A stretch of 64,000 nt of DNA, taken from the NCBI RefSeq assembly GCF_013155125.1, contig NZ_CP053564.1, forward strand, positions 3,603,501 to 3,667,500, read 5' to 3'. This document shows positions 1 through 64,000 of the stretch, in pieces; positions within the stretch are counted from its first letter, which is position 1, and each line of letters begins with the position of its first letter. Both the position numbers and the translations under genes were made by a program. This DNA comes from Pseudonocardia broussonetiae (GTDB lineage: Bacteria; Actinomycetota; Actinomycetes; Mycobacteriales; Pseudonocardiaceae). The notes beneath the pieces are model-generated. The model saw only the letters and a list, made by a program, of their open reading frames with translations, made no database searches and was not told where the DNA came from.

Positions 1-1
1 C

Positions 2-949
2 GGGCTCGCCGCCGCGCTGTTCGCCCCCGCGGTCGAGTCGACCAACGCCGTGTACGGCCACCGGCTCGAGGCCGACGGGGTGCTGGCGCGCACCGAGCTG
101 TTCGGTCTGGAGCAGATGTGCAGCCGGTTGGGCTCGGTGGTGGGGCCGGCGCTGGGTGCGGTGCTGCTGGTCGTCCCGTTCCGGTGGACCGCCGTCGCCG
201 CCGCCGGCCTGTTCGCGCTGCTGTGGCTCGCGTTCGCCCGCTGGCTGCCCGACGACGCGAGCACCAGCGCGGCCGAGCCCGGCGCGGTCGCGCCGACCCT
301 GCGCCAGGTGTGGCGGACCGTGCTGGTGAACCGGTCGTTCCTGTTCTTCGTCGTGCTGTGCGCCACGCAGCTGCTCGCCTACAACCAGCTCTACCTCGTC
401 CTGCCCGAGCAGCTGGACCGCTCGACGGGGTCGCAGGCCGCGCTGGGCTGGTTCTTCGCCGGCGCGGCCGTGCTCGTCATCGTCGGGCAGGGACCGGCGG
501 TCGCGTGCGCCCGCCGCCTCGGGCACCGGAACGCGATCGTCGGCGGGCTCGCGCTGATCGCGCTGTCCTTCCTCGTCCCGCCGCTGCTGCTCGCCGACCC
601 GGGACGGGCGCTCGCCGGGCTCGTCGGGTGGGTCGCGCTGCTGCACGTCGGGCAGATGCTGATGGTGCCGCCGATGCGCGACGTCATCGGTCGGCTCGCC
701 GGCGAGCGCAACCTGGGCGCGCACTTCGGGATGCTCAGCACGGTCGGGGGACTGGCGACGCTGGTCGGCTCGGTGCTGGTCGGGTGGATCTACGACCTGG
801 TCGACGCCGGCCGCACGACCGCGGCCGCGCCGTGGCTGGCGCTGGCCGCGGTCGTCGCCGCGTCGGCGGGGGCGATGTGGCTGTGGAGCGGTCGCGACCG
901 ACTCAGCCCAGCGGCACTCGCCCGATCCGCTCCAGCATCTCGTCGATGA
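2..949 (+). CDS. MFS transporter, 5' truncated by window edge
   Basis: The reading frame is already open at base 2, so the N-terminal half lies outside the window. The visible 315 residues are hydrophobic with about eight membrane-spanning stretches and basic loops (CARRLGHRN, WSGRDR) typical of the C-terminal half of a 12-TM major facilitator exporter. The substrate cannot be read from the sequence. The gene runs convergently into the siderophore-binding lipoprotein and their 3' ends overlap by 47 bases. That neighbourhood makes a siderophore exporter or importer plausible, but this is inference only. Confidence 0.8.
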   Translation, partial: GLAAALFAPAVESTNAVYGHRLEADGVLARTELFGLEQMCSRLGSVVGPALGAVLLVVPFRWTAVAAAGLFALLWLAFARWLPDDASTSAAEPGAVAPTLRQVWRTVLVNRSFLFFVVLCATQLLAYNQLYLVLPEQLDRSTGSQAALGWFFAGAAVLVIVGQGPAVACARRLGHRNAIVGGLALIALSFLVPPLLLADPGRALAGLVGWVALLHVGQMLMVPPMRDVIGRLAGERNLGAHFGMLSTVGGLATLVGSVLVGWIYDLVDAGRTTAAAPWLALAAVVAASAGAMWLWSGRDRLSPAALARSAPASRR

Positions 950-1916
950 CGAACGGGATGGTCAACGAGTTCGGCATCGACACGGCGTCGCTCGTCACGG
1001 GGTCCAGGCCGATCATGCCGCCGGAGCGGACCACCCCGAGCGCGGCGAACGTCGGCACCGCGGCGAGCACGGGCTCGGCCTTCGCGTAGTTGTCGACGAC
1101 GAGCAGGTCGCCCTCCACCTGCGAGAGGTTCTCCGCGGCGACGTCGACGTAGAGCTCGCTGCCGAACGCGTCGCGGACGCCGGCGACCGGGCCGAAGCCC
1201 ATCTCGGTCAGCAGCTGTCCGCGCGCCGAGGCCGGGCTGAACACGCGCAGCGTCCCGCCCTCGAGCACCCGGACCAGCGCCGCGGTCCGCTCGGCGAACT
1301 GCGGGTGATCGGCCCTGGTCCGGGCGAAGACCTCCTCGACCTCCCGGATCTCGGCCGCCGCCCGGCCCGGCATCCCGACCGCCGAGCCGATGCGCGCCGT
1401 GACGTCCTTCCACGGCAGTGCCCAGTCGGTCTGCCCCGGGGCGTGCAGGACGGTCGGCGCGATGGCCGCGAGCTTGCGGTAGGTGTCCTCCTCGATCGCG
1501 TTGTTGACCGCGACGATCAGGTCCGGGCGCGCCGCCGCGATCGACTCGAGGTCGAAGTCGGTGGTCGCGTCGGCCAGCGGGGCCGGTGCCGCCGCGCCGA
1601 GGTGCGGCTCGGCCCACTCGCCGACGCCGTCGTCGGTGGAGCCCGTCCAGACCGGGACCAGCACCGGCATCACGCCCAGCGCCAGCAGCACGTCGGCGTC
1701 ACCGATCCCGACGGCCGCGACGCGGCTCGGCGCCGAGGTGACGGTGGTCGACCCGTGCACGTGTTCCAGCGTCACGGGGTAGGCGCCGGGCTCCGCGGGA
1801 CCGGCCGCGGCGCCCGCGTCCGTTCCCGGATCGTCGCCCGCACACCCGGTGACCAGCCCGGCCACCGAGATCAGGCTCCATGTGAGCGCCGTACGACGGG
1901 TGAGTTGCAGGTCCAC
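903..1916 (-). CDS. Iron-siderophore ABC transporter substrate-binding lipoprotein
   Basis: A 337-aa FecB/FepB-type (class III) periplasmic-binding protein. It starts with a short basic segment and a hydrophobic stretch ending in the lipobox LVTGC (Cys25), so it should be lipid-anchored on the outer face of the membrane. The two-lobe pattern is visible: VAAVGIGDADVLLALGVMP in the N-lobe, then FDLESIAAARPDLIVAVN, and a C-lobe beginning near RVFSPASARGQLLTEMGFGP. The GTG start at 1916 is preceded by GGAGG. No permease or ATPase lies next to it here, so it may use partners elsewhere. An IdeR/DtxR-like box sits 14 bases upstream of the start. Confidence 0.92.
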   Translation of the reverse strand: MDLQLTRRTALTWSLISVAGLVTGCAGDDPGTDAGAAAGPAEPGAYPVTLEHVHGSTTVTSAPSRVAAVGIGDADVLLALGVMPVLVPVWTGSTDDGVGEWAEPHLGAAAPAPLADATTDFDLESIAAARPDLIVAVNNAIEEDTYRKLAAIAPTVLHAPGQTDWALPWKDVTARIGSAVGMPGRAAAEIREVEEVFARTRADHPQFAERTAALVRVLEGGTLRVFSPASARGQLLTEMGFGPVAGVRDAFGSELYVDVAAENLSQVEGDLLVVDNYAKAEPVLAAVPTFAALGVVRSGGMIGLDPVTSDAVSMPNSLTIPFVIDEMLERIGRVPLG

Positions 1917-1929
1917 GCGTGCCTCCGGG

Positions 1930-1948
1930 TTAGGTGACCCTCACCATA
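1930..1948 (-). promoter_or_regulatory. Candidate IdeR/DtxR iron box
   Basis: The 19-mer TTAGGTGACCCTCACCATA matches 14 of 19 positions of the actinobacterial IdeR/DtxR consensus (TTAGGTTAGSCTAACCTAA), including both outer halves TTAGGT and CACC. It lies directly upstream of the siderophore-binding lipoprotein start, where iron-loaded repressor would block transcription. Match counted by eye. Confidence 0.6.
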
Positions 1949-2002
1949 TCTCACGGGATCATGACCGGGCGATGGTCGACGGCCGGTGCGTGACGCCCCG
2001 GG

Positions 2003-3313
2003 TCAGCGCGCGCGGCTCGCCGACCACGCCGCCATCTCGGCCACCGCCACCACCTCCGCCGCGTGCGCGGCACGGAGGCGGGCGGCCAGGGCGGCGAACA
2101 GGTCGTCGCGCTCGGGCGTGGAGAGGGGAGGGGTGGCGTCCAGCTCGGCCCGCAGCGCCCACAGCTCGCCCGCGGACTCCTCCGCGGCCGCGGCGCCGGC
2201 GTCGCCCTCGGCCACAACGGCCTGCTGCACGGCCGCGGTGAGCTCGCGCAGCCGCGCGAACGGCGGGACGTCGACCGGCAGCGCCGCCTCGGCCACCCCG
2301 TGCCAGGCCGCGGCGGCCGCGCGCCACGCCCGCGCGGCCGGCGCGGTGCCGCCGACGAGGGGTCCGGCGTCGTCGAGGAACGCGGCGGTGAGGTCGCGCA
2401 GGTGCCCGCCCGTCGCGCCGGCGGGAGAGGCGCCCTCCCAGACCGAGGCCAGCGCGCCGGTGAGGCCGCGGCCGTCGGCGAACACGCGCGGCCAGCCCTT
2501 CGCCGCCCCCGCGTCGGTGAGGGTGCGCGCCCACTTCGCCCACGCCGGCAGCGCGAACGACGCGGACGTGCCGCCGAGGCGGGTGGCGCCGTCGGTGATC
2601 GCGTCGGCGACCGCCGCGTGCAGGACCTGCTCGGGCACGTCGCCCTCGGGCCGCGGGACGACCAGCAGGTTCTTGTACGAGCCCACCCGTGCGCGGGCGG
2701 CCCGCAGGCGGTCGGCGGGGACGCCGAGCGGGGCGAGGGTGCGGTCGTCGACGCGGTAGCGGTCGCCGTCCCGCCCGTGCACGACGACCGGGTGCCCGCC
2801 CATGCCGTCGAAGCTCGCCGGCAGGTGCCCGTAGCCGACGACGTGGCGGTCCGGCCAGACCAGGGCGGGCGTGCCGGCGTCGAGCGCGGCGTCCAGGGCC
2901 CGGGCCGCGCCGACGGCGCCCCCGGTCCGCTCGACGGCGGCCGGCACCCCCAGCCGGGACAGCGCGGCCAGCGGCGCCCGGTCGGCGTACTGCCACTGGG
3001 AGGAGAACCCGAGCACGACCGGGCGGCTGCCGTCGTGCGCGAACTCCCACAGGATGTAGCCCGCGCCCGGTCCGCCGGCGATCCCGAACACCAGCGCCTC
3101 GGAGAGCTCCGCGCCCGCCGCCCGGACGCCGTGGTGCGCCAGGACGTTCGCGAGCGCGGCCGACGCCGGGTGGGTCCCGCCGCGCAGCCGGTAGCCGGCG
3201 TGCTCGACGGGTCCGGACGGCCCGGCGACGTGCAGCCGGGCGGTGCTGTAGCTCTCGCCGGTGCGCGCCATCCGCGCGCGGATCCGGGCCTTGAGCTGCT
3301 TCTGACGGGTCAT
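2003..3313 (-). CDS. BtrH N-terminal-domain / DUF4872-like protein
   Basis: A 436-aa protein. The ATG at 3313 is chosen because GGGGAG lies just upstream and the N-terminus MTRQKQLKARIRARMARTG is typical of actinobacterial BtrH-like proteins. Residues about 30-200 form a C39-peptidase-like fold as in BtrH, the acyltransferase of butirosin biosynthesis; residues about 230-436 are helical and Ala-rich. The position where a catalytic Cys would be expected (RGGTHPASAALANVLAHHG) carries Pro, so a thiol mechanism is doubtful. It stands alone, transcribed away from the PIG-L operon. The substrate is unknown and the family call is from memory of the motif style. Confidence 0.65.
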   Translation of the reverse strand: MTRQKQLKARIRARMARTGESYSTARLHVAGPSGPVEHAGYRLRGGTHPASAALANVLAHHGVRAAGAELSEALVFGIAGGPGAGYILWEFAHDGSRPVVLGFSSQWQYADRAPLAALSRLGVPAAVERTGGAVGAARALDAALDAGTPALVWPDRHVVGYGHLPASFDGMGGHPVVVHGRDGDRYRVDDRTLAPLGVPADRLRAARARVGSYKNLLVVPRPEGDVPEQVLHAAVADAITDGATRLGGTSASFALPAWAKWARTLTDAGAAKGWPRVFADGRGLTGALASVWEGASPAGATGGHLRDLTAAFLDDAGPLVGGTAPAARAWRAAAAAWHGVAEAALPVDVPPFARLRELTAAVQQAVVAEGDAGAAAAEESAGELWALRAELDATPPLSTPERDDLFAALAARLRAAHAAEVVAVAEMAAWSASRAR

Positions 3314-3723
3314 GACCGCTCCCCACGGCCGGACGGCGGGTGCGGTCACCACGCCCCGCACGCCGCCCCGGCCGGTTCGAGCTGGTCGTGCACCGGTCTG
3401 GTCGGGGCCGAGGCTCCCGCAGTCCCCTTCGCCCCCGCGTCGCCGGGTCGCGTGGGAGCCCGGTCTGGAGGTCCGGCGTGGCCGACGCCGTGCGGGGAGT
3501 GTGCCACAGCGGCGGTGCAGGGAGGAGGCGCCGCGGCCGTTCGCCGCCCCGCTCGCCGTTCGCCCCGCCCCCGCACGGGCGGGCCGCGACCCGAACGCGT
3601 GCGGAACGGCCGGTTCCTAGCGTCGCAGGAGCGCCGGAGCCACCGGCCGCCGCGGACCGGGGAGGACCCGGACGCGGGTGATCCTGCGGCCGGTCGGCCG
3701 CGGACCCACGAGGAGCTCTTCCG
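3314..3723. other. Intergenic region between BtrH-like gene and PIG-L operon
   Basis: 410 bases between divergent genes. From 3314 to about 3590 I see no credible gene or hairpin, only C-rich filler. The right part holds the paired direct repeats and -10 of the PIG-L promoter, followed by a leader of roughly 95 bases ending in GAGGAG before the TTG start. Confidence 0.6.
3591..3623 (+). promoter_or_regulatory. SARP-type direct repeats and -10 for PIG-L operon
   Basis: GAACG occurs at 3593-3597 and again at 3604-3608, 11 bp apart, followed after 9 bases by the -10 hexamer TAGCGT (3618-3623). Direct repeats at one-helical-turn spacing ending about 8-9 bp before the -10 are the classical binding arrangement of SARP regulators. 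The same arrangement recurs before the methyltransferase at 8749-8779, and a SARP-domain gene lies between the two. Confidence 0.65.
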
Positions 3724-4518
3724 TTGTCCGTCATCCCCCTCACCCCGCGGGCCACCGGGCCCGCCACCACCGACGTCACCGCCCTCGGGACGGTGCTCGG
3801 CGTCTGGGCCCACCCCGACGACGAGGCGTTCCTGTCCGCCGGCCTGATGGCCGCCGCCCGCGACGCCGGGCAGCGGGTGGTCTGCGTGACCGCGACGCTC
3901 GGCGAGCGCGGCACCGACGACCCGCACGAGTGGCCACCCGACCGGTTGGCCCGCGTCCGGCGCCACGAGCTCGAGGCGTCGCTGGCCGTCCTCGGCGTCG
4001 ACGAGCACCACCTGCTCGGCATCACCGACGGCACCTGCGCCGCGCAGCCCCACGACGCGCTCGTGCGCCACCTCGGCCGCGTGATCGAGGCCGTCGCGCC
4101 CGACACGATCCTGACGTTCGGGCCCGACGGCCTGACCGGCCACGAGGACCACCAGACCGTCTCCGCCTGGGTCACCGACGCCCGGGCCGCCGTCGCGCCG
4201 GGGACGCGCCTGCTGCACGCGACCACCACCGGCGAGTTCGTCGACGCGTGGGAGCCCGCCCGCGACGCGTTCCCGGTGTTCCTCGCCGACGGGCTGCCGC
4301 TGCGGACGCCCGAGTCGGCGCTGGCGGTGCACCTGCGGCTGGACGGCGCGGCGCTCGACCGGAAGGTCGTGGCGCTGCGCGCGCAGGCCGGCCAGACGAC
4401 CGGACTGATCGCGGCCGTCGGCGAGGAACGGGTGCGGACGTGGTGGTCGGTGGAGGCGTTCGTCGCCGCCGAGGCCGCCTGCTCCCGCACCTGGGGCACC
4501 TGGCGGGTGGCGGCATGA
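3724..4518 (+). CDS. PIG-L family deacetylase
   Basis: A 264-aa zinc-dependent LmbE/PIG-L deacetylase, the family that removes acetyl groups from GlcNAc-type substrates (MshB, BshB relatives). The zinc motif AHPDDE covers residues 29-34 and the second metal histidine is in the GHEDH block (about 139-143). The TTG start is supported by GAGGAG eight bases upstream. The stop overlaps the azlC start (ATGA), so the three genes form a tight operon. Placing a deacetylase in front of an amino-acid exporter suggests hydrolysis of an N-acylated compound followed by export of the product, but this is inference. Expression is likely under the SARP regulator at 5657. Confidence 0.9.
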   Translation: MSVIPLTPRATGPATTDVTALGTVLGVWAHPDDEAFLSAGLMAAARDAGQRVVCVTATLGERGTDDPHEWPPDRLARVRRHELEASLAVLGVDEHHLLGITDGTCAAQPHDALVRHLGRVIEAVAPDTILTFGPDGLTGHEDHQTVSAWVTDARAAVAPGTRLLHATTTGEFVDAWEPARDAFPVFLADGLPLRTPESALAVHLRLDGAALDRKVVALRAQAGQTTGLIAAVGEERVRTWWSVEAFVAAEAACSRTWGTWRVAA

Positions 4519-5243
4519 GCGCCCCGGCGAACCCGGCGGTCGCCGCCCAGCTGCGGCGCGGCGCGCGCGACACGGTCGCGGTGATCGTCGCCTACCTCCC
4601 GTTCGGCATGGCCGTCGGCGCGGCGCTCGCGCACGCGGACGTGCCCCCGCTCGTGGCGTGGGCGTCGTCGCCGCTGCTGTTCGGCGGGGCCGGGCAGCTG
4701 CTCGCGGTCCAGCTGCTCGGCGCGGGCGCGGGCGCCGTGGTCACCGTGTCGGCCGTGCTCGTGGTCAACGCGCGGTTCCTGCTCTACGGCGCCGCGCTCG
4801 CCCCGCACGTCGCGGACTGGCCCCGGCGCACCCGCTGGGCCGCGGCGCACCTGCTCGCCGACCCCGTCTACGCGCTGGTCGCCGCCCGGTTCGCGGGCCC
4901 CGCCGGGTCCGGGCCGCCGCGGGAGCGCAGGGCCTACTACGCCGGCGTCGGCGTGACGCTGTGGGTCGTCTGGTCGCTGGTCACGGGGCTCGGGATGCTG
5001 CTGGCCGGGGCGCTGCCCGCCGGTCTGCGGCTCGACGACGCCGCGCCGCTGACGTTCCTGCTCCTGCTGCTGCCGATGCTCGGGACCCGCGCCGCGGTGG
5101 TCGCCGCCGCGTCCGGGGGCCTCGCGGCCGCTGCGGTCCTCGCGCTGCCGCTGGGCCTGGACGTGCTGGTCGGCGCCGCTGCCGGTGTGGCGGCCGGCGC
5201 GCTGGCCGCCCGGAGCGGGGCGGCGGGTGGTCCCCGTGGCTGA
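4515..5243 (+). CDS. azlC: AzlC family branched-chain amino acid exporter subunit
   Basis: A 242-aa membrane protein with five or more hydrophobic segments and the family start (AVIVAYLPFGMAVGAALAHA, then SSPLLFGGAGQLLAVQLLG). With AzlD it forms a two-component exporter of branched-chain amino acids or analogues in the cytoplasmic membrane. The start ATG overlaps the PIG-L stop in ATGA, indicating translational coupling. A longer in-frame extension upstream is only the PIG-L gene in another frame. Confidence 0.9.
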   Translation: MSAPANPAVAAQLRRGARDTVAVIVAYLPFGMAVGAALAHADVPPLVAWASSPLLFGGAGQLLAVQLLGAGAGAVVTVSAVLVVNARFLLYGAALAPHVADWPRRTRWAAAHLLADPVYALVAARFAGPAGSGPPRERRAYYAGVGVTLWVVWSLVTGLGMLLAGALPAGLRLDDAAPLTFLLLLLPMLGTRAAVVAAASGGLAAAAVLALPLGLDVLVGAAAGVAAGALAARSGAAGGPRG

Positions 5244-5571
5244 GACGATCACGGTGGCTGAGCCGCTGCTGGTGCTCCTCGTCGCCGCACTGGGCACCTA
5301 CGCCCTGCGCGCGGCGTTCCTGGTCACGGCACAGGACCGGCCCCCGGGGCCGCTGGCCCGGCTGCTGCCGCACGTCGGGCCCGCGGTGCTGGCCGCGATC
5401 ACGCTGCCCGCCCTGATCGCCCCGCGGGGGGCCGTGACGGTCGTCGACACCGTGCCCGCGCTGCTGGCCGCCTCGGTCGCCGCGCTCGTGTGGCGGCGCA
5501 CGCGGAGCCTGCCGCTGGCGCTGTTCGCCGGTCTCGGCCTGTCGGTGCTGGCCCACGCGGTGCTGGGCTGA
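5236..5571 (+). CDS. azlD: AzlD family transporter small subunit
   Basis: A roughly 111-aa protein with three to four hydrophobic segments (LLVLLVAALGTYALRAAFLV, then VLAAITLPALIAP, then LALFAGLGLSVLAH), the standard size and pattern of AzlD. The GTG at 5236, which overlaps the azlC stop, is preferred because it leaves a normal-length N-terminus; GTG at 5227 is an alternative. It is the last gene of the PIG-L operon. Confidence 0.85.
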   Translation: MAETITVAEPLLVLLVAALGTYALRAAFLVTAQDRPPGPLARLLPHVGPAVLAAITLPALIAPRGAVTVVDTVPALLAASVAALVWRRTRSLPLALFAGLGLSVLAHAVLG

Positions 5572-5656
5572 CGAGGTCCCCCGACCGGCCCCTGCCGCGC
5601 GGGCCGGTCGGCCGGGAGGCTGGCCGTGCGGTCCGCGCGGGGGAGGAGCGGCGACG

Positions 5657-8600
5657 ATGGACGTCACCCTGCTCGGCGAGCAGCTGCTCGCCGGGCCCGA
5701 CGGCGTCGTGCGGGCGCGGTCGTCGCGGACGATCGCGCTCATCGCGTTCCTGGTCGCGCACGGGGACGCGCCGCAGACCCGCCAGCGCATCGCCGCCGCC
5801 TTCTGGCCGGACTCCTCCGACGAGCAGGCGCTGACCAACCTGCGGCGCGAGCTGCACCAGCTGCGCGCCGTCCTCGGCGACGAGCCCGCGCTCGTCGTCA
5901 CCCCGCGCGACCTCGCCTGGCGCGACAGCCCGACCTGCGTCGTCGACGTCCGGGCCTTCCGCGCCGACCGCGCCGCCGCGCTCGCGGCCACCGACCGGGA
6001 CGCGTTCCTGGCCCGCGCGTCGGCCGCCGTCGCCCGCTACGGGGGCGAGTTCCTGCCCGGCAGCGACGAGGACTGGGCCCGCGACACCCGCGCCGAGCTG
6101 GAGCAGCAGTGCGTCGACCTGCTCGACCGGTGCGTCGCGGCGCACCGCGGGGCCGGCGACCCCGACCGGGCGATCGGGGCCGCGCGGCGTCGCGTGGCGC
6201 TGCGCCCCGTGGAGGAGTCCGGCTACCGCACGCTGATCGAGCTGCACGGCGAGCAGGGCGACCGGGCGGGTGCGGTGAGCGCCTACCACCACTGCGCCTC
6301 GGTGCTCGAGCGCGAGCTCGGCGTCGAGCCCGACCCGCTCACCCGCGCCGCGCTGAACCGGCTGCTGGCCCGCTCGGGCCCGGCCGTCGCCGCGGTCGTC
6401 GAACCGCCCCGCCGGCGGACGGGCGGGGGCGGGCGGTTCGTCGGCCGCGCGGCCGAGCTGCAGGCGCTGCGCGGGCGGTGGGGCACCGCGACCACCGGCG
6501 TCGCCGGGCTCGTCCTGCTGCGCGGGGACCCGGGGATCGGCAAGTCCCGGTTGATGGCCGAGCTGGCCGACGAGGTCCGCCACGGCGGCGCGGTGGTGGC
6601 GCAGGCGCAGTGCTTCGGCACGTCGGGGCGGCTCGCGCTGGCCCCGGTCGCGGACTGGCTGCGCACCCCCGCGGTCCGCGCGGCGCTGCCGTCGGTCGAC
6701 CCGGTGTGGCGGGCCGAGGTGGAGCGCCTGCTGCCCCCGGCGGGGCCGCGCGCCGAACCCGCGCGGCCCGGCCCGCGCGCGATGGTCGACGCCTGGCAGC
6801 GCCACCGCTTCTTCGAGGGACTGAGCAGGGCGGTGTTCGCCGTCGACCGGCCCGTCCTGCTGACGATCGACAACCTGCAGTGGTGCGACCAGGAGACGCT
6901 GGCGTTCACGACGTTCTGCCTCGGCCTCGCGACGGACGAGCCCGTCCTGGTGGTGGCGACGCTGCGCGAGGACCACGACCCGGCGGTGGGGGAGTGGATC
7001 GCCCGGATGCGCGCCACCGGCCGGCTCACAGAGATCGCCCTGGGCCCGTTCGAGGTCGCCGACACGGCCGCCCTCGCCGCGGCCGTCACCGGCAGCGCCC
7101 TGACCGCGGCCGAGGCGGACCTGCTGCACGCGACGACCGGCGGTTTCCCGCTCTACATCGTCGAGGCCGGGCGCGCCGACGCCGCGGCCCCCGCGGGCGA
7201 CCAGCTGGCGTCGGTCCTGCAGAGCAGGCTCGCCCAGGTGAGCGACGAGGCCCGCGACCTCGCCGGGCTGGCCGCCGCCGTGGGCCGCGACGTCACCCTC
7301 GACCTGCTCACCGAGGCCGCCGACCTGCCCGCCGACGCCGTCGTCCGCGCGGTGGACGAGCTGTGGCGCAGTCGCATCCTGCGGGAGGTCGGCGACGGCT
7401 ACGACTTCTCCCACGACCTGCTGCGCGACGTCGCCTACGCGGGCGTGAGCCCGCCCCGGCGGTGGCTGCTGCACCGGCGCGTCGCGCAGGGCCTGGAGCT
7501 GCTGCACGCCGACGAGCCCGACGCGGTGTCCGCGCAGCTCGCCGAGCAGTACGCCCGCGGCGGGCGCCCGGACCGGGCGGTCGACAACTACCGGCGGGCC
7601 GCCGCCGTCGCCGCGTCGATGTTCGCCCACGACGAGGCGATCCGGCTGCACGAGGCCGCCCTGGAGATCGTGCGCGGGCTGCCGGACGGGCGCGACCGGC
7701 TCGGCCGCGAGCTGACCCTCATCGAGTCGCTGGTCCGGCCGCTGACCGCCCGGTACGGGCCCGCGTCGCCGCTGATCCGGGACGCGCTGGAGCGGGCCAT
7801 CGGCCTCGCCGAGACGCTCGGGCGGCGCGAGTCCGCCCTGGACGCGCTCGTCGGGCTGTGGGCCGCGCAGTTCGTGCACGGCGACACCGCGGTGGCCCAC
7901 CGCACGGCCACGCGCGCCCTGGAGATCGTGCCCCCCGACTCGCCCCTGCGCGGGCCGGTGCACTTCGGCTTCGCCGGGTCGGCCGCGAGCCTGGGGCGGC
8001 TCGCGGAGTCCGTGGAGCACTTCGCGCTCGCGGCCCGCTACGGCGGGGCGCACGAGCTGACCGTCGGCACGCGGACCGACGTCCACGGGCCCGCGTGGAC
8101 CGCGCACGTGCACTGGCTGCTCGGCGACGCCGACCGGGCCCGCGAGTGCGCCGCCGACGCCGTCGCCCGCGCGCGGGCCGGGGACAGCGCGCACCAGCTC
8201 GCCGTCGCGCTGGCCTACGCCGCCGTCACCCGCCAGCTCCGCGGCGACCGCGACGAGCTCGGCCGCGCCGTCGCCGAGCTCGGCGAGCTGTGCGGGCGCT
8301 ACTCCTTCGCCTACTACCGGGAGTGGGGGCTCGTGCTCACCGGCTGGAGCCGCGACGACGGCACCGGGGCCGCCCTCGCCCGGCGCGGCGTGGAGGCGCT
8401 CACCGCCGACGGGGCGCTGGCCCGCATGCCGTACTGGCTGTCGCTCTGCGCCGACATCGAGCGGCGGGAGGGCCGCCCCGACGCCGCCCGCGCGATGCTG
8501 GACGCCGCCCTGGAGAGCGGGCGGGCCCGCGACGACGTGTGGTGGCTGCCCGAGGTGCTGCGCGCGCGGGCCGCCCTCGGCGACGACGCGGACGGGGCCG

Positions 8601-8776
8601 TGGCCCGCCTGCGCGAGGGCGCCCGGCTCGCCGCCGCGCACGGCAGCGTCGTCCTGCTCGCCCGGTGCCGCGCCGACCTCGCCGCCCGCGGCGTTCCCGA
8701 CGGGCCGTTCGGCGTTCCCCCGGAGCCCGCCGACCTCCTCCCGGACGCGAACGGCACGCGAACGCCGCGTTCCTAG
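5657..8776 (+). CDS. SARP/AfsR-type regulator: BTAD + AAA ATPase + TPR
   Basis: A 1039-aa pathway-type activator. Residues about 1-95 form a winged-helix DNA-binding domain (RQRIAAAFWPDSSDEQALTN), 95-245 the bacterial transcriptional activator domain ending in ELGVEPDPLTRAALNRLLA, and about 265-520 a P-loop ATPase (Walker A GDPGIGKS near residue 290, Walker B LLTIDNLQW near 400). The C-terminal third is an Ala-rich TPR-like array. The ATG is preceded by GGGGAGGAG. Its TAG stop lies inside the -10 box of the following methyltransferase promoter. Paired direct repeats before both flanking units make it the probable local activator. Confidence 0.92.
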   Translation: MDVTLLGEQLLAGPDGVVRARSSRTIALIAFLVAHGDAPQTRQRIAAAFWPDSSDEQALTNLRRELHQLRAVLGDEPALVVTPRDLAWRDSPTCVVDVRAFRADRAAALAATDRDAFLARASAAVARYGGEFLPGSDEDWARDTRAELEQQCVDLLDRCVAAHRGAGDPDRAIGAARRRVALRPVEESGYRTLIELHGEQGDRAGAVSAYHHCASVLERELGVEPDPLTRAALNRLLARSGPAVAAVVEPPRRRTGGGGRFVGRAAELQALRGRWGTATTGVAGLVLLRGDPGIGKSRLMAELADEVRHGGAVVAQAQCFGTSGRLALAPVADWLRTPAVRAALPSVDPVWRAEVERLLPPAGPRAEPARPGPRAMVDAWQRHRFFEGLSRAVFAVDRPVLLTIDNLQWCDQETLAFTTFCLGLATDEPVLVVATLREDHDPAVGEWIARMRATGRLTEIALGPFEVADTAALAAAVTGSALTAAEADLLHATTGGFPLYIVEAGRADAAAPAGDQLASVLQSRLAQVSDEARDLAGLAAAVGRDVTLDLLTEAADLPADAVVRAVDELWRSRILREVGDGYDFSHDLLRDVAYAGVSPPRRWLLHRRVAQGLELLHADEPDAVSAQLAEQYARGGRPDRAVDNYRRAAAVAASMFAHDEAIRLHEAALEIVRGLPDGRDRLGRELTLIESLVRPLTARYGPASPLIRDALERAIGLAETLGRRESALDALVGLWAAQFVHGDTAVAHRTATRALEIVPPDSPLRGPVHFGFAGSAASLGRLAESVEHFALAARYGGAHELTVGTRTDVHGPAWTAHVHWLLGDADRARECAADAVARARAGDSAHQLAVALAYAAVTRQLRGDRDELGRAVAELGELCGRYSFAYYREWGLVLTGWSRDDGTGAALARRGVEALTADGALARMPYWLSLCADIERREGRPDAARAMLDAALESGRARDDVWWLPEVLRARAALGDDADGAVARLREGARLAAAHGSVVLLARCRADLAARGVPDGPFGVPPEPADLLPDANGTRTPRS

Positions 8777-8779
8777 CGT
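8747..8779 (+). promoter_or_regulatory. SARP-type direct repeats and -10 for methyltransferase
   Basis: GAACG occurs at 8749-8753 and 8760-8764, 11 bp apart, then 9 bases, then TAGCGT (8774-8779): the same spacing and hexamer as the PIG-L promoter. The element lies inside the end of the regulator gene, whose TAG stop forms the first three bases of the -10 box. Confidence 0.65.
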
Positions 8780-8832
8780 CGGAGGCGCGCACCGGGCACA
8801 GCCGGAGGCGCACCGACCAGGAGGAGAAGACG

Positions 8833-9684
8833 ATGACGGGAACGATCGACACGACGGACACCGACGCTGCGGCAGACCGGGCGCTCAAGGCCCGGCACCG
8901 GGCGATGTGGGCGCTGGGGGACTACCCGAGCGTGGCCGTCGAGCTGATCCCCGAGCTGGGGCCCGTGCTCGTGGCGGCCGCCGGGGTGCGCCCCGGGGAC
9001 CGGGTGCTGGACGTGGGCGCGGGCGCCGGGAACGCGGCGGTACCGGCGGCGGTGGCGGGCGCGCGGGTGACGGCGTCGGACCTGACGCCGGAGCTGTTCG
9101 TGGCCGGGCGGGCGTTCGCCGCGCGCCACGGCGTGCAGGTGGAGTGGGAGGAGGGCGACGCCGAGGCGCTGCCCTACGAGGACGGCGCGTTCGACGTCGT
9201 CCTGTCCTGCATCGGCGTGATGTTCGCGCCGCACCACCAGCGTGCGGCCGACGAGCTGGTCCGCGTGTGCCGCCCCGGCGGCACGATCGGGCTGCTCAGC
9301 TGGACCCCGCAGGGGTTCGTCGGCGACATGTTCCGGGCGATGAAGCCCTTCGCGCCCGCGCCGCCGCCCGGTGCGCAGCCGCCGCCGCTGTGGGGCGACG
9401 AGGACCACGTCCGGGCGCTGCTCGGCGACCGCGTCACCGACGTCACCACGACGCGGGAGGTGCTGACGACCGACCGGTTCGCCACGCCCGAGGCGTGGCG
9501 GGACCACTGGAAGACCGTGTACGGCCCGACGGTCGCGGTCTACCGCGGCATCGCCGACGACGCGGACAAGGTGGCGGCGCTCGACCGCGACCTCGCCGCC
9601 GTCGCCGCCAGCGCCGACCGCGGCACCGGCTCCACGGTGATGGACTGGGAGTACCTGGTCCTCACCGCCCGCCGGAGCGGCTGA
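8833..9684 (+). CDS. Class I SAM-dependent methyltransferase
   Basis: A 283-aa UbiE/Coq5-like methyltransferase. SAM-binding motif I is VLDVGAGAGNAAVPAA (near residue 58), the acidic end of strand 2 is in TASDLTPELF, and motif II/III follows in EGDAEALPYEDGAFDVVLS. The C-terminal cap (TPEAWRDHWKTVYGP) should set the substrate, which I cannot name. The ATG has GAGGAGAAG upstream. It has its own promoter with the same paired repeats as the PIG-L operon, so both units probably respond to the SARP regulator. Confidence 0.92.
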   Translation: MTGTIDTTDTDAAADRALKARHRAMWALGDYPSVAVELIPELGPVLVAAAGVRPGDRVLDVGAGAGNAAVPAAVAGARVTASDLTPELFVAGRAFAARHGVQVEWEEGDAEALPYEDGAFDVVLSCIGVMFAPHHQRAADELVRVCRPGGTIGLLSWTPQGFVGDMFRAMKPFAPAPPPGAQPPPLWGDEDHVRALLGDRVTDVTTTREVLTTDRFATPEAWRDHWKTVYGPTVAVYRGIADDADKVAALDRDLAAVAASADRGTGSTVMDWEYLVLTARRSG

Positions 9685-9689
9685 GAGGA

Positions 9690-9721
9690 GGTGGGCCGTC
9701 CGCGGACGCGGGCGGCCCACC
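9690..9721 (+). terminator. Hairpin terminator between methyltransferase and GH65 gene
   Basis: GGTGGGCCGTCCGC (9690-9703) pairs with GCGGGCGGCCCACC (9708-9721) around a 4-base loop: a 14-bp stem with one G-T pair. It sits between two convergent genes and could serve both strands. There is no U-tract, as is usual in high-GC actinobacteria. Confidence 0.7.
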
Positions 9722-9734
9722 GCCCGTCGGGGCG

Positions 9735-12098
9735 TCAGGCCGCCGGGGGCCGCGACCGGCGGCGCGGCGCGCAGTGCTCGGGCTGGCGCGGCTCGGCGTC
9801 GGCGACGCGGGGGACGGTGGGCCGCTCCACCGGCTCGCCCACCGACAGCCGCAGGGTCTCCTGCTCGTGGCGGACCGTGAGCGGCTCGCCGTCGACGAGC
9901 TCGTAGCGCGTCCGGTCGGAGGTGACGGTCACCCGCAGCCGCCGGCCCAGGTGCCGCAGCCGGAACGCGACGCGGGGCAGCGCCGCGGGCAGGGCGGGCC
10001 GGAAGCGCAGCTCGCCGTCGACCTGCCGCATCCCGCCGAACCCGGCGGCGACCGCGATCCAGGTCCCGGCCAGCGCGGCGAGGTGCAGCCCGTCCGACGA
10101 GTCGTGCGACGTGTCGCGCAGGTCGGCGAGCGCCGACTCGGCCAGGTAGGCGTGCGCCAGGTCCAGGTGCCCCACCTCGGCGCACAGCACGGCCTGGCAG
10201 CACGCCGACAGCGACGAGTCGCGCACCGTCACCGCCTCGTAGTAGGCGACGTTGCGCGCCTTGTCCTCGTCGGTGAAGGCGTCGCCGCGCAGCAGCATGG
10301 CCAGGACGAGGTCGGCCTGCTTGATGACCTGCTTGCGGTAGAGCTGCAGGTAGGGGAAGTGCGAGTGCAGGGGGTAGCGGTCCGGGCCGGTCCCCTCGAA
10401 GTCCCAGCGGGGCTGGTCGGTGAACCCGGCGGCCTGCGGGTGCACGCCCCGGTCGGCGTCGTAGGGCACCGCCATGGCCTTGCCCGCGGCCTCCCAGCCG
10501 TCGATCTCCTCGGCGTCGACAGCGAGCCGGGCGGCGCAGTCGGGGTACCGACGGGCCCAGCGCGCGGCGTGGAGCAGGTTCCGCTGGGCCATGAGGTTCG
10601 TGTAGACGTTGTCGTCGGACAGGGCGCTGTACTCGTCCGGGCCGGTCACGCCGAGGATGTGGAACACGCCGTCACGGCCCTGGTGCGCCTGCGACGCCCA
10701 CAGCCGCGCGGTCTCCACGAGCAGGTCGATCCCGGTGCTCCGCGCGAACGCCTCGTCGCCCGTGCACTCGACGTACCGGATGGCGGCGTCGGCGATGTCG
10801 GCGTTGACGTGGAACGCGGCGGCGCCGGCCGGCCAGTAGCCCGAGCACTCGATGCCGTCGATCGTGCGCCACGGGAACGCCGCGCCGCGCAGGTCCAGCT
10901 GGCGGGCGCGGTCGCGGGCCCGGTCGAGCGTCGAGTGCCGCCACTCCAGCGCGTGGCGGGTGATCTCCGGGCGCAGGGCCGTCATCGCCTGCAGGACGAA
11001 GGTCTCGGTGTCCCAGAAGACGTGGCCCTCGTAGCCGGTGCCGGTGAGGGCCTTGCCCGCGATGCCGCGGCCCTCGGCGCGGGCGGTGGCCTGCAGGAGG
11101 TGCCACAGCGCGAAGCGCAGCGCCTGCTGCAGCTCGTCGTCGCCCTCGATCTCGACGTCCACGTCGTCCCAGTAGGCGTCGAGGTACTCGCGCTGGGCGG
11201 CGACGAGCGCGTCCCAGCCGGTGTGGCGGGCGGTCGTCAGGGTGGCCGAGACCTCGTCGCGCACCGCGGTGAGCGAGCGGTCCTCCGACCAGGCGTAGGC
11301 GAGCAGCTTGACCAGGGTGATCTCCTGGCCGGGCTCGAGGCGGGCGGTGGTGGTCAGCCGCGCCCAGTCCTGGTCGCTGTCGACGTGGGTCTCCAGCTCG
11401 GCGGGGCTCTCCAGCCGGTGGTCGGCGGCGGCCGCCACCGCGAAGCCCGACCGGCAGGTGCGGTGCACCAGGGTGATCCGCTGCCCGTCGGCGTGGTGCT
11501 CCTGGGCGTCGAGCGGGTGCCGGAGCAGGTCCTGCGCCCCGGGGTGGCTGGGCAGGTGCGGCAGCTGCACGTTGGCGACGAGGCTGGAGGTCAGCGCGAC
11601 CTCGGCGGGCCCGTCGACCGCGCGCACGGTGTAGCGGATCGCGGCGACCCCGCGGTGCCGGAACGACACCAGCCGCTCCGAGCGCACCTCGACGACCTGC
11701 CCCGCCGGGCACCGCCACCGCAGCTCGCGGACCAGCGTGCCCGCGCGCAGGTCCAGCACGCGCTCGTGGTCGAGCACCCCGCCGGCCCGCAGGTCCAGCG
11801 GGTGCCCGTCGACCGACAGCGCCACGAGCGTGCCGTCGATCGTGTTGACCAGTGTCTGGGTCTGCTCGGGGTCGCCGTAGCCCGTCTCGGTGTAGACCAT
11901 CGTGCGCAGCTCGTGCAGCCCGGCGAGGTAGGTGCCGGGCATGCCGACCGGACCGCCCTCGTCGAGCGTGCCGCGGATCCCCAGGCAGCCGTTGGACAGC
12001 GCGAAGACCGTCTCGGTGTCGGCCTGCGAGTCCAGCCGGGGGCGCGGCTCGCGCACGACCCAGGGCTCGACCGCGTAGACGTCCTCTTCGTCACCCAT
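9735..12098 (-). CDS. Glycoside hydrolase family 65 protein (disaccharide phosphorylase type)
   Basis: A 787-aa GH65 enzyme, the family of trehalose, maltose and kojibiose phosphorylases. The N-terminal beta-sandwich begins with ETVFALSNGCLGIRGTLDEG. The (alpha/alpha)6 barrel contains the substrate block GYEGHVFWDTETFVLQA and the catalytic general acid in TGPDEY (Glu about 489). It should act in the cytosol, splitting or making an alpha-glucosyl disaccharide with inverting chemistry; the linkage cannot be told from sequence alone. No beta-phosphoglucomutase gene, a frequent partner, lies adjacent. The C-terminus ends in a short basic tail. Confidence 0.9.
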   Translation of the reverse strand: MGDEEDVYAVEPWVVREPRPRLDSQADTETVFALSNGCLGIRGTLDEGGPVGMPGTYLAGLHELRTMVYTETGYGDPEQTQTLVNTIDGTLVALSVDGHPLDLRAGGVLDHERVLDLRAGTLVRELRWRCPAGQVVEVRSERLVSFRHRGVAAIRYTVRAVDGPAEVALTSSLVANVQLPHLPSHPGAQDLLRHPLDAQEHHADGQRITLVHRTCRSGFAVAAAADHRLESPAELETHVDSDQDWARLTTTARLEPGQEITLVKLLAYAWSEDRSLTAVRDEVSATLTTARHTGWDALVAAQREYLDAYWDDVDVEIEGDDELQQALRFALWHLLQATARAEGRGIAGKALTGTGYEGHVFWDTETFVLQAMTALRPEITRHALEWRHSTLDRARDRARQLDLRGAAFPWRTIDGIECSGYWPAGAAAFHVNADIADAAIRYVECTGDEAFARSTGIDLLVETARLWASQAHQGRDGVFHILGVTGPDEYSALSDDNVYTNLMAQRNLLHAARWARRYPDCAARLAVDAEEIDGWEAAGKAMAVPYDADRGVHPQAAGFTDQPRWDFEGTGPDRYPLHSHFPYLQLYRKQVIKQADLVLAMLLRGDAFTDEDKARNVAYYEAVTVRDSSLSACCQAVLCAEVGHLDLAHAYLAESALADLRDTSHDSSDGLHLAALAGTWIAVAAGFGGMRQVDGELRFRPALPAALPRVAFRLRHLGRRLRVTVTSDRTRYELVDGEPLTVRHEQETLRLSVGEPVERPTVPRVADAEPRQPEHCAPRRRSRPPAA

Positions 12099-12134
12099 GC
12101 GACGTTCCTACCGTGACGATGCGTGCGGCGCCGC

Positions 12135-12347
12135 TCAGGGCGCCTCGGGGTCCTCCACCACCGTCAGGTTCGGCCGGGTCTGCGGCATGAGGTCCTCCGG
12201 CATCGCGCCGACGACCAGCGAGAGGTTCTCGATCGCGACCCGGGCCGCCACGCGGGCGACCTTGTCCGAGACGCACGGGTGCAGCCCCGGGACCTCGTCG
12301 TCCAGGGCGGTCGCGATCCTCTCGGCCAGGGTCTCTCGCTCGGTCAT
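12135..12347 (-). CDS. Small hypothetical protein (70 aa)
   Basis: A 70-aa soluble, mostly helical protein with one Cys. The codon pattern matches real genes of the window and the ATG lies 36 bases upstream of the GH65 gene in the same direction, so the two may be co-transcribed. No strong Shine-Dalgarno is visible; the purine-rich CTGAGG lies about 14 bases away. I do not recognise the family. Confidence 0.55.
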   Translation of the reverse strand: MTERETLAERIATALDDEVPGLHPCVSDKVARVAARVAIENLSLVVGAMPEDLMPQTRPNLTVVEDPEAP

Positions 12348-12497
12348 GGGCGGAGGATGCCTCAGGCCGGGGCCGCCCGCTGCCTAGGCGGCGCAGCCGG
12401 TTGTGCCGAGGGCGCAACGGATCGGGCCCCGCGACCGATACGAGGGTGCGGGCCGGTGCACGGGACACGGTCCGGACGGGGACCGGAAGGTGGCAGG

Positions 12498-13064
12498 GTG
12501 TCTCAGCTCGACGAAGGTCCGATCATCGGTGCGACGTCCCCACGGCGTCCGGCACCTGCGGTGATCGAGGCGGTCCGGGCCTCGTGCCGCGCCGTGGCCG
12601 ACCGTCCGGTGCGCCTGGCCGAGGAGTTCTACCGGGAGCTGTTCGAGATGGCCCCGCAGCTGCGGGCGATGTTCCCGGCCGACATGTCCGGCCAGATGCA
12701 GAAGATGACCGACACGCTGCTCGCCGCGATCTCGCACCTCGCCGAGACCGACACCGCCGAGCTGGAGGCCCTGCTGCACCGCCTGGGCGCCGACCACCGC
12801 ACGCGCTACGGGGTCGAGGCCGAGCACTACGGCTACATCGGCCACGCCCTGACGCGCGCGGTGCGCGAGGTCGCCGGCCCGCAGTACACCGGGTCGCTGA
12901 GCTCGTCGTGGATCGCGCTCTACCAGTGGGTCGCGGCGCACATGACGGCCGGCGCGGAGTCGCTGGACCGGCCGGAGCCCGCCGCCGCGGCGCCGCCCGC
13001 GGAGCCCGAGCCGAGCCTGCCCGCGCAGCGCGCCGCGCCGCTGTGGTCGCGCCTGCGGGTCTGA
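12498..13064 (+). CDS. Single-domain globin (flavohemoglobin-like)
   Basis: A 188-aa globin. The E-helix region and the block RLGADHRTRYGVEAEHYGYIG match the flavohemoglobin globin pattern, with the His of GADH as the likely proximal heme ligand. There is no FAD/NAD reductase domain; the C-terminus is instead a Pro/Ala/Glu-rich tail. The GTG at 12498 is chosen because GGAAGG precedes it and the globin fold starts soon after. A role in NO or oxygen handling is suggested by the family and by katG next door; this is inference. An imperfect dyad (GTTGTGCC / GGCGCAAC, about 12400-12418) lies in its leader. Confidence 0.85.
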   Translation: MSQLDEGPIIGATSPRRPAPAVIEAVRASCRAVADRPVRLAEEFYRELFEMAPQLRAMFPADMSGQMQKMTDTLLAAISHLAETDTAELEALLHRLGADHRTRYGVEAEHYGYIGHALTRAVREVAGPQYTGSLSSSWIALYQWVAAHMTAGAESLDRPEPAAAAPPAEPEPSLPAQRAAPLWSRLRV

Positions 13065-13081
13065 CCGGACCCCCGGACGGC

Positions 13082-13124
13082 CGACGCCCCCGCCCACCGC
13101 GGGGTGCGGCGGACGGGGGCGTCG
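13082..13124. terminator. Bidirectional hairpin between globin and katG
   Basis: CGACGCCCCCG (13082-13092) and CGGGGGCGTCG (13114-13124) form a perfect 11-bp stem with a 21-base loop that is itself GC-rich. It lies between convergent genes. Confidence 0.6.
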
Positions 13125-13136
13125 TCGGACTGCGGG

Positions 13137-15392
13137 TCAGCGCAGGTCGAAGCGGTCCAGGTTCATGACCTTGTCCCACGCCGTGACGAAGTCCTGCACG
13201 AACTTCTCCTTGGTGTCGTCGAAGGAGTACACCTCGGCGATGCCGCGCAGGATGGAGTTCGAGCCGAAGACCAGGTCGGTCGCGGTGGCGGTGCGCACCA
13301 CGGTGCCCTGGGCGTCGCGGCCCTCGTAGACGCCCTCCTCGTCGCGGGAGGTGCTCCACTCGACGCCGAGGTCGAGCAGGGTGCGGAAGAAGTCCTGCGA
13401 CAGGACGCCGGGCCGGTCGGTGAACACGCCGTGCTGCACCCCACCGGTGTTGGCGCCCAGCACGCGCAGGCCGCCGACCAGCACCGTCAGCTCCTTGGGC
13501 GTGAGCTCCAGGTTGTAGGCGCGGTCGATGAGCAGCGTCTCCGGCGAGAGCTTGACGTCGGGGGAGATCCAGCTGCGGAACCCGTCGGCGCGGGGCTCCA
13601 GGAACGCGAAGGTCTCGACGTCGGTCTGCTCCTGCGAGGCGTCGGTCCGGCCCGGGCTGAACGGCACGGTGACGGTGACGCCCGCGTCCGCCGCGGCCTT
13701 CTCGACGGCGGCGGCACCGGCGAGCACGATCGTGTCGGCGAGCGAGACGGGCTTGCCGAACGCCTGCCGCACCTCGTCGAGCTTCGCGACGACCTCCTGC
13801 GTGCCGGCGTTGACCGCCCAGCTCTTCTGCGGCTCCAGGCGCAGGCGGGCGCCGTTCGCGCCGCCGCGCTTGTCGGTGCCGCGGTAGGACGCCGCGGACG
13901 ACCAGGCGGTGTGCACGAGCTGCGACACCGTCAGGCCCGAGGCCAGGACCTGCTGCTTGAGCTCGGCGGCGTCGGCCTCGGAGAGCAGCTCGTGCTCGAC
14001 GGGCGGGAGCGGGTCCTGCCAGAGCTGCACCTCCTGCGGCACCCACGGGCCGACGTAGCGCGAGACCGGGCCCATGTCGCGGTGCAGCAGCTTGAACCAC
14101 GCGCGGCGGTAGGCGTCGGCGAACTGCTCGGGGTTGTCGCGGAACCGCTCGGCGATCTTGCGGTACTCCGGGTCGGCGAGCAGCGCGAGGTCGCTCGTGG
14201 CCATCATGGGCGGGTTCTTCTTGCCCTCGATGTGCGCGTCGGGCACGAGCTCCTGGCCCTCGGCCTCCTTGGGCTTCCACTGGTTGGCGCCCGCGGGGCT
14301 CTGGGTGAGCTGCCACTCGAAGCCGAACAGCGTGTCCCAGTAGCCGTTGTCCCACTGCGTGGGGTTCGGCGTCCAGGCGCCCTCGAGACCGCTGGTGACG
14401 GTGTCGGCGCCCTTGCCGCTGCCGTTCTGGTTCTTCCAGCCGAGGCCGCCGGAGTGCACCGGGCAGCCCTCGGGCTCCGGGCCGACCAGGTTCGGGTCGC
14501 CGTTGCCGTGCGCCTTGCCGAACGTGTGGCCGCCGGCGATGAGGGCGACGGTCTCCTCGTCGTTCATCGCCATCCGGCCGAAGGTCAGGCGGATGTCGTG
14601 GGCCGACGCCAGCGGGTCGGGCTGGCCCTTCGGGCCCTCCGGGTTGACGTAGATCAGGCCCATGGTGACGGCGCCGAGGTCGCCCTCGAGCTCGAGCGGG
14701 CCGTCGGTGCTGTAGCGCTCGTCGCCGAGCCAGGTGTCCTCCGGACCCCAGAAGACCTCCTCGGGCTGCCACACGTCCTCGCGGCCGAAGGCGAACCCGA
14801 AGGTCTCGAAGCCCATGTCCTCGTGGGCGACGTTGCCGGCGAGCACCAGCAGGTCGGCCCAGGACAGGCTGCGCCCGTACTTCTGCTTGACCGGCAGCAG
14901 CAGGCGGCGGGCCTTGTCGAGGTTGCCGTTGTCGGGCCAGCTGTTGAGCGGGGCGAAGCGCTGCTCGCCCGCGCCCGCGCCGCCGCGGCCGTCGAGCTGG
15001 CGGTAGGTGCCGGCGGCGTGCCACGACATGCGGATGAACAGCGGGCCGTAGTGGCCCCAGTCGGCCGGCCACCAGTCCTGCGAGGTGCGCATGACCGAGA
15101 CGATGTCGGCCTTCACGGCGTCGAAGTCGAGGCGGGAGACGGCCTGCTTGTAGTCGAAGTCCGCACCCAGGGGGTCGGACTCGCGCGAGGGCCGGTTGAG
15201 CACGCCCAGGTCGACCTGGTTGGGCCACCAGTCGCGGTTGCTGCGCGGCCGGCCGTCTCCGTCGAAGCTGGGGCCGGCGAGGGCCGGGTTCTCGCTCTCG
15301 CTCCGGCTGGCGGTCTCGTCGGTGCCCTGCGGGCTCGCGGAGGAGTCACGGGGCTTCGGGTCGGCCAGGGCGGGGTTCTCGCTGTCGGACAC
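13137..15392 (-). CDS. katG: Catalase-peroxidase KatG
   Basis: A 751-aa bifunctional heme catalase-peroxidase that destroys hydrogen peroxide. The distal site is [10 protein letters not shown] (Arg121, Trp124, His125) and the proximal His lies in [10 protein letters not shown]. The Tyr and Met of the Met-Tyr-Trp adduct are in IYVNPEGP and AMNDEE, and the degenerate second domain follows. Ser is kept in the TSGLE block that corresponds to the Ser315 region of the tuberculosis enzyme. The GTG start has GAGGAAGGA upstream. The N-terminus carries the heptapeptide SENPALA twice (residues 4-10 and 33-39). FurA lies directly upstream, the usual actinobacterial arrangement. Confidence 0.97.
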
Positions 15393-15453
15393 GTCGATCC
15401 TTCCTCAGGGGTGCCGGTCGTGGGGCTCGGCCGGCCTGGTGGGTGGGTGCATC

Positions 15454-15540
15454 GGTTCGCGGTGCTCGGTTGCGGTGGTTCGCGGTGCTCGGTTGCGGTG
15501 GTTCGCGATGCTCGGTTGTGTCGGGTTCGCGGTGCTCAGC
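15454..15540. repeat. 23-bp tandem repeat, about 3.7 copies
   Basis: The unit GGTTCGCGGTGCTCGGTTG followed by CGGT is repeated twice exactly, once with changes, and once in part. It fills most of the furA-katG gap and runs into the furA stop codon, so its copy number changes the spacing of the two genes. Confidence 0.9.
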
Positions 15541-15970
15541 GGTCCGGGGGAGCGGACCGGCAGTCGGGGCACAGGCCCCAGTACACGACCTCCGCCTCGT
15601 CGACGACGAAGCCGCCGTCGTCGGACGCGGTGAGGCAGGGCGCCTCGCCGACGGCGCAGTCGACGTCGCGCACCACCCCGCAGGAGCGGCACACGAGGTG
15701 GTGGTGGTTGTCGCCGACCCGCGCCTCGTACCGGGCGAGCGAGCCCGCGGGTTGGATGCGCCGGACGAGGCCGGCGTCGGTGAGCGTGCGCAGGGCGTCG
15801 TACACGGCCTGGTGCGACACCGACCCGATCCGGGCGCGCGTCATGGCGAGCACGGTGTCGGTGTCGGAGTGCGGGTGGTCGTGCACGGCGGCCAGCACGG
15901 CCTTGCGCTGGGCGGTGATCCTCAGCGCGGCGCCACGGAGCAGACCCTCGATCTGCGGCTCGTTCCGCAT
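15536..15970 (-). CDS. furA: Fur family repressor, FurA-like
   Basis: A 144-aa winged-helix metalloregulator. Residues 1-85 form the DNA-binding domain ([39 protein letters not shown]). The dimerisation domain has the metal motif [12 protein letters not shown] and a second pair CPDC near the C-terminus, giving two CxxC pairs. In actinobacteria FurA sits upstream of katG, represses it and is relieved by peroxide. The ATG is placed at 15970, where a -35/-10 pair ends six bases before it; the longer upstream frame would run into the divergent GNAT gene. Confidence 0.95.
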
Positions 15971-16005
15971 GCCCCGATTCCAGCACGAAGACCTGACTGG
16001 TTCAA
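15971..16005 (-). promoter_or_regulatory. furA promoter, apparently leaderless
   Basis: On the minus strand TTGAAC (16005-16000), a 17-base spacer, TGGAAT (15982-15977) and six bases precede the ATG at 15970, so transcription would start at or next to the A of the start codon. An imperfect dyad (GACTTGA / AGTCAGGTC) covers the -35 and is a candidate FurA operator. Confidence 0.55.
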
Positions 16006-16052
16006 GTCCTGGCACCGCGAAACGGCTCGACGGCCCTGGCACGCTGGTCGCT

Positions 16053-16517
16053 GTGGACGACGGCACCACCCTGCGCCCCGCCGCCGACGGCGACCGGCCC
16101 GCCCTGCTGCGGATCTGGCGCCGCGCGGTCGAGGCGACGCACGGCTTCCTGACCCCGGCCGACGTCGACGAGATCGAGGAGCAGGTCCGGGCGGCAGCAC
16201 TGCCCGCACTGGCGCTGACGGTCGCGCAGCGGTCCGACGGCGCGCTGCTGGGCTGGGTCGGCGTGCACGGCGACCGACGTGCTCGGGCGGTTCGCGTGGA
16301 GGCGCTGTTCGTCGACCCCGCCGCGCACCGCCTCGGCGTCGGCACCGCGCTGCTCGGGGCGGCCACCCCAGCGATGGGCCGGGTGGAGCTGGACGTCAAC
16401 GAGCAGAACCCGTCGGCGCTGGCCTTCTACGAGCGGCACGGCTTCGTGCGGGTGGGGCGGTCGGAGCGGGACGGGGAGGGGCGGCCGTTCCCGCTGCTGC
16501 ACCTGCGGCGAGGATGA
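16053..16517 (+). CDS. GNAT family N-acetyltransferase
   Basis: A 154-aa acetyl-CoA-dependent transferase. The fold is visible as [17 protein letters not shown] (strand 1-helix 1), the acetyl-CoA loop in [19 protein letters not shown], and the C-terminal block [20 protein letters not shown]. The GTG at 16053 fits the family length. It is divergent from furA with 82 bases between. The substrate cannot be deduced. Confidence 0.88.
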
Positions 16518-16528
16518 CGCGGCCCACC

Positions 16529-16692
16529 CCTCCCGCGCGCCGAACCTGCTCCCGCGCGCTGAACCTGCTCCCGCGCGCCGAACCTGCTCCCGCGCGCCGA
16601 ACATGCTCCCGCGCTGAACCTGCTCCCGCGCGTCCCCGGGGGCGCGCGGGACCTGGGAACGCGCGCGGCAGACGGGAACGTGCGCGGGACGG
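16529..16692. repeat. Composite palindrome block 1a
   Basis: Five left arms of about 19 bp (TCCCGCGCGCYGAACCTGC) precede a central inverted repeat (CCCGCGCGTCCCCGGGGG then CGCGCGGG). Two right arms of the opposite polarity follow (GGGAACGCGCGCGGCAGAC, GGGAACGTGCGCGGGAC). Right arms are approximately the reverse complement of left arms, so the whole block can fold as a nested hairpin. Confidence 0.85.
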
Positions 16693-16747
16693 CCGCCGCG
16701 AGCATCCGCCCCTCCGCTCCGGCCTTTCCACCAATCGCCCTTGATCG

Positions 16748-16920
16748 GCGGTTGTGCACCACCACGGTCGTCGGGAGGAGAGCGGGACGGCCGCCACGAG
16801 TCGTCCGCCGCCTCGCCGCCTCGCCGCCCTGCCGACTCACCAACCGGCCTTGATCGGCGGGACTGCGTCACCACGGTCGTCGGGAGGGCTGCGATGTCAC
16901 ACTTCCGACGATCACGCACG
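16748..16920. repeat. TTGATCGGCGG-led element, copies 1 and 2
   Basis: From 16740 and again from 16851 the sequence TTGATCGGCGG is followed by a CACCACGGTCGTCGGGAG core. Copy 2 continues to a partner TTCCGACGATCA. A third copy, closer to copy 2, sits at 17758-17821. Confidence 0.75.
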
Positions 16921-16974
16921 CCAGCCGCGACCCCTCCGCCGCGTGCAGTCCGCCCACCACGACCGCTGCCATCC

Positions 16975-17103
16975 TCCCGCGCGCTGAACCTGTTCCCGCG
17001 CGCTGAACCTGTTCCCGCGCGCTGAACCTGCTCCCGCGCGTCCCCGGGGGCGCGCGGGACGTGGAAACGTGCGCGGCAGACGGGAAGGCGCGCGGGACGG
17101 CCG
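16975..17103. repeat. Composite palindrome block 1b
   Basis: Three left arms (CCCGCGCGCTGAACCTGYT), the same CCCCGGGGG-centred hairpin, and right arms GGAAACGTGCGCGGCAGAC and GGGAAGGCGCGCGGGACGG. It is followed by a CCGCTAGGAGG(C/T)TCCGATGCG tail shared with blocks 1c and 1d. Confidence 0.85.
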
Positions 17104-17114
17104 CTAGGAGGCTC

Positions 17115-17168
17115 CGATGCGCCCCTCCGCCCCTCCGCCCCTCCGCCCCTCCGCCCCTCCGCCCCTCC
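17115..17168. repeat. 8-bp tandem tract (GCCCCTCC)n
   Basis: About six perfect copies of GCCCCTCC lie between composite blocks 1b and 1c. A shorter trace of the same unit follows block 1c. Confidence 0.85.
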
Positions 17169-17275
17169 GGCGCGCTGAACCTGTTCCCGCGCGCTGAACC
17201 TGCTCCCGCGCGTCCCCGGGGGCGCGCGGGACGTGGAAACGTGCGCGGCAGACGGGAACGCGCGCGGGACGGCCG
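17169..17275. repeat. Composite palindrome block 1c
   Basis: Two left arms, the CCCCGGGGG-centred hairpin and two right arms, nearly identical in sequence to block 1b. Arm number differs between blocks while the centre is invariant. Confidence 0.85.
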
Positions 17276-17316
17276 CTACGAGGTTCCGATGCGCCCCGCC
17301 ACCCTCCGCCCCTCCG

Positions 17317-17482
17317 GCGCGCTGAACCTGCTCCGGCGCGCTGAACCTGCTCCCACGCGCTGAACCTGCTCCGGCGCGCCGAACCTGCTCCCGCGCGCTG
17401 AACCTGCTCCCGCGCGTCCCCGGGGGCGCGCGGGACCGGGAAACATGCGCGGCAGACGGGAACGCGCGCGGGACGCCGCCAC
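17317..17482. repeat. Composite palindrome block 1d
   Basis: Five left arms, some with GGCGCG instead of CCGCGCG, then the same central hairpin and right arms GGGAAACATGCGCGGCAGAC and GGGAACGCGCGCGGGACG. Confidence 0.85.
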
Positions 17483-17490
17483 GACGCTCC

Positions 17491-17690
17491 GATGCGGCCC
17501 GCCGCCCCCGCGCCCGCCGCCCCGCGCCCGCCGCCCCGCGCCCGCCGCCCCGCGCCCGCCGCCCCGCGCCCCCCGCCCCCGCGCCCGCCGCCCCCCGCGC
17601 CCGCCGCCCCGCGCCCGCCGCCCCGCGCCTCGCCGCCCCGTGCCTCGCCGCCCCGCGCCCGCCGCCCCGCGCCCCGCCGTCCAGCCGGCC
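17491..17690. repeat. 14-bp C-rich tandem tract
   Basis: About a dozen copies of GCGCCCGCCGCCCC with slips (CCCCCC runs, CTCG variants toward the right end). The strong C strand bias over 200 bases is compatible with i-motif or G-quadruplex formation. Tracts like this are also prone to assembly error. Confidence 0.8.
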
Positions 17691-17757
17691 AGCCGTCCGC
17701 CGTCCGCGGCCAGCCGCCCACCACCCGGCCGCCCCGCTCCGGCCCACCAACCGCCCT

Positions 17758-17821
17758 TGATCGGCGGGAGTGCGCCACCACGGTCGTCGGGAGGGCCGCG
17801 ACGTCACATTCCCGACGATCA
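17758..17821. repeat. TTGATCGGCGG-led element, copy 3
   Basis: Closely matches the copy at 16851-16920. TCGTCGGGA (17784-17792) and TCCCGACGA (17810-17818) form a perfect 9-bp stem with a 17-base loop. Confidence 0.75.
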
Positions 17822-18051
17822 TGCCCTCGGCTGCGCCCCGCCGGGCACGGTGCGCCACCACCTCCACCACCCCTCACGGCCGCTGAGAACACGTGGACTC
17901 GTCGTCACCCAGGCCGGCCACCGAGCCCGAGCCCGAGCTGGGCCGGGCCGGGCCGGGCCGGGCCCCGAGCGCATCCCGAGCGGCGCGCCCGGCGGGGAGG
18001 GTGGAGAGTGGGCGTCCGATCGGCAGGCGCGCGAGGAGCGGGGGCCGGAAC

Positions 18052-20046
18052 ATGACCCTGGAGGGCACCGAGGCGGGCCACGTGGGTGACCCCGGCGTGG
18101 TGGTCGGGGTGTTCGAGGACAACCCGATCATGATGATCTACATGGCCGGGCCGGAGTACCGGATCGTCGCGGCCAACCGGGCCTACCGCGAGTGGATCGG
18201 TCGTCCGGACCTCGTCGGATCGTTGGTCCGTGACGCCTATCCGGAGGTCGCGGGTCAGCAGGTCTTCGAGCTGCTGGACCGGGTGTACACCTCCGGCCGG
18301 GCGCACACGGGCCAGGAATGGCGGATCCAGGTCGCCCGGAGTGCCGACGGTGAACCCGAGGAGATGGTCCTCGACTTCACCGTGACCCCGCGTCGCGACG
18401 GCTCGGGCGAGGTCGTGGGGTTGTTCCTGTCCTCCGTCGACGTCACCGCGCAGGTGCGGGAGCGGCGGGCGGCGCAGGCCCGGGCCGAGGAGGCCCAGCG
18501 GCGCTACGAGACCGCGCGTGAGGTCGTTGCCGAGATCCAGCGCGCGCTGCTCCCGGCGGGGCTACCGGTCGTCCCGCAGGCGGAGGTGGCGTCGAGCTAC
18601 CTGCTCGCCGAGCAGGACCTCGCCGCGGGCGGGGACTGGTTCGACGCCGTCGTGGTCCCGGACGGCCGGTTGGCGCTGGTGGTCGGCGACGTGGTCGGGC
18701 ACGGGGTGGCCGCGTCGGCGGTGATGGCGCAGCTGCGGGCGGTGCTGGCCGAGCGGCTCGCGGCGGGCGCGGGCCCGGCCGAGGCGCTGGACGCGCTGGA
18801 CCGGGTGGCGGCCCGGGGTCCGGGCGGGCGGGCGGCGACGGTGTGCGTGGCGGTGCTCGACCCGGGCACCGGCGACCTGTCGTACTCCACGGCGGGCCAT
18901 CCGCCGCCGCTGCTGCTCCCCGGGGGCCGCGAGGCGCGGTTCCTGGCGCCGACCGGTGCCCCGCCGCTGGGGGTGCGGGGGGCGTCGGGTCCGCGCGCCG
19001 TCTGGCGTGACCACCTCGACGTCGGTGACGTGCTGCTGCTGCACACCGACGGGATCGTCGAGCGGCCCGGGCGCGAGCTGGGGGCGAGCACGGTGGAGCT
19101 GGCGCAGGTCGCGGCCGACGCCGCGGCCGGTCGGGTGCCCGGTGCCGGCGGGGCGTCGCCCGCGCAGCGGGTGTGCACCCAAACCCTCGAGCTGCTGGTG
19201 CGCGCGACCGGGCACGCCGACGACGTCACCCTGCTGGCCGTGCAGCGCCGTGCGGCGCCCCCGGCCCTGGAGCAGAGCGTGCGCAGCGAGCCCACCGCGC
19301 TGCCGGTGACGCGGTCGGCGCTGCGGGTGTGGCTGCACGGGCTCGGGGTGAGCGGCGCCGACCGGACGATGCTGGAGCACGCGGTCGGGGAGCTGGTCAC
19401 CAACGCCGTCGAGCACGCGTTCACCCACGACCCGGCCGCCGCCGCGGACGCCCGGGTGAGGGTGCGCGGGGTGCTCACCCCGGCCGGGACGGTGCAGGTC
19501 GAGGTCGCGGACCAGGGCCGGTGGGTGGACCGCGAGACGACCGGCAGCGGCCGCGGTCGCGGCCTCACGATGGCCGGGGAGCTGACCGACGGCCTCGACC
19601 TCGACCGCCGCGCGGGCGGCACCACGGCGACGGTCACGAGGCGGGTGCTCACCCCGGCCCGGCTGCTGACCGTGGGTGCGGCCCTGGGCGGGGTCCCGCG
19701 GCCGCGCGCCGACCCGGCGGCCCTCCCGGACCGGCTCGCCGTGCTCGACCCGCCCGGGACCGGTGGCGGGGTGCGGCTCGTCGGCCCGATCGACGCCCTC
19801 ACCGCACCGGACCTGCGCGACGAGCTGCAGCGCCGCACGCGGGGCGGGACGCGTCCGCTGGCGGTGGACCTGTCCGGGGTGACGTACCTGGCCAGTGCGG
19901 GCGTCGCCGTGCTGCACGAGCTGGTCGGCACCGGCCGGGCCGCGCCGGGGCTGCTGCTCTCGGCGCCCCCCGGCAGCCCGGCCGACCAGATCATGACCCT
20001 GACCGCGCTGCCGCACACCACGGCGGGCGCGGGGGCGGACGGGTGA
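18052..20046 (+). CDS. PAS-PP2C-HATPase-STAS multidomain phosphatase
   Basis: A 664-aa partner-switching protein. Domains in order: PAS (about 24-140), a short coiled-coil linker, a SpoIIE-type PP2C phosphatase (about 175-395, metal Asp in GGDWFD and DGIVERPG), an RsbW-like HATPase (about 415-530, N-box ELVTNAVEHAF, G-box GRGRGLTMAG), and a C-terminal STAS domain (about 560-660, DLSGVTYLASAGVAVL). Phosphatase, kinase and anti-anti-sigma substrate domains are usually on separate proteins; here all are on one chain, suggesting an intramolecular switch controlling a SigF/SigB-type sigma factor. The ATG at 18052 is preferred for its GGAGCGGGGG leader. Confidence 0.92.
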   Translation: MTLEGTEAGHVGDPGVVVGVFEDNPIMMIYMAGPEYRIVAANRAYREWIGRPDLVGSLVRDAYPEVAGQQVFELLDRVYTSGRAHTGQEWRIQVARSADGEPEEMVLDFTVTPRRDGSGEVVGLFLSSVDVTAQVRERRAAQARAEEAQRRYETAREVVAEIQRALLPAGLPVVPQAEVASSYLLAEQDLAAGGDWFDAVVVPDGRLALVVGDVVGHGVAASAVMAQLRAVLAERLAAGAGPAEALDALDRVAARGPGGRAATVCVAVLDPGTGDLSYSTAGHPPPLLLPGGREARFLAPTGAPPLGVRGASGPRAVWRDHLDVGDVLLLHTDGIVERPGRELGASTVELAQVAADAAAGRVPGAGGASPAQRVCTQTLELLVRATGHADDVTLLAVQRRAAPPALEQSVRSEPTALPVTRSALRVWLHGLGVSGADRTMLEHAVGELVTNAVEHAFTHDPAAAADARVRVRGVLTPAGTVQVEVADQGRWVDRETTGSGRGRGLTMAGELTDGLDLDRRAGGTTATVTRRVLTPARLLTVGAALGGVPRPRADPAALPDRLAVLDPPGTGGGVRLVGPIDALTAPDLRDELQRRTRGGTRPLAVDLSGVTYLASAGVAVLHELVGTGRAAPGLLLSAPPGSPADQIMTLTALPHTTAGAGADG

Positions 20047-20050
20047 CCGC

Positions 20051-21904
20051 TCAGGCGCCGCCGGTCAGCCCGGCGACCACCGCCCGCAGCTCGTCGAGGT
20101 GCTCCTCGTAGACCCCGCGGGGCGTCGTGCCGTGCTCGACGCAGAGGTGGGCGGCGGCGGCCGTCGCGATCCCGTGCTGGGCGCCGTTGGCCATGAACTT
20201 CGCCGACGACCCCGCGATGTGGGTGACGCTGATGTGCTTGCCGGCCATCATCAGGTTCGTGGTGTCGGCGGAGTAGAGGCACCGGAACGGGATGTCGTAC
20301 GGCTTCCCGTCGCGGGTGTCCCAGGTCCAGCCGCGCAGGCGGAAGTCGTACCGGCGGTGCCCCGCGTGGTGCAGGCAGAACGCCCCCGAGTTCTGCACGA
20401 CGGCGTCGGGGAAGACGGTGTGGCCGCGGATGTCGTTCTCGGTGAGGACGTGGTCGCCCAGGTAGCGGCGGAACTCGCCCTGCCCCGCGACGAACCCGAC
20501 CCACTCCAGCTCGAGGTCGGCGCAGGCGTCGGGCTCGCGGCGCTTGACGTTGGAGAACGTGCCGTAGAGCGCGGCGAGCAGGTGGTCGCGGATGTGCTCG
20601 CCGTCGGTGTAGGGGTCGAGCCACTGCCCGTACTCCCAGAAGTGGGTGGCCGGGAACCGCTCCATGTTCAGCCGCATCCGCAGCTGCTCCGGGAGCTTGC
20701 GCAGGATCTTGCCGACGGTCGTGCGGCCCGGTGCGCCCTTCTCCCCGGTCCGGGCGAACCAGGCCCGCGGCCCCCGCCCGGCGACCGGCCCCGGCGCGTT
20801 GTCGACGCCCGGCCGCACGAGCTGGCCGGTGAGCTTCGCGAAGTCGCGGGCCACCGCCCGGGCCCACGGCACGTCGGGGAACGGGACGGGGCCCTCGGCG
20901 CGGCGGGTGCGGAAGAAGACGGTGTGGCCGTGGTGCGCCTCGACGCGGCGGCGGGGGGCGAGCGGCTCGCCGTACTCGGCGCGGGACTCCTGACCGAACA
21001 GGGTGCGGGCGCCGGACAGCAGGCCCAGCAGCGCGGTGCCGGTGCAGTCGACGAACACCGGCGCCCGGTAGCGGTGCTCGTGCCCGGTGCGGGCGTCGCG
21101 GGTGTCGACCGACACGATCCGCGACCCGTCCATCGCGAGGCCGACGACGCGCTGCTCCAGGGCGAGCGACAGGGTCGGCTCGGCCTCGAGGACCTTCCGC
21201 GCGAGCAGGTCGCCGTCGTCGCTGCGGGTGGTGAGCTCGGCGATCAGCGGGTTCGACCGCCCCTGCGGGGTGAGGCCGACCTCGGTGCTCGCGTTGCCGC
21301 CGAGCACCGGACGGTCCTGCACCAGTGCGACCCGGCGGCCCAGACGGGCTGCCGCGAGCGCCGCGGCGCACCCCGACACGCCGCCCCCGACGACGACGAC
21401 GTCGAACGCGCCCGCGTCCTGCGGCTCGGACGGCAGCCCGAGCAGCGCCCGGCGCCACTCGCGGGTGGGCTCGTCGGGCGGGGGCGCGCCGTCGCGGGAG
21501 AGGTAGACCGCGTCGCACCGGCCGTCGAAGCCCGTCAGGTCGTGCAGGGCCAGCGCCGTCGGGCCGCGGTCGAGCCGCACCGTGCCGCCGGAGGTCCACG
21601 CCCAGTCGCGGCCGTCGGCGCCGAACTCGACCCCGAGCGCCGTGCCGCCGACCGACAGCGTGAAGCGGCCGGGGTGGCCCGCGGGCATCCAGTCCTTGGT
21701 GCGCACCCAGACGCCGTACTCGCCCGCCTCCGGCACCTCGACGACGGTCGTCGCGTCCGCGACGGGGCGGCCCAGGCCGTGGGCGAGCAGGTACGGCGAC
21801 CCCATCACCGACTCGAACTGCGAGTCGAGCGTCCAGCCGCCGTGGTCGTCGAAGGCCTCGGCCTCCACGAGGATCCCGGTGCTCCGCGCCTGCGCGTCAC
21901 CCAT
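20051..21904 (-). CDS. FAD-dependent oxidoreductase with N-terminal beta-sandwich domain
   Basis: A 617-aa protein of the FAD-dependent oxidoreductase family seen in polysaccharide and polyol utilisation. Residues about 8-138 form a carbohydrate-binding-like beta-sandwich (ILVEAEAFDDHGGW, EAGEYGVWVRTKDW). Residues about 167-500 form the FAD fold (GGGVSG at 173-178, then GGNASTEVGLTPQGRSN, VFVDCTGTALLGLLSGA). No signal peptide is seen, so it is probably cytosolic. It converges on the PP2C gene with a 4-base gap. The substrate is unknown. Confidence 0.82.
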   Translation of the reverse strand: MGDAQARSTGILVEAEAFDDHGGWTLDSQFESVMGSPYLLAHGLGRPVADATTVVEVPEAGEYGVWVRTKDWMPAGHPGRFTLSVGGTALGVEFGADGRDWAWTSGGTVRLDRGPTALALHDLTGFDGRCDAVYLSRDGAPPPDEPTREWRRALLGLPSEPQDAGAFDVVVVGGGVSGCAAALAAARLGRRVALVQDRPVLGGNASTEVGLTPQGRSNPLIAELTTRSDDGDLLARKVLEAEPTLSLALEQRVVGLAMDGSRIVSVDTRDARTGHEHRYRAPVFVDCTGTALLGLLSGARTLFGQESRAEYGEPLAPRRRVEAHHGHTVFFRTRRAEGPVPFPDVPWARAVARDFAKLTGQLVRPGVDNAPGPVAGRGPRAWFARTGEKGAPGRTTVGKILRKLPEQLRMRLNMERFPATHFWEYGQWLDPYTDGEHIRDHLLAALYGTFSNVKRREPDACADLELEWVGFVAGQGEFRRYLGDHVLTENDIRGHTVFPDAVVQNSGAFCLHHAGHRRYDFRLRGWTWDTRDGKPYDIPFRCLYSADTTNLMMAGKHISVTHIAGSSAKFMANGAQHGIATAAAAHLCVEHGTTPRGVYEEHLDELRAVVAGLTGGA

Positions 21905-21973
21905 GCCGTCGGCTCCTCACGCTCGCCCCGCCACCACCTGCGAGCACCAGAGTTGCGTAGAGAAACTCTCCTG

Positions 21974-22666
21974 TCAATCGGCGGGGACGGCGTCGAAGAC
22001 GACCTCGACCCGCTCGTAGCCCAGCGACCCGGCCAGGCCCGTCAGCATGTCGCGCGTGCCGGTCTCGGCCCGGGCGAGCAGGTCGCTGCCGCGGGCGGCG
22101 TCGTCGATCCGCTGCGCGGCGAGCCGGTAGAGCTCGGCGTCGTCCACCGGGTCGTCGGCGAACAGCCCGCCCACCCGCTCGACGGCGCCGCGGTCGCGGT
22201 CGAGCACGCGGGTCTGCGCCGGGTCGAGCGTGGCCGGGGCCAGGCGCGGCGGGGGCAGCGTGATCGTGACCGACCGGCGGTCGGCCGACGGGCGCACGGC
22301 GTCGGGCCCGAGCCCGCCGAAGTCGACGACCGCGTCGACGCCGCCGGTGGCGAGCAGCGTCGTGCGCTCGCCGCTGATCACGGACGGGAGGTAGGGCGTG
22401 TCGCGCTCCAGGTCGACGACGGCCTGGAACGTGCCCGTCGCGGCGTGGTACTCCGACAGGTCGGCCAGCGCGAGGAGCAGCGGGGCCGGGCTGCGGTCGA
22501 TCACGGTCTGCTCCGGCGGGCCGAAGCCGGGCAGCGAGCCTGCGACCTGCACGCCGACGGGCACGGCGATCGCCACCGCGGCGACGACGGCGGCGAGGCG
22601 CCACGGGCGGCGCCGGCGCGGGGCCTGCGTGGTGGTGGTGGACGCGTCGAGCACCTGGTGCGGCAC
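21974..22666 (-). CDS. DUF4230 domain protein, membrane-anchored
   Basis: A 230-aa protein with one N-terminal transmembrane segment (LAAVVAAVAIAVPVGVQVAG) after an RRRRPW basic stretch, then a DUF4230-type extracellular domain (ALADLSEYHAATGTFQAVVD and GLFADDPVDDAELYRLA). The GTG at 22666 is chosen because AGGGGAGA lies five bases upstream; an upstream TTG frame lacks a ribosome site. It follows the Nudix gene by 43 bases in the same direction. The function of DUF4230 proteins is not known to me. Confidence 0.8.
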   Translation of the reverse strand: MPHQVLDASTTTTQAPRRRRPWRLAAVVAAVAIAVPVGVQVAGSLPGFGPPEQTVIDRSPAPLLLALADLSEYHAATGTFQAVVDLERDTPYLPSVISGERTTLLATGGVDAVVDFGGLGPDAVRPSADRRSVTITLPPPRLAPATLDPAQTRVLDRDRGAVERVGGLFADDPVDDAELYRLAAQRIDDAARGSDLLARAETGTRDMLTGLAGSLGYERVEVVFDAVPAD

Positions 22667-22709
22667 GGGTTCTCCCCTGTCGTGGACGGCGTCGTCATGG
22701 CCGGGGTGT

Positions 22710-23219
22710 TCAGGAGTGTGCAACGTCGGCCCCCGCCCCGGTGATTCCGCGGATGCGGTCGGTGAGCCCGGGGAACGGCCAGGCGAACCGGTCGCCGTCG
22801 ACGACGTCGAGCGGCTGCCAGACGAGCGCGGCGGCGTCGTCGTCCGCGGCGGGCGCGCCCTGCCAGTCGTGGGCCAGGAACACGATGCTCAGCGAGGCCT
22901 CGTTCTCCTGGTAGCGCAGGTTGTGCACGTCGAGCAGCGTCAGCTCGCCGCAGCTCAGCCCGGTCTCCTCGCGGATCTCGCGCCGCGCCCCCTCGCGCGG
23001 GTCCTCCCCGAAGTGCAGGAACCCGCCGGGGAAGATGTAGCTGCCCTTCCGCGGCTCGACGGCGCGCTCGGCGACCAGCACGCGGTCGCCGTCGAGCAGG
23101 ACCACGCACGTGCTGGCCCGCGGCTCGTTCCAGTACGGGTGGCCGTTGTCGCACACGTACTCGGTGTCGTCGCGGGCCGCCAGGGGAGCGGCGCACGTGA
23201 TGCAGAAGTTGAGGTCCAC
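22710..23219 (-). CDS. Nudix hydrolase with N-terminal zinc ribbon
   Basis: A 169-aa Nudix protein. An N-terminal zinc-ribbon-like segment (Cys6, Cys9, Cys23) precedes a complete Nudix box at residues 66-88 (G, E72, REIREETGL), so metal-dependent hydrolysis of a nucleoside diphosphate-X compound is expected; a NudC/ADP-ribose type substrate is plausible. The GTG at 23219 is used because the family N-terminus DLNFCITC follows directly; the longer upstream frame overlaps the divergent LLM promoter. Confidence 0.88.
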   Translation of the reverse strand: MDLNFCITCAAPLAARDDTEYVCDNGHPYWNEPRASTCVVLLDGDRVLVAERAVEPRKGSYIFPGGFLHFGEDPREGARREIREETGLSCGELTLLDVHNLRYQENEASLSIVFLAHDWQGAPAADDDAAALVWQPLDVVDGDRFAWPFPGLTDRIRGITGAGADVAHS

Positions 23220-23361
23220 ACCAGGGGGTACCCGGAACGCGGCCCCGCCGGACGGGTCGGAGGTGTCCAGTTTCCGCACAGTCCGGCGCGCGTGACGCCG
23301 GTCATGCTGGGGCCACAGGGCGGTCGGGACCGCGGCCGCCGATCGACCAGCAGGAGCACCC

Positions 23362-24531
23362 GTGAGCCGTCTGCGTTTCGGCACCTTCCTCGCGCCCTTC
23401 CACAAGCCGGGCCAGAACCCGACCCTCGCGCTGCAGCGCGACCTCGAGCTCGTCGAGCACCTCGACCGGCTGGGGTACGACGAGGCCTGGATCGGCGAGC
23501 ACCACTCGGCGGGCAGCGAGATCATCGCCTCGCCCGAGATCTTCATCGCCGCCGCCGCCGAGCGGACCCGGCAGATCCGGCTGGGCACCGGCGTCACCTC
23601 GGTGGCCTACCACAACCCGCTGTGGGTGGCCGACCGCATGGTGCTGCTCGACCACCTGACGCGCGGGCGCTCGATGCTCGGCTGCGGCCCCGGCTCGCTC
23701 CCGACGGACTCCTCGATGATCGGGCTCAACCCGACCGACACCCGCGAGCTGATGGAGGACAACCTCGACATCATCACGCGCCTGCTCGCCGGCGAGACCG
23801 TCACGAAGCAGACCCGCACCCACAACCTCGTCGACGCCCAGCTCCAGCTGCGGCCCTACACCGACCCGTGCTTCGACATCACCGTCGCCGCCGTCGCCTC
23901 GCCCACCGGGCCGCGCCTGGCCGGCAAGTACGGCACGGGCCTGCTCTCGATCGGCGCCACGCTGACCCAGGACGGGTTCGACGCGCTGGCGCACCACTGG
24001 AACGTCGTCGAGGAGCAGGCCGCGCACTTCGGCCGCCCGACGCCGGACCGCTCCGGCTGGCGCCTGGTCGGGCTGATGCACATCGCCGAGACCAAGGAGC
24101 AGGCCTACCGCGAGGTCGAGCACGGCATCGAGCACTGGTTCCACTACTTCCAGAAGGTCGCGGCGTTCCCGCAGATGGCGGTCTCGGGCGGCGACGTCAA
24201 GGAGATGATCGACTTCATCAACGAGGCCGGCATCGGCGCCATCGGCACGGTCGAGGACGCGAAGGCGCAGGTGCAGAAGCTCGCCGACCAGTCCGGCGGC
24301 TTCGGCGCGTTCCTGCTGCTGGGCCACGAGTGGGCCAACCCGGAGGCCACCCGGCGCTCCTACGAGCTCATCGCCCAGAACGTGTTCCCGGAGTTCCAGG
24401 GCCAGGCCGCGAGCACCGTGGCGGCGAAGGACCGGGCGAGCGCGACCCGCACCGCCCACGCCCAGACCCAGCTCGACGCCGTCGACCACATGACGAAGAA
24501 GTACGAGCAGGAGAAGGCGGCCCGCGCCTGA
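23362..24531 (+). CDS. LLM class flavin-dependent monooxygenase (limonene monooxygenase-like)
   Basis: A 389-aa bacterial-luciferase-fold TIM barrel. The start RLRFGTFLAPFHKPGQNPT, the block DEAWIGEHHSAGSEIIASPE and ATLTQDGFDALAHHW match the group that includes limonene monooxygenases, two-component enzymes using reduced FMN from a separate reductase. The GTG start has AGCAGGAGCACCC upstream. An AcoR-like activator follows on the same strand 64 bases downstream, the common arrangement for catabolic monooxygenases. No flavin reductase is adjacent. Confidence 0.9.
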   Translation: MSRLRFGTFLAPFHKPGQNPTLALQRDLELVEHLDRLGYDEAWIGEHHSAGSEIIASPEIFIAAAAERTRQIRLGTGVTSVAYHNPLWVADRMVLLDHLTRGRSMLGCGPGSLPTDSSMIGLNPTDTRELMEDNLDIITRLLAGETVTKQTRTHNLVDAQLQLRPYTDPCFDITVAAVASPTGPRLAGKYGTGLLSIGATLTQDGFDALAHHWNVVEEQAAHFGRPTPDRSGWRLVGLMHIAETKEQAYREVEHGIEHWFHYFQKVAAFPQMAVSGGDVKEMIDFINEAGIGAIGTVEDAKAQVQKLADQSGGFGAFLLLGHEWANPEATRRSYELIAQNVFPEFQGQAASTVAAKDRASATRTAHAQTQLDAVDHMTKKYEQEKAARA

Positions 24532-24595
24532 TCCCGGCGACCCTGGCCCCCGCGCGGTGCGGTGGGTCAGGATGGGGGGCGGGAGAGGGGGGTCG

Positions 24596-26290
24596 ATGAC
24601 GACCACGCGCACCTGGGAACGCTTCCAGGCGGGGGAGGAGCCCCGTGACGTGCGCGCGGAGGTGCTCACGTCGTGGCGCCGCTCGCGGTTCAGCGGCGTC
24701 GACCCCGAGTACGTCGACGTCCCCTACCTCGAGACCGACCTCGACACCCACTTCGCCCGGGTCGCCGTCCCGATCATGACCGGGATGGCCGACCTGCTGG
24801 TCGGCGACAGCTCGTGCCTCGCGCTGTCCGACGCGTCGGGCAGCGTGGTGTGGCGGTGGGTCTCCGAGCCGATGCTGCGGAACACCCTCGACGGCCTGTC
24901 GGTCGTCGAGGGTTTCTGCTTCAACGAGGAGTTCGTCGGCACCAACGGCCTCGGCACCGCGCTGGAGACCGGCGGGCTGGCCGTCGTCCGGGGGTCGGAG
25001 CACTTCGTCCAGCGCTTCCACGACGTCACCTGCGTGGCGGCGCCGGTGCGCCACCCGGTGACCCGCCGGGTCGTCGGCGCGGTCAACGTGACCTGCCGCG
25101 CCGCCGACACCAACTCGCTGCTCGCGGTAGTGGTGCGCAAGCTCGTCGAGGAGATCCGGGCCGCGCTCTACGACGCGGCCACGGCGCGGGAGCGGCACCT
25201 GCTCTCGGCGTTCCTGGAGGAGCAGCGCCGCGGCGGCGGTCCCGTCGCCGTCGTCGGGGACGGGCTGATCATCGCCAACCCGCAGGCCGCCGACCTCGGG
25301 CTCGACCGCCTCGACCTGTGGGACGAGATCCGCGCCCTGCGCGGGGCGGGGGACGACGCCCGGATCGCGCTGCCGGCCGACCTCACCGCGCGGGTCCGGC
25401 TCGTGCGGGAGGCGGGGGCGCCGGCCGGCGCGGTCGTCACGGTGGCGGAGGCCGCCGCGTCGCCGGAGGTGCCGCCCGCACCGGCGCGGCGCGCGCGGCG
25501 CGCGGCCGCGGCCGATCCGGGGAGCGAGTGGGAGGCGGCGGCGCGCCGGGCCCGGTCGCTCGCCGCGCAGGGCCCGGTCGTCGTCCTCGGGGAGCCCGGC
25601 ACCGGCAAACGCACCCTGCTCACGGCCGCGTTCGACGCCGACCCGGTCGTGCTCGACGCCGCGACCTGCGTGCTCGACCCCGCTGCGTGGGTCGACCGGC
25701 TGCGCGCGGCGCTCGACGGTCCCGCGCCGGTGCTGCTGCACCACGTCGACCTGCTCGACGCCGGCGCGGCGGCGGCGGTCTCGGCCGTCCTCGACGCGGC
25801 CGGAGCCCTCCCGCCGCTCGGCCTGACCGCCACCGCGGCCGACGGCGCCGCGCCCGCGGCGCCGGTGATGCGCCTGGTCGACGGGCTGGCCGCGGGCTCG
25901 GTGCACCTGGCGCCGCTGCGGGGCCGGCCGGACGCGATCGTCGCCCACACCCGGTCCGAGCTGGCCCGCCACGGCCGCGGGCTGTCCTTCGCCGCCGACG
26001 CCCACGCCGCGCTGCGCCGCTACGACTGGCCCGGCAACCTGGCCGAGCTCGCCCGCGTCGTGCGGGACGCCGCGCGCGACGCCGACGGCCCGACGATCGT
26101 CCTCGCCGGTCTGCCCGCCGAGGTCCGCGGCGCCGCCGAGCGCCGGGCGCTGAGCCCGATCGAGCGGGCCGAGGCGGGCGTCATCGCGTCGGTCCTGCGC
26201 GAGCACGACGGCAACAAGTCCCTCGCCGCCCGCGAGCTCGGCATCTCCCGCACCGCGCTGTACTCGAAGATCCGCACCTACCGGCTCTGA
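24596..26290 (+). CDS. AcoR/MimR-like activator with degenerate AAA domain
   Basis: A 564-aa regulator. The N-terminal GAF-like sensor (about 60-190) contains FCFNEEFVGTNGLGTALETG, the signature of AcoR-type regulators. The central AAA+ region keeps a Walker A (GEPGTGKR) but its Walker B is eroded (LLHHVD) and the sigma-54 contact motif GAFTGA is absent. The C-terminal Fis-type HTH is HDGNKSLAARELGISRTALY. Such activators in actinobacteria work without sigma-54. The ATG at 24596 follows GAGAGGGGGG. The LLM monooxygenase upstream is its likely target. Confidence 0.88.
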   Translation: MTTTRTWERFQAGEEPRDVRAEVLTSWRRSRFSGVDPEYVDVPYLETDLDTHFARVAVPIMTGMADLLVGDSSCLALSDASGSVVWRWVSEPMLRNTLDGLSVVEGFCFNEEFVGTNGLGTALETGGLAVVRGSEHFVQRFHDVTCVAAPVRHPVTRRVVGAVNVTCRAADTNSLLAVVVRKLVEEIRAALYDAATARERHLLSAFLEEQRRGGGPVAVVGDGLIIANPQAADLGLDRLDLWDEIRALRGAGDDARIALPADLTARVRLVREAGAPAGAVVTVAEAAASPEVPPAPARRARRAAAADPGSEWEAAARRARSLAAQGPVVVLGEPGTGKRTLLTAAFDADPVVLDAATCVLDPAAWVDRLRAALDGPAPVLLHHVDLLDAGAAAAVSAVLDAAGALPPLGLTATAADGAAPAAPVMRLVDGLAAGSVHLAPLRGRPDAIVAHTRSELARHGRGLSFAADAHAALRRYDWPGNLAELARVVRDAARDADGPTIVLAGLPAEVRGAAERRALSPIERAEAGVIASVLREHDGNKSLAARELGISRTALYSKIRTYRL

Positions 26291-26311
26291 GGCGGCGTCG
26301 GGCGGCCGGGA

Positions 26312-27043
26312 TCAGGCGCCCGGCTCGGCGATGACGTCGACGGTGCCGACGATGTGGCGCTCCATCTCCGCGCGCGCCGCGGCCCGGTCGCCGTCGTGCA
26401 GCGCGGCGCGGATGCGCTCGTGGTCGTCGTGGCGCTGGTCCAGGGCGTCGCTGAGCGGGTGCGCCGACCCGGTGGTGTTGATGAGGAAGTCCGACAGGTC
26501 CCACATCCGGCTGCTGGTCTGGGCCATGACCCGGGAGTGCGCCATGAGGTGGACCACCTCGTGGAAGCGGCGGTTGAGCAGCCGGTACCCGCGCGCGCGG
26601 GCGGCGGGGTCGACCTCGGAGCGCAGGGCGTCGATCTGCCGCGAGACGGCGTCCATCTCGGCGAGCTGCTCGGGGGTCCGCCGGGTGGCGGCGATGCCGG
26701 CGATGGTGCCCTCGAAGCCGCCGAACATGACGAAGAAGTCGTCGACCTCCTGGGGCGGGTAGATCGCGACCCGGGACCCGACCTGCGGGTAGATGTCGAT
26801 CAGGCCGTCGCCGGAGAGCCGGCGCAGCGCCTCCATCACCGGCTGCTTGCTGACGCCGAACTCCAGCCGGAGCCGCTCGGTGGAGAGCTGCTCGCCCGCC
26901 GCGTGGACGCCGTCCAGCAGGCGCTCCTTGAGCTGGTCGTACACGGCGTGGTTGAGCCGGCTCGTCGCCCGGTCGAGTCGCACGGGGCGGGGGCTGGTCA
27001 CCGGGCGAGCGTAACCGCGGCCGACGGACGCCTCCGACACCAC
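26312..27043 (-). CDS. GntR family regulator, FCD domain
   Basis: A 243-aa repressor. The winged helix (YDQLKERLLDGVHAAGEQLSTERLRLEFGVSKQPVMEAL) is followed by a helical FCD ligand domain with the metal/ligand histidines in RRFHEVVHLMAHS and ERHIVG. The GTG at 27043 follows GGGAGGGG. It is divergent from the meta-cleavage operon and probably represses it; an inverted repeat TGTCA-N11-TGACA lies between. Confidence 0.92.
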   Translation of the reverse strand: MVSEASVGRGYARPVTSPRPVRLDRATSRLNHAVYDQLKERLLDGVHAAGEQLSTERLRLEFGVSKQPVMEALRRLSGDGLIDIYPQVGSRVAIYPPQEVDDFFVMFGGFEGTIAGIAATRRTPEQLAEMDAVSRQIDALRSEVDPAARARGYRLLNRRFHEVVHLMAHSRVMAQTSSRMWDLSDFLINTTGSAHPLSDALDQRHDDHERIRAALHDGDRAAARAEMERHIVGTVDVIAEPGA

Positions 27044-27103
27044 TGCGTCCCCTCCCTTGCGCTGCTGTGCCCCGAGCCCTACTGTGCTGCAAGCACGCTA
27101 GCA

Positions 27104-27124
27104 TGTCAGTTACGGATAGTGACA
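27104..27124. promoter_or_regulatory. Candidate GntR operator
   Basis: TGTCAGTTACGGATAGTGACA has perfect outer arms TGTCA / TGACA separated by 11 bases. A second dyad, GTGCT-GCA-AGCAC, lies just to its left (about 27083-27095). Both are in the 106-base gap between gntR and the divergent dioxygenase operon. Confidence 0.5.
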
Positions 27125-27149
27125 GAGCGACTCGGAGTGGAGGACGCAG

Positions 27150-28097
27150 ATGCCGTTGGCCGTGTGCACGACGTCGCACTCGCCGTTGATGGGGGAGAAC
27201 GACCCGGCGCCGGAGGTCGCGGCCGCCGTGGAGGAGGCCTTCGCCGACGCCCGGGCCTTCGTCGCCGACTTCGCACCGGACCTGGTCCTGCTGCTCGGTC
27301 CCGATCACTACAACGGCTTCTTCTACGACATGATGCCGCCGTTCTGCCTGGGCACCGGCGCCACGTCGGTGGGCGACTACCGGACCGCCGCGGGCCCGCT
27401 GCCCGTCGACCGCGACGCGGCGTACGCGCTGGTCCGGCACGTGCTGGCCGAGGGGCTGGACCTCGCCTACTCCGAGCGGATGTTCGTCGACCACGGCCTC
27501 GCGCAGCCGCTGGAGATCCTGTTCGGCGGCCTGGACGCGGTACCGCTGGTGCCGGTGTTCATCAACTCCGTGGCCGAGCCGCTGGGGCCGATGTCGCGGG
27601 TGCGGCGCCTGGGCGAGGCCCTCGGGCGGGCGGCGGCGGCGCTGGACCGCCGGGTCCTCGTGCTCGGGTCGGGCGGGCTGTCGCACGACCCGCCCGTGCC
27701 GCGGCTCGACGGCGCACCTCCGGCCGTGGCCGAGCGGCTGATCGCCGGGCGCCACCCGACGGCGGCCCAGCGCGCCGAGCACGAGCAGCGCGTCTACGCC
27801 GCGGGTCGCGCCTTCGCGGCCGGCACCTCGACGATCGCCCCGCTCAACCCGGAGTGGGACCGGCGGCTGATGGCGCTGCTGGCCGCGGGCGAACTCGACG
27901 AGATCGACACGTGGACCCCCGAGGAGTTCGTGGAGCAGGCCGGCCACTCCTCCCACGAGGTCCGCACCTGGATCGCCGCCTACGCCGCGCTGTCCACCGC
28001 CGGCCCCTACGAGGTCCGGTCGTCGTTCTACCGGCCCGTCCCGGAGTGGATCGCCGGCTTCGGCATCACCACGGCCGCCACCGCGGCCGTCACCTGA
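27150..28097 (+). CDS. mhpB: 3-carboxyethylcatechol 2,3-dioxygenase, MhpB-like
   Basis: A 315-aa class III (LigB-fold) extradiol ring-cleavage dioxygenase. The two acid-base histidines known for E. coli MhpB, His115 and His179, occur here at the same numbers (VDHGLAQP and GGLSHD), and the LGPDHYNGFFYDMMPPF iron-site block is intact. It should cleave a 2,3-dihydroxyphenylalkanoate-type catechol next to the hydroxyls, using Fe(II). It is the first gene of a rightward cluster ending at 32490. Confidence 0.93.
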   Translation: MPLAVCTTSHSPLMGENDPAPEVAAAVEEAFADARAFVADFAPDLVLLLGPDHYNGFFYDMMPPFCLGTGATSVGDYRTAAGPLPVDRDAAYALVRHVLAEGLDLAYSERMFVDHGLAQPLEILFGGLDAVPLVPVFINSVAEPLGPMSRVRRLGEALGRAAAALDRRVLVLGSGGLSHDPPVPRLDGAPPAVAERLIAGRHPTAAQRAEHEQRVYAAGRAFAAGTSTIAPLNPEWDRRLMALLAAGELDEIDTWTPEEFVEQAGHSSHEVRTWIAAYAALSTAGPYEVRSSFYRPVPEWIAGFGITTAATAAVT

Positions 28098-28111
28098 GCG
28101 AGGGAGCAGTC

Positions 28112-29185
28112 ATGGAGTTCTGCATCGGCAGTTGCGCGAAGATCGACGAGGTCGGCTGGGCCAGGCAGGCCGAGGACCTCGGCGCGAGCCACTTCGGCGT
28201 CGGCGAGGGGCCGCTGCTGTTCAGCGACCCCTACCAGTACCTGGCGCTGGCGGCCCGCGAGACCTCGACGATCAAGCTCGGGACGTGGGTGACCAACCCG
28301 CTGACCCGGATCCCCCCGGTCACCGCCAACTCGATCGCGACCCTCAACGCGCTGGCTCCCGGCCGGACGTTCCTGGGGATCGGGACGGCCAACAACGCGC
28401 TGCGCTCGATGGGGCACCGCCCCGCGACGATCCACGAGCTCGACACCGCGCTCGACACGACCCGCGGCCTGCTCGCAGGGGAGCGCGTGACGCAGGACTG
28501 GCTCGGGCAGCGGCGCGAGATCGAGTTCCTCGACAAGCAGGGCCACTGGTACAACCTCGACGACCCGATCGACGTGTGGATGTCGGCAGGCGGCCCGCGC
28601 GGCTTCGCGGTCGCCGCGAAGCACGCCGACTACATGACCTACTGCCTCGGCCCGAACCCCGAGATGATCGGCGTCGTCCGCCGCGAGCTGGACAAGGCCG
28701 TCGCCGAGGCCGGACGCCCGCCCGGCTCGGTCAAGCTCGTCGCCCTGTCCTGGTTCTACCGGCTGCGCGACGGCGAGACCTGGGAGGACGGGATCGACAA
28801 CGGGTTCGGCTCGGGCCCGATCAGCTCCTGCATCACCAACGCGGGGTTCATGAACGCCCACGTCGACGAGCTCGGCGAGGGCATCGTGAAGGCCTCCACC
28901 GACGCGGCCACGGCCTACATCGGCGACCCCACCGCCGCCGACGCCCCGCACTACCTGGAGACGTGGGCGAAGTACCTGCGCGGCCTCGACCCCGTGCACC
29001 GCCCGCTGATCACCAAGGAGCTCGTCGACTACTGGTGCCTCTACGGCAGCCCCGACGACCTGCTGGAGAAGACCCAGCTCATGCGCGAGGCCGGTTGCGA
29101 CATGGTCAGCGTCTTCCTCTCCAACCCCTTCACCGCCACCCGCGACATCGCCGACATCGGCTCGTCCATCCTCGCCCGCGTCTGA
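28112..29185 (+). CDS. LLM class flavin-dependent oxidoreductase
   Basis: A 357-aa luciferase-fold protein (FCIGSCAKIDEVGWARQAED, TSTIKLGTWVTNPLTRIPPV, LGIGTANNALRSMGH). It starts 14 bases after the dioxygenase stop behind AGGGAGCAG, so it is co-transcribed. The family uses FMN or F420; which one cannot be decided by eye. In a meta-cleavage cluster it could oxidise a ring substrate or an aldehyde, but this is inference. Confidence 0.88.
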   Translation: MEFCIGSCAKIDEVGWARQAEDLGASHFGVGEGPLLFSDPYQYLALAARETSTIKLGTWVTNPLTRIPPVTANSIATLNALAPGRTFLGIGTANNALRSMGHRPATIHELDTALDTTRGLLAGERVTQDWLGQRREIEFLDKQGHWYNLDDPIDVWMSAGGPRGFAVAAKHADYMTYCLGPNPEMIGVVRRELDKAVAEAGRPPGSVKLVALSWFYRLRDGETWEDGIDNGFGSGPISSCITNAGFMNAHVDELGEGIVKASTDAATAYIGDPTAADAPHYLETWAKYLRGLDPVHRPLITKELVDYWCLYGSPDDLLEKTQLMREAGCDMVSVFLSNPFTATRDIADIGSSILARV

Positions 29186-29213
29186 CCCACCCTCCGAGAG
29201 GAACCGATCGAAG

Positions 29214-29834
29214 ATGACCAGCTTCGACCCGAAGACCACGGCGATCGTCGCGGTGCACTTCCAGAACGACGTCGTCGGCCCGGACGGCGCGTTCGCCGGG
29301 TTCTTCCGCGCCGAGGTCGAGCGCACCGGCGTGCTCGCGACCGCCGCGCGCCTGCTCGACGCCGCCCGGGCCGCCGGTGCCGCCGTCGTCCACACGCGGG
29401 TGGCGTTCCGTCCCGGGTCCGCCGACCTGGACGCGAACTCCCCGCTGCTCGGGATGGTGGCGCAGACCGGGTGCCTGGCCGAGGGCAGCCCCGGCGCCGC
29501 CGTCACCGACGAGCTGGCCCCGCGCGACGGCGACCGCGTCGTCACCCACCACCGCGTCGGCGGGTTCCAGGGCAGCGAGCTCGACGCCGTCCTGCGCGCC
29601 GCGGGCGTCGACACCGTCGTGTTCTGCGGCGTCGCGACCAACGCCTCGGTCGAGGGCACCGCCCGCGTCGCGTCGGACCTGGGCTACCGCACCGTCGTCG
29701 TCTCCGACGCGTGCTCGGCCGGGTCACCGGAGGCGCACGAGGCGTCGCTGGCCTCGCTCGGCCTGCTCGCCGAGGTCGTCAGCACCGACGAGCTGCTCGC
29801 CGGTCTGACGGCCGGGGCCGGGGTGGGCGCGTGA
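29214..29834 (+). CDS. Isochorismatase-fold protein lacking the catalytic triad
   Basis: A 206-aa protein of the cysteine hydrolase/isochorismatase superfamily. Length and strand order are normal, but the three catalytic positions are all changed. The Asp of the usual DxQND start is His (VAVHFQNDVV), the Lys of the VxKxRxSAF block is His (VVTHHRVGGFQGS), and the nucleophilic Cys is Ser (GVATNASVEGTAR). It is likely either a pseudoenzyme or an enzyme with different chemistry, as true isochorismatases also lack the Cys but keep the Asp. Its stop overlaps the GTG of the next gene. Confidence 0.85.
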   Translation: MTSFDPKTTAIVAVHFQNDVVGPDGAFAGFFRAEVERTGVLATAARLLDAARAAGAAVVHTRVAFRPGSADLDANSPLLGMVAQTGCLAEGSPGAAVTDELAPRDGDRVVTHHRVGGFQGSELDAVLRAAGVDTVVFCGVATNASVEGTARVASDLGYRTVVVSDACSAGSPEAHEASLASLGLLAEVVSTDELLAGLTAGAGVGA

Positions 29835-30715
29835 GCGCGGCCGTCGTCCCGCGGACGGACGTCCCGGTCTGGGTGGCGCTGGGCGCGGTCGAGCACCGCG
29901 TCCACTACGTCGACGTCGCGCCCTGGCGCACCCGGGTCCTGGAGGCCGGCGAGGGCGAGCCGCTGGTCCTCATGCCGGGCACGGGCGGGCACCTGGAGGC
30001 ATACGCCCACAACGTCGCTGCGCTGGCCGGCCGCTTCCGCGTGATCGCCTACGACTACCCGGGCCACGGCTACACCACCCACGCGACGGCCGACCTGGAG
30101 CTCGACACCTACGTGGAGCACCTCGCCGGGCTGCTCGACGCGCTCGGCGTCGAACGGGCCCACCTCAACGGGGAGTCCCTCGGCGGCTGGGTCGCGGTCA
30201 AGTTCGCCGCCGCACACCCGGGACGCGTGGGGAGGCTCGTGCTCAACACCCCCGGCGGCACGATGGCGAGCCCCGAGGTGATGGACCGCATCCGCGGGCT
30301 GTCCCAGGCCGCCGCCGACGACCCGTCCGAGGAGCGGATCCGGGCGCGCCTGGAGTGGCTGATGGCCGATCCGGCCACCGTCACCGACGAGCTCGTGGCG
30401 ATCCGGCGCGCGATCTACTCCCGCCCCGGGTTCGCGGAGTCGATGCGCCACATCCTGTGCCTGCAGGACCCCGACGTGCGGCGGCGCAACATGGTCACCG
30501 ACGCCGACCTGGCCGCCGTGCCCGGTCCGGCGCTCGTCATCTGGACCAGCGACGACCCGTCCGGCCCGGCCGGGGCGGGCCTGGAGATGGCCGAGAAGAT
30601 CCGCGGCGGCCGGTTCGAGCTGATCACCGACGCGGGGCACTGGCCGCAGTGGGAGCAGCGCGAGCGGTTCAACGAGGTGGCGCTGGCGTTCCTGACGGGG
30701 GAGGGGACGCCGTGA
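29831..30715 (+). CDS. Alpha/beta hydrolase, meta-cleavage product hydrolase type
   Basis: A 294-aa alpha/beta-hydrolase. The nucleophile elbow is GESLGG (Ser116), the His is in DAGHWPQWEQ and the acid is expected in the WTSDDPSGP block; the family motif FRVIAYDYPGHGYT is present. It would hydrolyse the C-C bond of the ring-fission product made by the MhpB-type dioxygenase. The GTG start overlaps the previous stop (GTGA), and its own stop overlaps the next GTG in the same way. Confidence 0.9.
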   Translation: MSAAVVPRTDVPVWVALGAVEHRVHYVDVAPWRTRVLEAGEGEPLVLMPGTGGHLEAYAHNVAALAGRFRVIAYDYPGHGYTTHATADLELDTYVEHLAGLLDALGVERAHLNGESLGGWVAVKFAAAHPGRVGRLVLNTPGGTMASPEVMDRIRGLSQAAADDPSEERIRARLEWLMADPATVTDELVAIRRAIYSRPGFAESMRHILCLQDPDVRRRNMVTDADLAAVPGPALVIWTSDDPSGPAGAGLEMAEKIRGGRFELITDAGHWPQWEQRERFNEVALAFLTGEGTP

Positions 30716-32490
30716 GCGGGCCCGACGCCGGCGGGCCCGACGCCGACGGGTACGACGCCGACGTCCTCGTCGTGGGCACCGGCCCCACCGGCGGGGCCGC
30801 GGCGCTCGCCCTGGCCACCTACGGCGTCCGCGTGCACGCGGTGACCCGCTGGAACTGGCTGGCCAACACCCCGCGCGCGCACATCACCAACCAGCGCACG
30901 GTCGAGGTGCTGCGCGACCTGGGCGTCGAGGCCGAGGCCACGAAGCACGCCACGCCGTGGGAGCAGATGGGCGACACGCTGTTCGCCACCAGCCTCGCCG
31001 GCCCCGAGATCGCGCGGTTGCGCACGTGGGGGACCGGGCCCGACCGCGCCACCGACTACCTCACCGGCAGCCCCTGCCCGATGCTCGACATCCCGCAGCC
31101 GCACCTGGAGCCGGTGCTGGTGGGCGCCGCGGCGGCGCGCGGCGCGACGTTCGCCTTCACCACCGAGTACCTCGGCCACACCCAGGACGACAGCGGCGTC
31201 ACGGTCGCGCTGCGCGACCTCACGACGTCGCGGGAGTACACCCTGCGCGCCCGCTACATGATCGGCGCCGACGGCGCGCGCTCGCAGGTCGTCGAGGAGC
31301 TCGGGCTGCCGATGGAGGGCGAGCTGGCCCGCGCGGCCACCGCCTACGTGCTGTTCCGCGCCGACCTGAGCCGCTACGTCGAGCACCGCCCGTCGATCCT
31401 GCACTGGCTGATGACCCCGAGCGCGGCGTTCGGCGAGATCGGCATGGGCCTGCTGCGGGCGATCCGGCCGTGGCACACCTGGATCGCCGGCTGGGGCTAC
31501 GCCCTCGACGGCCCCGGACCCGACTTCGACCCGGAGTCCGTGACGGCGCGCATCCGCGGCTACGTCGGCGACCCGGACCTGGAGATCGAGATCGAGTCCT
31601 GCTCCAGCTGGTACGTCAACCAGGCGCACGCCACCCGGTACTCCTCGGGCCGGGTGTTCTGCGGCGGCGACGCGGTGCACCGCCACCCGCCCTCGAGCGG
31701 GCTGGGGTCCAACACCTCGATCCAGGACGCGTTCAACCTCGCCTGGAAGCTCGCGTTCGTCGTCCACGGCCACGCCGGGCCGGAGCTGCTGGAGACCTAC
31801 TCCGACGAGCGGGTGCCCGTGGGGGCGCAGGTCGTCGCGCGGGCCAACCGGTCGCGCGTCGACTACGCCCCGCTCAACGAGTGCTTCCGCACGACGGGGG
31901 AGGCCGACCCGGTCGCCGCGGGACTCGCGAAGCTGCGCGACCCCGGCCCGGACGGCGTCGCCGTGCGCGAGGCCCTCACCGCGGCGCTGGAGCTGAAGAA
32001 CCATGAGTTCAACGCCCAGGGCGTCGAGCTCAACCAGCGCTACGCCTCCACCGCGGTCGTGCCCGACGGGGACGCGGGGGAGGAGGTGTTCGCCCGCGAC
32101 CGCGAGCTGCACCTGCAGGCCACGACCCGGCCCGGGGCCAAGCTGCCGCACGCGTGGCTGGTCGACGGGGCCGGGCGGCGCACGTCGACCCTCGACGTCA
32201 CCGGCAAGGGGCGGATGTCGCTGGTCACCGGGCTGTCGGGCGGCTCGTGGGTGCGCGCGGCGGCGAAGCTCGACCTGCCGTTCCTGCGCACCGTCGTCAT
32301 CGGGGCGCCGGGCGCCGAGGACGCCTACCGCGACTGGGCGCGGCTGCGCGAGGTGCACGAGGCCGGGGCGCTGCTGGTCCGGCCCGACGGCTACGTCGCC
32401 TGGCGCCACGGCGACGCGGTGCGGGACGACGACGACGCCCTGGCCCGGCTGCGGTCGGCGCTGAGCGCGGCGCTGTCGGCCGACTACTGA
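30712..32490 (+). CDS. FAD-dependent phenol hydroxylase, TfdB/MhpA type
   Basis: A 592-aa class A flavoprotein monooxygenase. The FAD signature is VVGTGPTGGAAALALA; the block WLANTPRAHITNQRTVEVLRD is characteristic of 2,4-dichlorophenol hydroxylase-like enzymes. The second FAD/NADPH motif is IGADGARS and the GD motif is FCGGDAVHRHPPSSGLGSN. A thioredoxin-like C-terminal domain ends the protein. It should hydroxylate a phenolic substrate ortho to its OH to give the catechol for the dioxygenase. Last gene of the cluster. Confidence 0.93.
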   Translation: MSGPDAGGPDADGYDADVLVVGTGPTGGAAALALATYGVRVHAVTRWNWLANTPRAHITNQRTVEVLRDLGVEAEATKHATPWEQMGDTLFATSLAGPEIARLRTWGTGPDRATDYLTGSPCPMLDIPQPHLEPVLVGAAAARGATFAFTTEYLGHTQDDSGVTVALRDLTTSREYTLRARYMIGADGARSQVVEELGLPMEGELARAATAYVLFRADLSRYVEHRPSILHWLMTPSAAFGEIGMGLLRAIRPWHTWIAGWGYALDGPGPDFDPESVTARIRGYVGDPDLEIEIESCSSWYVNQAHATRYSSGRVFCGGDAVHRHPPSSGLGSNTSIQDAFNLAWKLAFVVHGHAGPELLETYSDERVPVGAQVVARANRSRVDYAPLNECFRTTGEADPVAAGLAKLRDPGPDGVAVREALTAALELKNHEFNAQGVELNQRYASTAVVPDGDAGEEVFARDRELHLQATTRPGAKLPHAWLVDGAGRRTSTLDVTGKGRMSLVTGLSGGSWVRAAAKLDLPFLRTVVIGAPGAEDAYRDWARLREVHEAGALLVRPDGYVAWRHGDAVRDDDDALARLRSALSAALSADY

Positions 32491-32523
32491 CCGACGTGGG
32501 GCGCGCGTCACCCGGCGGGGGTG

Positions 32524-32552
32524 TCGAACTGATGTTCGATCTGCCGTAGGGT
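32524..32552 (+). promoter_or_regulatory. LexA (SOS) box overlapping a promoter
   Basis: TCGAACTGATGTTCGA (32524-32539) is a perfect match to the actinobacterial/Bacillus-type SOS box TCGAAC-N4-GTTCGA. Its left half takes the -35 position relative to a TAGGGT -10 hexamer at 32547-32552 (17-base spacer). The small gene at 32628 follows. Confidence 0.8.
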
Positions 32553-32627
32553 CGGGTCTCCGGTGGCCGGACGCCGGGGAAGGGCGCCCGGCCGCCGGGC
32601 CGATGCCGTCCACGGGAAGGCCCTGCC

Positions 32628-32906
32628 GTGTCCTCTGCCGAACTGACCCCGGCGCAGCGCCGCGCGGCCTACGTGCGCGCGAACAGTGCGGCGATCGCCG
32701 AGACCGCGCAGATGCTCCGCATCTCCGCCCAGCACGACGCGCGCACCGACCCGTTCCGCGGCGACCTGGGCAAGGCGCAGGCCTCGCTGCTCGACGCCGT
32801 CGGCCGCCAGGTCGCCTCGCTGCCGCGGGAGATCGTGACCGAGGCGCTGGCCGTGGTCACCGCGGTCGACCGGCTGATCGGCGTGCACCGCTCCACCGAC
32901 GCCTGA
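32628..32906 (+). CDS. SOS-box-controlled small protein of unknown function
   Basis: A 92-aa soluble, predominantly helical protein with no membrane segment and no cysteine. It starts at GTG behind GGGAAGG. Helical stretches are PAQRRAAYVRANSAAIAET, LGKAQASLLDAVGRQVASL and REIVTEALAVVTAVDRLIG. A perfect LexA box lies about 90 bases upstream. I do not recognise the family. Regulation points to a role in the DNA damage response or its aftermath (for example a division or repair modulator), but nothing in the protein proves this. Confidence 0.78.
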   Translation: MSSAELTPAQRRAAYVRANSAAIAETAQMLRISAQHDARTDPFRGDLGKAQASLLDAVGRQVASLPREIVTEALAVVTAVDRLIGVHRSTDA

Positions 32907-32911
32907 GCGTC

Positions 32912-33655
32912 CTACGGGAAGACCGCCCGGACGTCCTCGGGGTCCGGCCCGTCCGGCCCGATCAGCACGACCGCCTCGTCGAAGCCGGCCTCGGCGTAGC
33001 GGTGCAGGACCTCGCCCGTGGGGCCCGGGTCGGCCGCCACCGGCACGGCGCACACGACCGCCCGCCGGCCCCCCGCCGCCCGGTACCGCGCGTGCGCGGC
33101 GACGATCTCGTCGGGCGTGGTGCGGTAGGCCGAGGCCAGCCAGCCGTCGAACTCGCGGGCGGCCCGCTCGACCTTCGCGCCCCACGAGCCGAGCAGCACC
33201 GGCGGAGGGCCGGTGGGCGGCGCGGGGGCCAGGACCGCGTGCTCGTCGCGGCCCTCGGTGAGCAGGACCCGCAGCCGGGCCACGCTCTCGTCGAAGGTGC
33301 GGAAGCGGGCGGGGTAGGGGCGGTCGAGCGCGGCGTAGTCGTCCCGCGTCGAGCCGGGGCTGACGCCCAGCGACAGCCGGTCGCCGCACACGGCCATCAG
33401 CGAGAGGACGCGGTGGGCGAGGTCGGCGGGGTGGTGCAGCGGCACCTGCACCGTGGCCGTCCCCAGCGCCACGCCCCCGGTCGCGGCGGCCGCCGCCGCG
33501 AGCGTGACGAACGGGTCCGGCACCAGCGGGCCGCGCCCGATGATCTGCGGGGTCCACAGGCTCTCGAACCCCGCACCCGCCAGGCGCCGCGCCCACTCCG
33601 CGACCGGGTGGGGCGGGGCGTCGGACAGGTGGGCGAGCGTCGCACCCAGGCGCAT
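32912..33655 (-). CDS. LLM class (F420-type) oxidoreductase
   Basis: A 247-aa, rather short luciferase-fold protein (RLAGAGFESLWTPQIIGRG, ALGTATVQVPLHHPADLAHR, LGVSPGSTRDDYAALDRPYP). The opening and the VLLGSWGAKVERAAREFDGW block resemble actinobacterial F420-dependent members, but the cofactor is not provable here. Its ATG overlaps the stop of the acetoacetyl-CoA synthetase (TGATG), so they are translationally coupled. It converges on the SOS-controlled gene with a 5-base gap. Confidence 0.85.
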   Translation of the reverse strand: MRLGATLAHLSDAPPHPVAEWARRLAGAGFESLWTPQIIGRGPLVPDPFVTLAAAAAATGGVALGTATVQVPLHHPADLAHRVLSLMAVCGDRLSLGVSPGSTRDDYAALDRPYPARFRTFDESVARLRVLLTEGRDEHAVLAPAPPTGPPPVLLGSWGAKVERAAREFDGWLASAYRTTPDEIVAAHARYRAAGGRRAVVCAVPVAADPGPTGEVLHRYAEAGFDEAVVLIGPDGPDPEDVRAVFP

Positions 33656-35607
33656 CAGGCCTGCCGGCCCTCGGCGAACCGGGCGTACCAGCGCAGGGCG
33701 TCGGGGTCGTCGACGGAGGCGAGGTTGGCCGCCTTCTCCAGCGGCCGGCCGCTGAGCAGCTTCTTGATCGGCACCTCGAGGCGCTTGCCCGACAGGGTGT
33801 GCGGCACGGCGGGCGCCTCGACGATCTCGTCGGGGACGTGCCGCGGCGTCAGGCGCGTGCGCAGCGTCGAGACGATCTTCTGCTTCAGTGCGTCGTCGAG
33901 CACCTGGCCCGGCGCCGGCACGACGAACAGCCCGAGCCAGTAGCCGTCGTCGGGGAGGTCGACGCCGACGACGAGGGTCTCGCTGATCTCCGGCAGGGTC
34001 TCCAGCACGTCGTAGAAGTCGCTGCTGCCCAGCCGCACGCCCTGGCGGTTGAGCGTGGAGTCCGAGCGGCCGTGCACCGAGACGCTGCCGTCGGCGTGCA
34101 TCGTCACCCAGTCGCCGTGGCGCCAGACGCCGGGCCAGGTGTCGAAGTAGGACTCGGTGTAGCGGGCGTCGTCGGGGTCGTTCCACAGGTGGATCGGCAT
34201 CGACGGCATCGGCTGCGTGATCACGAGGTCGCCCACCGACTCGACGACCGGGTTCCCGTCCTCGTCCCACGCCGCGCAGTCGACGCCCGCGAGCCGCCCG
34301 CCGATCCGGCCCGGCCGCACCGGCGTGTACTCGTTGGCGCCGACGAACGCGCCGGAGACGTCGGTGCCGCCGCTCGTGGAGTCGATGCGCACGTCCGCGC
34401 CGATGTTCTCCATGACCCAGTGGTAGCCCGCCTCGGGCAGCGCCGAGCCGCTGACCATGACGTGCCGCAGCCGGCTCAGGTCGTGCTCCTGCGCCGGGCG
34501 GACGCCGGTGCCCGCCGTCGCCGTGATCACCGCGGCGCCGATCAGCACGACCTGCGCCCCGGTGCGCGCCGCGACCTCCCACACCGCGCCGGCCGGGTAG
34601 CCCGGGCTGCCCTCGTACAGGACGATCCCCGCGCCCTGCATGAGCACGTTCACCTGCATGTTCCACAGCGCCCAGCCGGTGGAGGTGAACGCGAACAGCC
34701 GCTCGCCCGGGCGCATCCCGGCGTAGAGGCCCGACCACTTCAGGCCCTCCAGCGTGATGCCGCCGTGCCCGTGCACCAGGCCCTTGGGCAGGCCGGTGGT
34801 GCCGGAGGTGAACAGCACCCACAGCGGGTGGGAGAACTCGACCTGCTCGAACTCGAGCGGGGCCTCGGTCGCCACCACCTCGTCCCACGGCGTCGCGCCC
34901 TCGGGGTGGGGCCGGTCGAACACGCAGGCGACGTGGACGATGTGGCGCAGCGTCGGGAGGTTCTCGCGCAGGTGCGCCACGACGTCGGCGCGGTCGACCT
35001 CCTTGCCGTTCCAGTGGTAGCCGTCGGTCGCGATCAGGACGGTGGGCTCGAGCTGGGCGAGGCGGCCGGTGGTGCCCTCGGCGCCGAAGTCGGGGGAGCA
35101 GCACGCCCACACCGCGCCGACCGCGGCGGCGGCGAGCGCGCCGATCACGGCGTGCTCGGTGTTGGGGAGGTAGGCGCCGACGCGGTCACCGGGGCGCACG
35201 CCCGCGCGTCGCAGCCAGCCGGCGACGCCCGCGACCGAGCGGCGCAGCTCGTCGAAGGTGATCTCGCGCGCGGGCCGGCCGCCCTCCTGGACGCACACCA
35301 GCGCGACGGCGTCGCCGGCCCCGCGGCGCAGCGCCTGCTCGGCCCAGTTCAGCGTCGCCCCGGTGAACCAACGGGTGCGCGGCATCGGGTCGTCGGTGCG
35401 GACCTCGGTCCACGGCGCGGAGGGCTCCACCCCGTAGTAGTCGACCAGGGAGACCCAGAACCGGCCGACGTCCTCGACCGACCAGGCCCAGAGGGCGTCG
35501 TGGTCGGGGAAGGCGCGCCCCTCGCGCTCCTGCAGCCAGTCGAGGTACCCGCGCAGCGCCGAGCCCTCGATGCGGGCCTGCGTCGGACTCCAGATCGTGT
35601 CGGTCAT
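33655..35607 (-). CDS. aacS: Acetoacetate-CoA ligase
   Basis: A 650-aa acyl-adenylate enzyme of the acetoacetyl-CoA synthetase group. The N-terminal block WLQEREGRAFPDHDALWAWS and the signature TSGTTGLPKGLVHGHGG are typical, with the acyl-adenylate motif DSTSGGTDVSGAFVG and the GRSDSTLNRQGVRLGSSDFY hinge. It activates acetoacetate with ATP and CoA in the cytosol, feeding ketone-body or leucine-breakdown carbon into acetyl-CoA. A much longer in-frame upstream extension runs through divergent genes and the repeat block and is not real; the ATG at 35607 fits the family N-terminus. Confidence 0.95.
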   Translation of the reverse strand: MTDTIWSPTQARIEGSALRGYLDWLQEREGRAFPDHDALWAWSVEDVGRFWVSLVDYYGVEPSAPWTEVRTDDPMPRTRWFTGATLNWAEQALRRGAGDAVALVCVQEGGRPAREITFDELRRSVAGVAGWLRRAGVRPGDRVGAYLPNTEHAVIGALAAAAVGAVWACCSPDFGAEGTTGRLAQLEPTVLIATDGYHWNGKEVDRADVVAHLRENLPTLRHIVHVACVFDRPHPEGATPWDEVVATEAPLEFEQVEFSHPLWVLFTSGTTGLPKGLVHGHGGITLEGLKWSGLYAGMRPGERLFAFTSTGWALWNMQVNVLMQGAGIVLYEGSPGYPAGAVWEVAARTGAQVVLIGAAVITATAGTGVRPAQEHDLSRLRHVMVSGSALPEAGYHWVMENIGADVRIDSTSGGTDVSGAFVGANEYTPVRPGRIGGRLAGVDCAAWDEDGNPVVESVGDLVITQPMPSMPIHLWNDPDDARYTESYFDTWPGVWRHGDWVTMHADGSVSVHGRSDSTLNRQGVRLGSSDFYDVLETLPEISETLVVGVDLPDDGYWLGLFVVPAPGQVLDDALKQKIVSTLRTRLTPRHVPDEIVEAPAVPHTLSGKRLEVPIKKLLSGRPLEKAANLASVDDPDALRWYARFAEGRQA

Positions 35608-35743
35608 GCGCGTCGCCTTCGCCGTGCGGTCGCCGGCGACGGTGGCCGCCGGACGGGATCTCCTGCCGGTCAACCTAGAGGGGGGACGCGACGGGGACCA
35701 CCGTGTCGACGACGACCGGCTCGTACCCGACACGATCTTCCTC

Positions 35744-35803
35744 GTGACCCAGGTCACGCGGCCCGTTAAGGTCATCCCCAACCGTGCGTGTCGGGCCGAC
35801 ACG
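35744..35803 (+). promoter_or_regulatory. Promoter with two perfect palindromes upstream of LLM gene
   Basis: GTGACC-CA-GGTCAC (35744-35757) overlaps a -35-like site 17 bases before TAAGGT (35767-35772). CGTGTCGG-G-CCGACACG (35787-35803) lies just past the expected start point. The two dyads differ in sequence, suggesting two regulators or one at the first and an RNA or protein roadblock at the second. Confidence 0.5.
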
Positions 35804-35874
35804 TGCGCACACGTGCCGGTTCGAGGTCTGCGCCGGCCCGTCGTCCACAGTGTCCGGCAAGGAGGCCGTATCCC

Positions 35875-36867
35875 GTGAAGCTCGCTCTCTACCTGCCCAA
35901 CTTCCGTGACAAGGTGACGGTGAAGGAGTTGGAGGACCTCACCGAGCTGGCTGAGGAGCTGGACTTCGACTCGGTGTGGACGCTGGACCGGATCGTGGTG
36001 CCGGAGTCCTCGGACCGTCAGGAGCTGCAGTACTCGTTCGGGATGATGGAGGGTCTGCCCAAGGCGCTGCCGGTCTCCGCGCGGGGGGAGTGGTTCCAGG
36101 GGATGCCGTTGATCCCGTGGTTGGCGGCGAAGACGTCGAAGGTGCGGATCGGGATGAGCATCATCGATACGCCGTACCGGTCGCCGGGGGTGTTGGCGGC
36201 GGAGTTGGCCACGATCGACCACCTGTCCAACGGGCGGTTGAACGTGGGTGTGGGGTCGGGGTGGATGCCGGAGGAGTTCGCGGCGGCGAGTGCGGCGCAC
36301 ATCTTCCCGAAGCGGCACAAGCACGTGCGGGAGACGATCGAGATCATGCAGGGGATCTGGGGTAACGAGCTGTTCGAGTACCACGGGGAGTTCGCGGATT
36401 TCGAGTCGTGTGGTTTCGGGGCGAAGCCGGTGCAGCAGCCGGGTCCGCCGATCTACTTCTCGGGGTTGAAGGATCCGAAGCGGTCGGCGGCGCGGATCGC
36501 GAAGTACGGGTTGTCGGGGTGGATCGGGATCCAGGACTCGCCGGAGGACATCCGGAACTGGCGGGGGTCGATCCAGCGGGAGCTCGATGAGTTGGACACG
36601 CCGCGGTCGGTGGATGATCTGGACATCTGTTCGATGTTGTGGACGGTGATCACGGATGTGGATGTGGACCAGTCGCCGGCGGGGAAGGTGACGAACTTGA
36701 TGGTGGGGTCGGAGGGGCAGATCACCGACCGGTTGAAGTCGTACAAGGAGGCGGGGTTGACGATGCCGTTGATCTGGCCGCCGTTCGCGGACGTGCCGGT
36801 GTCGAAGACGCTCGACGACCTGAAGCGGATCAAGAACGACATCATGCCGAAGGTGGAGGCCTCCTGA
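35875..36867 (+). CDS. LLM class flavin-dependent oxidoreductase, atypical codon use
   Basis: A 330-aa luciferase-fold protein (LALYLPNFRDKVTVKELEDL, SKVRIGMSIIDTPYRSPGVLAAE, NVGVGSGWMPEEFAAASAAH). The GTG at 35875 is preceded by AAGGAGG. From about 36000 onward it uses TTG for leucine, GGG for glycine and GAT for aspartate far more than neighbours, which prefer CTG/CTC, GGC and GAC. This suggests recent acquisition from a different genome or selection on expression. A perfect 15-bp terminator follows. The substrate is unknown. Confidence 0.88.
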   Translation: MKLALYLPNFRDKVTVKELEDLTELAEELDFDSVWTLDRIVVPESSDRQELQYSFGMMEGLPKALPVSARGEWFQGMPLIPWLAAKTSKVRIGMSIIDTPYRSPGVLAAELATIDHLSNGRLNVGVGSGWMPEEFAAASAAHIFPKRHKHVRETIEIMQGIWGNELFEYHGEFADFESCGFGAKPVQQPGPPIYFSGLKDPKRSAARIAKYGLSGWIGIQDSPEDIRNWRGSIQRELDELDTPRSVDDLDICSMLWTVITDVDVDQSPAGKVTNLMVGSEGQITDRLKSYKEAGLTMPLIWPPFADVPVSKTLDDLKRIKNDIMPKVEAS

Positions 36868-36892
36868 GCCCCGCCCCGCAGCACTGATCGCC

Positions 36893-36926
36893 CCGAGCAC
36901 CGCCGTCGCTGGACGGCGGTGCTCGG
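36893..36926 (+). terminator. Perfect 15-bp hairpin terminator
   Basis: CCGAGCACCGCCGTC and GACGGCGGTGCTCGG form a perfect 15-bp stem closed by a GCTG tetraloop, starting 25 bases after the LLM stop and followed by TCGTTCTC. Confidence 0.85.
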
Positions 36927-36939
36927 TCGTTCTCGACGG

Positions 36940-37056
36940 TTCCCGCGCGCCGTTGGGGTTCCCGCGCACCGAACAGGTTCCCGCGCGGCCCCGGGAGCGC
37001 GCGGGAGCGGGAAACGCGCGCGGCAACCGGGAACGTGCGCGGGAGTCGTCCGCGGC
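36940..37056. repeat. Composite palindrome block 2a
   Basis: Left arms TTCCCGCGCGCCGTTGGGG and TTCCCGCGCACCGAACAGG, centre CCCGCGCGGCCCCGGGAGCG with CGCGGG, right arms GGGAAACGCGCGCGGCAACC and GGGAACGTGCGCGGGAG. Same architecture as the blocks at 16.5-17.5 kb with a different centre. Confidence 0.85.
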
Positions 37057-37167
37057 GTGCGTCGCGGTGACTGCGGAGCTGCCGTTGGGGATGTGCTCGA
37101 CGCGGCAGGGCTCGAGCTGCCCCCGTTCGGCCAGAGGCCCTCGTCGCCGCGGGGTCGCCGGCGCCGC

Positions 37168-37285
37168 CGCTTCCCGCGCGCCGTTGGGGTTCCCGCGCAC
37201 CGAACAGGTTCCCGCGCGGCCCCGGGAGCGCGCGGGAGCGGGAAACGCGCGCGGCAGCCGGGAACGTGCGCGGGAGTCGTCTGCG
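37168..37285. repeat. Composite palindrome block 2b
   Basis: Almost identical to block 2a over roughly 120 bases, including the following GTCGTCTGCGGCGTGCG. The two copies therefore arose by recent duplication or gene conversion. Confidence 0.85.
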
Positions 37286-37404
37286 GCGTGCGTGGGGGCG
37301 GTGGCTGCGGAGCCGCCGCTGCAGGTGTGCTGACGCGGGGCTCGAGGTTCCCCCCCGTTCGGTCCAGCCGCCCCCGCCGCCGCGGGGTCCTCGGTCGGTG
37401 TCGC

Positions 37405-37672
37405 CGCGCGCCGAACCGGTTCCCGCGCACCGAACCGGTTCCCGCGCGGCCCCGAAAGCGCGCGGGAGCGGGAAACGCGCGCGGGACTCGGAACGTGCGC
37501 GGCAGCTGGGAACGTGCGCGGGAGGCGGGACGTGCGCGGGAGGCGGGAACGTGCGCGGGAGGCGGGAAAGCGCGCGGGAGGCGGGAACGCGCGCGGGAGG
37601 CGGGAACGCGCGCGGGAGGCGGGAACGCGCGCGGGAGGCGGGAACGCGCGCGGGAGGGGCGGGAGGCGGGTC
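37405..37672. repeat. Composite block 2c with 19-bp tandem array
   Basis: Left arms and a centre (CCCGAAAGCG variant) are followed by about eight right-arm units of 19 bp (GCGCGCGGGAGGCGGGAAC, early copies with GTGCGCG). The array touches the stop codon of the crotonase gene. Only right-polarity arms are amplified here, whereas blocks 1a and 1d amplify left arms. Confidence 0.88.
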
Positions 37673-38483
37673 AGATCGCGCTGAAGTCCCCGTGCCGCCC
37701 CCGACCCCCGACGAACCGGCCGGCTCCCGACGCCCCCTCCGCGTAGTGCGCCTCGACGCCGTTGGCCCACTCCCGGCGCAGGGCCTCGCGGACGGGGAGG
37801 CCGTAGCTCTCGATCGCGGAGCGGCGGTCGGCGCGCACGGCCTCCTGCGGGAACCGGGCGATGTCGCGGGCCATCGCCTCGGCGGCGGTCCGGGCGCCGC
37901 CGGGCTCGACGACCTGCTCGCACAGCCCGATGCGCAGCGACTCCTCGGCGGGCACCTGGCGGCCGGTCAGGATGATCTCCATCGCCCGGCCCTGGCCGAC
38001 GAGGCGGGGGAGGCGGACGGAGCCGCCGTCGAGCAGCGGGATGCCCCAGCGGCGGCAGTACACGCCGAAGTAGGCGTCGGCGGCCATCACGCGGACGTCG
38101 CACCACAGCGCGAGCTCCATGCCCCCGGCCACGGCCGGGCCCTCGACGGCGGCGATCACCGGCTTGGACAGCTCCAGGCGCGTCGGCCCGAGCGGCCCGC
38201 GCGGGGCGGGGTTCGCGCCCATCGGGAAGTTCAGCTCGGCGACGAACTCGTCGTGGAACCGGTCGCGGTCGTCCAGCGTGCTCGCGTACTTGAGGTCCCA
38301 GCCCGCGCAGAACGCGCCGCCCTCGCCCCAGAGCACCGCCACGGACGCGGTCGGGTCGCGGTCGAACTCCAGCATCGCCTCGACGAGGGCGTCGGCGCTG
38401 TCGGGGTCCATCGCGTTGCGCGCCTCGTCGTAGCGGCTGTGCACGACGGTCCAGACGTCGCCGTCCTTCTCGGTCCTGATCAC
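37671..38483 (-). CDS. Crotonase/enoyl-CoA hydratase family protein, atypical active site
   Basis: A 270-aa crotonase. The first oxyanion-hole block GGAFCAGWDLKYAS and the helix EGPAVAGGMELALWCDVRVM are present. At the second catalytic Glu pair, normally PE...GxxPxxGG, the sequence is YCRRWGIPLLDGGSVRLPR, so the usual glutamates are missing and simple hydration is doubtful. The GTG at 38483 sits five bases after AGGAGG. It is divergent from a TetR gene across a perfect palindrome, which likely controls both. Confidence 0.88.
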   Translation of the reverse strand: MIRTEKDGDVWTVVHSRYDEARNAMDPDSADALVEAMLEFDRDPTASVAVLWGEGGAFCAGWDLKYASTLDDRDRFHDEFVAELNFPMGANPAPRGPLGPTRLELSKPVIAAVEGPAVAGGMELALWCDVRVMAADAYFGVYCRRWGIPLLDGGSVRLPRLVGQGRAMEIILTGRQVPAEESLRIGLCEQVVEPGGARTAAEAMARDIARFPQEAVRADRRSAIESYGLPVREALRREWANGVEAHYAEGASGAGRFVGGRGRHGDFSAI

Positions 38484-38539
38484 GGGTTCCTCCTGGGACG
38501 ACGGGCGACGGGGCCGGCCTCGGTAACGCACCGGCTTCC

Positions 38540-38555
38540 GTGAATCCTGATTCAC
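38540..38555. promoter_or_regulatory. TetR operator palindrome
   Basis: GTGAATC-CT-GATTCAC is a perfect inverted repeat with 7-bp arms in the 92-base gap between the divergent crotonase and tetR genes. A further half-site GATTC follows at 38556-38560. Confidence 0.65.
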
Positions 38556-38575
38556 GATTCGGGTACGGTCAAGCC

Positions 38576-39178
38576 ATGCCCCGCACCTCGACCGCACGCC
38601 GCCGCGACGAGGCGCGCGAGCGGATCCTCGAGGCCGCCGTCGAGGTGATCCGCTCGGGCGGCTTCCGCGGCGCCCAGATGTCGCTCATCGCGCTGCGCGC
38701 GGGGGTCGGCGTCGGCTCGCTCTACACGCACTTCCCGTCCCAGGCCGACCTGTTCGCGGAGATCTACCAGCGGGTCGTCCGGCGTGAGCTCGGCGTCATG
38801 CGGGAGGCCGTCGCGGCCGACGGGGGGCCGGCGCTGGCGCGCCTCGCCGTGGCCGTGCGCGGCTTCTGCGAGCGCTCCCTGCAGGCCGGGCCGCTGGCGT
38901 ACGCGCTCATGTTCGAGCCGTCGGGGCCGGCCGTCGAGGCGCTGCGGATCCAGCTGAGGGAGGCGTTCCGGGAGGTGCTGGCCGACCTCGTCGCGCTCGC
39001 CGTGACCGAGAATGCGGTGCCGGCGCACGACGTCGCCGTCTCGTCCGCCGCGGTCGTCGGCGTCATGACCGAGACCCTCGTGCGGCCGCTCTCGCCCGCC
39101 GGGACACCCCCCGCCGACGGCTTCGCCGACCGCGTCGCCGCGATGGCCCTGGGGGTCGTCACCGCCCGGCTGCCCTAA
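38576..39178 (+). CDS. TetR family repressor
   Basis: A 200-aa TetR regulator with an N-terminal HTH (ARERILEAAVEVIRSGGF, LIALRAGVGVGSLYTHFPSQADLFAEIY) and an Ala-rich ligand domain. The ATG at 38576 follows the palindromic operator by 20 bases, as expected for autoregulation. The ligand is probably an acyl-CoA or a compound handled by the divergent crotonase; inference only. Confidence 0.92.
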   Translation: MPRTSTARRRDEARERILEAAVEVIRSGGFRGAQMSLIALRAGVGVGSLYTHFPSQADLFAEIYQRVVRRELGVMREAVAADGGPALARLAVAVRGFCERSLQAGPLAYALMFEPSGPAVEALRIQLREAFREVLADLVALAVTENAVPAHDVAVSSAAVVGVMTETLVRPLSPAGTPPADGFADRVAAMALGVVTARLP

Positions 39179-39218
39179 CACATCAGGAATGCGTGATCGG
39201 CTCATGCCGAGTCACGTA

Positions 39219-39248
39219 CTGGCGCTATGGGAAGTCGCTGCCTAGCGT
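39219..39248 (+). promoter_or_regulatory. Twin promoter 1 (LysR-linked), for MHS transporter
   Basis: GGCGCTATGGG (39221-39231), 11 bases, then TAGCGT (39243-39248). The same block with one base changed, and the same 11-base spacing to TAGCGT, occurs before the bicupin gene at 42926-42953. CTGCC precedes the -10 in both. Confidence 0.6.
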
Positions 39249-39378
39249 GGTCTGCGTCACGACGGCCCGCAGGACCGCCGACCCGCGAGCGGGACGCGCA
39301 CCCGGGACCGCGCCGGCCCGTCGGGCCGCCCGTGCGCACGCCGTCCGGCGCTGCCGGACCCGACGAGAAGAGACGACG

Positions 39379-40701
39379 ATGTCCGAATCCGCCGCCCCGC
39401 CGCGCCCGGCGGCCCGCCGGGTCGCCCTCGCGGGCCTCATCGGGACGACGATCGAGTGGTACGACTTCTTCATCTACGGCACGGCCGCCGCACTGGTGTT
39501 CGGGCCGCAGTTCTTCCCCGGCGCCTCCCCGGTCGCCGGCACCCTCGCGGCCCTGTCCACGTTCGCCATCGGGTTCGTCGCCCGGCCGGTCGGCGGCGCG
39601 CTGATGGGGCACTGGGGCGACCGGATCGGCCGCCGCAGCATGCTGGTGCTGTCGCTGCTGGTCATGGGCGTGGGCACGCTGCTGATCGGGCTGCTGCCCA
39701 CCTACGCCACGATCGGCGTCGCCGCGCCGATCCTGCTCGTGGTGCTCCGCTTCGCCCAGGGCCTGGGCGTCGGCGGCGAGTGGGGCGGAGCCACGCTGCT
39801 CGCGCTGGAGCACGCCCCGCCGTCGCGGCGCACGCTCTACAGCTCGCTGCCCCAGGTCGGGCTGCCGCTCGGCGTCGTCCTGGCCAGCCTGGTCTTCCTG
39901 GTCCTGCGCCTCTCGGTCGACGAGGCGGCGTTCGCGGCCTGGGGCTGGCGGATCCCGTTCCTGCTCAGTGCACTGCTGGTGGTCTTCGGGCTCGTGCTGC
40001 GGCTGCGGCTCGACGAGAGCCCGGAGTTCGAGCGGGCGCGGGCGCAGCAGGAGGTCCGCCGGTCCCCGCTGCGTGACGTGCTGCGCGCGCCGCGGAGGTT
40101 GATGCCCGCGTCGGGCGTCAACATCCTGGCGTCCGGGCTCGGCAACGTGCTGCTCGTCTTCACCCTGTCCTACGTCGCGGCGCGGGGCCTGGTCGGCGCG
40201 TCGACGATGCTCGCGATCACCACCGTCACCGCGCTCGTCTGGGCGGCGGCCATCCCGGTCGGCGCGCTGCTGGCGCAGCGGTTCGGGCGGCGCGCGGTGA
40301 TCACCGCGTCGCTCGTCGTGCTGACGCTGTGGGCGTTCCCCTACTTCTGGCTGGTCGACGGCGGCGGCACCGCGGGCGTGCTCGTGGCCTGCCTGGTCGC
40401 CGGGGCCGGCATCGGGATGACGTCCGGGCCGTACGGCGCCTTCATCGCCGAGGCCTTCCCGACAGCCGTCCGCTACAGCGGCGCCTCGGTGTCGTACGCG
40501 ATCGGCAGCGTCCTGGGCGGGGCCATCGCCCCGATCGTCGCGACGCTGCTCGTCGCCGCGACCGGGTCGGCCACCGCGCTGTCGGCCTACCTCGTCCTGC
40601 TCGGGCTGGTGAGCCTGGCGGCCGCGCGGGCGCTGCGCAGCCCGCACACCGTCGAGCACTCCACCGCCGCACCCGCCCCGGCCGTCGCCGAGACGGCCTG
40701 A
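39379..40701 (+). CDS. MFS transporter, metabolite:H+ symporter (MHS) family
   Basis: A 440-aa 12-TM transporter. The family opening LIGTTIEWYDFFIYGTAAAL, the loop motif GHWGDRIGRRSML and FAQGLGVGGEWGGATLL identify the MHS branch (KgtP/ShiA/ProP-like), which imports carboxylates or aromatic acids with protons. The ATG follows GAAGAGACG. It lies 34 bases ahead of a P450 on the same strand and its promoter resembles that of the bicupin dioxygenase, so it probably imports the compound degraded by this cluster. Confidence 0.93.
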   Translation: MSESAAPPRPAARRVALAGLIGTTIEWYDFFIYGTAAALVFGPQFFPGASPVAGTLAALSTFAIGFVARPVGGALMGHWGDRIGRRSMLVLSLLVMGVGTLLIGLLPTYATIGVAAPILLVVLRFAQGLGVGGEWGGATLLALEHAPPSRRTLYSSLPQVGLPLGVVLASLVFLVLRLSVDEAAFAAWGWRIPFLLSALLVVFGLVLRLRLDESPEFERARAQQEVRRSPLRDVLRAPRRLMPASGVNILASGLGNVLLVFTLSYVAARGLVGASTMLAITTVTALVWAAAIPVGALLAQRFGRRAVITASLVVLTLWAFPYFWLVDGGGTAGVLVACLVAGAGIGMTSGPYGAFIAEAFPTAVRYSGASVSYAIGSVLGGAIAPIVATLLVAATGSATALSAYLVLLGLVSLAAARALRSPHTVEHSTAAPAPAVAETA

Positions 40702-40735
40702 CCGTCCCCGGACCCCGCCCGACTGAGAGGTCACC

Positions 40736-41941
40736 ATGCCCACCACGGCACTCCCGGACCTGCACGACCCCGCCTTCCTCGTCGGCGACCGGCACGAGGC
40801 CTACCGCCTCCTGCGCGACACCGCGCCGGCGATCCCGCTGGGGGACGGCGGCGCCCCCTGGGTGGTGTCGCGGTACGTCGACGTGCAGGCCGTCCTGCGC
40901 GACACGACCAGCCGGATGCACCCCGCCGGCGTCGACGCCCCCGCCTGGATGGGCTCCGGCCCGGCCGCGCGCCGGCTGCGGGCCAACATGGTGCAGACCG
41001 ACCGCCCGGTGCACACCCGGCTGCGCGGCGTCGTCGGGCCGCTGTTCACGGCCCGCCCGGCCGAGCGGATGCGGGCCGCGGCGGCCGCGGAGGTCGAGGT
41101 GGAGCTCGACGCGGTGGCCGCCCGCGGAGGCGTGTTCGACGCCGTCACCGACCTCGCCGCCCGCGTGCCGAAGGGCGTCCTGCGCCTGCTGGTCGGGATG
41201 CCCGACGAGGACTGGGCGGACCTGCTGCGGGTGCAGACCGACTTCCTGATGATCTTCTCGCCGTTCCCGCTGCCCGACGAGCAGCGGGCCCGCCTCGACG
41301 AGGTCGCGCAGTTCTACCTCGACTACTTCGACGGGCTGCTCGGCCGCACCGCCGAGCCCACCGAGCTCGTGCGGCGCCTGCTCGACGCGGAGGAGGCGGG
41401 CGACCTATCCCGTGACGAGGTGCTGTCGCTGATGCACACGGTGCTCGACGCCGGCTTCGAGACGACGCGGACCTCGATCTCGAACGCGATCGAGCTGTTC
41501 ACGGCCGAGCCGGGGCTGTTCGACCGGGTGCGCGCGGACACCGCGCTCGTGCCGGGCGTGGTGGAGGAGACGCTGCGCCTGCGCGCCCCGGTGCAGACGA
41601 TCCCGCGGATCCTCACCGCCGACCACACCGCGTCCGACGGCACGGTGGTGCCGTCCGGGGCCACCGTCCTGTGCGCGGCCGGGGCGGCGAACCTCGACGA
41701 GAGCGTGTTCCCCGATCCCGCCGTCGCCGACCCGGCCCGGCCCAACGCCGGCCGGCACACCTCCTTCGGCGGCGGTCTGCACCACTGCCTGGGCGCGCCG
41801 CTCGCCCGGGTCCAGCTGCAGGAGGCGGTGCTCGGCCTGGTCCGCCGGTTCTCCGCGATCGAGGCCGCGGGGGAGTCCGCCCGGTACCCGTCGCTGATGT
41901 TCCCCTCGCTGCGCACGCTGCCCGTCCGCGTGCGCGCGTGA
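40736..41941 (+). CDS. Cytochrome P450
   Basis: A 401-aa soluble bacterial P450. The heme-thiolate motif FGGGLHHCLGAPLAR places the ligand at Cys351, the K-helix ExxR is EETLRLR, and the I-helix motif is AGFETTRTS (near residue 240). No ferredoxin or reductase is adjacent, so electrons must come from elsewhere. Its place between an aromatic-acid-type transporter and a ring-cleavage bicupin suggests hydroxylation or O-demethylation of an aromatic acid, which is inference. Confidence 0.95.
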   Translation: MPTTALPDLHDPAFLVGDRHEAYRLLRDTAPAIPLGDGGAPWVVSRYVDVQAVLRDTTSRMHPAGVDAPAWMGSGPAARRLRANMVQTDRPVHTRLRGVVGPLFTARPAERMRAAAAAEVEVELDAVAARGGVFDAVTDLAARVPKGVLRLLVGMPDEDWADLLRVQTDFLMIFSPFPLPDEQRARLDEVAQFYLDYFDGLLGRTAEPTELVRRLLDAEEAGDLSRDEVLSLMHTVLDAGFETTRTSISNAIELFTAEPGLFDRVRADTALVPGVVEETLRLRAPVQTIPRILTADHTASDGTVVPSGATVLCAAGAANLDESVFPDPAVADPARPNAGRHTSFGGGLHHCLGAPLARVQLQEAVLGLVRRFSAIEAAGESARYPSLMFPSLRTLPVRVRA

Positions 41942-41970
41942 CCTGCGGCGGGCCGGCCCCGGCCGCGGGG

Positions 41971-42888
41971 TCAGCCCGCCGCGGCGCGCTCGCGGCCCCG
42001 CGCCCGCAGGGCGTCCAGGGCGGCCTGCTGCAGCGGCGAGAAGTACTTCGTCGGCCGGTGGTAGAGCCCGATGCCCTCGACGAGGTGCGCGTCGCGGATC
42101 GGCACGCCGCGCAGCCGCCCGGGCGGGTCGTTCGCGATGATGTAGGAGGGCAGCAGGCACGCCCACCCGTTCTCGACGGCCGCCTGCTTGATCGCCTCGG
42201 CGTGCCCGAGCCGGATGATGACGTCGAGCTCGGGGGCGCCGATCCGCTGCAGCTGCGCGCGCAGCATCCGGTCGAAGGCGACGTCCTGCGGGGCGGCGAC
42301 GAGCGGCATCGCGGCGATCTCGGCGAGGCTCACGCTCTCGCCCACGGCCGGCCCGTTCGGCCCGACGCCGAGCACGATCGGCTCCTCCCACAGCCGGGTC
42401 GAGGTCAGCGTCTCCGGGGTGGGGGTGTCCAGCAGCGTCGTCACGGCGAAGTCGGCGCTGCCGACCTCGGCCGCCCGGATGGCCACCGCGGGCTCGCCGA
42501 CGTGCACCGTGATCCGGGCGCCCGCGCGGTCGGCCCGCAGCGCCGTCAGCACGGGCGGGAGCAGGTAGGTGCCGACGGCCATGCTCGCGTGCACGACGAG
42601 CGAGCCCGCCTGGCCCGCCGCCAGCTGGTCGACGTCGCGCTGCACCTGCGCGCAGCCGGCGAGCACCTCCTTGGCCCAGACGTACACGCGCTCGCCCGCC
42701 TCGGTGAGCGCGAGGGTGTTGCCGCTGCGCGCGAACAGCACCGCGCCCAGCGACTTCTCCAGCGCGCGCAGCTGCGCCGACACCGCGGGCTGCACGACGA
42801 GCAGCCGCTCGGCCGCCCGCGTCACCCCGCCCTCGTCGACCACCAGGCAGAAGATCTCGAGGCGACGCAACGGCGCGCGCAGGTCCAT
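41971..42888 (-). CDS. LysR family regulator
   Basis: A 305-aa LysR regulator. The N-terminal HTH (LRRLEIFCLVVDEGGVTRAAERLLVVQPAVSAQL) is followed by a periplasmic-binding-type effector domain (GSLVVHASMAVGTYLLPPVL). The ATG at 42888 is chosen as the family start; 12 further upstream codons would overlap the operator region. It is divergent from the bicupin gene and likely drives both twin promoters. Confidence 0.93.
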   Translation of the reverse strand: MDLRAPLRRLEIFCLVVDEGGVTRAAERLLVVQPAVSAQLRALEKSLGAVLFARSGNTLALTEAGERVYVWAKEVLAGCAQVQRDVDQLAAGQAGSLVVHASMAVGTYLLPPVLTALRADRAGARITVHVGEPAVAIRAAEVGSADFAVTTLLDTPTPETLTSTRLWEEPIVLGVGPNGPAVGESVSLAEIAAMPLVAAPQDVAFDRMLRAQLQRIGAPELDVIIRLGHAEAIKQAAVENGWACLLPSYIIANDPPGRLRGVPIRDAHLVEGIGLYHRPTKYFSPLQQAALDALRARGRERAAAG

Positions 42889-42923
42889 AGCGCGGAGGTT
42901 ATCAGTCCATCCGGAACTCGGCA

Positions 42924-42953
42924 TTGGCGTTATGGGTCGGCCCTGCCTAGCGT
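42924..42953 (+). promoter_or_regulatory. Twin promoter 2 (LysR-linked), for bicupin gene
   Basis: ATTGGCGTTATGGG (42923-42936), 11 bases, then TAGCGT (42948-42953). ATTGGCGTTAT has the AT-N-AT character of a LysR box. The word AACTCGGCAT just left of it is the reverse complement of ATGCCGAGT(C), found left of twin promoter 1. Confidence 0.6.
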
Positions 42954-43013
42954 CGGACGGACACGACGGGGCGGACGTCCGTCCACCCGTCCGGGGAGTT
43001 CGGAGGAGGAGCG

Positions 43014-44153
43014 ATGACCACGATCGACGTCGATGTCGAGGCGCAGCTCGGCGGCACGAGCGCGGAAGGGGTCCGCCTGGTCGACGCCAGCGGCGCGGTC
43101 CGCAACGGGGTGGTGCCCTGGGCCCCGGTCAAGATCGAGGGGGAGCGGATCGACGCCGAGATCGAGCGGCTGTCGCAGGGACCGACCCCGCCGGACGGCC
43201 GCCGGGTCGCGCTGCTGGTGCACCCCGAGGCCACCGGCCCGGGGCTGGGGCTGGCCCCGGGCGTGCAGGTCGCGGTGGAGGTGCTCCTGCCGGGCGAGGC
43301 GACGGCGCCGGTGCGCCAGAACGCGAGCCTGGTACAGATCGGCCTCCGCGGGGAGGGCGTCGTCGACGTCGCCGGGGTCGCGCACGTGCAGCGCCGCTGG
43401 GACGTCGCCACGGTGCCGGCGATGCGGCCCTACGTGTTCCGCAACGAGTCGTCGCAGCCGTGGGTGCGGCTGAGCTACTCGAACTCGCCGCTGCTCGCCG
43501 CGCTCGGCGTGCACTACGTGGAGCGCCTGGCGTCGGTCGTGCCGCCGGAGCGGGAGGTCGTCGACGGCGGGGACTACGTGCGGGAGAAGTCGCCGGACGT
43601 CCCGATCGGCACGGAGGGGGCGCGGCTGCGCGGCTACGAGCACCTCGTCGACATCGAGGTGGTCGACAACCCGCCGCTGCTGTGGCCGTGGAGCGAGGTC
43701 GAGCAGCACCTGTCGTCACGGCCCGGCGACGGCAAGCGGCCGATCATGGCCTACTACAACCCGGCCACCGGACGGCGCTCCGGCGCCACGCAGAGCTTCT
43801 TCGTCACCGCGATGACCGTGCCGCCGGGCAGCCCGCGCAAGGAGGCGGGGCCCGGCCACCGGCACACGTCCGTGGCGATCAACTACCACTTCCGCGGCCG
43901 CGGCTCGAGCGTCGTCGACGGCCGGGAGATCAGCTGGAAGGCCGGCGACCTGCTGCTGTCCGCACCGGGCTGGTCCGAGCACGCCCACTTCTGGGGCGAC
44001 GAGGGCTTCGGCGCCTTCACCGTGCAGGACCACCCGCTGCAGATCGCGATGGAGTCGCTGGTGTGGCAGGAGGAGCTCGACGGGCCCGTGCTCGCCCTGG
44101 GCTCCGAGGCCGGCCAGACCGGCTACCTGGGCCCGCGCCAGTCCGGAACCTGA
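43014..44153 (+). CDS. Bicupin dioxygenase, gentisate 1,2-dioxygenase-like
   Basis: A 379-aa double cupin resembling gentisate and 1-hydroxy-2-naphthoate dioxygenases, which open a hydroxylated aromatic acid ring with Fe(II). The C-terminal cupin has the metal motif GHRHTSVAINYHF (His282, His284) and the distal His in SEHAHF. In the N-terminal cupin the expected HxH is replaced (TAPVRQNAS), whereas in classical gentisate dioxygenase the N-terminal cupin carries the iron. The active centre may therefore have moved to the C-terminal barrel. It follows twin promoter 2 and has GGAGGAGCG before its ATG. Confidence 0.8.
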   Translation: MTTIDVDVEAQLGGTSAEGVRLVDASGAVRNGVVPWAPVKIEGERIDAEIERLSQGPTPPDGRRVALLVHPEATGPGLGLAPGVQVAVEVLLPGEATAPVRQNASLVQIGLRGEGVVDVAGVAHVQRRWDVATVPAMRPYVFRNESSQPWVRLSYSNSPLLAALGVHYVERLASVVPPEREVVDGGDYVREKSPDVPIGTEGARLRGYEHLVDIEVVDNPPLLWPWSEVEQHLSSRPGDGKRPIMAYYNPATGRRSGATQSFFVTAMTVPPGSPRKEAGPGHRHTSVAINYHFRGRGSSVVDGREISWKAGDLLLSAPGWSEHAHFWGDEGFGAFTVQDHPLQIAMESLVWQEELDGPVLALGSEAGQTGYLGPRQSGT

Positions 44154-44194
44154 CGCCCACCCCTCCTCCATGACGTGCGGTGGGGGTGGGGGAG

Positions 44195-45217
44195 TCAGGG
44201 CGTCAGCAGGACCTTCGTGGCGCGGCGCTCGTCCATCGCCCGGTAGGCCTCGGCGGCGTCGTCGAGGGGGAGGGTGAGGTCGAAGACGTCGCCGGGGTGG
44301 ATCTCGCCGGCGAGGATCAGCTCGACCAGCTCGGGCAGGAACCGCCGCACGGGGGCGGGGCCGCCGTGCAGGTGCACGCCGGAGAAGAACAGCTCCATGC
44401 CGTCGAGGGAGACGTCGTGGGTCACGCCGACGTAGCCGACGTGCCCACCGGGCCGGGTCGAGCGGATCGCCTGCATCATCGACTCCTGCGTGCCGACGGC
44501 CTCGACGACGCTGTGCGCTCCGAGCCCGCCCGTCAGCTCCTTGATGGCCGCGACGCCCTCGGCCCCGCGCTCGGTGACCACGTCGGTGGCGCCGAAGCGG
44601 CGGGCCAGGGCCTGGCGGTCGGCGTGGCGGCTCATCGCGATGACCCGCTCCGCGCCCAGGCGGCGGGCGGCGAGCACGGCGAGCAGCCCGACGGCGCCGT
44701 CGCCGACCACGGCGACGGTCCTGCCGGGGCCCGCCTCGGCGGCGACGGCGGCGAACCAGCCGGTGCCCAGGACGTCGGACGCGGCGAGCAGGTGCGGCAC
44801 CTGCTCGGGCGTCGGGGCGGTGGGGGTGGCGACGAGCGTGCCGTCGGCCAGCGGGATGCGGGCGTACTCGGCCTGGGTGCCGATCGAGCCCATCGGCACG
44901 GCGTGCACGCAGCGGCTCTGGTAGCCGGCGCGGCAGATCTCGCAGGTGTCGTCGGAGGCGAAGAACGACCCGACGACGAAGTCGCCGACGGCGACGTTCC
45001 GCACGTCGGCGCCGATCTCCTCGACGACGCCGACGTACTCGTGGCCCATCGGCGTCGGCCCCGCCAGCTCCTCGACGCCGCGGTAGGGCCACAGGTCCGA
45101 CCCGCAGACGCAGGCGGCGGTGACGCGGATGACCGCGTCGGTGGGCTCGACGACGGTCGGGCGCTCGCGCTGCTCGACCCGGACGTCGCCGGGGGCGTGC
45201 ATGACGACTCCACGCAT
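44195..45217 (-). CDS. Zinc-dependent alcohol dehydrogenase
   Basis: A 340-aa medium-chain dehydrogenase. Catalytic zinc ligands are in CVCGSD (Cys38) and GHEY (His59, Glu60); the NAD(P) motif is VVGDGAVG. The structural zinc lobe has only three of four Cys (SDDTCEICRAGYQSRC, first Cys replaced by Asp), a variation common in this actinobacterial subgroup. The ATG at 45217 follows GAAGGAGACC. It is the downstream partner of the Bcr-type exporter, 35 bases apart. The substrate is unknown. Confidence 0.92.
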   Translation of the reverse strand: MRGVVMHAPGDVRVEQRERPTVVEPTDAVIRVTAACVCGSDLWPYRGVEELAGPTPMGHEYVGVVEEIGADVRNVAVGDFVVGSFFASDDTCEICRAGYQSRCVHAVPMGSIGTQAEYARIPLADGTLVATPTAPTPEQVPHLLAASDVLGTGWFAAVAAEAGPGRTVAVVGDGAVGLLAVLAARRLGAERVIAMSRHADRQALARRFGATDVVTERGAEGVAAIKELTGGLGAHSVVEAVGTQESMMQAIRSTRPGGHVGYVGVTHDVSLDGMELFFSGVHLHGGPAPVRRFLPELVELILAGEIHPGDVFDLTLPLDDAAEAYRAMDERRATKVLLTP

Positions 45218-45252
45218 GGTGGTGGTCTCCTTCTCGGTCAGTGGTGATGTGC

Positions 45253-46458
45253 TCAGGCGACGAGCTGGGGCTCGGCGCGCCCGGGGACGGGACGGTGGAT
45301 GCGGGCCGCCGCGACGGCGGCCAGGACGGTGGAGACGACGGTGACCAGGCCCAGCGGCAGCACCGCGGCCGCGCCGGCGATCCCGACCAGCGGGGCCGAC
45401 ACCGCGCCGAAGGCGAACCGGGCGGTGCCGAGCAGGGAGGACGCCGTGCCCGCCGTGCGCGGGTGGTCGGCGAGGGCGAGCGTGGTCGTCGGAGGGGTGG
45501 TGGCGGCGACCCCGCCGACCATCACCAGCAGCGAGACCACCACCGCGGCCAGCGGCAGCGCGACGAGCCCGGCCGCGAGCAGCCCGAGCGCGCCGGCGCC
45601 GCACAGCACCAGGCCGACGGTGAGCGTGCCCGTCGCGCTCCACCGCTCGGTCGCGCGGCCGGCGAGGTGGCCGCAGAGCATGAACCCGGCGGAGTTGAGG
45701 CCGAACGCGAGCGCGTACTGCTGCGGCGTGAGGCCGTAGACGCCCTGCAGCACGTAGGTCGCGCCGCTGAGGTAGGCGAACAGGGCGGCGTGGACGAACC
45801 CCTGCACGAGGACGGCGCCGGTGAACACGCGGTCGGCCAGCAGCGCGCGGACGTCGCGGCCGGTCTGCGCGGACCCGCCGGTGGTGCGCAGGTGCGGCGG
45901 CAGGGTCTCGCGGTGCACCAGCGCGACGGCCAGCAGGACCAGCCCCCCGAGCGCGGCGAGGAACACGAACAGGCCGCGCCAGTCGGTGAACCGGGCGAGC
46001 TGCCCACCCAGCACCGGCCCGACGACGGCCGCGAGCCCGCCGAGCACCGTCAGGCGTGCGTAGTAGCGGATCAGCGCGCCGCCGGAGTAGAGGTCGCGGC
46101 CCGCGGCCTGGGCGATGACGATGCCCACCCCGCCCGCGACGCCCTGCACCAGCCGCGCCGCGACGAGCGCCTCGACCGTCGGGCTCGCGGCGCACAGCAG
46201 CGACGTCACCACGTAGGCGACGACGCCGACGCGCAGCGGCACCGACCGCCCGTACCGGTCCGACAGCGGGCCCGCGACGAGCTGGCCCAGCGCGAGGCCG
46301 AGCAGGCACGCGGTGATCGTCAGCTGGGCCGTGGAGGTGGCGGCGCCGAGCTCGGCGGTCAGCGCGGGGAGCACCGGCAGGTAGAGGTCCATCGAGACCG
46401 GGCCGAACACGGTGAGCAGGAGCAGCAGCGCCGGCAGGAGGCGGGAGGAGCGGTTCAC
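45253..46458 (-). CDS. Bcr/CflA-type MFS drug exporter
   Basis: A 401-aa 12-TM exporter. The start FGPVSMDLYLPVLPALTAELG and the motif A loop GPLSDRYGRSVPLR mark the Bcr/CflA subgroup, which exports drugs and small metabolites by proton antiport. It has a GTG start. It is divergent from an XRE regulator (101-base gap), likely its controller, and is followed by the alcohol dehydrogenase in the same direction. Confidence 0.92.
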   Translation of the reverse strand: MNRSSRLLPALLLLLTVFGPVSMDLYLPVLPALTAELGAATSTAQLTITACLLGLALGQLVAGPLSDRYGRSVPLRVGVVAYVVTSLLCAASPTVEALVAARLVQGVAGGVGIVIAQAAGRDLYSGGALIRYYARLTVLGGLAAVVGPVLGGQLARFTDWRGLFVFLAALGGLVLLAVALVHRETLPPHLRTTGGSAQTGRDVRALLADRVFTGAVLVQGFVHAALFAYLSGATYVLQGVYGLTPQQYALAFGLNSAGFMLCGHLAGRATERWSATGTLTVGLVLCGAGALGLLAAGLVALPLAAVVVSLLVMVGGVAATTPPTTTLALADHPRTAGTASSLLGTARFAFGAVSAPLVGIAGAAAVLPLGLVTVVSTVLAAVAAARIHRPVPGRAEPQLVA

Positions 46459-46547
46459 GCGACCCAGTCAAGGCCCCGGGCGGGCGGGGTGGGAGTCCCT
46501 GCCGAAGGGTGTACCCGCAGAGCGCCCCAGCTCAGCGGCACCGCGCC

Positions 46548-46562
46548 TAGGCTCGGGACATG
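46548..46562 (+). promoter_or_regulatory. Leaderless promoter of the XRE regulator
   Basis: TAGGCT (46548-46553) ends six bases before the ATG at 46560, so the start point should be the A of the start codon; no Shine-Dalgarno is present. Confidence 0.5.
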
Positions 46563-47438
46563 CGCAACCGGGACGAGGTCCGCGAGTTCCTGATGTCGCG
46601 CCGGGCCAAGGTGTCCCCGGCCGACGTCGGGATCCCCGCCGGGGGCAACCGGCGCGTGCGCGGGCTGCGGCGCGCGGAGGTCGCGGTGCTGGCGGGGGTC
46701 AGCGTCGAGTACTACGCGAAGCTCGAGCGCGGCGCGATCGCCGGCGCGTCGGCGTCGGTGCTCGACGCGGTCTCGCGGGCCCTGCGCCTGGACGACACCG
46801 AGCGCGCGCACCTGCTCGACCTCGCCCGCGCCGCCGACGGCATCCCCACCTCGGGCCGCGCCCGCCGCCGCGCGAGCCGCCCGGGCGCGGCGCGGCCGAG
46901 CCTGGCCTGGGCGCTGGACGCGATCACCGACGGCGTCGCGTTCGTCCGCAACCCGCAGCAGGACCTGCTCGCCACCAACGCGCTGGGCCGGCGCTTCTAC
47001 TCACCGGTGATCGGCGACGGCGGCCGCACGCCCAACCTCGCGCGCTTCCAGTTCCTCGACCCCGCCTCCCGCGCGTTCTACCCGGACTGGGAGGCGTTCG
47101 CGGAGATGTGCGTCGCGATCATGCGGGCCGAGGCCGGGCGCGACCCGCACGACCGCGGCCTGCAGGACCTCGTCGGCGAGCTGTCGATGCAGAGCCCGGT
47201 GTTCCGCACGCTGTGGGGCGCCCACGACGTGCGCACCCACGGCACGGGGACCAAGCGCTTCGCCCACCCCGAGGTGGGGGAGCTCGTGCTCGCCTACGAG
47301 GAGCTGGCGATCACCGCGGAGCCCGGGCTGGTCCTTCTGGTCTACACCGCCGAACCCGGCTCGGCCTCCGCCGAGCGCCTCAGGCTGCTGGCCTCGCTGG
47401 CAGCCGAGCACAGCCCGGCAGCGCTGCACCACCCCTGA
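46560..47438 (+). CDS. XRE-family regulator with MmyB-like ligand domain
   Basis: A 292-aa regulator. The HTH lies at about 30-90 (GLRRAEVAVLAGVSVEYYAKLERG), followed by an MmyB-type ligand domain (ALDAITDGVAFVRNPQQDLLATNALGR, then WEAFAEMCVAIMRAEAGRDP). The family is common in actinobacteria and generally sits divergent to oxidoreductases or exporters it controls, as here. Confidence 0.92.
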   Translation: MRNRDEVREFLMSRRAKVSPADVGIPAGGNRRVRGLRRAEVAVLAGVSVEYYAKLERGAIAGASASVLDAVSRALRLDDTERAHLLDLARAADGIPTSGRARRRASRPGAARPSLAWALDAITDGVAFVRNPQQDLLATNALGRRFYSPVIGDGGRTPNLARFQFLDPASRAFYPDWEAFAEMCVAIMRAEAGRDPHDRGLQDLVGELSMQSPVFRTLWGAHDVRTHGTGTKRFAHPEVGELVLAYEELAITAEPGLVLLVYTAEPGSASAERLRLLASLAAEHSPAALHHP

Positions 47439-47446
47439 CGCACCCC

Positions 47447-48955
47447 CTAGCGCTGCTCCTCTTCCTCCTCGTACTCCTCGTCGTCCTCCGACTCCTCTTC
47501 CTCTTCGTAGCCCTCGTCGTCCTCGGAGTCCTCCTCTTCGGACTCCTCCTCTTCGGACTCCTCGTCTTCGGACTCCTCGTCCTCGGACTCGTCGGCGTCC
47601 TCCTCGTCGGACTCCTCGTCCTCCTCGGACTCGTCCGACTCCTCGCCCTCTTCCTCGCCCTCCACCTCGGCCTCGTCGCTGACGAACTCCTCCACCTGCC
47701 AGGCCACGACGATCGCGTCGAGCACCTCGGTCTCGTCCTCGTCCTCCCCGTCCCCGGCCTCCACGACCTCGCGCAGCTGGCCGAGCAGGCTCGCCAGGAC
47801 GTCGGCCGGGACGTGCTCGGCGAACAGGACGATGGTCTCGCCGATGAGGTCCTCGGCGTCGTCGCCGTCGAACAGCGCCTGCGCCTTGCGCAGCAGCTTC
47901 TCCGGCGACATCGAGGAGCTCAGCGAGTCGAGCACCGGCTGCAGCAGCAGGGCCGCCTGGGCGAGCTCCGCGTCGTCGACCTCCCCGTCGGCCGCCGCCA
48001 CCGCCACGAACAGCAGCGCGATGCGGCGCTCGAAGGCGACCTCGCCCATCGCGTCGACGAGCTCGCCGTAGGCGTCCTCGTCCATCTCGGCCAGGAACGT
48101 GCCGACCTCGGTGAGCACCGACTCCTCGTCGCCCCAGCCGGCCTCCTCGTCGACGACCTCGACCTGGCGGATGATCCAGGAGTCGCCGTCGTTCTGCCGG
48201 GGGTCCATGAGGTAGCCGTAGGGCATGTAGCAGTAGCCCTGGTCGCCCCACTCCGCTCCCCAGGAGTTGCGGACGATGAAGACCTCGTCGGCGTCGGAGT
48301 AGCCGACGCACAGCATCGCGTGGCCGCCGTGGCGCTCCAGCTGAGACTCCTGCTGCGTCGGCATCGGCACCAGCCCGGGCCGGCGCTGCTTGTAGAACGA
48401 GTCGTAGAGGGAGATGCCGAAGATGATCGGGTAGCCCTCGGCCAGCGCGCCGCGCCACTCGTCGAGGTCGGTGGGCACCAGCTGGACGTCCTCGACGAGG
48501 AACGACTCGGCCTCGGTGTAGGCGTCCGCGTGGGGCTCGTCGTTCACGGTGTCGAGCTCGAAGGGCCACGAGTCCTCGGCGCAGGCCCCGTGCTGGCGCA
48601 GGCCCTCGATGACGTCGACGAGCACCGCGCCCTCGTCGGCGATCTCGCCGCCCGACTGCGTCCGCGCGTTGTAGTAGATGAACATGCGGCTGACGTCGTA
48701 GGCGTCGTCGCCCAGGTGCCGCTTCATCAGGTACTCGTACGCGCCCGCGGTGGCGTTGGCCGTGCAGGTGTTGGTCTGGCCCTGGTCCTCGACCGTGGTC
48801 ATCCACTCGCGCAGGTCGACCTTGGGCGGGAGCCCCCCGCTCGGGCGCCCGGCGCTGAAGCGCTTGGCGTCCGCAGGCGGCTCCTGGTACTGGTACCCGC
48901 TCAGGACCCGCAGGGTCCCCTCCGCGCTCTCCAGCACGAACTGCGCGATCGACAT
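47447..48955 (-). CDS. Papain-like C1 peptidase with TerB-like region and polyacidic tail
   Basis: A 502-aa protein. Residues about 40-270 form a C1A cysteine protease: oxyanion Gln and nucleophile in DQGQTNTCTANA (Gln60, Cys64), His212 in HGGHAML, Asn230 in RNSWGAEWGDQG. No signal peptide or prodomain is seen, so it looks cytosolic. Residues about 280-400 are helical with a TerB-like pattern (LLFVAVAAADGEVDDAELAQ). Residues about 400-502 are almost entirely Asp, Glu and Ser. The ATG at 48955 fits the start of similarity. It converges on the XRE gene with an 8-base gap. Confidence 0.85.
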   Translation of the reverse strand: MSIAQFVLESAEGTLRVLSGYQYQEPPADAKRFSAGRPSGGLPPKVDLREWMTTVEDQGQTNTCTANATAGAYEYLMKRHLGDDAYDVSRMFIYYNARTQSGGEIADEGAVLVDVIEGLRQHGACAEDSWPFELDTVNDEPHADAYTEAESFLVEDVQLVPTDLDEWRGALAEGYPIIFGISLYDSFYKQRRPGLVPMPTQQESQLERHGGHAMLCVGYSDADEVFIVRNSWGAEWGDQGYCYMPYGYLMDPRQNDGDSWIIRQVEVVDEEAGWGDEESVLTEVGTFLAEMDEDAYGELVDAMGEVAFERRIALLFVAVAAADGEVDDAELAQAALLLQPVLDSLSSSMSPEKLLRKAQALFDGDDAEDLIGETIVLFAEHVPADVLASLLGQLREVVEAGDGEDEDETEVLDAIVVAWQVEEFVSDEAEVEGEEEGEESDESEEDEESDEEDADESEDEESEDEESEEEESEEEDSEDDEGYEEEEESEDDEEYEEEEEQR

Positions 48956-49185
48956 CGGTGGGGCCTGCTCTCGTCCGGGCCGGGCGGTGGTGCCGCGGCC
49001 AGCCACAGGAAGAGACGCCGCGACGGGACGACGGTTGGCGACCGAACGGAGCAACGTCCCGGCCGTCCACTGCGGCGGCGAATCTCTTCGGAAGAATGTG
49101 GGCGCGGGTGTCGAGAACGGTCCGGCTGCCCCGTCCCCGGGGTGGATGCGGCCGACGGGGTCGCACCGCAGAGAGGGAGACCACC

Positions 49186-49590
49186 ATGAGGTACCTGCTC
49201 CTCAAGCACTACCGCGGCGCGCCCGAGGCCGTCAACGACGTGCCGATGGACCGGTGGACGCCGGCCGAGGTCGAGGACCACGTGCGGTACATGGACGAGT
49301 TCGCCGCGCGCCTGGAGACCACGGGGGAGTTCGTCGACAGCCAGGCGCTCTCGCCCGAGGGCGCGTGGGTCCGGCACGACGGGGAGGGGCGCCCGCCGGT
49401 CACCGACGGGCCGTTCGCGGAGACGAAGGACCTGATCGCGGGCTGGATGATCATCGACGTCGAGAGCCACGACCGGGCGCTGGAGCTCGCGGGGGAGCTG
49501 TCGGCGGCGCCCGGGGCCGGCGGGAAGCCGATCCACGAGTGGCTGGAGCTGCGCCCGTTCCTCACCGCACCGCCGACGGTCACCGAGTGA
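49186..49590 (+). CDS. DGPF/YCII-domain protein
   Basis: A 134-aa YCII-related protein with the diagnostic DGPF motif (TDGPFAETKDLIAGW, near residue 67). In actinobacteria DGPF proteins are encoded directly before an ECF42-type sigma factor, as here. They are thought to help sense or carry out the response, but their chemistry is not established. The stop overlaps the GTG of the sigma gene (GTGA). Confidence 0.9.
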   Translation: MRYLLLKHYRGAPEAVNDVPMDRWTPAEVEDHVRYMDEFAARLETTGEFVDSQALSPEGAWVRHDGEGRPPVTDGPFAETKDLIAGWMIIDVESHDRALELAGELSAAPGAGGKPIHEWLELRPFLTAPPTVTE

Positions 49591-50753
49591 CCGGGCCCGG
49601 CCGGGTCGTCGACGGGCGGCTGCTGCGGGAGGTGGCGCCCGGCGTCATCGGGATCCTCGTGCGCCGCGGCGCCGACTTCGCGACGGCCGAGGACGCCGTG
49701 CAGGAGGCGCTCGTCCAGGCCGCGCTGACCTGGCCGGAGCGCCCGCCCGAGGACCCGAAGGGCTGGCTGGTCACGGTCGCGTGGCGCAAGCTCCTCGACG
49801 CCCGCCGGTCCGAGGCCGCGCGGCGCGACCGGGAGGACCGGGTGGCGGTCGAGCCGCCGCCCGGCCCGGCCGCGGCGGTGGACGACACGCTCGCGCTGTT
49901 CTTCCTGTGCGCGCACCCGTCGCTGCCCCCGGCGTCGGCGGTGGCGCTCACGCTGCGCGCCGTCGGCGGCCTCACGACCCGGCAGATCGCGCAGGCCTAC
50001 CTCGTGCCGGAGGCGACGATGGCCCAGCGCATCAGCCGGGCCAAGCGGACGGTGCGCGACGTGCGGTTCGACGCGCCGGGCGACCTCGCGACCGTGCTCC
50101 GGGTGCTCTACCTGGTGTTCAACGAGGGCTACACCGGCGACGTCGACCTCGCGGAGGAGGCGCTCCGGCTGGTCCGGCAGGTGGCCGGGCGCACCGACGA
50201 CGAGGAGACCGCGGGCCTGCTCGCGCTGGTGCTGCTGCACCACGCGCGGCGGCCGGCGCGCACGCGGGCGGACGGCAGCCTGGTCCCGCTGGCCGAGCAG
50301 GACCGCTCGCTGTGGGACACCGCGCTGATCACCGAGGGCGTCGCCGTCCTGCAGGCGGCGCTGGCCCGCGACCGGCTCGGCGAGTTCCAGGCGCAGGCCG
50401 CGATCGCCGCCCTGCACGCCGACGCCCCGCGCGCCGAGGAGACCGACTGGCCGCAGATCGTCGGCTGGTACGACGAGCTGCTGCGGATCACCGGCAGCCC
50501 GGTCGTGCGGCTCAACCGGGCCGTCGCCGTGGGGGAGGCCGACGGGCCGGCGGCCGGGCTCGCGGCGCTGGCCGACGTCGACCCCGGCCTGCCCCGCCGC
50601 ACCGCGGCCGCGGCGTACCTGCACGAGCGGGCGGGGGACCGGGCGGAGGCGGCGCGGCTCTACGCCGAGGCGGCGCGCCGCGCCCCGAACCTCGCCGAGC
50701 GCCACCACCTCGCGAAGCAGGCGGCGCGGATCGGGCAGGCGCTGCGCGGCTGA
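49587..50753 (+). CDS. ECF sigma factor, ECF42/SigJ-like with long C-terminal extension
   Basis: A 388-aa ECF sigma factor. Sigma-2 (DFATAEDAVQEALVQAALTWPE) and sigma-4 (LRAVGGLTTRQIAQAYLVPEATMAQRISRAKRTV) are followed by a roughly 200-residue helical extension (VLRVLYLVFNEGYTGDVDLAEEALRLVRQ) that characterises ECF42. No anti-sigma gene is present; activity in this group is thought to depend on the extension. It is translationally coupled to the DGPF protein by a GTGA overlap. Confidence 0.93.
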   Translation: MTGPGRVVDGRLLREVAPGVIGILVRRGADFATAEDAVQEALVQAALTWPERPPEDPKGWLVTVAWRKLLDARRSEAARRDREDRVAVEPPPGPAAAVDDTLALFFLCAHPSLPPASAVALTLRAVGGLTTRQIAQAYLVPEATMAQRISRAKRTVRDVRFDAPGDLATVLRVLYLVFNEGYTGDVDLAEEALRLVRQVAGRTDDEETAGLLALVLLHHARRPARTRADGSLVPLAEQDRSLWDTALITEGVAVLQAALARDRLGEFQAQAAIAALHADAPRAEETDWPQIVGWYDELLRITGSPVVRLNRAVAVGEADGPAAGLAALADVDPGLPRRTAAAAYLHERAGDRAEAARLYAEAARRAPNLAERHHLAKQAARIGQALRG

Positions 50754-50757
50754 GGCG

Positions 50758-51387
50758 TCAGGGCCGCAGGGCGTGCAGCACCATCGACTGGACCGTGCGG
50801 ATGACGTCCTCGAGGCTGCCCGCCTCGGGGTCCCACCACTCGACGGTCCAGTTGAGCGCGCCCAGCACCGTCATCCGCCCGATCGACGGGTGGACGTCGG
50901 CGCGCAGCTGCCCGGCCGCGGCGAGGTCGGCCACCAGCTCGCGCCAGATGTCGTTGTAGGCGGCGATCTCGGTGAGGGCCCGCGCGCTGAGCTGGGGCGG
51001 GAGCTGGTTGGTGTTGCGGACGACGGCGCGCGTGTAGTCGGAGATCTCCAGCTCGTGGCGCAGGTGCGCGTCGACGGCGGCGGCGATCCGGTCGGCGGGC
51101 GGCGTGCCCGGCGGCAGTGCGGCGAGCGCCTGCTCCAGGTGCTCGCGCATCGCCGACGCGCCGGCGAACATGACGGCCTCGATCAGGTCCTCGCGCGAGG
51201 GGTAGTAGTAGTAGATCGCCGGTGCCTGCACGTGCGCCTGCTCGGCGATGTCGGAGAGCCGCGTGCCCGCGAACCCGCGCCGGGCCAGCACCTTCGCCGT
51301 GGCGTCGAGCAGTCGGGCGCGGGTGCGGGCCGACTTGGTCTCCGCCGCGTCGGGCTCGACCGGGTCTGCGGGCAGCTTGCGGGGCAC
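50758..51387 (-). CDS. TetR family regulator, paralogue A
   Basis: A 209-aa TetR protein with HTH ARLLDATAKVLARRGFAGTRLSDIAEQAHVQAPAIYYYYPSRED in overlapping pieces around residues 20-70. It is clearly paralogous to the TetR at 54996 (shared GTRLSDIA, QAPAIYYY, GALNW..EWWDP). It lies 15 bases after the acyl-CoA dehydrogenase on the same strand. A TAGGCT hexamer six bases before the GTG suggests an additional leaderless transcript. Confidence 0.92.
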   Translation of the reverse strand: MPRKLPADPVEPDAAETKSARTRARLLDATAKVLARRGFAGTRLSDIAEQAHVQAPAIYYYYPSREDLIEAVMFAGASAMREHLEQALAALPPGTPPADRIAAAVDAHLRHELEISDYTRAVVRNTNQLPPQLSARALTEIAAYNDIWRELVADLAAAGQLRADVHPSIGRMTVLGALNWTVEWWDPEAGSLEDVIRTVQSMVLHALRP

Positions 51388-51402
51388 GCGGTCAGCCTAG
51401 GG

Positions 51403-52572
51403 TCAGCGCGCGGGCCGGTGCCGCCCGGCGATGTCGCGGCCGATGATCTCCTTCATGATCTCGGTGGTGCCGCCGTAGATCGTCTGGATGCGGCCGTCGG
51501 CGAACGCCCGGGCCACCGGGTACTCCAGCATGTAGCCGTAGCCGCCGTGCAGCTGCACGCAGCGGTCGGTGACGCGCTTCTGCAGCTCGGTGAGGTACCA
51601 CTTGCCCTTGGCCGCCTCGACGGGCGTCAGCTCGCCGGCGTTGAAGGCGAGGACGCAGCGGTCGACGTAGGCCTCGGCGACGTCGAGCTCGGTCTCCATC
51701 TCGGCCAGCACGAACCGGGAGTTCTGGAAGTCGCCGACGGCCGTGCCGAACGCGGTGCGTTCGAAGCAGTAGCGGGCCGTCAGCTCGTAGACGGCGCGGG
51801 CCGCGGTGTAGGCCGACGCCACGAGCCCGAGCCGCTCCTGGGGCAGGTGGCTCATGAGGTGCTGCATGCCCCGGCCCTCGACGCCGAGGAGGTTCTCGGC
51901 CGGGACCACCGCGCGGTCGAAGTACAGCTCGCCGGTGTCCTGGCCGTGCAGGCCGACCTTGGAGAGCTTCCGCCCGCGGGTGAACCCGGGGGTGTCGCGC
52001 TCGACGACGAGCAGGCTGAACCCGCGCGAGCCCGCCTCCGGGTCGGTCCGGACCGCGACGATCACGAGGTCGGCCGTGGTGGCGCTGCTGATGAACGTCT
52101 TCGCGCCCGACAGGACCCAGTTCCCGTCGCCGTCGCGGTGGGCGTGCGTCGTGATGCCCTGCAGGTCGCTGCCGGTGCCCGGCTCGGTCATCGCGAGCGC
52201 CCCGAGCAGCTCGCCCCGCGCGAAGGGCTCCAGCCAGCGCTCCTTCTGCTCGTCGGTGGTGAGGTCGAGCAGGTAGGCGAGCACGAGGTCGTCCTGCAGG
52301 CCCAGGGTCATGCCGAAGGCGGTGGCGCCGACGCGGGCGACCTCCTCGTTGACGACCATCCGGTAGCGGTAGTCCGTCTCGCCCGCGCCGCCGTGCTCCT
52401 CGGGCACCGCCAGCGCGTACACGCCCTGTTCGGCGGCCGTCCGGAACACCGAGGTGTCGATCAGCCGCTCCTCGTCCCACCGCAGGAAGTGCGGCTCGAC
52501 CTCGCGGGCGAGGAAGGCGCGGACCGTGGCGCGGTACTGCTCGTGGTCCTCGGTGTAGAGCGTGCGCTGCAT
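51403..52572 (-). CDS. Acyl-CoA dehydrogenase
   Basis: A 389-aa flavoprotein that introduces a 2,3 double bond into an acyl-CoA. FAD/substrate blocks are ALAMTEPGTGSDLQGITT and FISSATTADLVIVAVRTD; the catalytic base is the Glu of YGGTTEIMKEIIGRDIAG (about 371). The ATG at 52572 has GAGAGGCGCC upstream. It is the middle gene of a leftward operon (FAD oxidoreductase, dehydrogenase, TetR). Confidence 0.95.
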   Translation of the reverse strand: MQRTLYTEDHEQYRATVRAFLAREVEPHFLRWDEERLIDTSVFRTAAEQGVYALAVPEEHGGAGETDYRYRMVVNEEVARVGATAFGMTLGLQDDLVLAYLLDLTTDEQKERWLEPFARGELLGALAMTEPGTGSDLQGITTHAHRDGDGNWVLSGAKTFISSATTADLVIVAVRTDPEAGSRGFSLLVVERDTPGFTRGRKLSKVGLHGQDTGELYFDRAVVPAENLLGVEGRGMQHLMSHLPQERLGLVASAYTAARAVYELTARYCFERTAFGTAVGDFQNSRFVLAEMETELDVAEAYVDRCVLAFNAGELTPVEAAKGKWYLTELQKRVTDRCVQLHGGYGYMLEYPVARAFADGRIQTIYGGTTEIMKEIIGRDIAGRHRPAR

Positions 52573-52589
52573 GGGGGCGCCTCTCGGGG

Positions 52590-53906
52590 TCAGACGGCAG
52601 CGGGGAGCGGGTGGTGCGTCGTGATCTGCTCGACGACCAGCTTCGCGGTCTCCGCGCACGCCGTCGTGCCGCCGTTGGCGTACTCCTTGACGCCGTCGCC
52701 GACGTTCCAGAGGTTCGCGATCGGCGTGGTGTGGGGGAGGTCGTGGCCGGCCACGGCGCGCTGGGGCGGCCAGCCGTCGCGCATGACGGCGACCGAGAGC
52801 TCGCGGGCGTCGTCGAAGCCGGGGACGTGCTCGCGCAGGTCGGCGCGCAGGAGCGCGATCTCGGCGGCCTCGTCGAAGTCGCCGACGGCGGGCTTCGGGA
52901 CCGAGGCCCCGACGTAGAGGTTCCAGCCGGGCGGCGCCATCTCCGGGCAGGTGTCGGTGAAGTTCGCGACGTAGCAGAGGCGCCTGGTCGTGGAGAACAG
53001 CAGCATGCCGGGGACGTCGACGAGGCGGTCGCGGCTGGCGAAGTTCAGCGCCAGCATCGAGCACGGCCGGTCCTTGCGCCGCACCTGCTCGCGGTAGTCC
53101 TCGGGCAGGTGCTCCGCGCCGACGAGCCCGACGGTGGCGGCGGGGCCGGTGTCGCTCACGGCCACCCCGCAGGTGACCTCGACGCGCTCGCCGCCGCGCA
53201 GCACGGTCGCTCCGGTGACCCGCCCGCCGTCGACGTGCAGCGCCTCGACCGTGCTGGAGAGCCAGACCTCCCCGCCCCGCGCGGTGATCGTGGCCGCGAG
53301 GGACTCCCAGACGCCGATCGTGCCGTCGGGGCAGAACCCGAAGCGCTTGAACGCCGACTTGCGGGTGAAGTAGGTGAGGAACACCCGCGCGGGCAGCTCC
53401 TCGGACCCGACGGCGAACACCGACGCGCACATGTTGCGGAACACGCCCTGCACGGCCGCGTTCTTCGAGTAGCGCCCGACCCACTCGGCCGTCGACAGCT
53501 CCTCGCCGGGCAGCGCGTCGTCGTCCTTGCGGGCGGCGCCGATGCCGCTGACGAGCTTGGCGCCCTGGCGGGTGAGCGTCGAGAGCAGCAGGCCCCAGCC
53601 GCCGCGGGTGACGTCGAGGTCCTTGCCGCCGACGCGGTAGAGCACCGGCACCGCGGGCGTGCGGACGTCGAACTCCGCCCCGACCTCGGCGAACGTCTCC
53701 TCGGTGATCCCGCCGACCTCGATGACGATGGCGCCGTCGTTGACCCTGAAGCCGTCGATGTCGGTGGTGGAGGCGCGGCCGCCGACCTTGGGCAGCCGCT
53801 CGACGACCAGCGTGCGGTACCCGGCGTGGGCGAGGCGGGCCGCGGCGAACAGGCCGCCCGCCCCGGCGCCGACGACCAGCGCGTCGAACGTGGTGCCGTC
53901 GGTCAT
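52590..53906 (-). CDS. FAD-dependent oxidoreductase, phytoene-desaturase-like
   Basis: A 438-aa amine-oxidase/CrtI-type flavoprotein: GAGAGGLFAAARLAHAG followed by the GGRA(S) motif (VGGRASTTDIDGFRVNDGA), and a C-terminal FAD contact near LWNVGDGVKEYANGGTTACA. The ATG at 53906 follows AAAAGGAGCTG. It is the first gene of the operon with the acyl-CoA dehydrogenase and TetR A. A desaturase or saturase role on a hydrophobic ring compound would fit the neighbours but is inference. Confidence 0.85.
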   Translation of the reverse strand: MTDGTTFDALVVGAGAGGLFAAARLAHAGYRTLVVERLPKVGGRASTTDIDGFRVNDGAIVIEVGGITEETFAEVGAEFDVRTPAVPVLYRVGGKDLDVTRGGWGLLLSTLTRQGAKLVSGIGAARKDDDALPGEELSTAEWVGRYSKNAAVQGVFRNMCASVFAVGSEELPARVFLTYFTRKSAFKRFGFCPDGTIGVWESLAATITARGGEVWLSSTVEALHVDGGRVTGATVLRGGERVEVTCGVAVSDTGPAATVGLVGAEHLPEDYREQVRRKDRPCSMLALNFASRDRLVDVPGMLLFSTTRRLCYVANFTDTCPEMAPPGWNLYVGASVPKPAVGDFDEAAEIALLRADLREHVPGFDDARELSVAVMRDGWPPQRAVAGHDLPHTTPIANLWNVGDGVKEYANGGTTACAETAKLVVEQITTHHPLPAAV

Positions 53907-53916
53907 CGTCAGCTCC

Positions 53917-53936
53917 TTTTTCGAACGTTGATTAAG
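53917..53936 (-). promoter_or_regulatory. AT-rich operator-like site A
   Basis: Read leftward, TTAATCAACGTTCGAA fits the loose pattern YTAAYN3AN2TTNGA found before several genes of the 53-64 kb region. Confidence 0.35.
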
Positions 53937-53963
53937 CGAGTGTGGCACACGCGACGCCGGGCG

Positions 53964-54755
53964 TCACCGGCCGAGGAAGCGGGCCGGGCGGCGCTCGACG
54001 AACGCGGCGCGCCCCTCGGCGTAGTCGTGGGTGGCGGCGTGGCCCTGCTGCAGGCCGGCCTCCAGCTCCAGGTGGTCGGCCAGCGAGCGCTGCGTTGCGG
54101 CCGCCAGCGCGCGCTTCGTCGAGGCGATGGCGACGGTGGGCGCCGCCGCGAGCCGCGCGGCCAGCTCGCGCGCGACGGCGGGGAGATCGGCGACCGGGTG
54201 CACGGCGTTGACCAGGCCCCAGTCCCGCGCGCGCTCGGCGGGCAGCCGGTCGCCGAGCATGCAGAGCTCCGCGGCCCGCGCGAGGCCGACCCGCTCGGCC
54301 AGGAACGCGGTGGCCCCGCCGTCGGGCATCACGCCGATCCGGACGAAGGCGAGCAGCAGGTAGGCGTCGTCGGCGGCGAGGACGAGGTCGCACGCCAGCG
54401 CCAGCGAGACCCCGATGCCCGCGCACGCGCCCTGGACCGCGGCGACGCACGGCTTCGGCGCGGCCCGCAGCGCCAGGACCAGCGGGTTGTACATCTCGCG
54501 CAGCCGCGACGACAGGTCGGGGCTGCCGTCGGGCATGAGGTCCCGGGCGTTCTTGACGTCGGCGCCCGCGCAGAAGGCGCGCCCGGCGCCGGTGACCAGC
54601 ACGGCCCGCACGGCGTCGTCGGCCGACGCCCGGCGCACGGCGTGCAGCAGCTCGCGCCCCATTCCCGGGGTCCAGGCGTTGAGCGCCTCGGGCCGGTGGA
54701 GCTCGATGTGCGCGACCCCCGCGTCGTGGTGGTAGCGGATGTCGTCGTAGGCCAT
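53964..54755 (-). CDS. Enoyl-CoA hydratase/isomerase, PaaG-like
   Basis: A 263-aa crotonase. The oxyanion blocks are GRAFCAGADVKNARDL and GACAGIGVSLALACDLVLA; the catalytic acid position is Asp in FVRIGVMPDGGAT, as in PaaG-type isomerases rather than classical hydratases. The ATG at 54755 is only six bases after TACGTT, with a weak AGAAGG, so it may be leaderless. It lies between the FAD-oxidoreductase operon and TetR B, all leftward. Confidence 0.93.
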   Translation of the reverse strand: MAYDDIRYHHDAGVAHIELHRPEALNAWTPGMGRELLHAVRRASADDAVRAVLVTGAGRAFCAGADVKNARDLMPDGSPDLSSRLREMYNPLVLALRAAPKPCVAAVQGACAGIGVSLALACDLVLAADDAYLLLAFVRIGVMPDGGATAFLAERVGLARAAELCMLGDRLPAERARDWGLVNAVHPVADLPAVARELAARLAAAPTVAIASTKRALAAATQRSLADHLELEAGLQQGHAATHDYAEGRAAFVERRPARFLGR

Positions 54756-54757
54756 CC

Positions 54758-54779
54758 TTCTAACGTAGCTTCGAAAAGG
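54758..54779 (-). promoter_or_regulatory. AT-rich operator-like site B over crotonase promoter
   Basis: CTAACGTAGCTTCGAA overlaps the presumed -10 (TACGTT read leftward) of the PaaG-like gene and resembles site A read from the opposite strand. Confidence 0.4.
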
Positions 54780-54873
54780 GTGCGACGCGAGCGGGTCGCG
54801 CTCGGGTGGCTCGGACAGCGCTCCCGCCCGGGTGGCCTCCCGCCCCGGCGGCTCGCAGCCCCTCCCGCTCGGG

Positions 54874-54945
54874 TGCTCGCACACAGGCTGCGGTGCTCGC
54901 ACACAGGGCCGAACCCGTGTGCGGCCCCGGAAGGTGTGTGCGAGC
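54874..54945. repeat. Nested-hairpin element with GCTCGCACACA arms
   Basis: CTCGCACACA occurs at 54876-54885 and 54896-54905, then a central GC-rich fold (GGGCCGAACCCGTGTGCGGCCC), then TGTGTGCGAG at 54935-54944. Two left arms, a centre and an inverted right arm repeat the architecture of the composite blocks with unrelated sequence. It lies just downstream of TetR B. Confidence 0.75.
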
Positions 54946-54995
54946 TCGGGCTCGGCGGGTGCCGGGTCGCGGGCGCCGGGTCGGCGGGCGTCGGG

Positions 54996-55616
54996 TCAGC
55001 GGGCGGCGAGGCCCCGGCGGACGAGCCGCTGGGCCGTCGCGACCGTCTCGGCCAGCGTCCCGCGCGCCGGGTCCCACCACTCCGGCGCCCAGTTCAGCGC
55101 GCCGATCACGAGCATGCGGGCGGCGCGGGGGTCGAGGTCGGGGTCGATCTCGCCGGCCGCCACGGCGTCGTCGACGAGCCCGCGCCACAGCGCGCCGTAG
55201 CGCCGTTCGTCGAGCAGCTGCACCTCGCGGATCGCGGCCGGGAGCTGCTGGGCGTTGCGGATCGCGGCCGAGGCGAACCGCGAGTCCTCCAGGACCACCC
55301 GCAGGTGCGCGGCCACGGCGGCGAGGATGCGGTCCAGGCGCGGGGCGTCGGCGGGCAGCGCGGCGAGCGCCGCCTGCACCTCCGCGAGCGTCCGGCGCAG
55401 CCCGACCTGCACGACCTCCTGGATCACGTCGTCACGCGAGGGGAAGTAGTAGTAGATCGCGGGCGCCTGCAGGCCGGCGACGTCGGCGATGTCGGAGAGC
55501 CGCGTGCCGGCGTAGCCCTTGCGGTTCAGGACCTCGGCGGCGGCGTCGAGGATGCGTTCCCGCGTGCGTGCCGACTTCGACGACGCGTCCGCCGTGACCA
55601 CCTGCCGCCGCGCCAT
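54996..55616 (-). CDS. TetR family regulator, paralogue B
   Basis: A 206-aa TetR protein with HTH RILDAAAEVLNRKGYAGTRLSDIADVAGLQAPAIYYYFPSRDDV in pieces around residues 20-65. Similar along its whole length to the TetR at 50758, so the pair probably arose by duplication and may recognise related operators. Divergent from the acyl-CoA ligase at 55710. Confidence 0.93.
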   Translation of the reverse strand: MARRQVVTADASSKSARTRERILDAAAEVLNRKGYAGTRLSDIADVAGLQAPAIYYYFPSRDDVIQEVVQVGLRRTLAEVQAALAALPADAPRLDRILAAVAAHLRVVLEDSRFASAAIRNAQQLPAAIREVQLLDERRYGALWRGLVDDAVAAGEIDPDLDPRAARMLVIGALNWAPEWWDPARGTLAETVATAQRLVRRGLAAR

Positions 55617-55661
55617 GGCGGGAGTCTAGGCACGGCGTCGTTGCCAGACGCGGTTCCGGCC

Positions 55662-55686
55662 CTCTAATCTATCTGCGATTAAAGAA
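55662..55686 (+). promoter_or_regulatory. AT-rich operator-like site C
   Basis: CTAATCTATCTGCGATTAAA lies in the 93-base gap between tetR B and the divergent acyl-CoA ligase. Confidence 0.4.
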
Positions 55687-55709
55687 TGCCACCGTCAAGG
55701 AGGACGTCG

Positions 55710-57401
55710 ATGACCGACACCATCGAGCGACGCCGGGCGGCACTCGCGTCGCGGTTCCCGGTCTGGGCGCCCACCACGCTGGACGGGTTCCTCGACCGGT
55801 GCGCGGGGGAGTTCCCGGACCGCCCGCTGGTGCTCACCGACGACCGCACGGCCACCTACGCCGAGATCGCCGCCTGGTCGGTCCGCCTCGCCGACGGCCT
55901 GGCCGCGCTCGGCGTGCGCCCCGGCGACCGCGTCGGCGTCCTGATGGCCAACTACCTCGAGTTCGTGCCGCTGAAGTTCGCGATCGCGCGGGCCGGGGCC
56001 GTCGCCGTCCCGTTCAACTTCCTCTACCGGCGCGACGAGCTGGCCTACGTGCTGGCGCAGTCGCGCTGCGCGGTGCTGGTGACGATGACCGGGTTCGCCG
56101 GGCTCGCCCACCCCGAGATGCTCGACGAGATCGCGCCCGGCTGGACCGAGGGCCCGACCGACGCGCTTCCGGAGCTGCGCCACGTCGTGCAGTTCCCGAC
56201 GGACGGGCGGAGCGTGCCGGGAGTCCGCACCCTCGACGACCTCGCGGCACTCGGCGACGCCCACCCCGGCGGCGCGGCGGCGGGGGCGGCCGCGCCCGAC
56301 GACCTCGGCGACATCCTCTACACCTCGGGCACGACCGGTTCGCCCAAGGGCGTGATGGTCACCCACGACGCCGTCCTGCGCACCGCGTACGCCTCCGCGC
56401 TGACCCGCGCGTTCGAGGACGGGCGGCGGATCCTGTTCTCGCTGCCCTGCTACCACATGTTCGGCTACGTCGAGGGCCTGCTCGCGGCGATGGTCGTCGG
56501 CGGGGCGATCGTGCCGCGCACAGCGTTCGCCCCCGCCGACTACTTCGCCTCCGTCGAGCGGCATCGCGCCACCGAGCTGCTGGCCGTGCCGACGATGACC
56601 GTCGCGCTGCTGGAGCACCCCGACCGGCGCACGCGCGACCTCTCGTCGGTGTTCGCGCTGCTCTCAGGCGCGGCGCCGGCGCCGGTGGGGCTGTGGGAGA
56701 AGGTCCGCGACGAGCTGGGCATCACCGAGATGACCACCGGCTACGGCATGACCGAGTGCGGCGGCGCGATGACCATGTCGCTGCCCGAGGACGACCTGGA
56801 GCGCCACTCGGCCACGGTCGGGCGCCCGAAGCTCGCGGGCGTGGCCGGGCTGCCCGGCGGCGACCTCTGCGCCTACACCACCATCGACCCCCTCACCGGC
56901 GACCCGCTGCCCGACGGCGGCGAGGGCGAGCTCGTCAGCCACGGCCCCACCCACATGCTCGGCTACTGGGAGAAGCCCGCCGAGACCGCGGAGACGCTGC
57001 GGGCCGACGGCGTGCACTCCGGCGACCTCGGCCGCATCCGCGATGACGGTTACCTGCAGCTCACCGGGCGCAGCAAGGAGCTGTACAAGAGCGGCGGCGA
57101 GCTCGTGATGCCCAAGGAGATCGAGGAGCTGCTCACCCGGCACCCGGGCGTCAGCCAGGCGTACGCGGTGGGCGTGCCCGACGAGCGGTGGGGCGAGGTC
57201 GGATGCGTGTGGGTGGTGCCGGAGCCCGGTGCCGACGTGCGGCCCGACGACCTGATCGCGCTGTGCAAGGACAAGCTGGCCCGGTTCAAGGTGCCCAAGC
57301 ACGTCCTGCTGACCACGGCGGAGGAGCTGCCGACGACGCCGACGGGGAAGGTCCAGAAGTTCCGGCTGGCCCGGCGGGCGGCGGAGCGGTTGAGTTCCTG
57401 A
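55710..57401 (+). CDS. Acyl-CoA synthetase (AMP-forming)
   Basis: A 563-aa ANL-family ligase. Signature motifs are ILYTSGTTGSPKGVMVTHD (ATP loop), TGYGMTECGG (adenylate), GDLGRIRDDGYLQLTGRSKE (hinge) and the catalytic Lys in PTTPTGKVQKFRL. The ATG at 55710 follows AAGGAGG. It activates a carboxylic acid as the CoA thioester for the dehydrogenases and crotonases around it. It is controlled presumably by TetR B across a short divergent promoter. Confidence 0.95.
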   Translation: MTDTIERRRAALASRFPVWAPTTLDGFLDRCAGEFPDRPLVLTDDRTATYAEIAAWSVRLADGLAALGVRPGDRVGVLMANYLEFVPLKFAIARAGAVAVPFNFLYRRDELAYVLAQSRCAVLVTMTGFAGLAHPEMLDEIAPGWTEGPTDALPELRHVVQFPTDGRSVPGVRTLDDLAALGDAHPGGAAAGAAAPDDLGDILYTSGTTGSPKGVMVTHDAVLRTAYASALTRAFEDGRRILFSLPCYHMFGYVEGLLAAMVVGGAIVPRTAFAPADYFASVERHRATELLAVPTMTVALLEHPDRRTRDLSSVFALLSGAAPAPVGLWEKVRDELGITEMTTGYGMTECGGAMTMSLPEDDLERHSATVGRPKLAGVAGLPGGDLCAYTTIDPLTGDPLPDGGEGELVSHGPTHMLGYWEKPAETAETLRADGVHSGDLGRIRDDGYLQLTGRSKELYKSGGELVMPKEIEELLTRHPGVSQAYAVGVPDERWGEVGCVWVVPEPGADVRPDDLIALCKDKLARFKVPKHVLLTTAEELPTTPTGKVQKFRLARRAAERLSS

Positions 57402-57577
57402 CGCACCGCCGGTCCCGCCGCTGGCCGACGCGGGCACCCGTGGCGGTCCGACCGCCCGAGGCTGAGGCCTTTGGGCACCGCGTGCCTGCGGCCGAGCCCC
57501 TTCGCGCGTCCGTTGCCCTCGACGGTCCGTGCCCCGGCGCCAGCGTTCGCCCGAGCCCGCGGCTGCCCGAGCCCGCT

Positions 57578-57633
57578 GATCAAGGGCGGATGGTCGCTCG
57601 TGGATCACTGGGCGCGACCATCTCGCCTTGATC
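57578..57633. repeat. GATCAAGGG hairpin element, left copy
   Basis: GATCAAGGGCGGATGGTCGC and GCGACCATCTCGCCTTGATC form a 20-bp stem with two mismatches around a loop containing a further GATCAC. Confidence 0.8.
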
Positions 57634-57828
57634 GCGGAGCGGCGGGGCCGGGGCGCGGGGCCGCGGGGCCGGGCGTGGGGCGGCGGGGCCGGGGTGTAGG
57701 GCGGCGGCGCCGGGGTGTGGGGCGGCGGGCCGGGTGCGGGGCGTGGGGCCGAACGCGGCGCTGCGGGCCGGGCGCGGGCTGCAAGGCCGTCGCGTGGAGC
57801 GGATCGATCGTGGACCGGCTTCATCTCG

Positions 57829-57990
57829 CTGATCAAGGGCGGATGGTCGGCGGACCGGGCCGCACGCCGGCGCCGACCCTTCCCGCGCGCCGAACAGGGT
57901 CCCGCGCACCCGACAAGGTCCCGCGCGCTTCCGGGGGCGCGCGGGAGCTGGGAACGCGCGCGGCAACCGGGAACGCGCGCGGGACGACCG
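57829..57990. repeat. Composite palindrome block 3a
   Basis: A GATCAAGGGCGGATGGTCGG lead is followed by left arms TTCCCGCGCGCCGAACAGGG and GTCCCGCGCACCCGACAAG. Then come the centre CCCGCGCGCTTCCGGGGGCG with CGCGGG, and right arms GGGAACGCGCGCGGCAACC and GGGAACGCGCGCGGGAC. Confidence 0.85.
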
Positions 57991-58021
57991 TGGAGCGGAG
58001 CGACCGCGAACCGGCTCCATC

Positions 58022-58190
58022 TCGCTGATCAGAGGCGGATGGTCGGCGGACCGGGCCGCACGCCGGCGCCGACCCTTCCCGCGCGCCGAACAGGGTCCCG
58101 CGCACCCAACAAGGTCCCGCGCGCTTCCGGGGGCGCGCGGGAGCTGGGAACGCGCGCGGCAACCGGGAACGCGCGCGGAACGCTCGTGGA
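58022..58190. repeat. Composite palindrome block 3b
   Basis: A near-identical second copy of block 3a, including the GATCAGAGGCGGATGGTCGG lead and the CGGACCGGGCCGCACGCCGG bridge, showing that lead and palindrome were duplicated as one unit. Confidence 0.85.
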
Positions 58191-58298
58191 ACACGGGAGG
58201 CCACCACCTCGCCTTGATCGTCGAGCAGCGCCGACCGGCTGCAACCGAGGTTCAGAGGCGGTGGGCCGGGGGGCGGGCCTGATCGCCTCCCGATCCCG

Positions 58299-58358
58299 CT
58301 GATCAAGGGCGGATGGCTGCTCGTGGATCACCAGCGGCGACCATCTGCCCTTGATCAC
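58299..58358. repeat. GATCAAGGG hairpin element, right copy
   Basis: GATCAAGGGCGGATGGCTGC pairs with GCGACCATCTGCCCTTGATC over about 20 bp with a few mismatches and the same loop word CTCGTGGATCAC as the left copy. Confidence 0.8.
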
Positions 58359-58568
58359 CGAGTGTGCGGGCCCGGGGCGGGGGCGGGATGGGCGCGAGGT
58401 GCGGGCGCGAGGTGCGCGCGCACGAGGCCGGGCGCACCAGGGCGCGCGCACCAGGCCGCGCACCAGGTCGCGCGGGCGAGGCCGGGCGCGCTGGCACGCG
58501 CGGCGGTGCGGACGCGCAGGCCGGGCGCGAAAGCGGGGCGCGCGGGCGGCGAGGGGGCGGACGGGACG

Positions 58569-60158
58569 TCAGCCCCCCAGCTCCTCCCGCAGCACGAACT
58601 TCTGCACCTTCCCCGACGCCGTGTGCGGCAGCTCGTCCCGGAAGAACCACCGCACCGGCACCTTGTACGGCGTCAGCCGCGCCAGGCAGTGGTCCACGAG
58701 CTCCTGCTCGGACGGGGCGGGGTCGTGCGTCGTCACCACCGCCGCCACCACCTCGCCCCACGTCGGGTCGGGCAGGCCGATCACCGCCGACTCCGCGACG
58801 CCCGGGTGCGCGGCCAGGGCGATCTCGATCTCGGCGGGGGAGATGTTCTCGCCCCCGCGGATGATCAGCTCCTTGAGCCGGCCAGACAGCGTGATCATGC
58901 CGCGCGCGTCCATGGAGCCGAGGTCGCCGGTGTGCAGCCAGCCCTCGGCGTCGACGGTGGTCGCCGTCGCGTCGGGATCGTCGACGTAGCCGATCATCTG
59001 GTTGTAGCCGCGCGCGCAGACCTCGCCGACCGTCCCGAGCGGCACGACCTCGCCGGTGACCGGGTCGACGATCCGCGCCCCGGTGTGCGGCAGCGGGCGG
59101 CCCACGGCGGTGACCTGGTCCTCGCGCGTGTCGGTGCGGCGCGTCAGCGTCATCACCGGCGACAGCTCGGTCTGGCCGTAGAGGTTGTGCACGAACGCGC
59201 CGAAGGTCTCCGAGACGGCCTCGATCATGCTCCCCGGCACCGTCGACGCCCCGACGAGCACGGTGTCCAGGTGCGGCGCGGGAGCGTCGGACCGCCGGGC
59301 CGCGTGCAGCACGGCGCCGAGCACGGTCGGCACGCTCATCAGCACCGACGCGCCCTCGTCGGCGATCGCGGCGAGCACCGCGGCGGGGTCGAACTTCTCG
59401 ATCAGCACCACCGTGCCGCCGAGGAACGCCGGGCCGAGGTGGGAGATCACGCAGCCCGCGGTGTGGAACGAGGGCAGCGGGGCGATCGCGACGGCACCGG
59501 GCGCGACCCCCGCCGTGTGCATCGTCAGGTGCGCGTTGTTGACCAGCGAGCGGTGCGAGAGCAGCACGCCCTTGGGACGCCCGGTGGTGCCGGAGGTGAA
59601 CTGCATCATCGCGGGGGAGTCGGGGGTGCTCAGCTCCTCGGGCTCGACCGGGCTGCCGTAGAACAGCCCGACGTCGGACAGGCTGATCCGCTCGACGAGC
59701 TCCGGCAGCGACGGCGCCACCTCGGCGGCGACGGCGGCCATGTCGTAGCCGCGCAGGTCGTCGGCGTGCACGAGGACCGACGCCTTCGACAGCCGCAGGC
59801 AGTACTCGAGCTCGGCCGCGCGCAGCGCCGGGTTGAGCGCCACCAGCGTGACGCCGGCGAGCGCCGCCCCGTACTGCACGATCGGCCACTCGGCGACGTT
59901 CGGCGCCCACAGCGCCACGTGGTCGCCCGGGTCGGCGACGGTGAGCAGGCTGCCCGCGGTGTGGCGGGCCGCGGCCAGCAGCTCGGCGTAGGTCCAGCGG
60001 CGCGACTCACCGGCGTGGGTCGTGCCCACCAGCGCGACGGCGTCGGGCCGCAGCCGCGCCTGCTCGCGCAGCAGTCCGCCGACCGTGCTCTCCAGCAGGG
60101 CGACGCCCGGCTCGGGCGCCACCTCCGACAGCGTGCGCGTCCCCGCGTCCGTGCTCAT
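58569..60158 (-). CDS. Acyl-CoA synthetase (AMP-forming), second copy
   Basis: A 529-aa ANL ligase: MQFTSGTTGRPKGVLLSHR, YGQTELSPVMT, GDLGSMDARGMITLSGRLKE and the C-terminal PHTASGKVQKFVL with the catalytic Lys. The ATG at 60158 has GGAGG seven bases upstream; a GTG one codon earlier is less likely. It is only distantly similar to the ligase at 55710, so it probably takes a different acid. It lies downstream of the acyl-CoA dehydrogenase but has its own AT-rich promoter region. Confidence 0.95.
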   Translation of the reverse strand: MSTDAGTRTLSEVAPEPGVALLESTVGGLLREQARLRPDAVALVGTTHAGESRRWTYAELLAAARHTAGSLLTVADPGDHVALWAPNVAEWPIVQYGAALAGVTLVALNPALRAAELEYCLRLSKASVLVHADDLRGYDMAAVAAEVAPSLPELVERISLSDVGLFYGSPVEPEELSTPDSPAMMQFTSGTTGRPKGVLLSHRSLVNNAHLTMHTAGVAPGAVAIAPLPSFHTAGCVISHLGPAFLGGTVVLIEKFDPAAVLAAIADEGASVLMSVPTVLGAVLHAARRSDAPAPHLDTVLVGASTVPGSMIEAVSETFGAFVHNLYGQTELSPVMTLTRRTDTREDQVTAVGRPLPHTGARIVDPVTGEVVPLGTVGEVCARGYNQMIGYVDDPDATATTVDAEGWLHTGDLGSMDARGMITLSGRLKELIIRGGENISPAEIEIALAAHPGVAESAVIGLPDPTWGEVVAAVVTTHDPAPSEQELVDHCLARLTPYKVPVRWFFRDELPHTASGKVQKFVLREELGG

Positions 60159-60192
60159 CACTGACCTCCACAGACGTGACCGCGACCACTCG

Positions 60193-60210
60193 TCGAATCA
60201 ATATTAAGGA
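60193..60210 (-). promoter_or_regulatory. AT-rich operator-like site D
   Basis: CGAATCAATATTAAGG lies in the 83-base gap upstream of the second acyl-CoA ligase, in contrast to the GC-rich surroundings. Confidence 0.35.
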
Positions 60211-60241
60211 ACGACACTAGCGGCTCGCAGCCCGAGAGCGG

Positions 60242-61423
60242 CTAGTACGACCGGGGGAGGCCGAGGCTGGTCTGGGCGACGAAGTTGAGCACCATCTCGC
60301 GGCTGACCGGGGCCGTCTTGAGCATCCGGGCGACGAACCACAGGTCGGCGAGCCCGTACTCCAGCGACAGGCCGTTGCCGCCGTGGGTCTGCATCGCCTG
60401 GTCCAGGGCCTTGAGCGAGGCGTCGGCGGCGGCGAACTTCGCGATGTTCGACGCCTCCGCGGCGTCGGCGCCCGCGTCGAACAGCTCGGCGGCGCGGAAC
60501 GCCATCAGCCGGGCGAGCTGCACGCCGATGTAGGACTCGGCCAGCGGGTGGGCCACGCCCTGGTGCGCCCCGATCGGCGTCCCCCAGACCTGGCGCTCGG
60601 TGGCGTAGCGGGTGGCCTTGCCCAGCGCGTAGCGGGCGATGCCGTTGCTGATGCAGGCCGCGGTGATCCGCTCCGGGTTGAGGCCGGAGAACACCTGCCG
60701 CAGCCCGTTGCCCGCCTCGCCGATGAGCGCCTCCGGACCGACGGCGACGTCGTCGAGGAACACCGTGAACTGGTGCTCGGGCTGCTGCAGCGCCGCCGGG
60801 ATCGGGGTGTACGTCAGGCCCGGCGCGTCGGTCGGCACCACGAACAGCGACAGCGGGTGGCGCCCGTTCGGCAGCGCCTCGGCCGAGCGCGTGACGACGA
60901 GGACGGCGTCGGCCTCGTCGATCCCGCTGGTCCAGTACTTGGTCCCGGAGATGCGCCACCCACTGCGTCCATCGGCGGAGGCGTCGGCCCGGGCCGTCGT
61001 CGTGATCGCGTGGCTGTTGGAGCCCGCGTCGGGCTCGGTGATCGCGAACGCCATCTTCAGCGAGCCGTCGGCGATGCCGGGCAGCCAGCGCGACTTGAGC
61101 TCGTGGCTGCCGTGCTCGTCGATGATCGTGCCGCAGATCGCGGGGGAGATGACCATCATCAGCAGCGGGCAGCCCTGCGTCGACACCTCCTCGACGACGA
61201 CGGCGAGGTCGGCCATCGTGCCGCCGCCGCCCCCGTACTCCTCCGACAGGTGCACGCCGAGGAACCCGGCCGCACCGAGGTCCTGCCACAGCGCGGTGGG
61301 CTCCTCGTGCAGGCGCGCCTTCTCCATGAAGTAGTCGTGCCCGTACTTCGCGACGAGCTTCCCGACGGCCTCGCGCAGCGCGGCGCGCTCCTCGGTGTCG
61401 GCGACGATGAGCGAGGCGTTCAT
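60242..61423 (-). CDS. Acyl-CoA dehydrogenase, second copy
   Basis: A 393-aa flavoprotein: FAITEPDAGSNSHAITTTAR, YWTSGIDEADAVLVVTRS, and THGGNGLSLEYGLADLW. At the position of the usual GTxE catalytic Glu the sequence reads TAPVSREMVLNFVAQ, so Glu is kept but the GT motif is not. The ATG overlaps the stop of the SnoaL-crotonase gene (ATGA), indicating tight co-expression. Confidence 0.93.
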   Translation of the reverse strand: MNASLIVADTEERAALREAVGKLVAKYGHDYFMEKARLHEEPTALWQDLGAAGFLGVHLSEEYGGGGGTMADLAVVVEEVSTQGCPLLMMVISPAICGTIIDEHGSHELKSRWLPGIADGSLKMAFAITEPDAGSNSHAITTTARADASADGRSGWRISGTKYWTSGIDEADAVLVVTRSAEALPNGRHPLSLFVVPTDAPGLTYTPIPAALQQPEHQFTVFLDDVAVGPEALIGEAGNGLRQVFSGLNPERITAACISNGIARYALGKATRYATERQVWGTPIGAHQGVAHPLAESYIGVQLARLMAFRAAELFDAGADAAEASNIAKFAAADASLKALDQAMQTHGGNGLSLEYGLADLWFVARMLKTAPVSREMVLNFVAQTSLGLPRSY

Positions 61424-62619
61424 GGGGTCTCCCGTGATCGGTGGCCGGTGAACTGCGGGCGCCGCTTCCCGATGAAGGCGGCCAGGCCCTCCGCGGCGTC
61501 GGGCGTGGTGCAGGCCTCGACGATGAGGTCCTGCTCGGCGGCGAGCTGGTCGCGCAGGCCGGTCTCGAGGCTCTGGCGGAGGAGGCGGCGCATGCCGCCG
61601 AAGGCGCGGGTCGGGCCCGCCGCGAGCCGGGCGACGACGGCGCCGGCCTCCGCCTCGACGTCGGCGGCCGGGACCACGCGCGTGACCAGGCCCCACTCCA
61701 GCGCCTCCGCGGCGGAGAAGCGGTGGTTGAGCAGGAACAGCTCCTGCGCCCGGCGCATCCCGACCAGCCGCGGCAGGTACCAGGTGTTTCCGCCGTCGGA
61801 GGTCAGGCCGATGCCGCCGTAGCCCAGCGCGAACGTGGCCTCCTCGGAGGCGATGACGATGTCGGCGACGTGCACCATCCCGAGCCCGCCGCCCGCCGCG
61901 GCGCCGTGCACCGCGGCGACGATCGGGGCGTCCAGGGCGGAGAGCCGCGCCAGCGCCAGGTGGTAGTCGTCGATCATGCGGCGCAGCACCCGTGGGAGCT
62001 CGTCGGCCGGGAGCCCGGACAGCAGCGCGAGGTCGCCGCCCGCGGTGAACATCGGCCCGTTGCCGGCCAGCAGCACCGCGCGCACCGCGTCGTCCTCGCG
62101 CAGCCGGGTGGCGACCTCGGCGAGGTCGCGGGTCATGGCGGGGTCGATGGCGTTGCCGCGGTCGGGACGGTCGAGCCGGACGGTCGCGACGCCGTCGACG
62201 ACCTGCAGCGCCAGCGTCGAGAACGGCGACGCGGCCCGCTCCCAGCGCGCGGTGTCGGTGTACTGCTCCAGCGCGGTGACGCGGCCGTGCGCGATCGAGA
62301 GGACGTGCGCGAACGCGGCGTCGAGCGGGCCGCCCCCGTGCCGCCCGCGCCCGCCGTAGCGACCGGTGACGAGCAGCCGCCCGTCCTCCAGGGCCGTGAA
62401 CCGCTCGGGCTCGGCCCGCGCGGCGAAGTGCCGCCCGATCACGGCCCACCCGTCGCGGCGCATGGCGTCGGCCCCGTCGTGCCCGCCGCCCGCGCCGAAG
62501 GGCATGCCGTCGGCCAGCACGCCGCGGAAGGCCGGGTCGAGCAGGGCGTCGAGCGCCGGGCCGTCACCGGTGGCCAGCGCCTCGTAGAGCTGCCGCGCGA
62601 TGGCGGGCGAGTCCGTCAC
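61420..62619 (-). CDS. SnoaL-like domain fused to enoyl-CoA hydratase/isomerase
   Basis: A 399-aa fusion. Residues 1 to about 135 look like an NTF2/SnoaL-fold domain (ARQLYEALATGDGPALDALLD, then FAHVLSIAHGRVTALEQYTD). Residues about 136-399 are a complete crotonase (LQVVDGVATVRLDRPDRGNA, GPMFTAGGDLALLSGL, HGAAAGGGLGMVHVADIV, GIGLTSDGGNTWYLPRLVG) with PaaG-like Asp at the second acid position. Standard crotonases are about 260 aa. The GTG at 62619 follows AAAAAGGAGG, and the frame shows no break between the two parts. Confidence 0.9.
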   Translation of the reverse strand: MTDSPAIARQLYEALATGDGPALDALLDPAFRGVLADGMPFGAGGGHDGADAMRRDGWAVIGRHFAARAEPERFTALEDGRLLVTGRYGGRGRHGGGPLDAAFAHVLSIAHGRVTALEQYTDTARWERAASPFSTLALQVVDGVATVRLDRPDRGNAIDPAMTRDLAEVATRLREDDAVRAVLLAGNGPMFTAGGDLALLSGLPADELPRVLRRMIDDYHLALARLSALDAPIVAAVHGAAAGGGLGMVHVADIVIASEEATFALGYGGIGLTSDGGNTWYLPRLVGMRRAQELFLLNHRFSAAEALEWGLVTRVVPAADVEAEAGAVVARLAAGPTRAFGGMRRLLRQSLETGLRDQLAAEQDLIVEACTTPDAAEGLAAFIGKRRPQFTGHRSRETP

Positions 62620-62630
62620 TCGTGCCTCCT

Positions 62631-62650
62631 TTTTCTAACCGAGAATAGAC
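62631..62650 (-). promoter_or_regulatory. AT-rich operator-like site E
   Basis: CTAACCGAGAATAGA lies just upstream of the SnoaL-crotonase ribosome site; it resembles sites A-D and F. Confidence 0.35.
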
Positions 62651-62686
62651 ACGGGTTCGCGGCGCGGGCAACCTCGCGGCCCCACC

Positions 62687-63487
62687 TCAGGGCATCGACG
62701 ACCCCCCGCCCACGGCCACCAGCTGCCCGGTCACCTGCCGCGCCGCCGTGTCCGACGCGAGCCACAGCACGGCGTGCGCGACGTCGTCGGCCGTGGTCGG
62801 GCGCCGCAGCGCCTGCGTCCGGACGATCGACGCGAGCTGCTCGTCGGTGAACAGCGGCTCGCCGTCCGGGGTGGCCCAGACGCTGCCCGGCCCGACCGGC
62901 TCGTCCGCGGCCGGCACGACGAGCCCCGGCGCGACGACGTTCGCGCGGATCCCGTGCCGCCCGTGCTCGCGCGCGACGGTCCGCGCCAGCGCGATGACGC
63001 CCGCCTTGGTGGCGCCGTAGATGCCCTGGCGGACCGCGCCGAACGCCGAGTCGCTGGAGAGGAACACGACGCTGCCGCGGCCCGCCTCGCGCATCGGGCC
63101 GAGCGCGGCCTGGGTGCAGTCGATGGCGGAGAACAGGTTGACCTCGACGGTCCGCCGCCACAGCTCCCGGTCGGTCTGCTCGGCGAACCAGCCGGGCGCG
63201 CTCCAGCCGGCGTTGTTCACCAGGACGTCGACGCCGCCCCACTCCGCGACGGCCCGGTCGACGACCCGCCCGCCCGCGCCGTCGTCGGTCAGGTCGACGG
63301 CGAGCGCGACGGCGTCCGGCGCGCCGAGGGTCCGCAGCTCGTCGCGCACGGCGTCGCCCCGCTCGGCGTCGCGGTCGGCGACCAGCACCCGCGCGCCCTC
63401 CCGCGCGAAGCCGCGGGCGATGCCCCGGCCGATGTTGGCCGCCCCGCCGGTGACGACGACGCGGGCCCCCGCGTGTCCCAGATCCAT
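62687..63487 (-). CDS. SDR family oxidoreductase
   Basis: A 266-aa short-chain dehydrogenase: cofactor motif TGGAANIGRGIA, NNAGWSAPG, catalytic Ser in FLSSDSAFG and YxxxK in YGATK. Asp in VADRDAERG after strand 2 points to NAD(H), though an adjacent Arg leaves NADP possible. It is divergent from the Rieske oxygenase, where it could act as a cis-diol or hydroxyacyl dehydrogenase; inference. Confidence 0.93.
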   Translation of the reverse strand: MDLGHAGARVVVTGGAANIGRGIARGFAREGARVLVADRDAERGDAVRDELRTLGAPDAVALAVDLTDDGAGGRVVDRAVAEWGGVDVLVNNAGWSAPGWFAEQTDRELWRRTVEVNLFSAIDCTQAALGPMREAGRGSVVFLSSDSAFGAVRQGIYGATKAGVIALARTVAREHGRHGIRANVVAPGLVVPAADEPVGPGSVWATPDGEPLFTDEQLASIVRTQALRRPTTADDVAHAVLWLASDTAARQVTGQLVAVGGGSSMP

Positions 63488-63522
63488 GACGCCTCCCGAG
63501 TCCCTGCGGGCAGGGTAGCTGC

Positions 63523-63545
63523 TAGTCTTTAACTCAGATTAATTT
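63523..63545. promoter_or_regulatory. AT-rich operator-like site F
   Basis: TAGTCTTTAACTCAGATTAATT in the 83-base gap between SDR and Rieske genes; TAGTCT may be the -10 of the Rieske gene. Confidence 0.4.
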
Positions 63546-63570
63546 CCGTCCCCCTCCGGAGGGAGTACCG

Positions 63571-64000
63571 GTGACTCACGCCGACACCCGGGCGCGCTAC
63601 GACGAGCTCGTGCAGCCCGAGCGCGTGCACGGCTCGCTCTACACCTCGCCCGAGGTCTTCGCCGACGAGTTGGCGCGCATCTGGTACTCCACCTGGGTCT
63701 ACGTCGGCCACGTCAGCGAGGTCGCGAAGCCGAACGACTACGTGCGCAAGGCCATCGGGCCGCAGGACGTGATCATGAGCCGCAGCGCCGACGGCGAGGT
63801 GCACCTGCTGCTCAACCGCTGCGCGCACCGCGGCAACCTCGTCTGCGAGGCCGCCGCCGGCAACTCCAGCTCCTTCCGCTGCGCCTACCACGGCTGGACC
63901 TACCGCAACTCCGGCGAGCTCGTCGGCTACCCGTTCCACCAGGGCTACGGCGGCCGCGGCAAGCTCGATCTGGGGCTGGGTCGCGTGCCGCGCGTCGCCG
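63571..64000 (+). CDS. Rieske aromatic-ring-hydroxylating oxygenase alpha subunit, 3' truncated
   Basis: The frame stays open to the window end (143 residues visible). GTG start behind GGAGGGAG. The Rieske [2Fe-2S] motif is complete: CAHRGN, then 15 residues later CAYHGW. The opening (YDELVQPERVHGSLYTSPEVF) matches large subunits of ring-hydroxylating dioxygenases that use NADH-derived electrons to hydroxylate or demethylate an aromatic acid. The catalytic Fe domain lies outside the window. It is expected to start the pathway whose CoA steps are encoded to its left. Confidence 0.93.
   Translation, partial: MTHADTRARYDELVQPERVHGSLYTSPEVFADELARIWYSTWVYVGHVSEVAKPNDYVRKAIGPQDVIMSRSADGEVHLLLNRCAHRGNLVCEAAAGNSSSFRCAYHGWTYRNSGELVGYPFHQGYGGRGKLDLGLGRVPRVA

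Follow-up and report, generated by a model that had tools for sequence, protein, structure and literature searches.

In the window (the whole analysed stretch of DNA, 64,000 nt in length), a small gene encoding a 92-aa protein is situated between the gene of an FAD monooxygenase upstream (FAD_binding_3, E 1.4e-91) and the converging gene of a luciferase-like monooxygenase downstream (32912–33637, minus strand, E 1.4e-27), in agreement with the neighbourhood described in an earlier interpretation made from the letters of the DNA alone (the sequence-only reading). The open reading frame is characterized by a GC3 of 0.97 against a GC2 of 0.53. A LexA/SOS box, a −10 element and a hairpin were located upstream of it (Table 1).

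Table 1. Features at the locus of the 92-aa gene, with positions given as those of the window
Feature	Position	Strand	Evidence or comment
TCACCC/GGGTGA element	32508-32513	+	16 bases upstream of the LexA box
LexA/SOS box TCGAACTGATGTTCGA	32524-32539	.	12/12 specified bases; kept in homologues
−10 element TAGGGT	32547-32552	+	7 bases past the LexA box; box over −35
Leader hairpin, 5' arm CCGGTGGCCGGACGCC	32560-32575	+	stem covariation across leaders
Leader hairpin, loop GGGGAAG	32576-32582	+	fully complementary to CUUCCCC, the loop of this genome's mraW RNA
Leader hairpin, 3' arm GGCGCCCGGCCGCCGG	32583-32598	+	pairs with the 5' arm
92-aa protein, family X, GTG start	32628-32906	+	open reading frame; three helices and SOS control predicted

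The sequence-only reading had reported a perfect SOS box covering the −35 region of a TAGGGT promoter, and both the box and its position relative to the −10 element were confirmed. This box is the sole exact match in the window, where 4 sites with no more than two mismatches were found against 2.0 expected. The whole genome (7.29 Mb) contains 14 exact boxes and 56 boxes with at most one mismatch, compared with 3 for the reversed pattern. Genes behind the exact genomic boxes are of the SOS type, e.g., those with a PHP polymerase domain, DnaB or DUF222, and several of the genomic boxes precede replication or repair genes; some of the products are presumably DnaE2, ImuA' and 13E12. Five exact boxes of this genome (L117, L119, L124, L128 and L130 of G000) precede DUF222-like genes, which we take to be of the 13E12 type; one of these genes was examined against Pfam and matched DUF222.

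A transcription start may be expected near 32559, and the mRNA of the 92-aa gene would then begin with a strong stem-loop (32560–32598) exposing GGGGAAG. This hairpin between the box and the gene was overlooked in the sequence-only reading and is, in our opinion, the more informative feature of the locus.

The 92-aa protein, its family and the conservation of the box

The 92-aa protein has no Pfam match at E up to 5, and the search in NCBIfam gave one non-credible match only (E 0.048). In PHROGs, one weak family without known function was found (E 3.3e-5), and this match was absent when a relative of the protein was used as the query. The best structure model, with a mean pLDDT of 89.8, is a bundle of three helices (residues 8–40, 42–60 and 67–84) having no membrane segment; the protein was called helical earlier, and this appears to be right because a three-helix bundle is predicted. 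Among the matches listed for this model there was no significant PDB fold match, and no family was prominent. A phage origin of the protein was considered and rejected, as no match was found in 50,697 phage records and none in viral contigs. A relative of the protein was also unmatched in 72,556 plasmid records.

The designation of the protein as an orphan proved to be only partly right, since homologues exist and constitute a patchy, sometimes multi-copy three-helix family with paralogues and with a relative in another SOS operon. The search of 60 relatives revealed homologues at 13 loci in 7 genomes, and the profile search across the genus gave 30 places in 18 of 62 genomes. The 19 strong places (>46 bits), situated in 12 genomes, are considered here as family X, some genomes having two or three copies. 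As only 12 of the 62 genus genomes carry family X proper, the protein is dispensable. Outside these searches, 11 relatives were found among 5.8 billion proteins, and weak matches were obtained in 6 of 200 genomes of the family, three of the six being from the genus. In G067, a family X gene occupies the same location as in the genome of the window (G000), between the end of a monooxygenase gene and a converging gene, and one of the two G070 copies has a phage integrase and SSB in its vicinity. Family X is related to the Z family (hhalign probability 96.8, E 3.1e-10, 72 columns), and Z is the second gene of a Y–Z SOS operon. Common ancestry of X and Y was also considered, and none was seen in the comparison of their profiles (E 0.15).

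The sequence-only reading had suggested looking for the box before homologues. A box of 11–12 of the 12 bases was present upstream at 9 of the 13 loci of the first search and, within 300 bases, at 15 of the 19 strong places of the genus-wide search and at 16 of 35 loci overall, distant relatives included. About 0.05 chance boxes would be expected in 19 upstream stretches, judging from the 56 near-boxes in 7.29 Mb, and the homologue boxes are not mere recent copies because their 4-base centres differ. Of the four strong homologues lacking a box, one is cut by a contig end (L013), another has lost its start (L033), the third has a degenerate frame (L025), and at L035/L011 the hairpin is kept and a good box is absent. 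The −10 element of homologues varies as TAGGGT, TAGCGT, TAGAGT or TAAGTT (TANNNT) at about the same spacing from the box. The LexA link proposed earlier is supported, therefore, beyond the single site by comparison of homologues, and we are almost certain of LexA control of the 92-aa gene, which has support as strong as a sequence permits. DNA damage would remove LexA, and the 92-aa gene would be transcribed. The label of a candidate new SOS effector is fair for this protein, which is most likely an accessory effector acting through binding another protein.

A hairpin leader common to unrelated SOS genes

A strong hairpin with the loop GGGGAAG was found in 13 of the 15 box-bearing loci of family X, and the stems of these hairpins differ; two exceptions have the loops GGGGCAG (G017a) and ACGGGAC (G080a). 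When all GGGGAAG sites in the collected loci were compared, at least 7 of 8 flanking pairs were formed at 40 of the 81 sites downstream of a box (at least 11 of 12 bases), chance sites being included in these 81, and at 17 of the 237 sites elsewhere. Among 26 leaders, all 12 stem pairs change on both sides and 90.4% of cells pair, the choice of these leaders for pairing having inflated the paired percentage and not the diversity of pair types. The covariation score was 0.891, compared with 0.220 for shuffles (0 of 500 reached 0.891) and no more than 0.25 for slid controls. The stability of the whole UTR relative to shuffles is ordinary (z −0.05), so the case rests on comparison and not on energy. 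No Rfam family reached its cut-off over the leader at permissive thresholds in the interval 32300–33100 and at 16 loci, the sole match above the cut-off at leader loci being an unrelated tRNA-Sec in L039. The search of open-licence PMC literature gave nothing relevant to the leader or to CUUCCCC in bacteria. On this comparative evidence, the stem-loop is very probably a conserved leader hairpin of SOS transcripts.

The distribution of the leader was studied with patterns and with a model. As a pattern, box plus loop was matched in 45 of the 62 genus genomes, some of the matches being coding chance, and its reversed control in 0 of 62. A loose pattern was present in 216 of 297 family genomes, but with many coding matches and with a control that was not empty, and it is used for examples only. 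A stricter order-wide pattern gave a mixed result in 63 of 298 genomes, and among the 30 loci inspected some clearly do not represent hairpin leaders. A conserved LexA box was also observed upstream of presumably WhiB-like genes (L198–L201) in four g20 genomes, and these are not hairpin leaders. Model R2 was built only from SOS leaders, without the box and without any mraW sequence. In 40 genus genomes, 31 of the 33 R2 loci read have a box of 10–12 of 12 bases upstream, although R2 was trained on box-linked leaders, part of which came from these 40 genomes. In G000 at E <0.01, R2 indicates two places only, namely the 92-aa gene and an operon of a 105-aa protein and HEPN_SAV_6107.

Within the genus, the leader stands before genes for the 105-aa protein, for members of family X, for members of family Y (~95 aa), behind which Z is present in some cases, and for a longer protein of G026 and G085. 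In the latter two genomes, a box and a leader hairpin precede an unplaced protein of about 280 aa or longer (L174, L175). HEPN_SAV_6107 was recognized downstream of the leader in three genomes (E 8.3e-35, 1.1e-34 and 1.6e-23), and the 105-aa protein of the HEPN operon has no match in Pfam or NCBIfam. Outside the genus, the genes behind the leader encode HEPN_SAV_6107 proteins (L166, L192) and, at L185, a translesion polymerase (IMS, E 2.6e-50). In promoters of the X and Y types, the box covers −35 and TANNNT comes next; the 105-aa operon starts with a TTGACG...TACT-like promoter and has the box downstream of the −10. The feature shared by leaders before unrelated proteins is the loop, while the stems covary and differ. 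According to these comparisons, the GGGGAAG stem-loop very probably recurs at the head of SOS transcripts in Pseudonocardiaceae and in some families related to them. Self-regulation through binding of the leader by its own 92-aa protein was rejected because unrelated genes carry the same leader, and a role of the loop as an anti-anti-Shine-Dalgarno element was rejected because the loop pairs weakly with the tail of the 16S rRNA (−5.5 kcal/mol).

Complementarity to the mraW RNA, and probable mobile elements with both loops

The mraW RNA is Rfam family RF01746 (Weinberg et al. 2010). It resembles the SOS leader as a long GC-rich hairpin with a 7-base core loop, located in a leader position in the same genomes, but differs in having the loop CUUCCCC, on the opposite strand relative to GGGGAAG, and no LexA box was noted at mraW. 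The strand opposite to the leader matches the mraW RNA with E 0.014 and 0.017 (24.4 and 30.8 bits, below the gathering score of 50); this score was not reached on the transcribed strand of the leader, and all the matches are on the opposite strand. At E up to 1, a match to the mraW RNA is present in 58 of the 62 genus genomes and exceeds the cut-off in 23; at E up to 0.01, 120 of the 150 order genomes have one, and 79 of these exceed the cut-off. The loop of the mraW RNA reads CUUCCCC at 56 of 60 loci, and the other 4 are cut by contig ends, so that the loop was read there at a wrong offset. In G000, the mraW RNA is flanked by mraZ (E 4e-41) and rsmH (E 2.9e-104), on the same strand, in the dcw cluster; the 105-aa/HEPN_SAV_6107 SOS operon (L162:12497–13425, minus strand) is situated about 10 kb upstream of it on the same strand. 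The GGGGAAG and CUUCCCC loops of this genome thus occur in separate leaders, and both are predicted to be exposed.

In 150 order genomes, R2 gave 76 places in 63 genomes. At 26 of these places, belonging to 26 genomes, the match overlaps the strand complementary to the mraW RNA, and at none does it overlap mraW in its own orientation; two further places are upstream of rsmH-like frames (L300, L301), and many of the remaining 48 places with E 0.01–0.1 are unclassified. The mraW model matches its own opposite strand in some genomes, and such stem-driven scores aid R2 in finding mraW. As the reverse complement of R2, model R3 gives a search that is not independent of that with R2. The 7-base loop duplex has an energy of −11.2 kcal/mol, the best of 21 permutations. 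Both loops are invariant, and no compensatory change between the partners is seen; in G017, the leader loop is GGGGCAG, yet the mraW loop is unchanged. In the g8 genomes matched by R2, mostly at mraW alone, the mraW loop is conserved and the SOS leader was not found; therefore, mraW has some role without the leader. In two g60 genomes examined, both mraW and the SOS leader are absent, which is suggestive only. The mraW start site listed for C. glutamicum lies within the 3' part of the motif, and the loop may therefore be transcribed there from upstream only.

The genomic contexts of the leaders (357,488 bases) contain 23 strong hairpins with either loop, including 18 SOS leaders and 5 CUUCCCC hairpins before genes. 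Seventeen permuted loops with an identical base composition gave 10 strong hairpins per 710 sites against 23 per 72 for the true loop; these contexts were chosen for holding SOS leaders, and the unbiased surplus is 5 of the 54 remaining sites against 1.4% expected. Two of the CUUCCCC hairpins precede ArdC-like genes, whose ArdcN matches (E 4e-4 and 1.9e-4) fall just short of the cut-off, and the third precedes a gene without a Pfam match, which we take to be DUF932-like. These three hairpins are about 0.3–2.8 kb from an SOS leader in the same stretch, and the L278 stretch also has SSB and a ParB-like gene. The three elements bearing both complementary loops are probably mobile. In G094, a CUUCCCC hairpin, i.e., the opposite loop type, stands about 75 bases before each of two Z-like genes (L042, L046, minus strand). 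At the family X gene of G070 that adjoins a DUF932-like gene, the CUUCCCC hairpin is absent. The leader contexts also contain 33 further perfect-stem hairpins whose loop has seven bases, and 32 different loops were counted among them, so a chance coincidence of the loops is unlikely.

Possible functions of the leader

A loop that is repeated on unrelated transcripts, while its stem is free to vary, must have a partner common to them all, and the mraW-type loop is the sole conserved candidate found in these genomes. Through its loop, the SOS leader would form a kissing complex of 7 bases with CUUCCCC of the mraW RNA, and likewise with similar loops before the genes of mobile elements. In this way, SOS transcripts would adjust how well the dcw mRNA is translated or how stable it is, or the influence would run the other way; our guess is that dcw expression would be lower during SOS. 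The gene behind the leader would be secondary to it, or both would be jointly active. Functional pairing in cells of SOS leaders with mraW-type loops is a tentative proposal to which we give somewhat less than an even chance. The whole explanation, a LexA-controlled 92-aa gene with a shared SOS leader that pairs with mraW-type loops, comes close to an even chance without reaching it.

Several other explanations are to be weighed against such pairing. The leader may act only in cis, its stem-loop at the 5' end either lending stability to SOS mRNAs or being bound by a protein that reads GGGGAAG, with a complementarity to mraW that is coincidental or due to a shared GC-rich hairpin design. This is a real but rather doubtful possibility: the position of the hairpin at the expected 5' end of the mRNA, an invariant loop on variable stems, as in protein-bound hairpins, and the retention of mraW loops where R2 found no SOS leader all agree with it, but a GGGGAAG-reading protein leaves CUUCCCC in the mraW, ArdC-like, DUF932-like and Z leaders unexplained, as well as the recovery of the mraW complement by R2 in 26 genomes, and the diversity of loops in the other 33 hairpins argues against coincidence. 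It is unlikely that the 92-aa protein is a new SOS division inhibitor or SOS modulator with an incidental leader, since the leader fronts unrelated genes and occurs where this protein is absent. Moreover, in Pfam (to E 5) and NCBIfam the protein showed no resemblance to a sequence family of known SOS division inhibitors, and it has no Pfam family or significant PDB fold match among those listed.

Action of CUUCCCC and GGGGAAG as DNA, in single- or double-stranded hairpins bound by a regulator in either orientation, would account for mraW and SOS leaders being one element in opposite orientations and for the presence of both loops in the three elements with an ArdC-like or DUF932-like gene. Free variation of stems with compensatory changes fits, however, a folded strand and not a double-stranded operator, and this explanation seems improbable. 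A chance box before an ordinary gene has an almost negligible probability: near-boxes are not rare in a GC-rich genome, as the 4 sites of the window demonstrate, but the present box is exact and has the same −10 element and hairpin downstream, and its conservation in 15 of 19 strong homologues contradicts chance.

Some known systems may be compared with the proposed pairing of the SOS leader and mraW-type loops. SulA, YneA, SidA, DivS and ChiZ are small SOS-controlled effectors or division inhibitors and resemble the 92-aa protein as small LexA-controlled proteins, but no common sequence family was found and the 92-aa model lacks a membrane segment; to our knowledge, no conserved RNA leader has been described for them. 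Loop–loop pairing over 7 bases is a regulatory design of kissing antisense pairs such as ColE1 RNAI/RNAII and CopA/CopT of R1. Two hairpins with fully complementary 7-base loops are the common feature, whereas the candidate partners considered here head distinct mRNAs that come from separate loci. In Rhodobacter sphaeroides, the dcw leader gives rise to the sRNA UpsM, which also represents RNA regulation in a dcw-cluster leader, but in another phylum, and the accessible part of its description has no mention of LexA or SOS (PMC5089854). The LexA regulon of Streptomyces venezuelae, also an actinomycete, has the same type of LexA box; in contrast to the present leaders, the term HEPN is absent from the text of that paper, and no hairpin leader appears in its accessible part (PMC9380542).

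The new element is, in our opinion, the SOS leader hairpin together with its complementarity to the dcw leader. The mraW RNA has so far been a cis-regulatory candidate, and a partner for it was not met in the literature covered. Its pairing with SOS leaders, if real, would provide a checkpoint between DNA damage and the division operon that needs no protein. Even without pairing, a leader hairpin common to unrelated LexA targets would constitute a new layer of the actinobacterial SOS response. A still broader reading, in which the leader family is an RNA arm of SOS coupling damage to dcw expression and mobile elements plug SOS-driven or antirestriction-like genes into this circuit, is speculative and unlikely as a whole. 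The leader also marks new SOS genes, namely the accessory families X, Y and Z and the 105-aa/HEPN operon.

One more motif was observed in these promoters. The TCACCC/GGGTGA element occurs within 60 bases in 14 of 69 leader promoters, the background being 5.2% of 60-mers. Family X promoters bearing it about 12–25 bases upstream of the box include L001, L005, L006, L009, L010, L014 and L024, and it is possibly the site of a second regulator.
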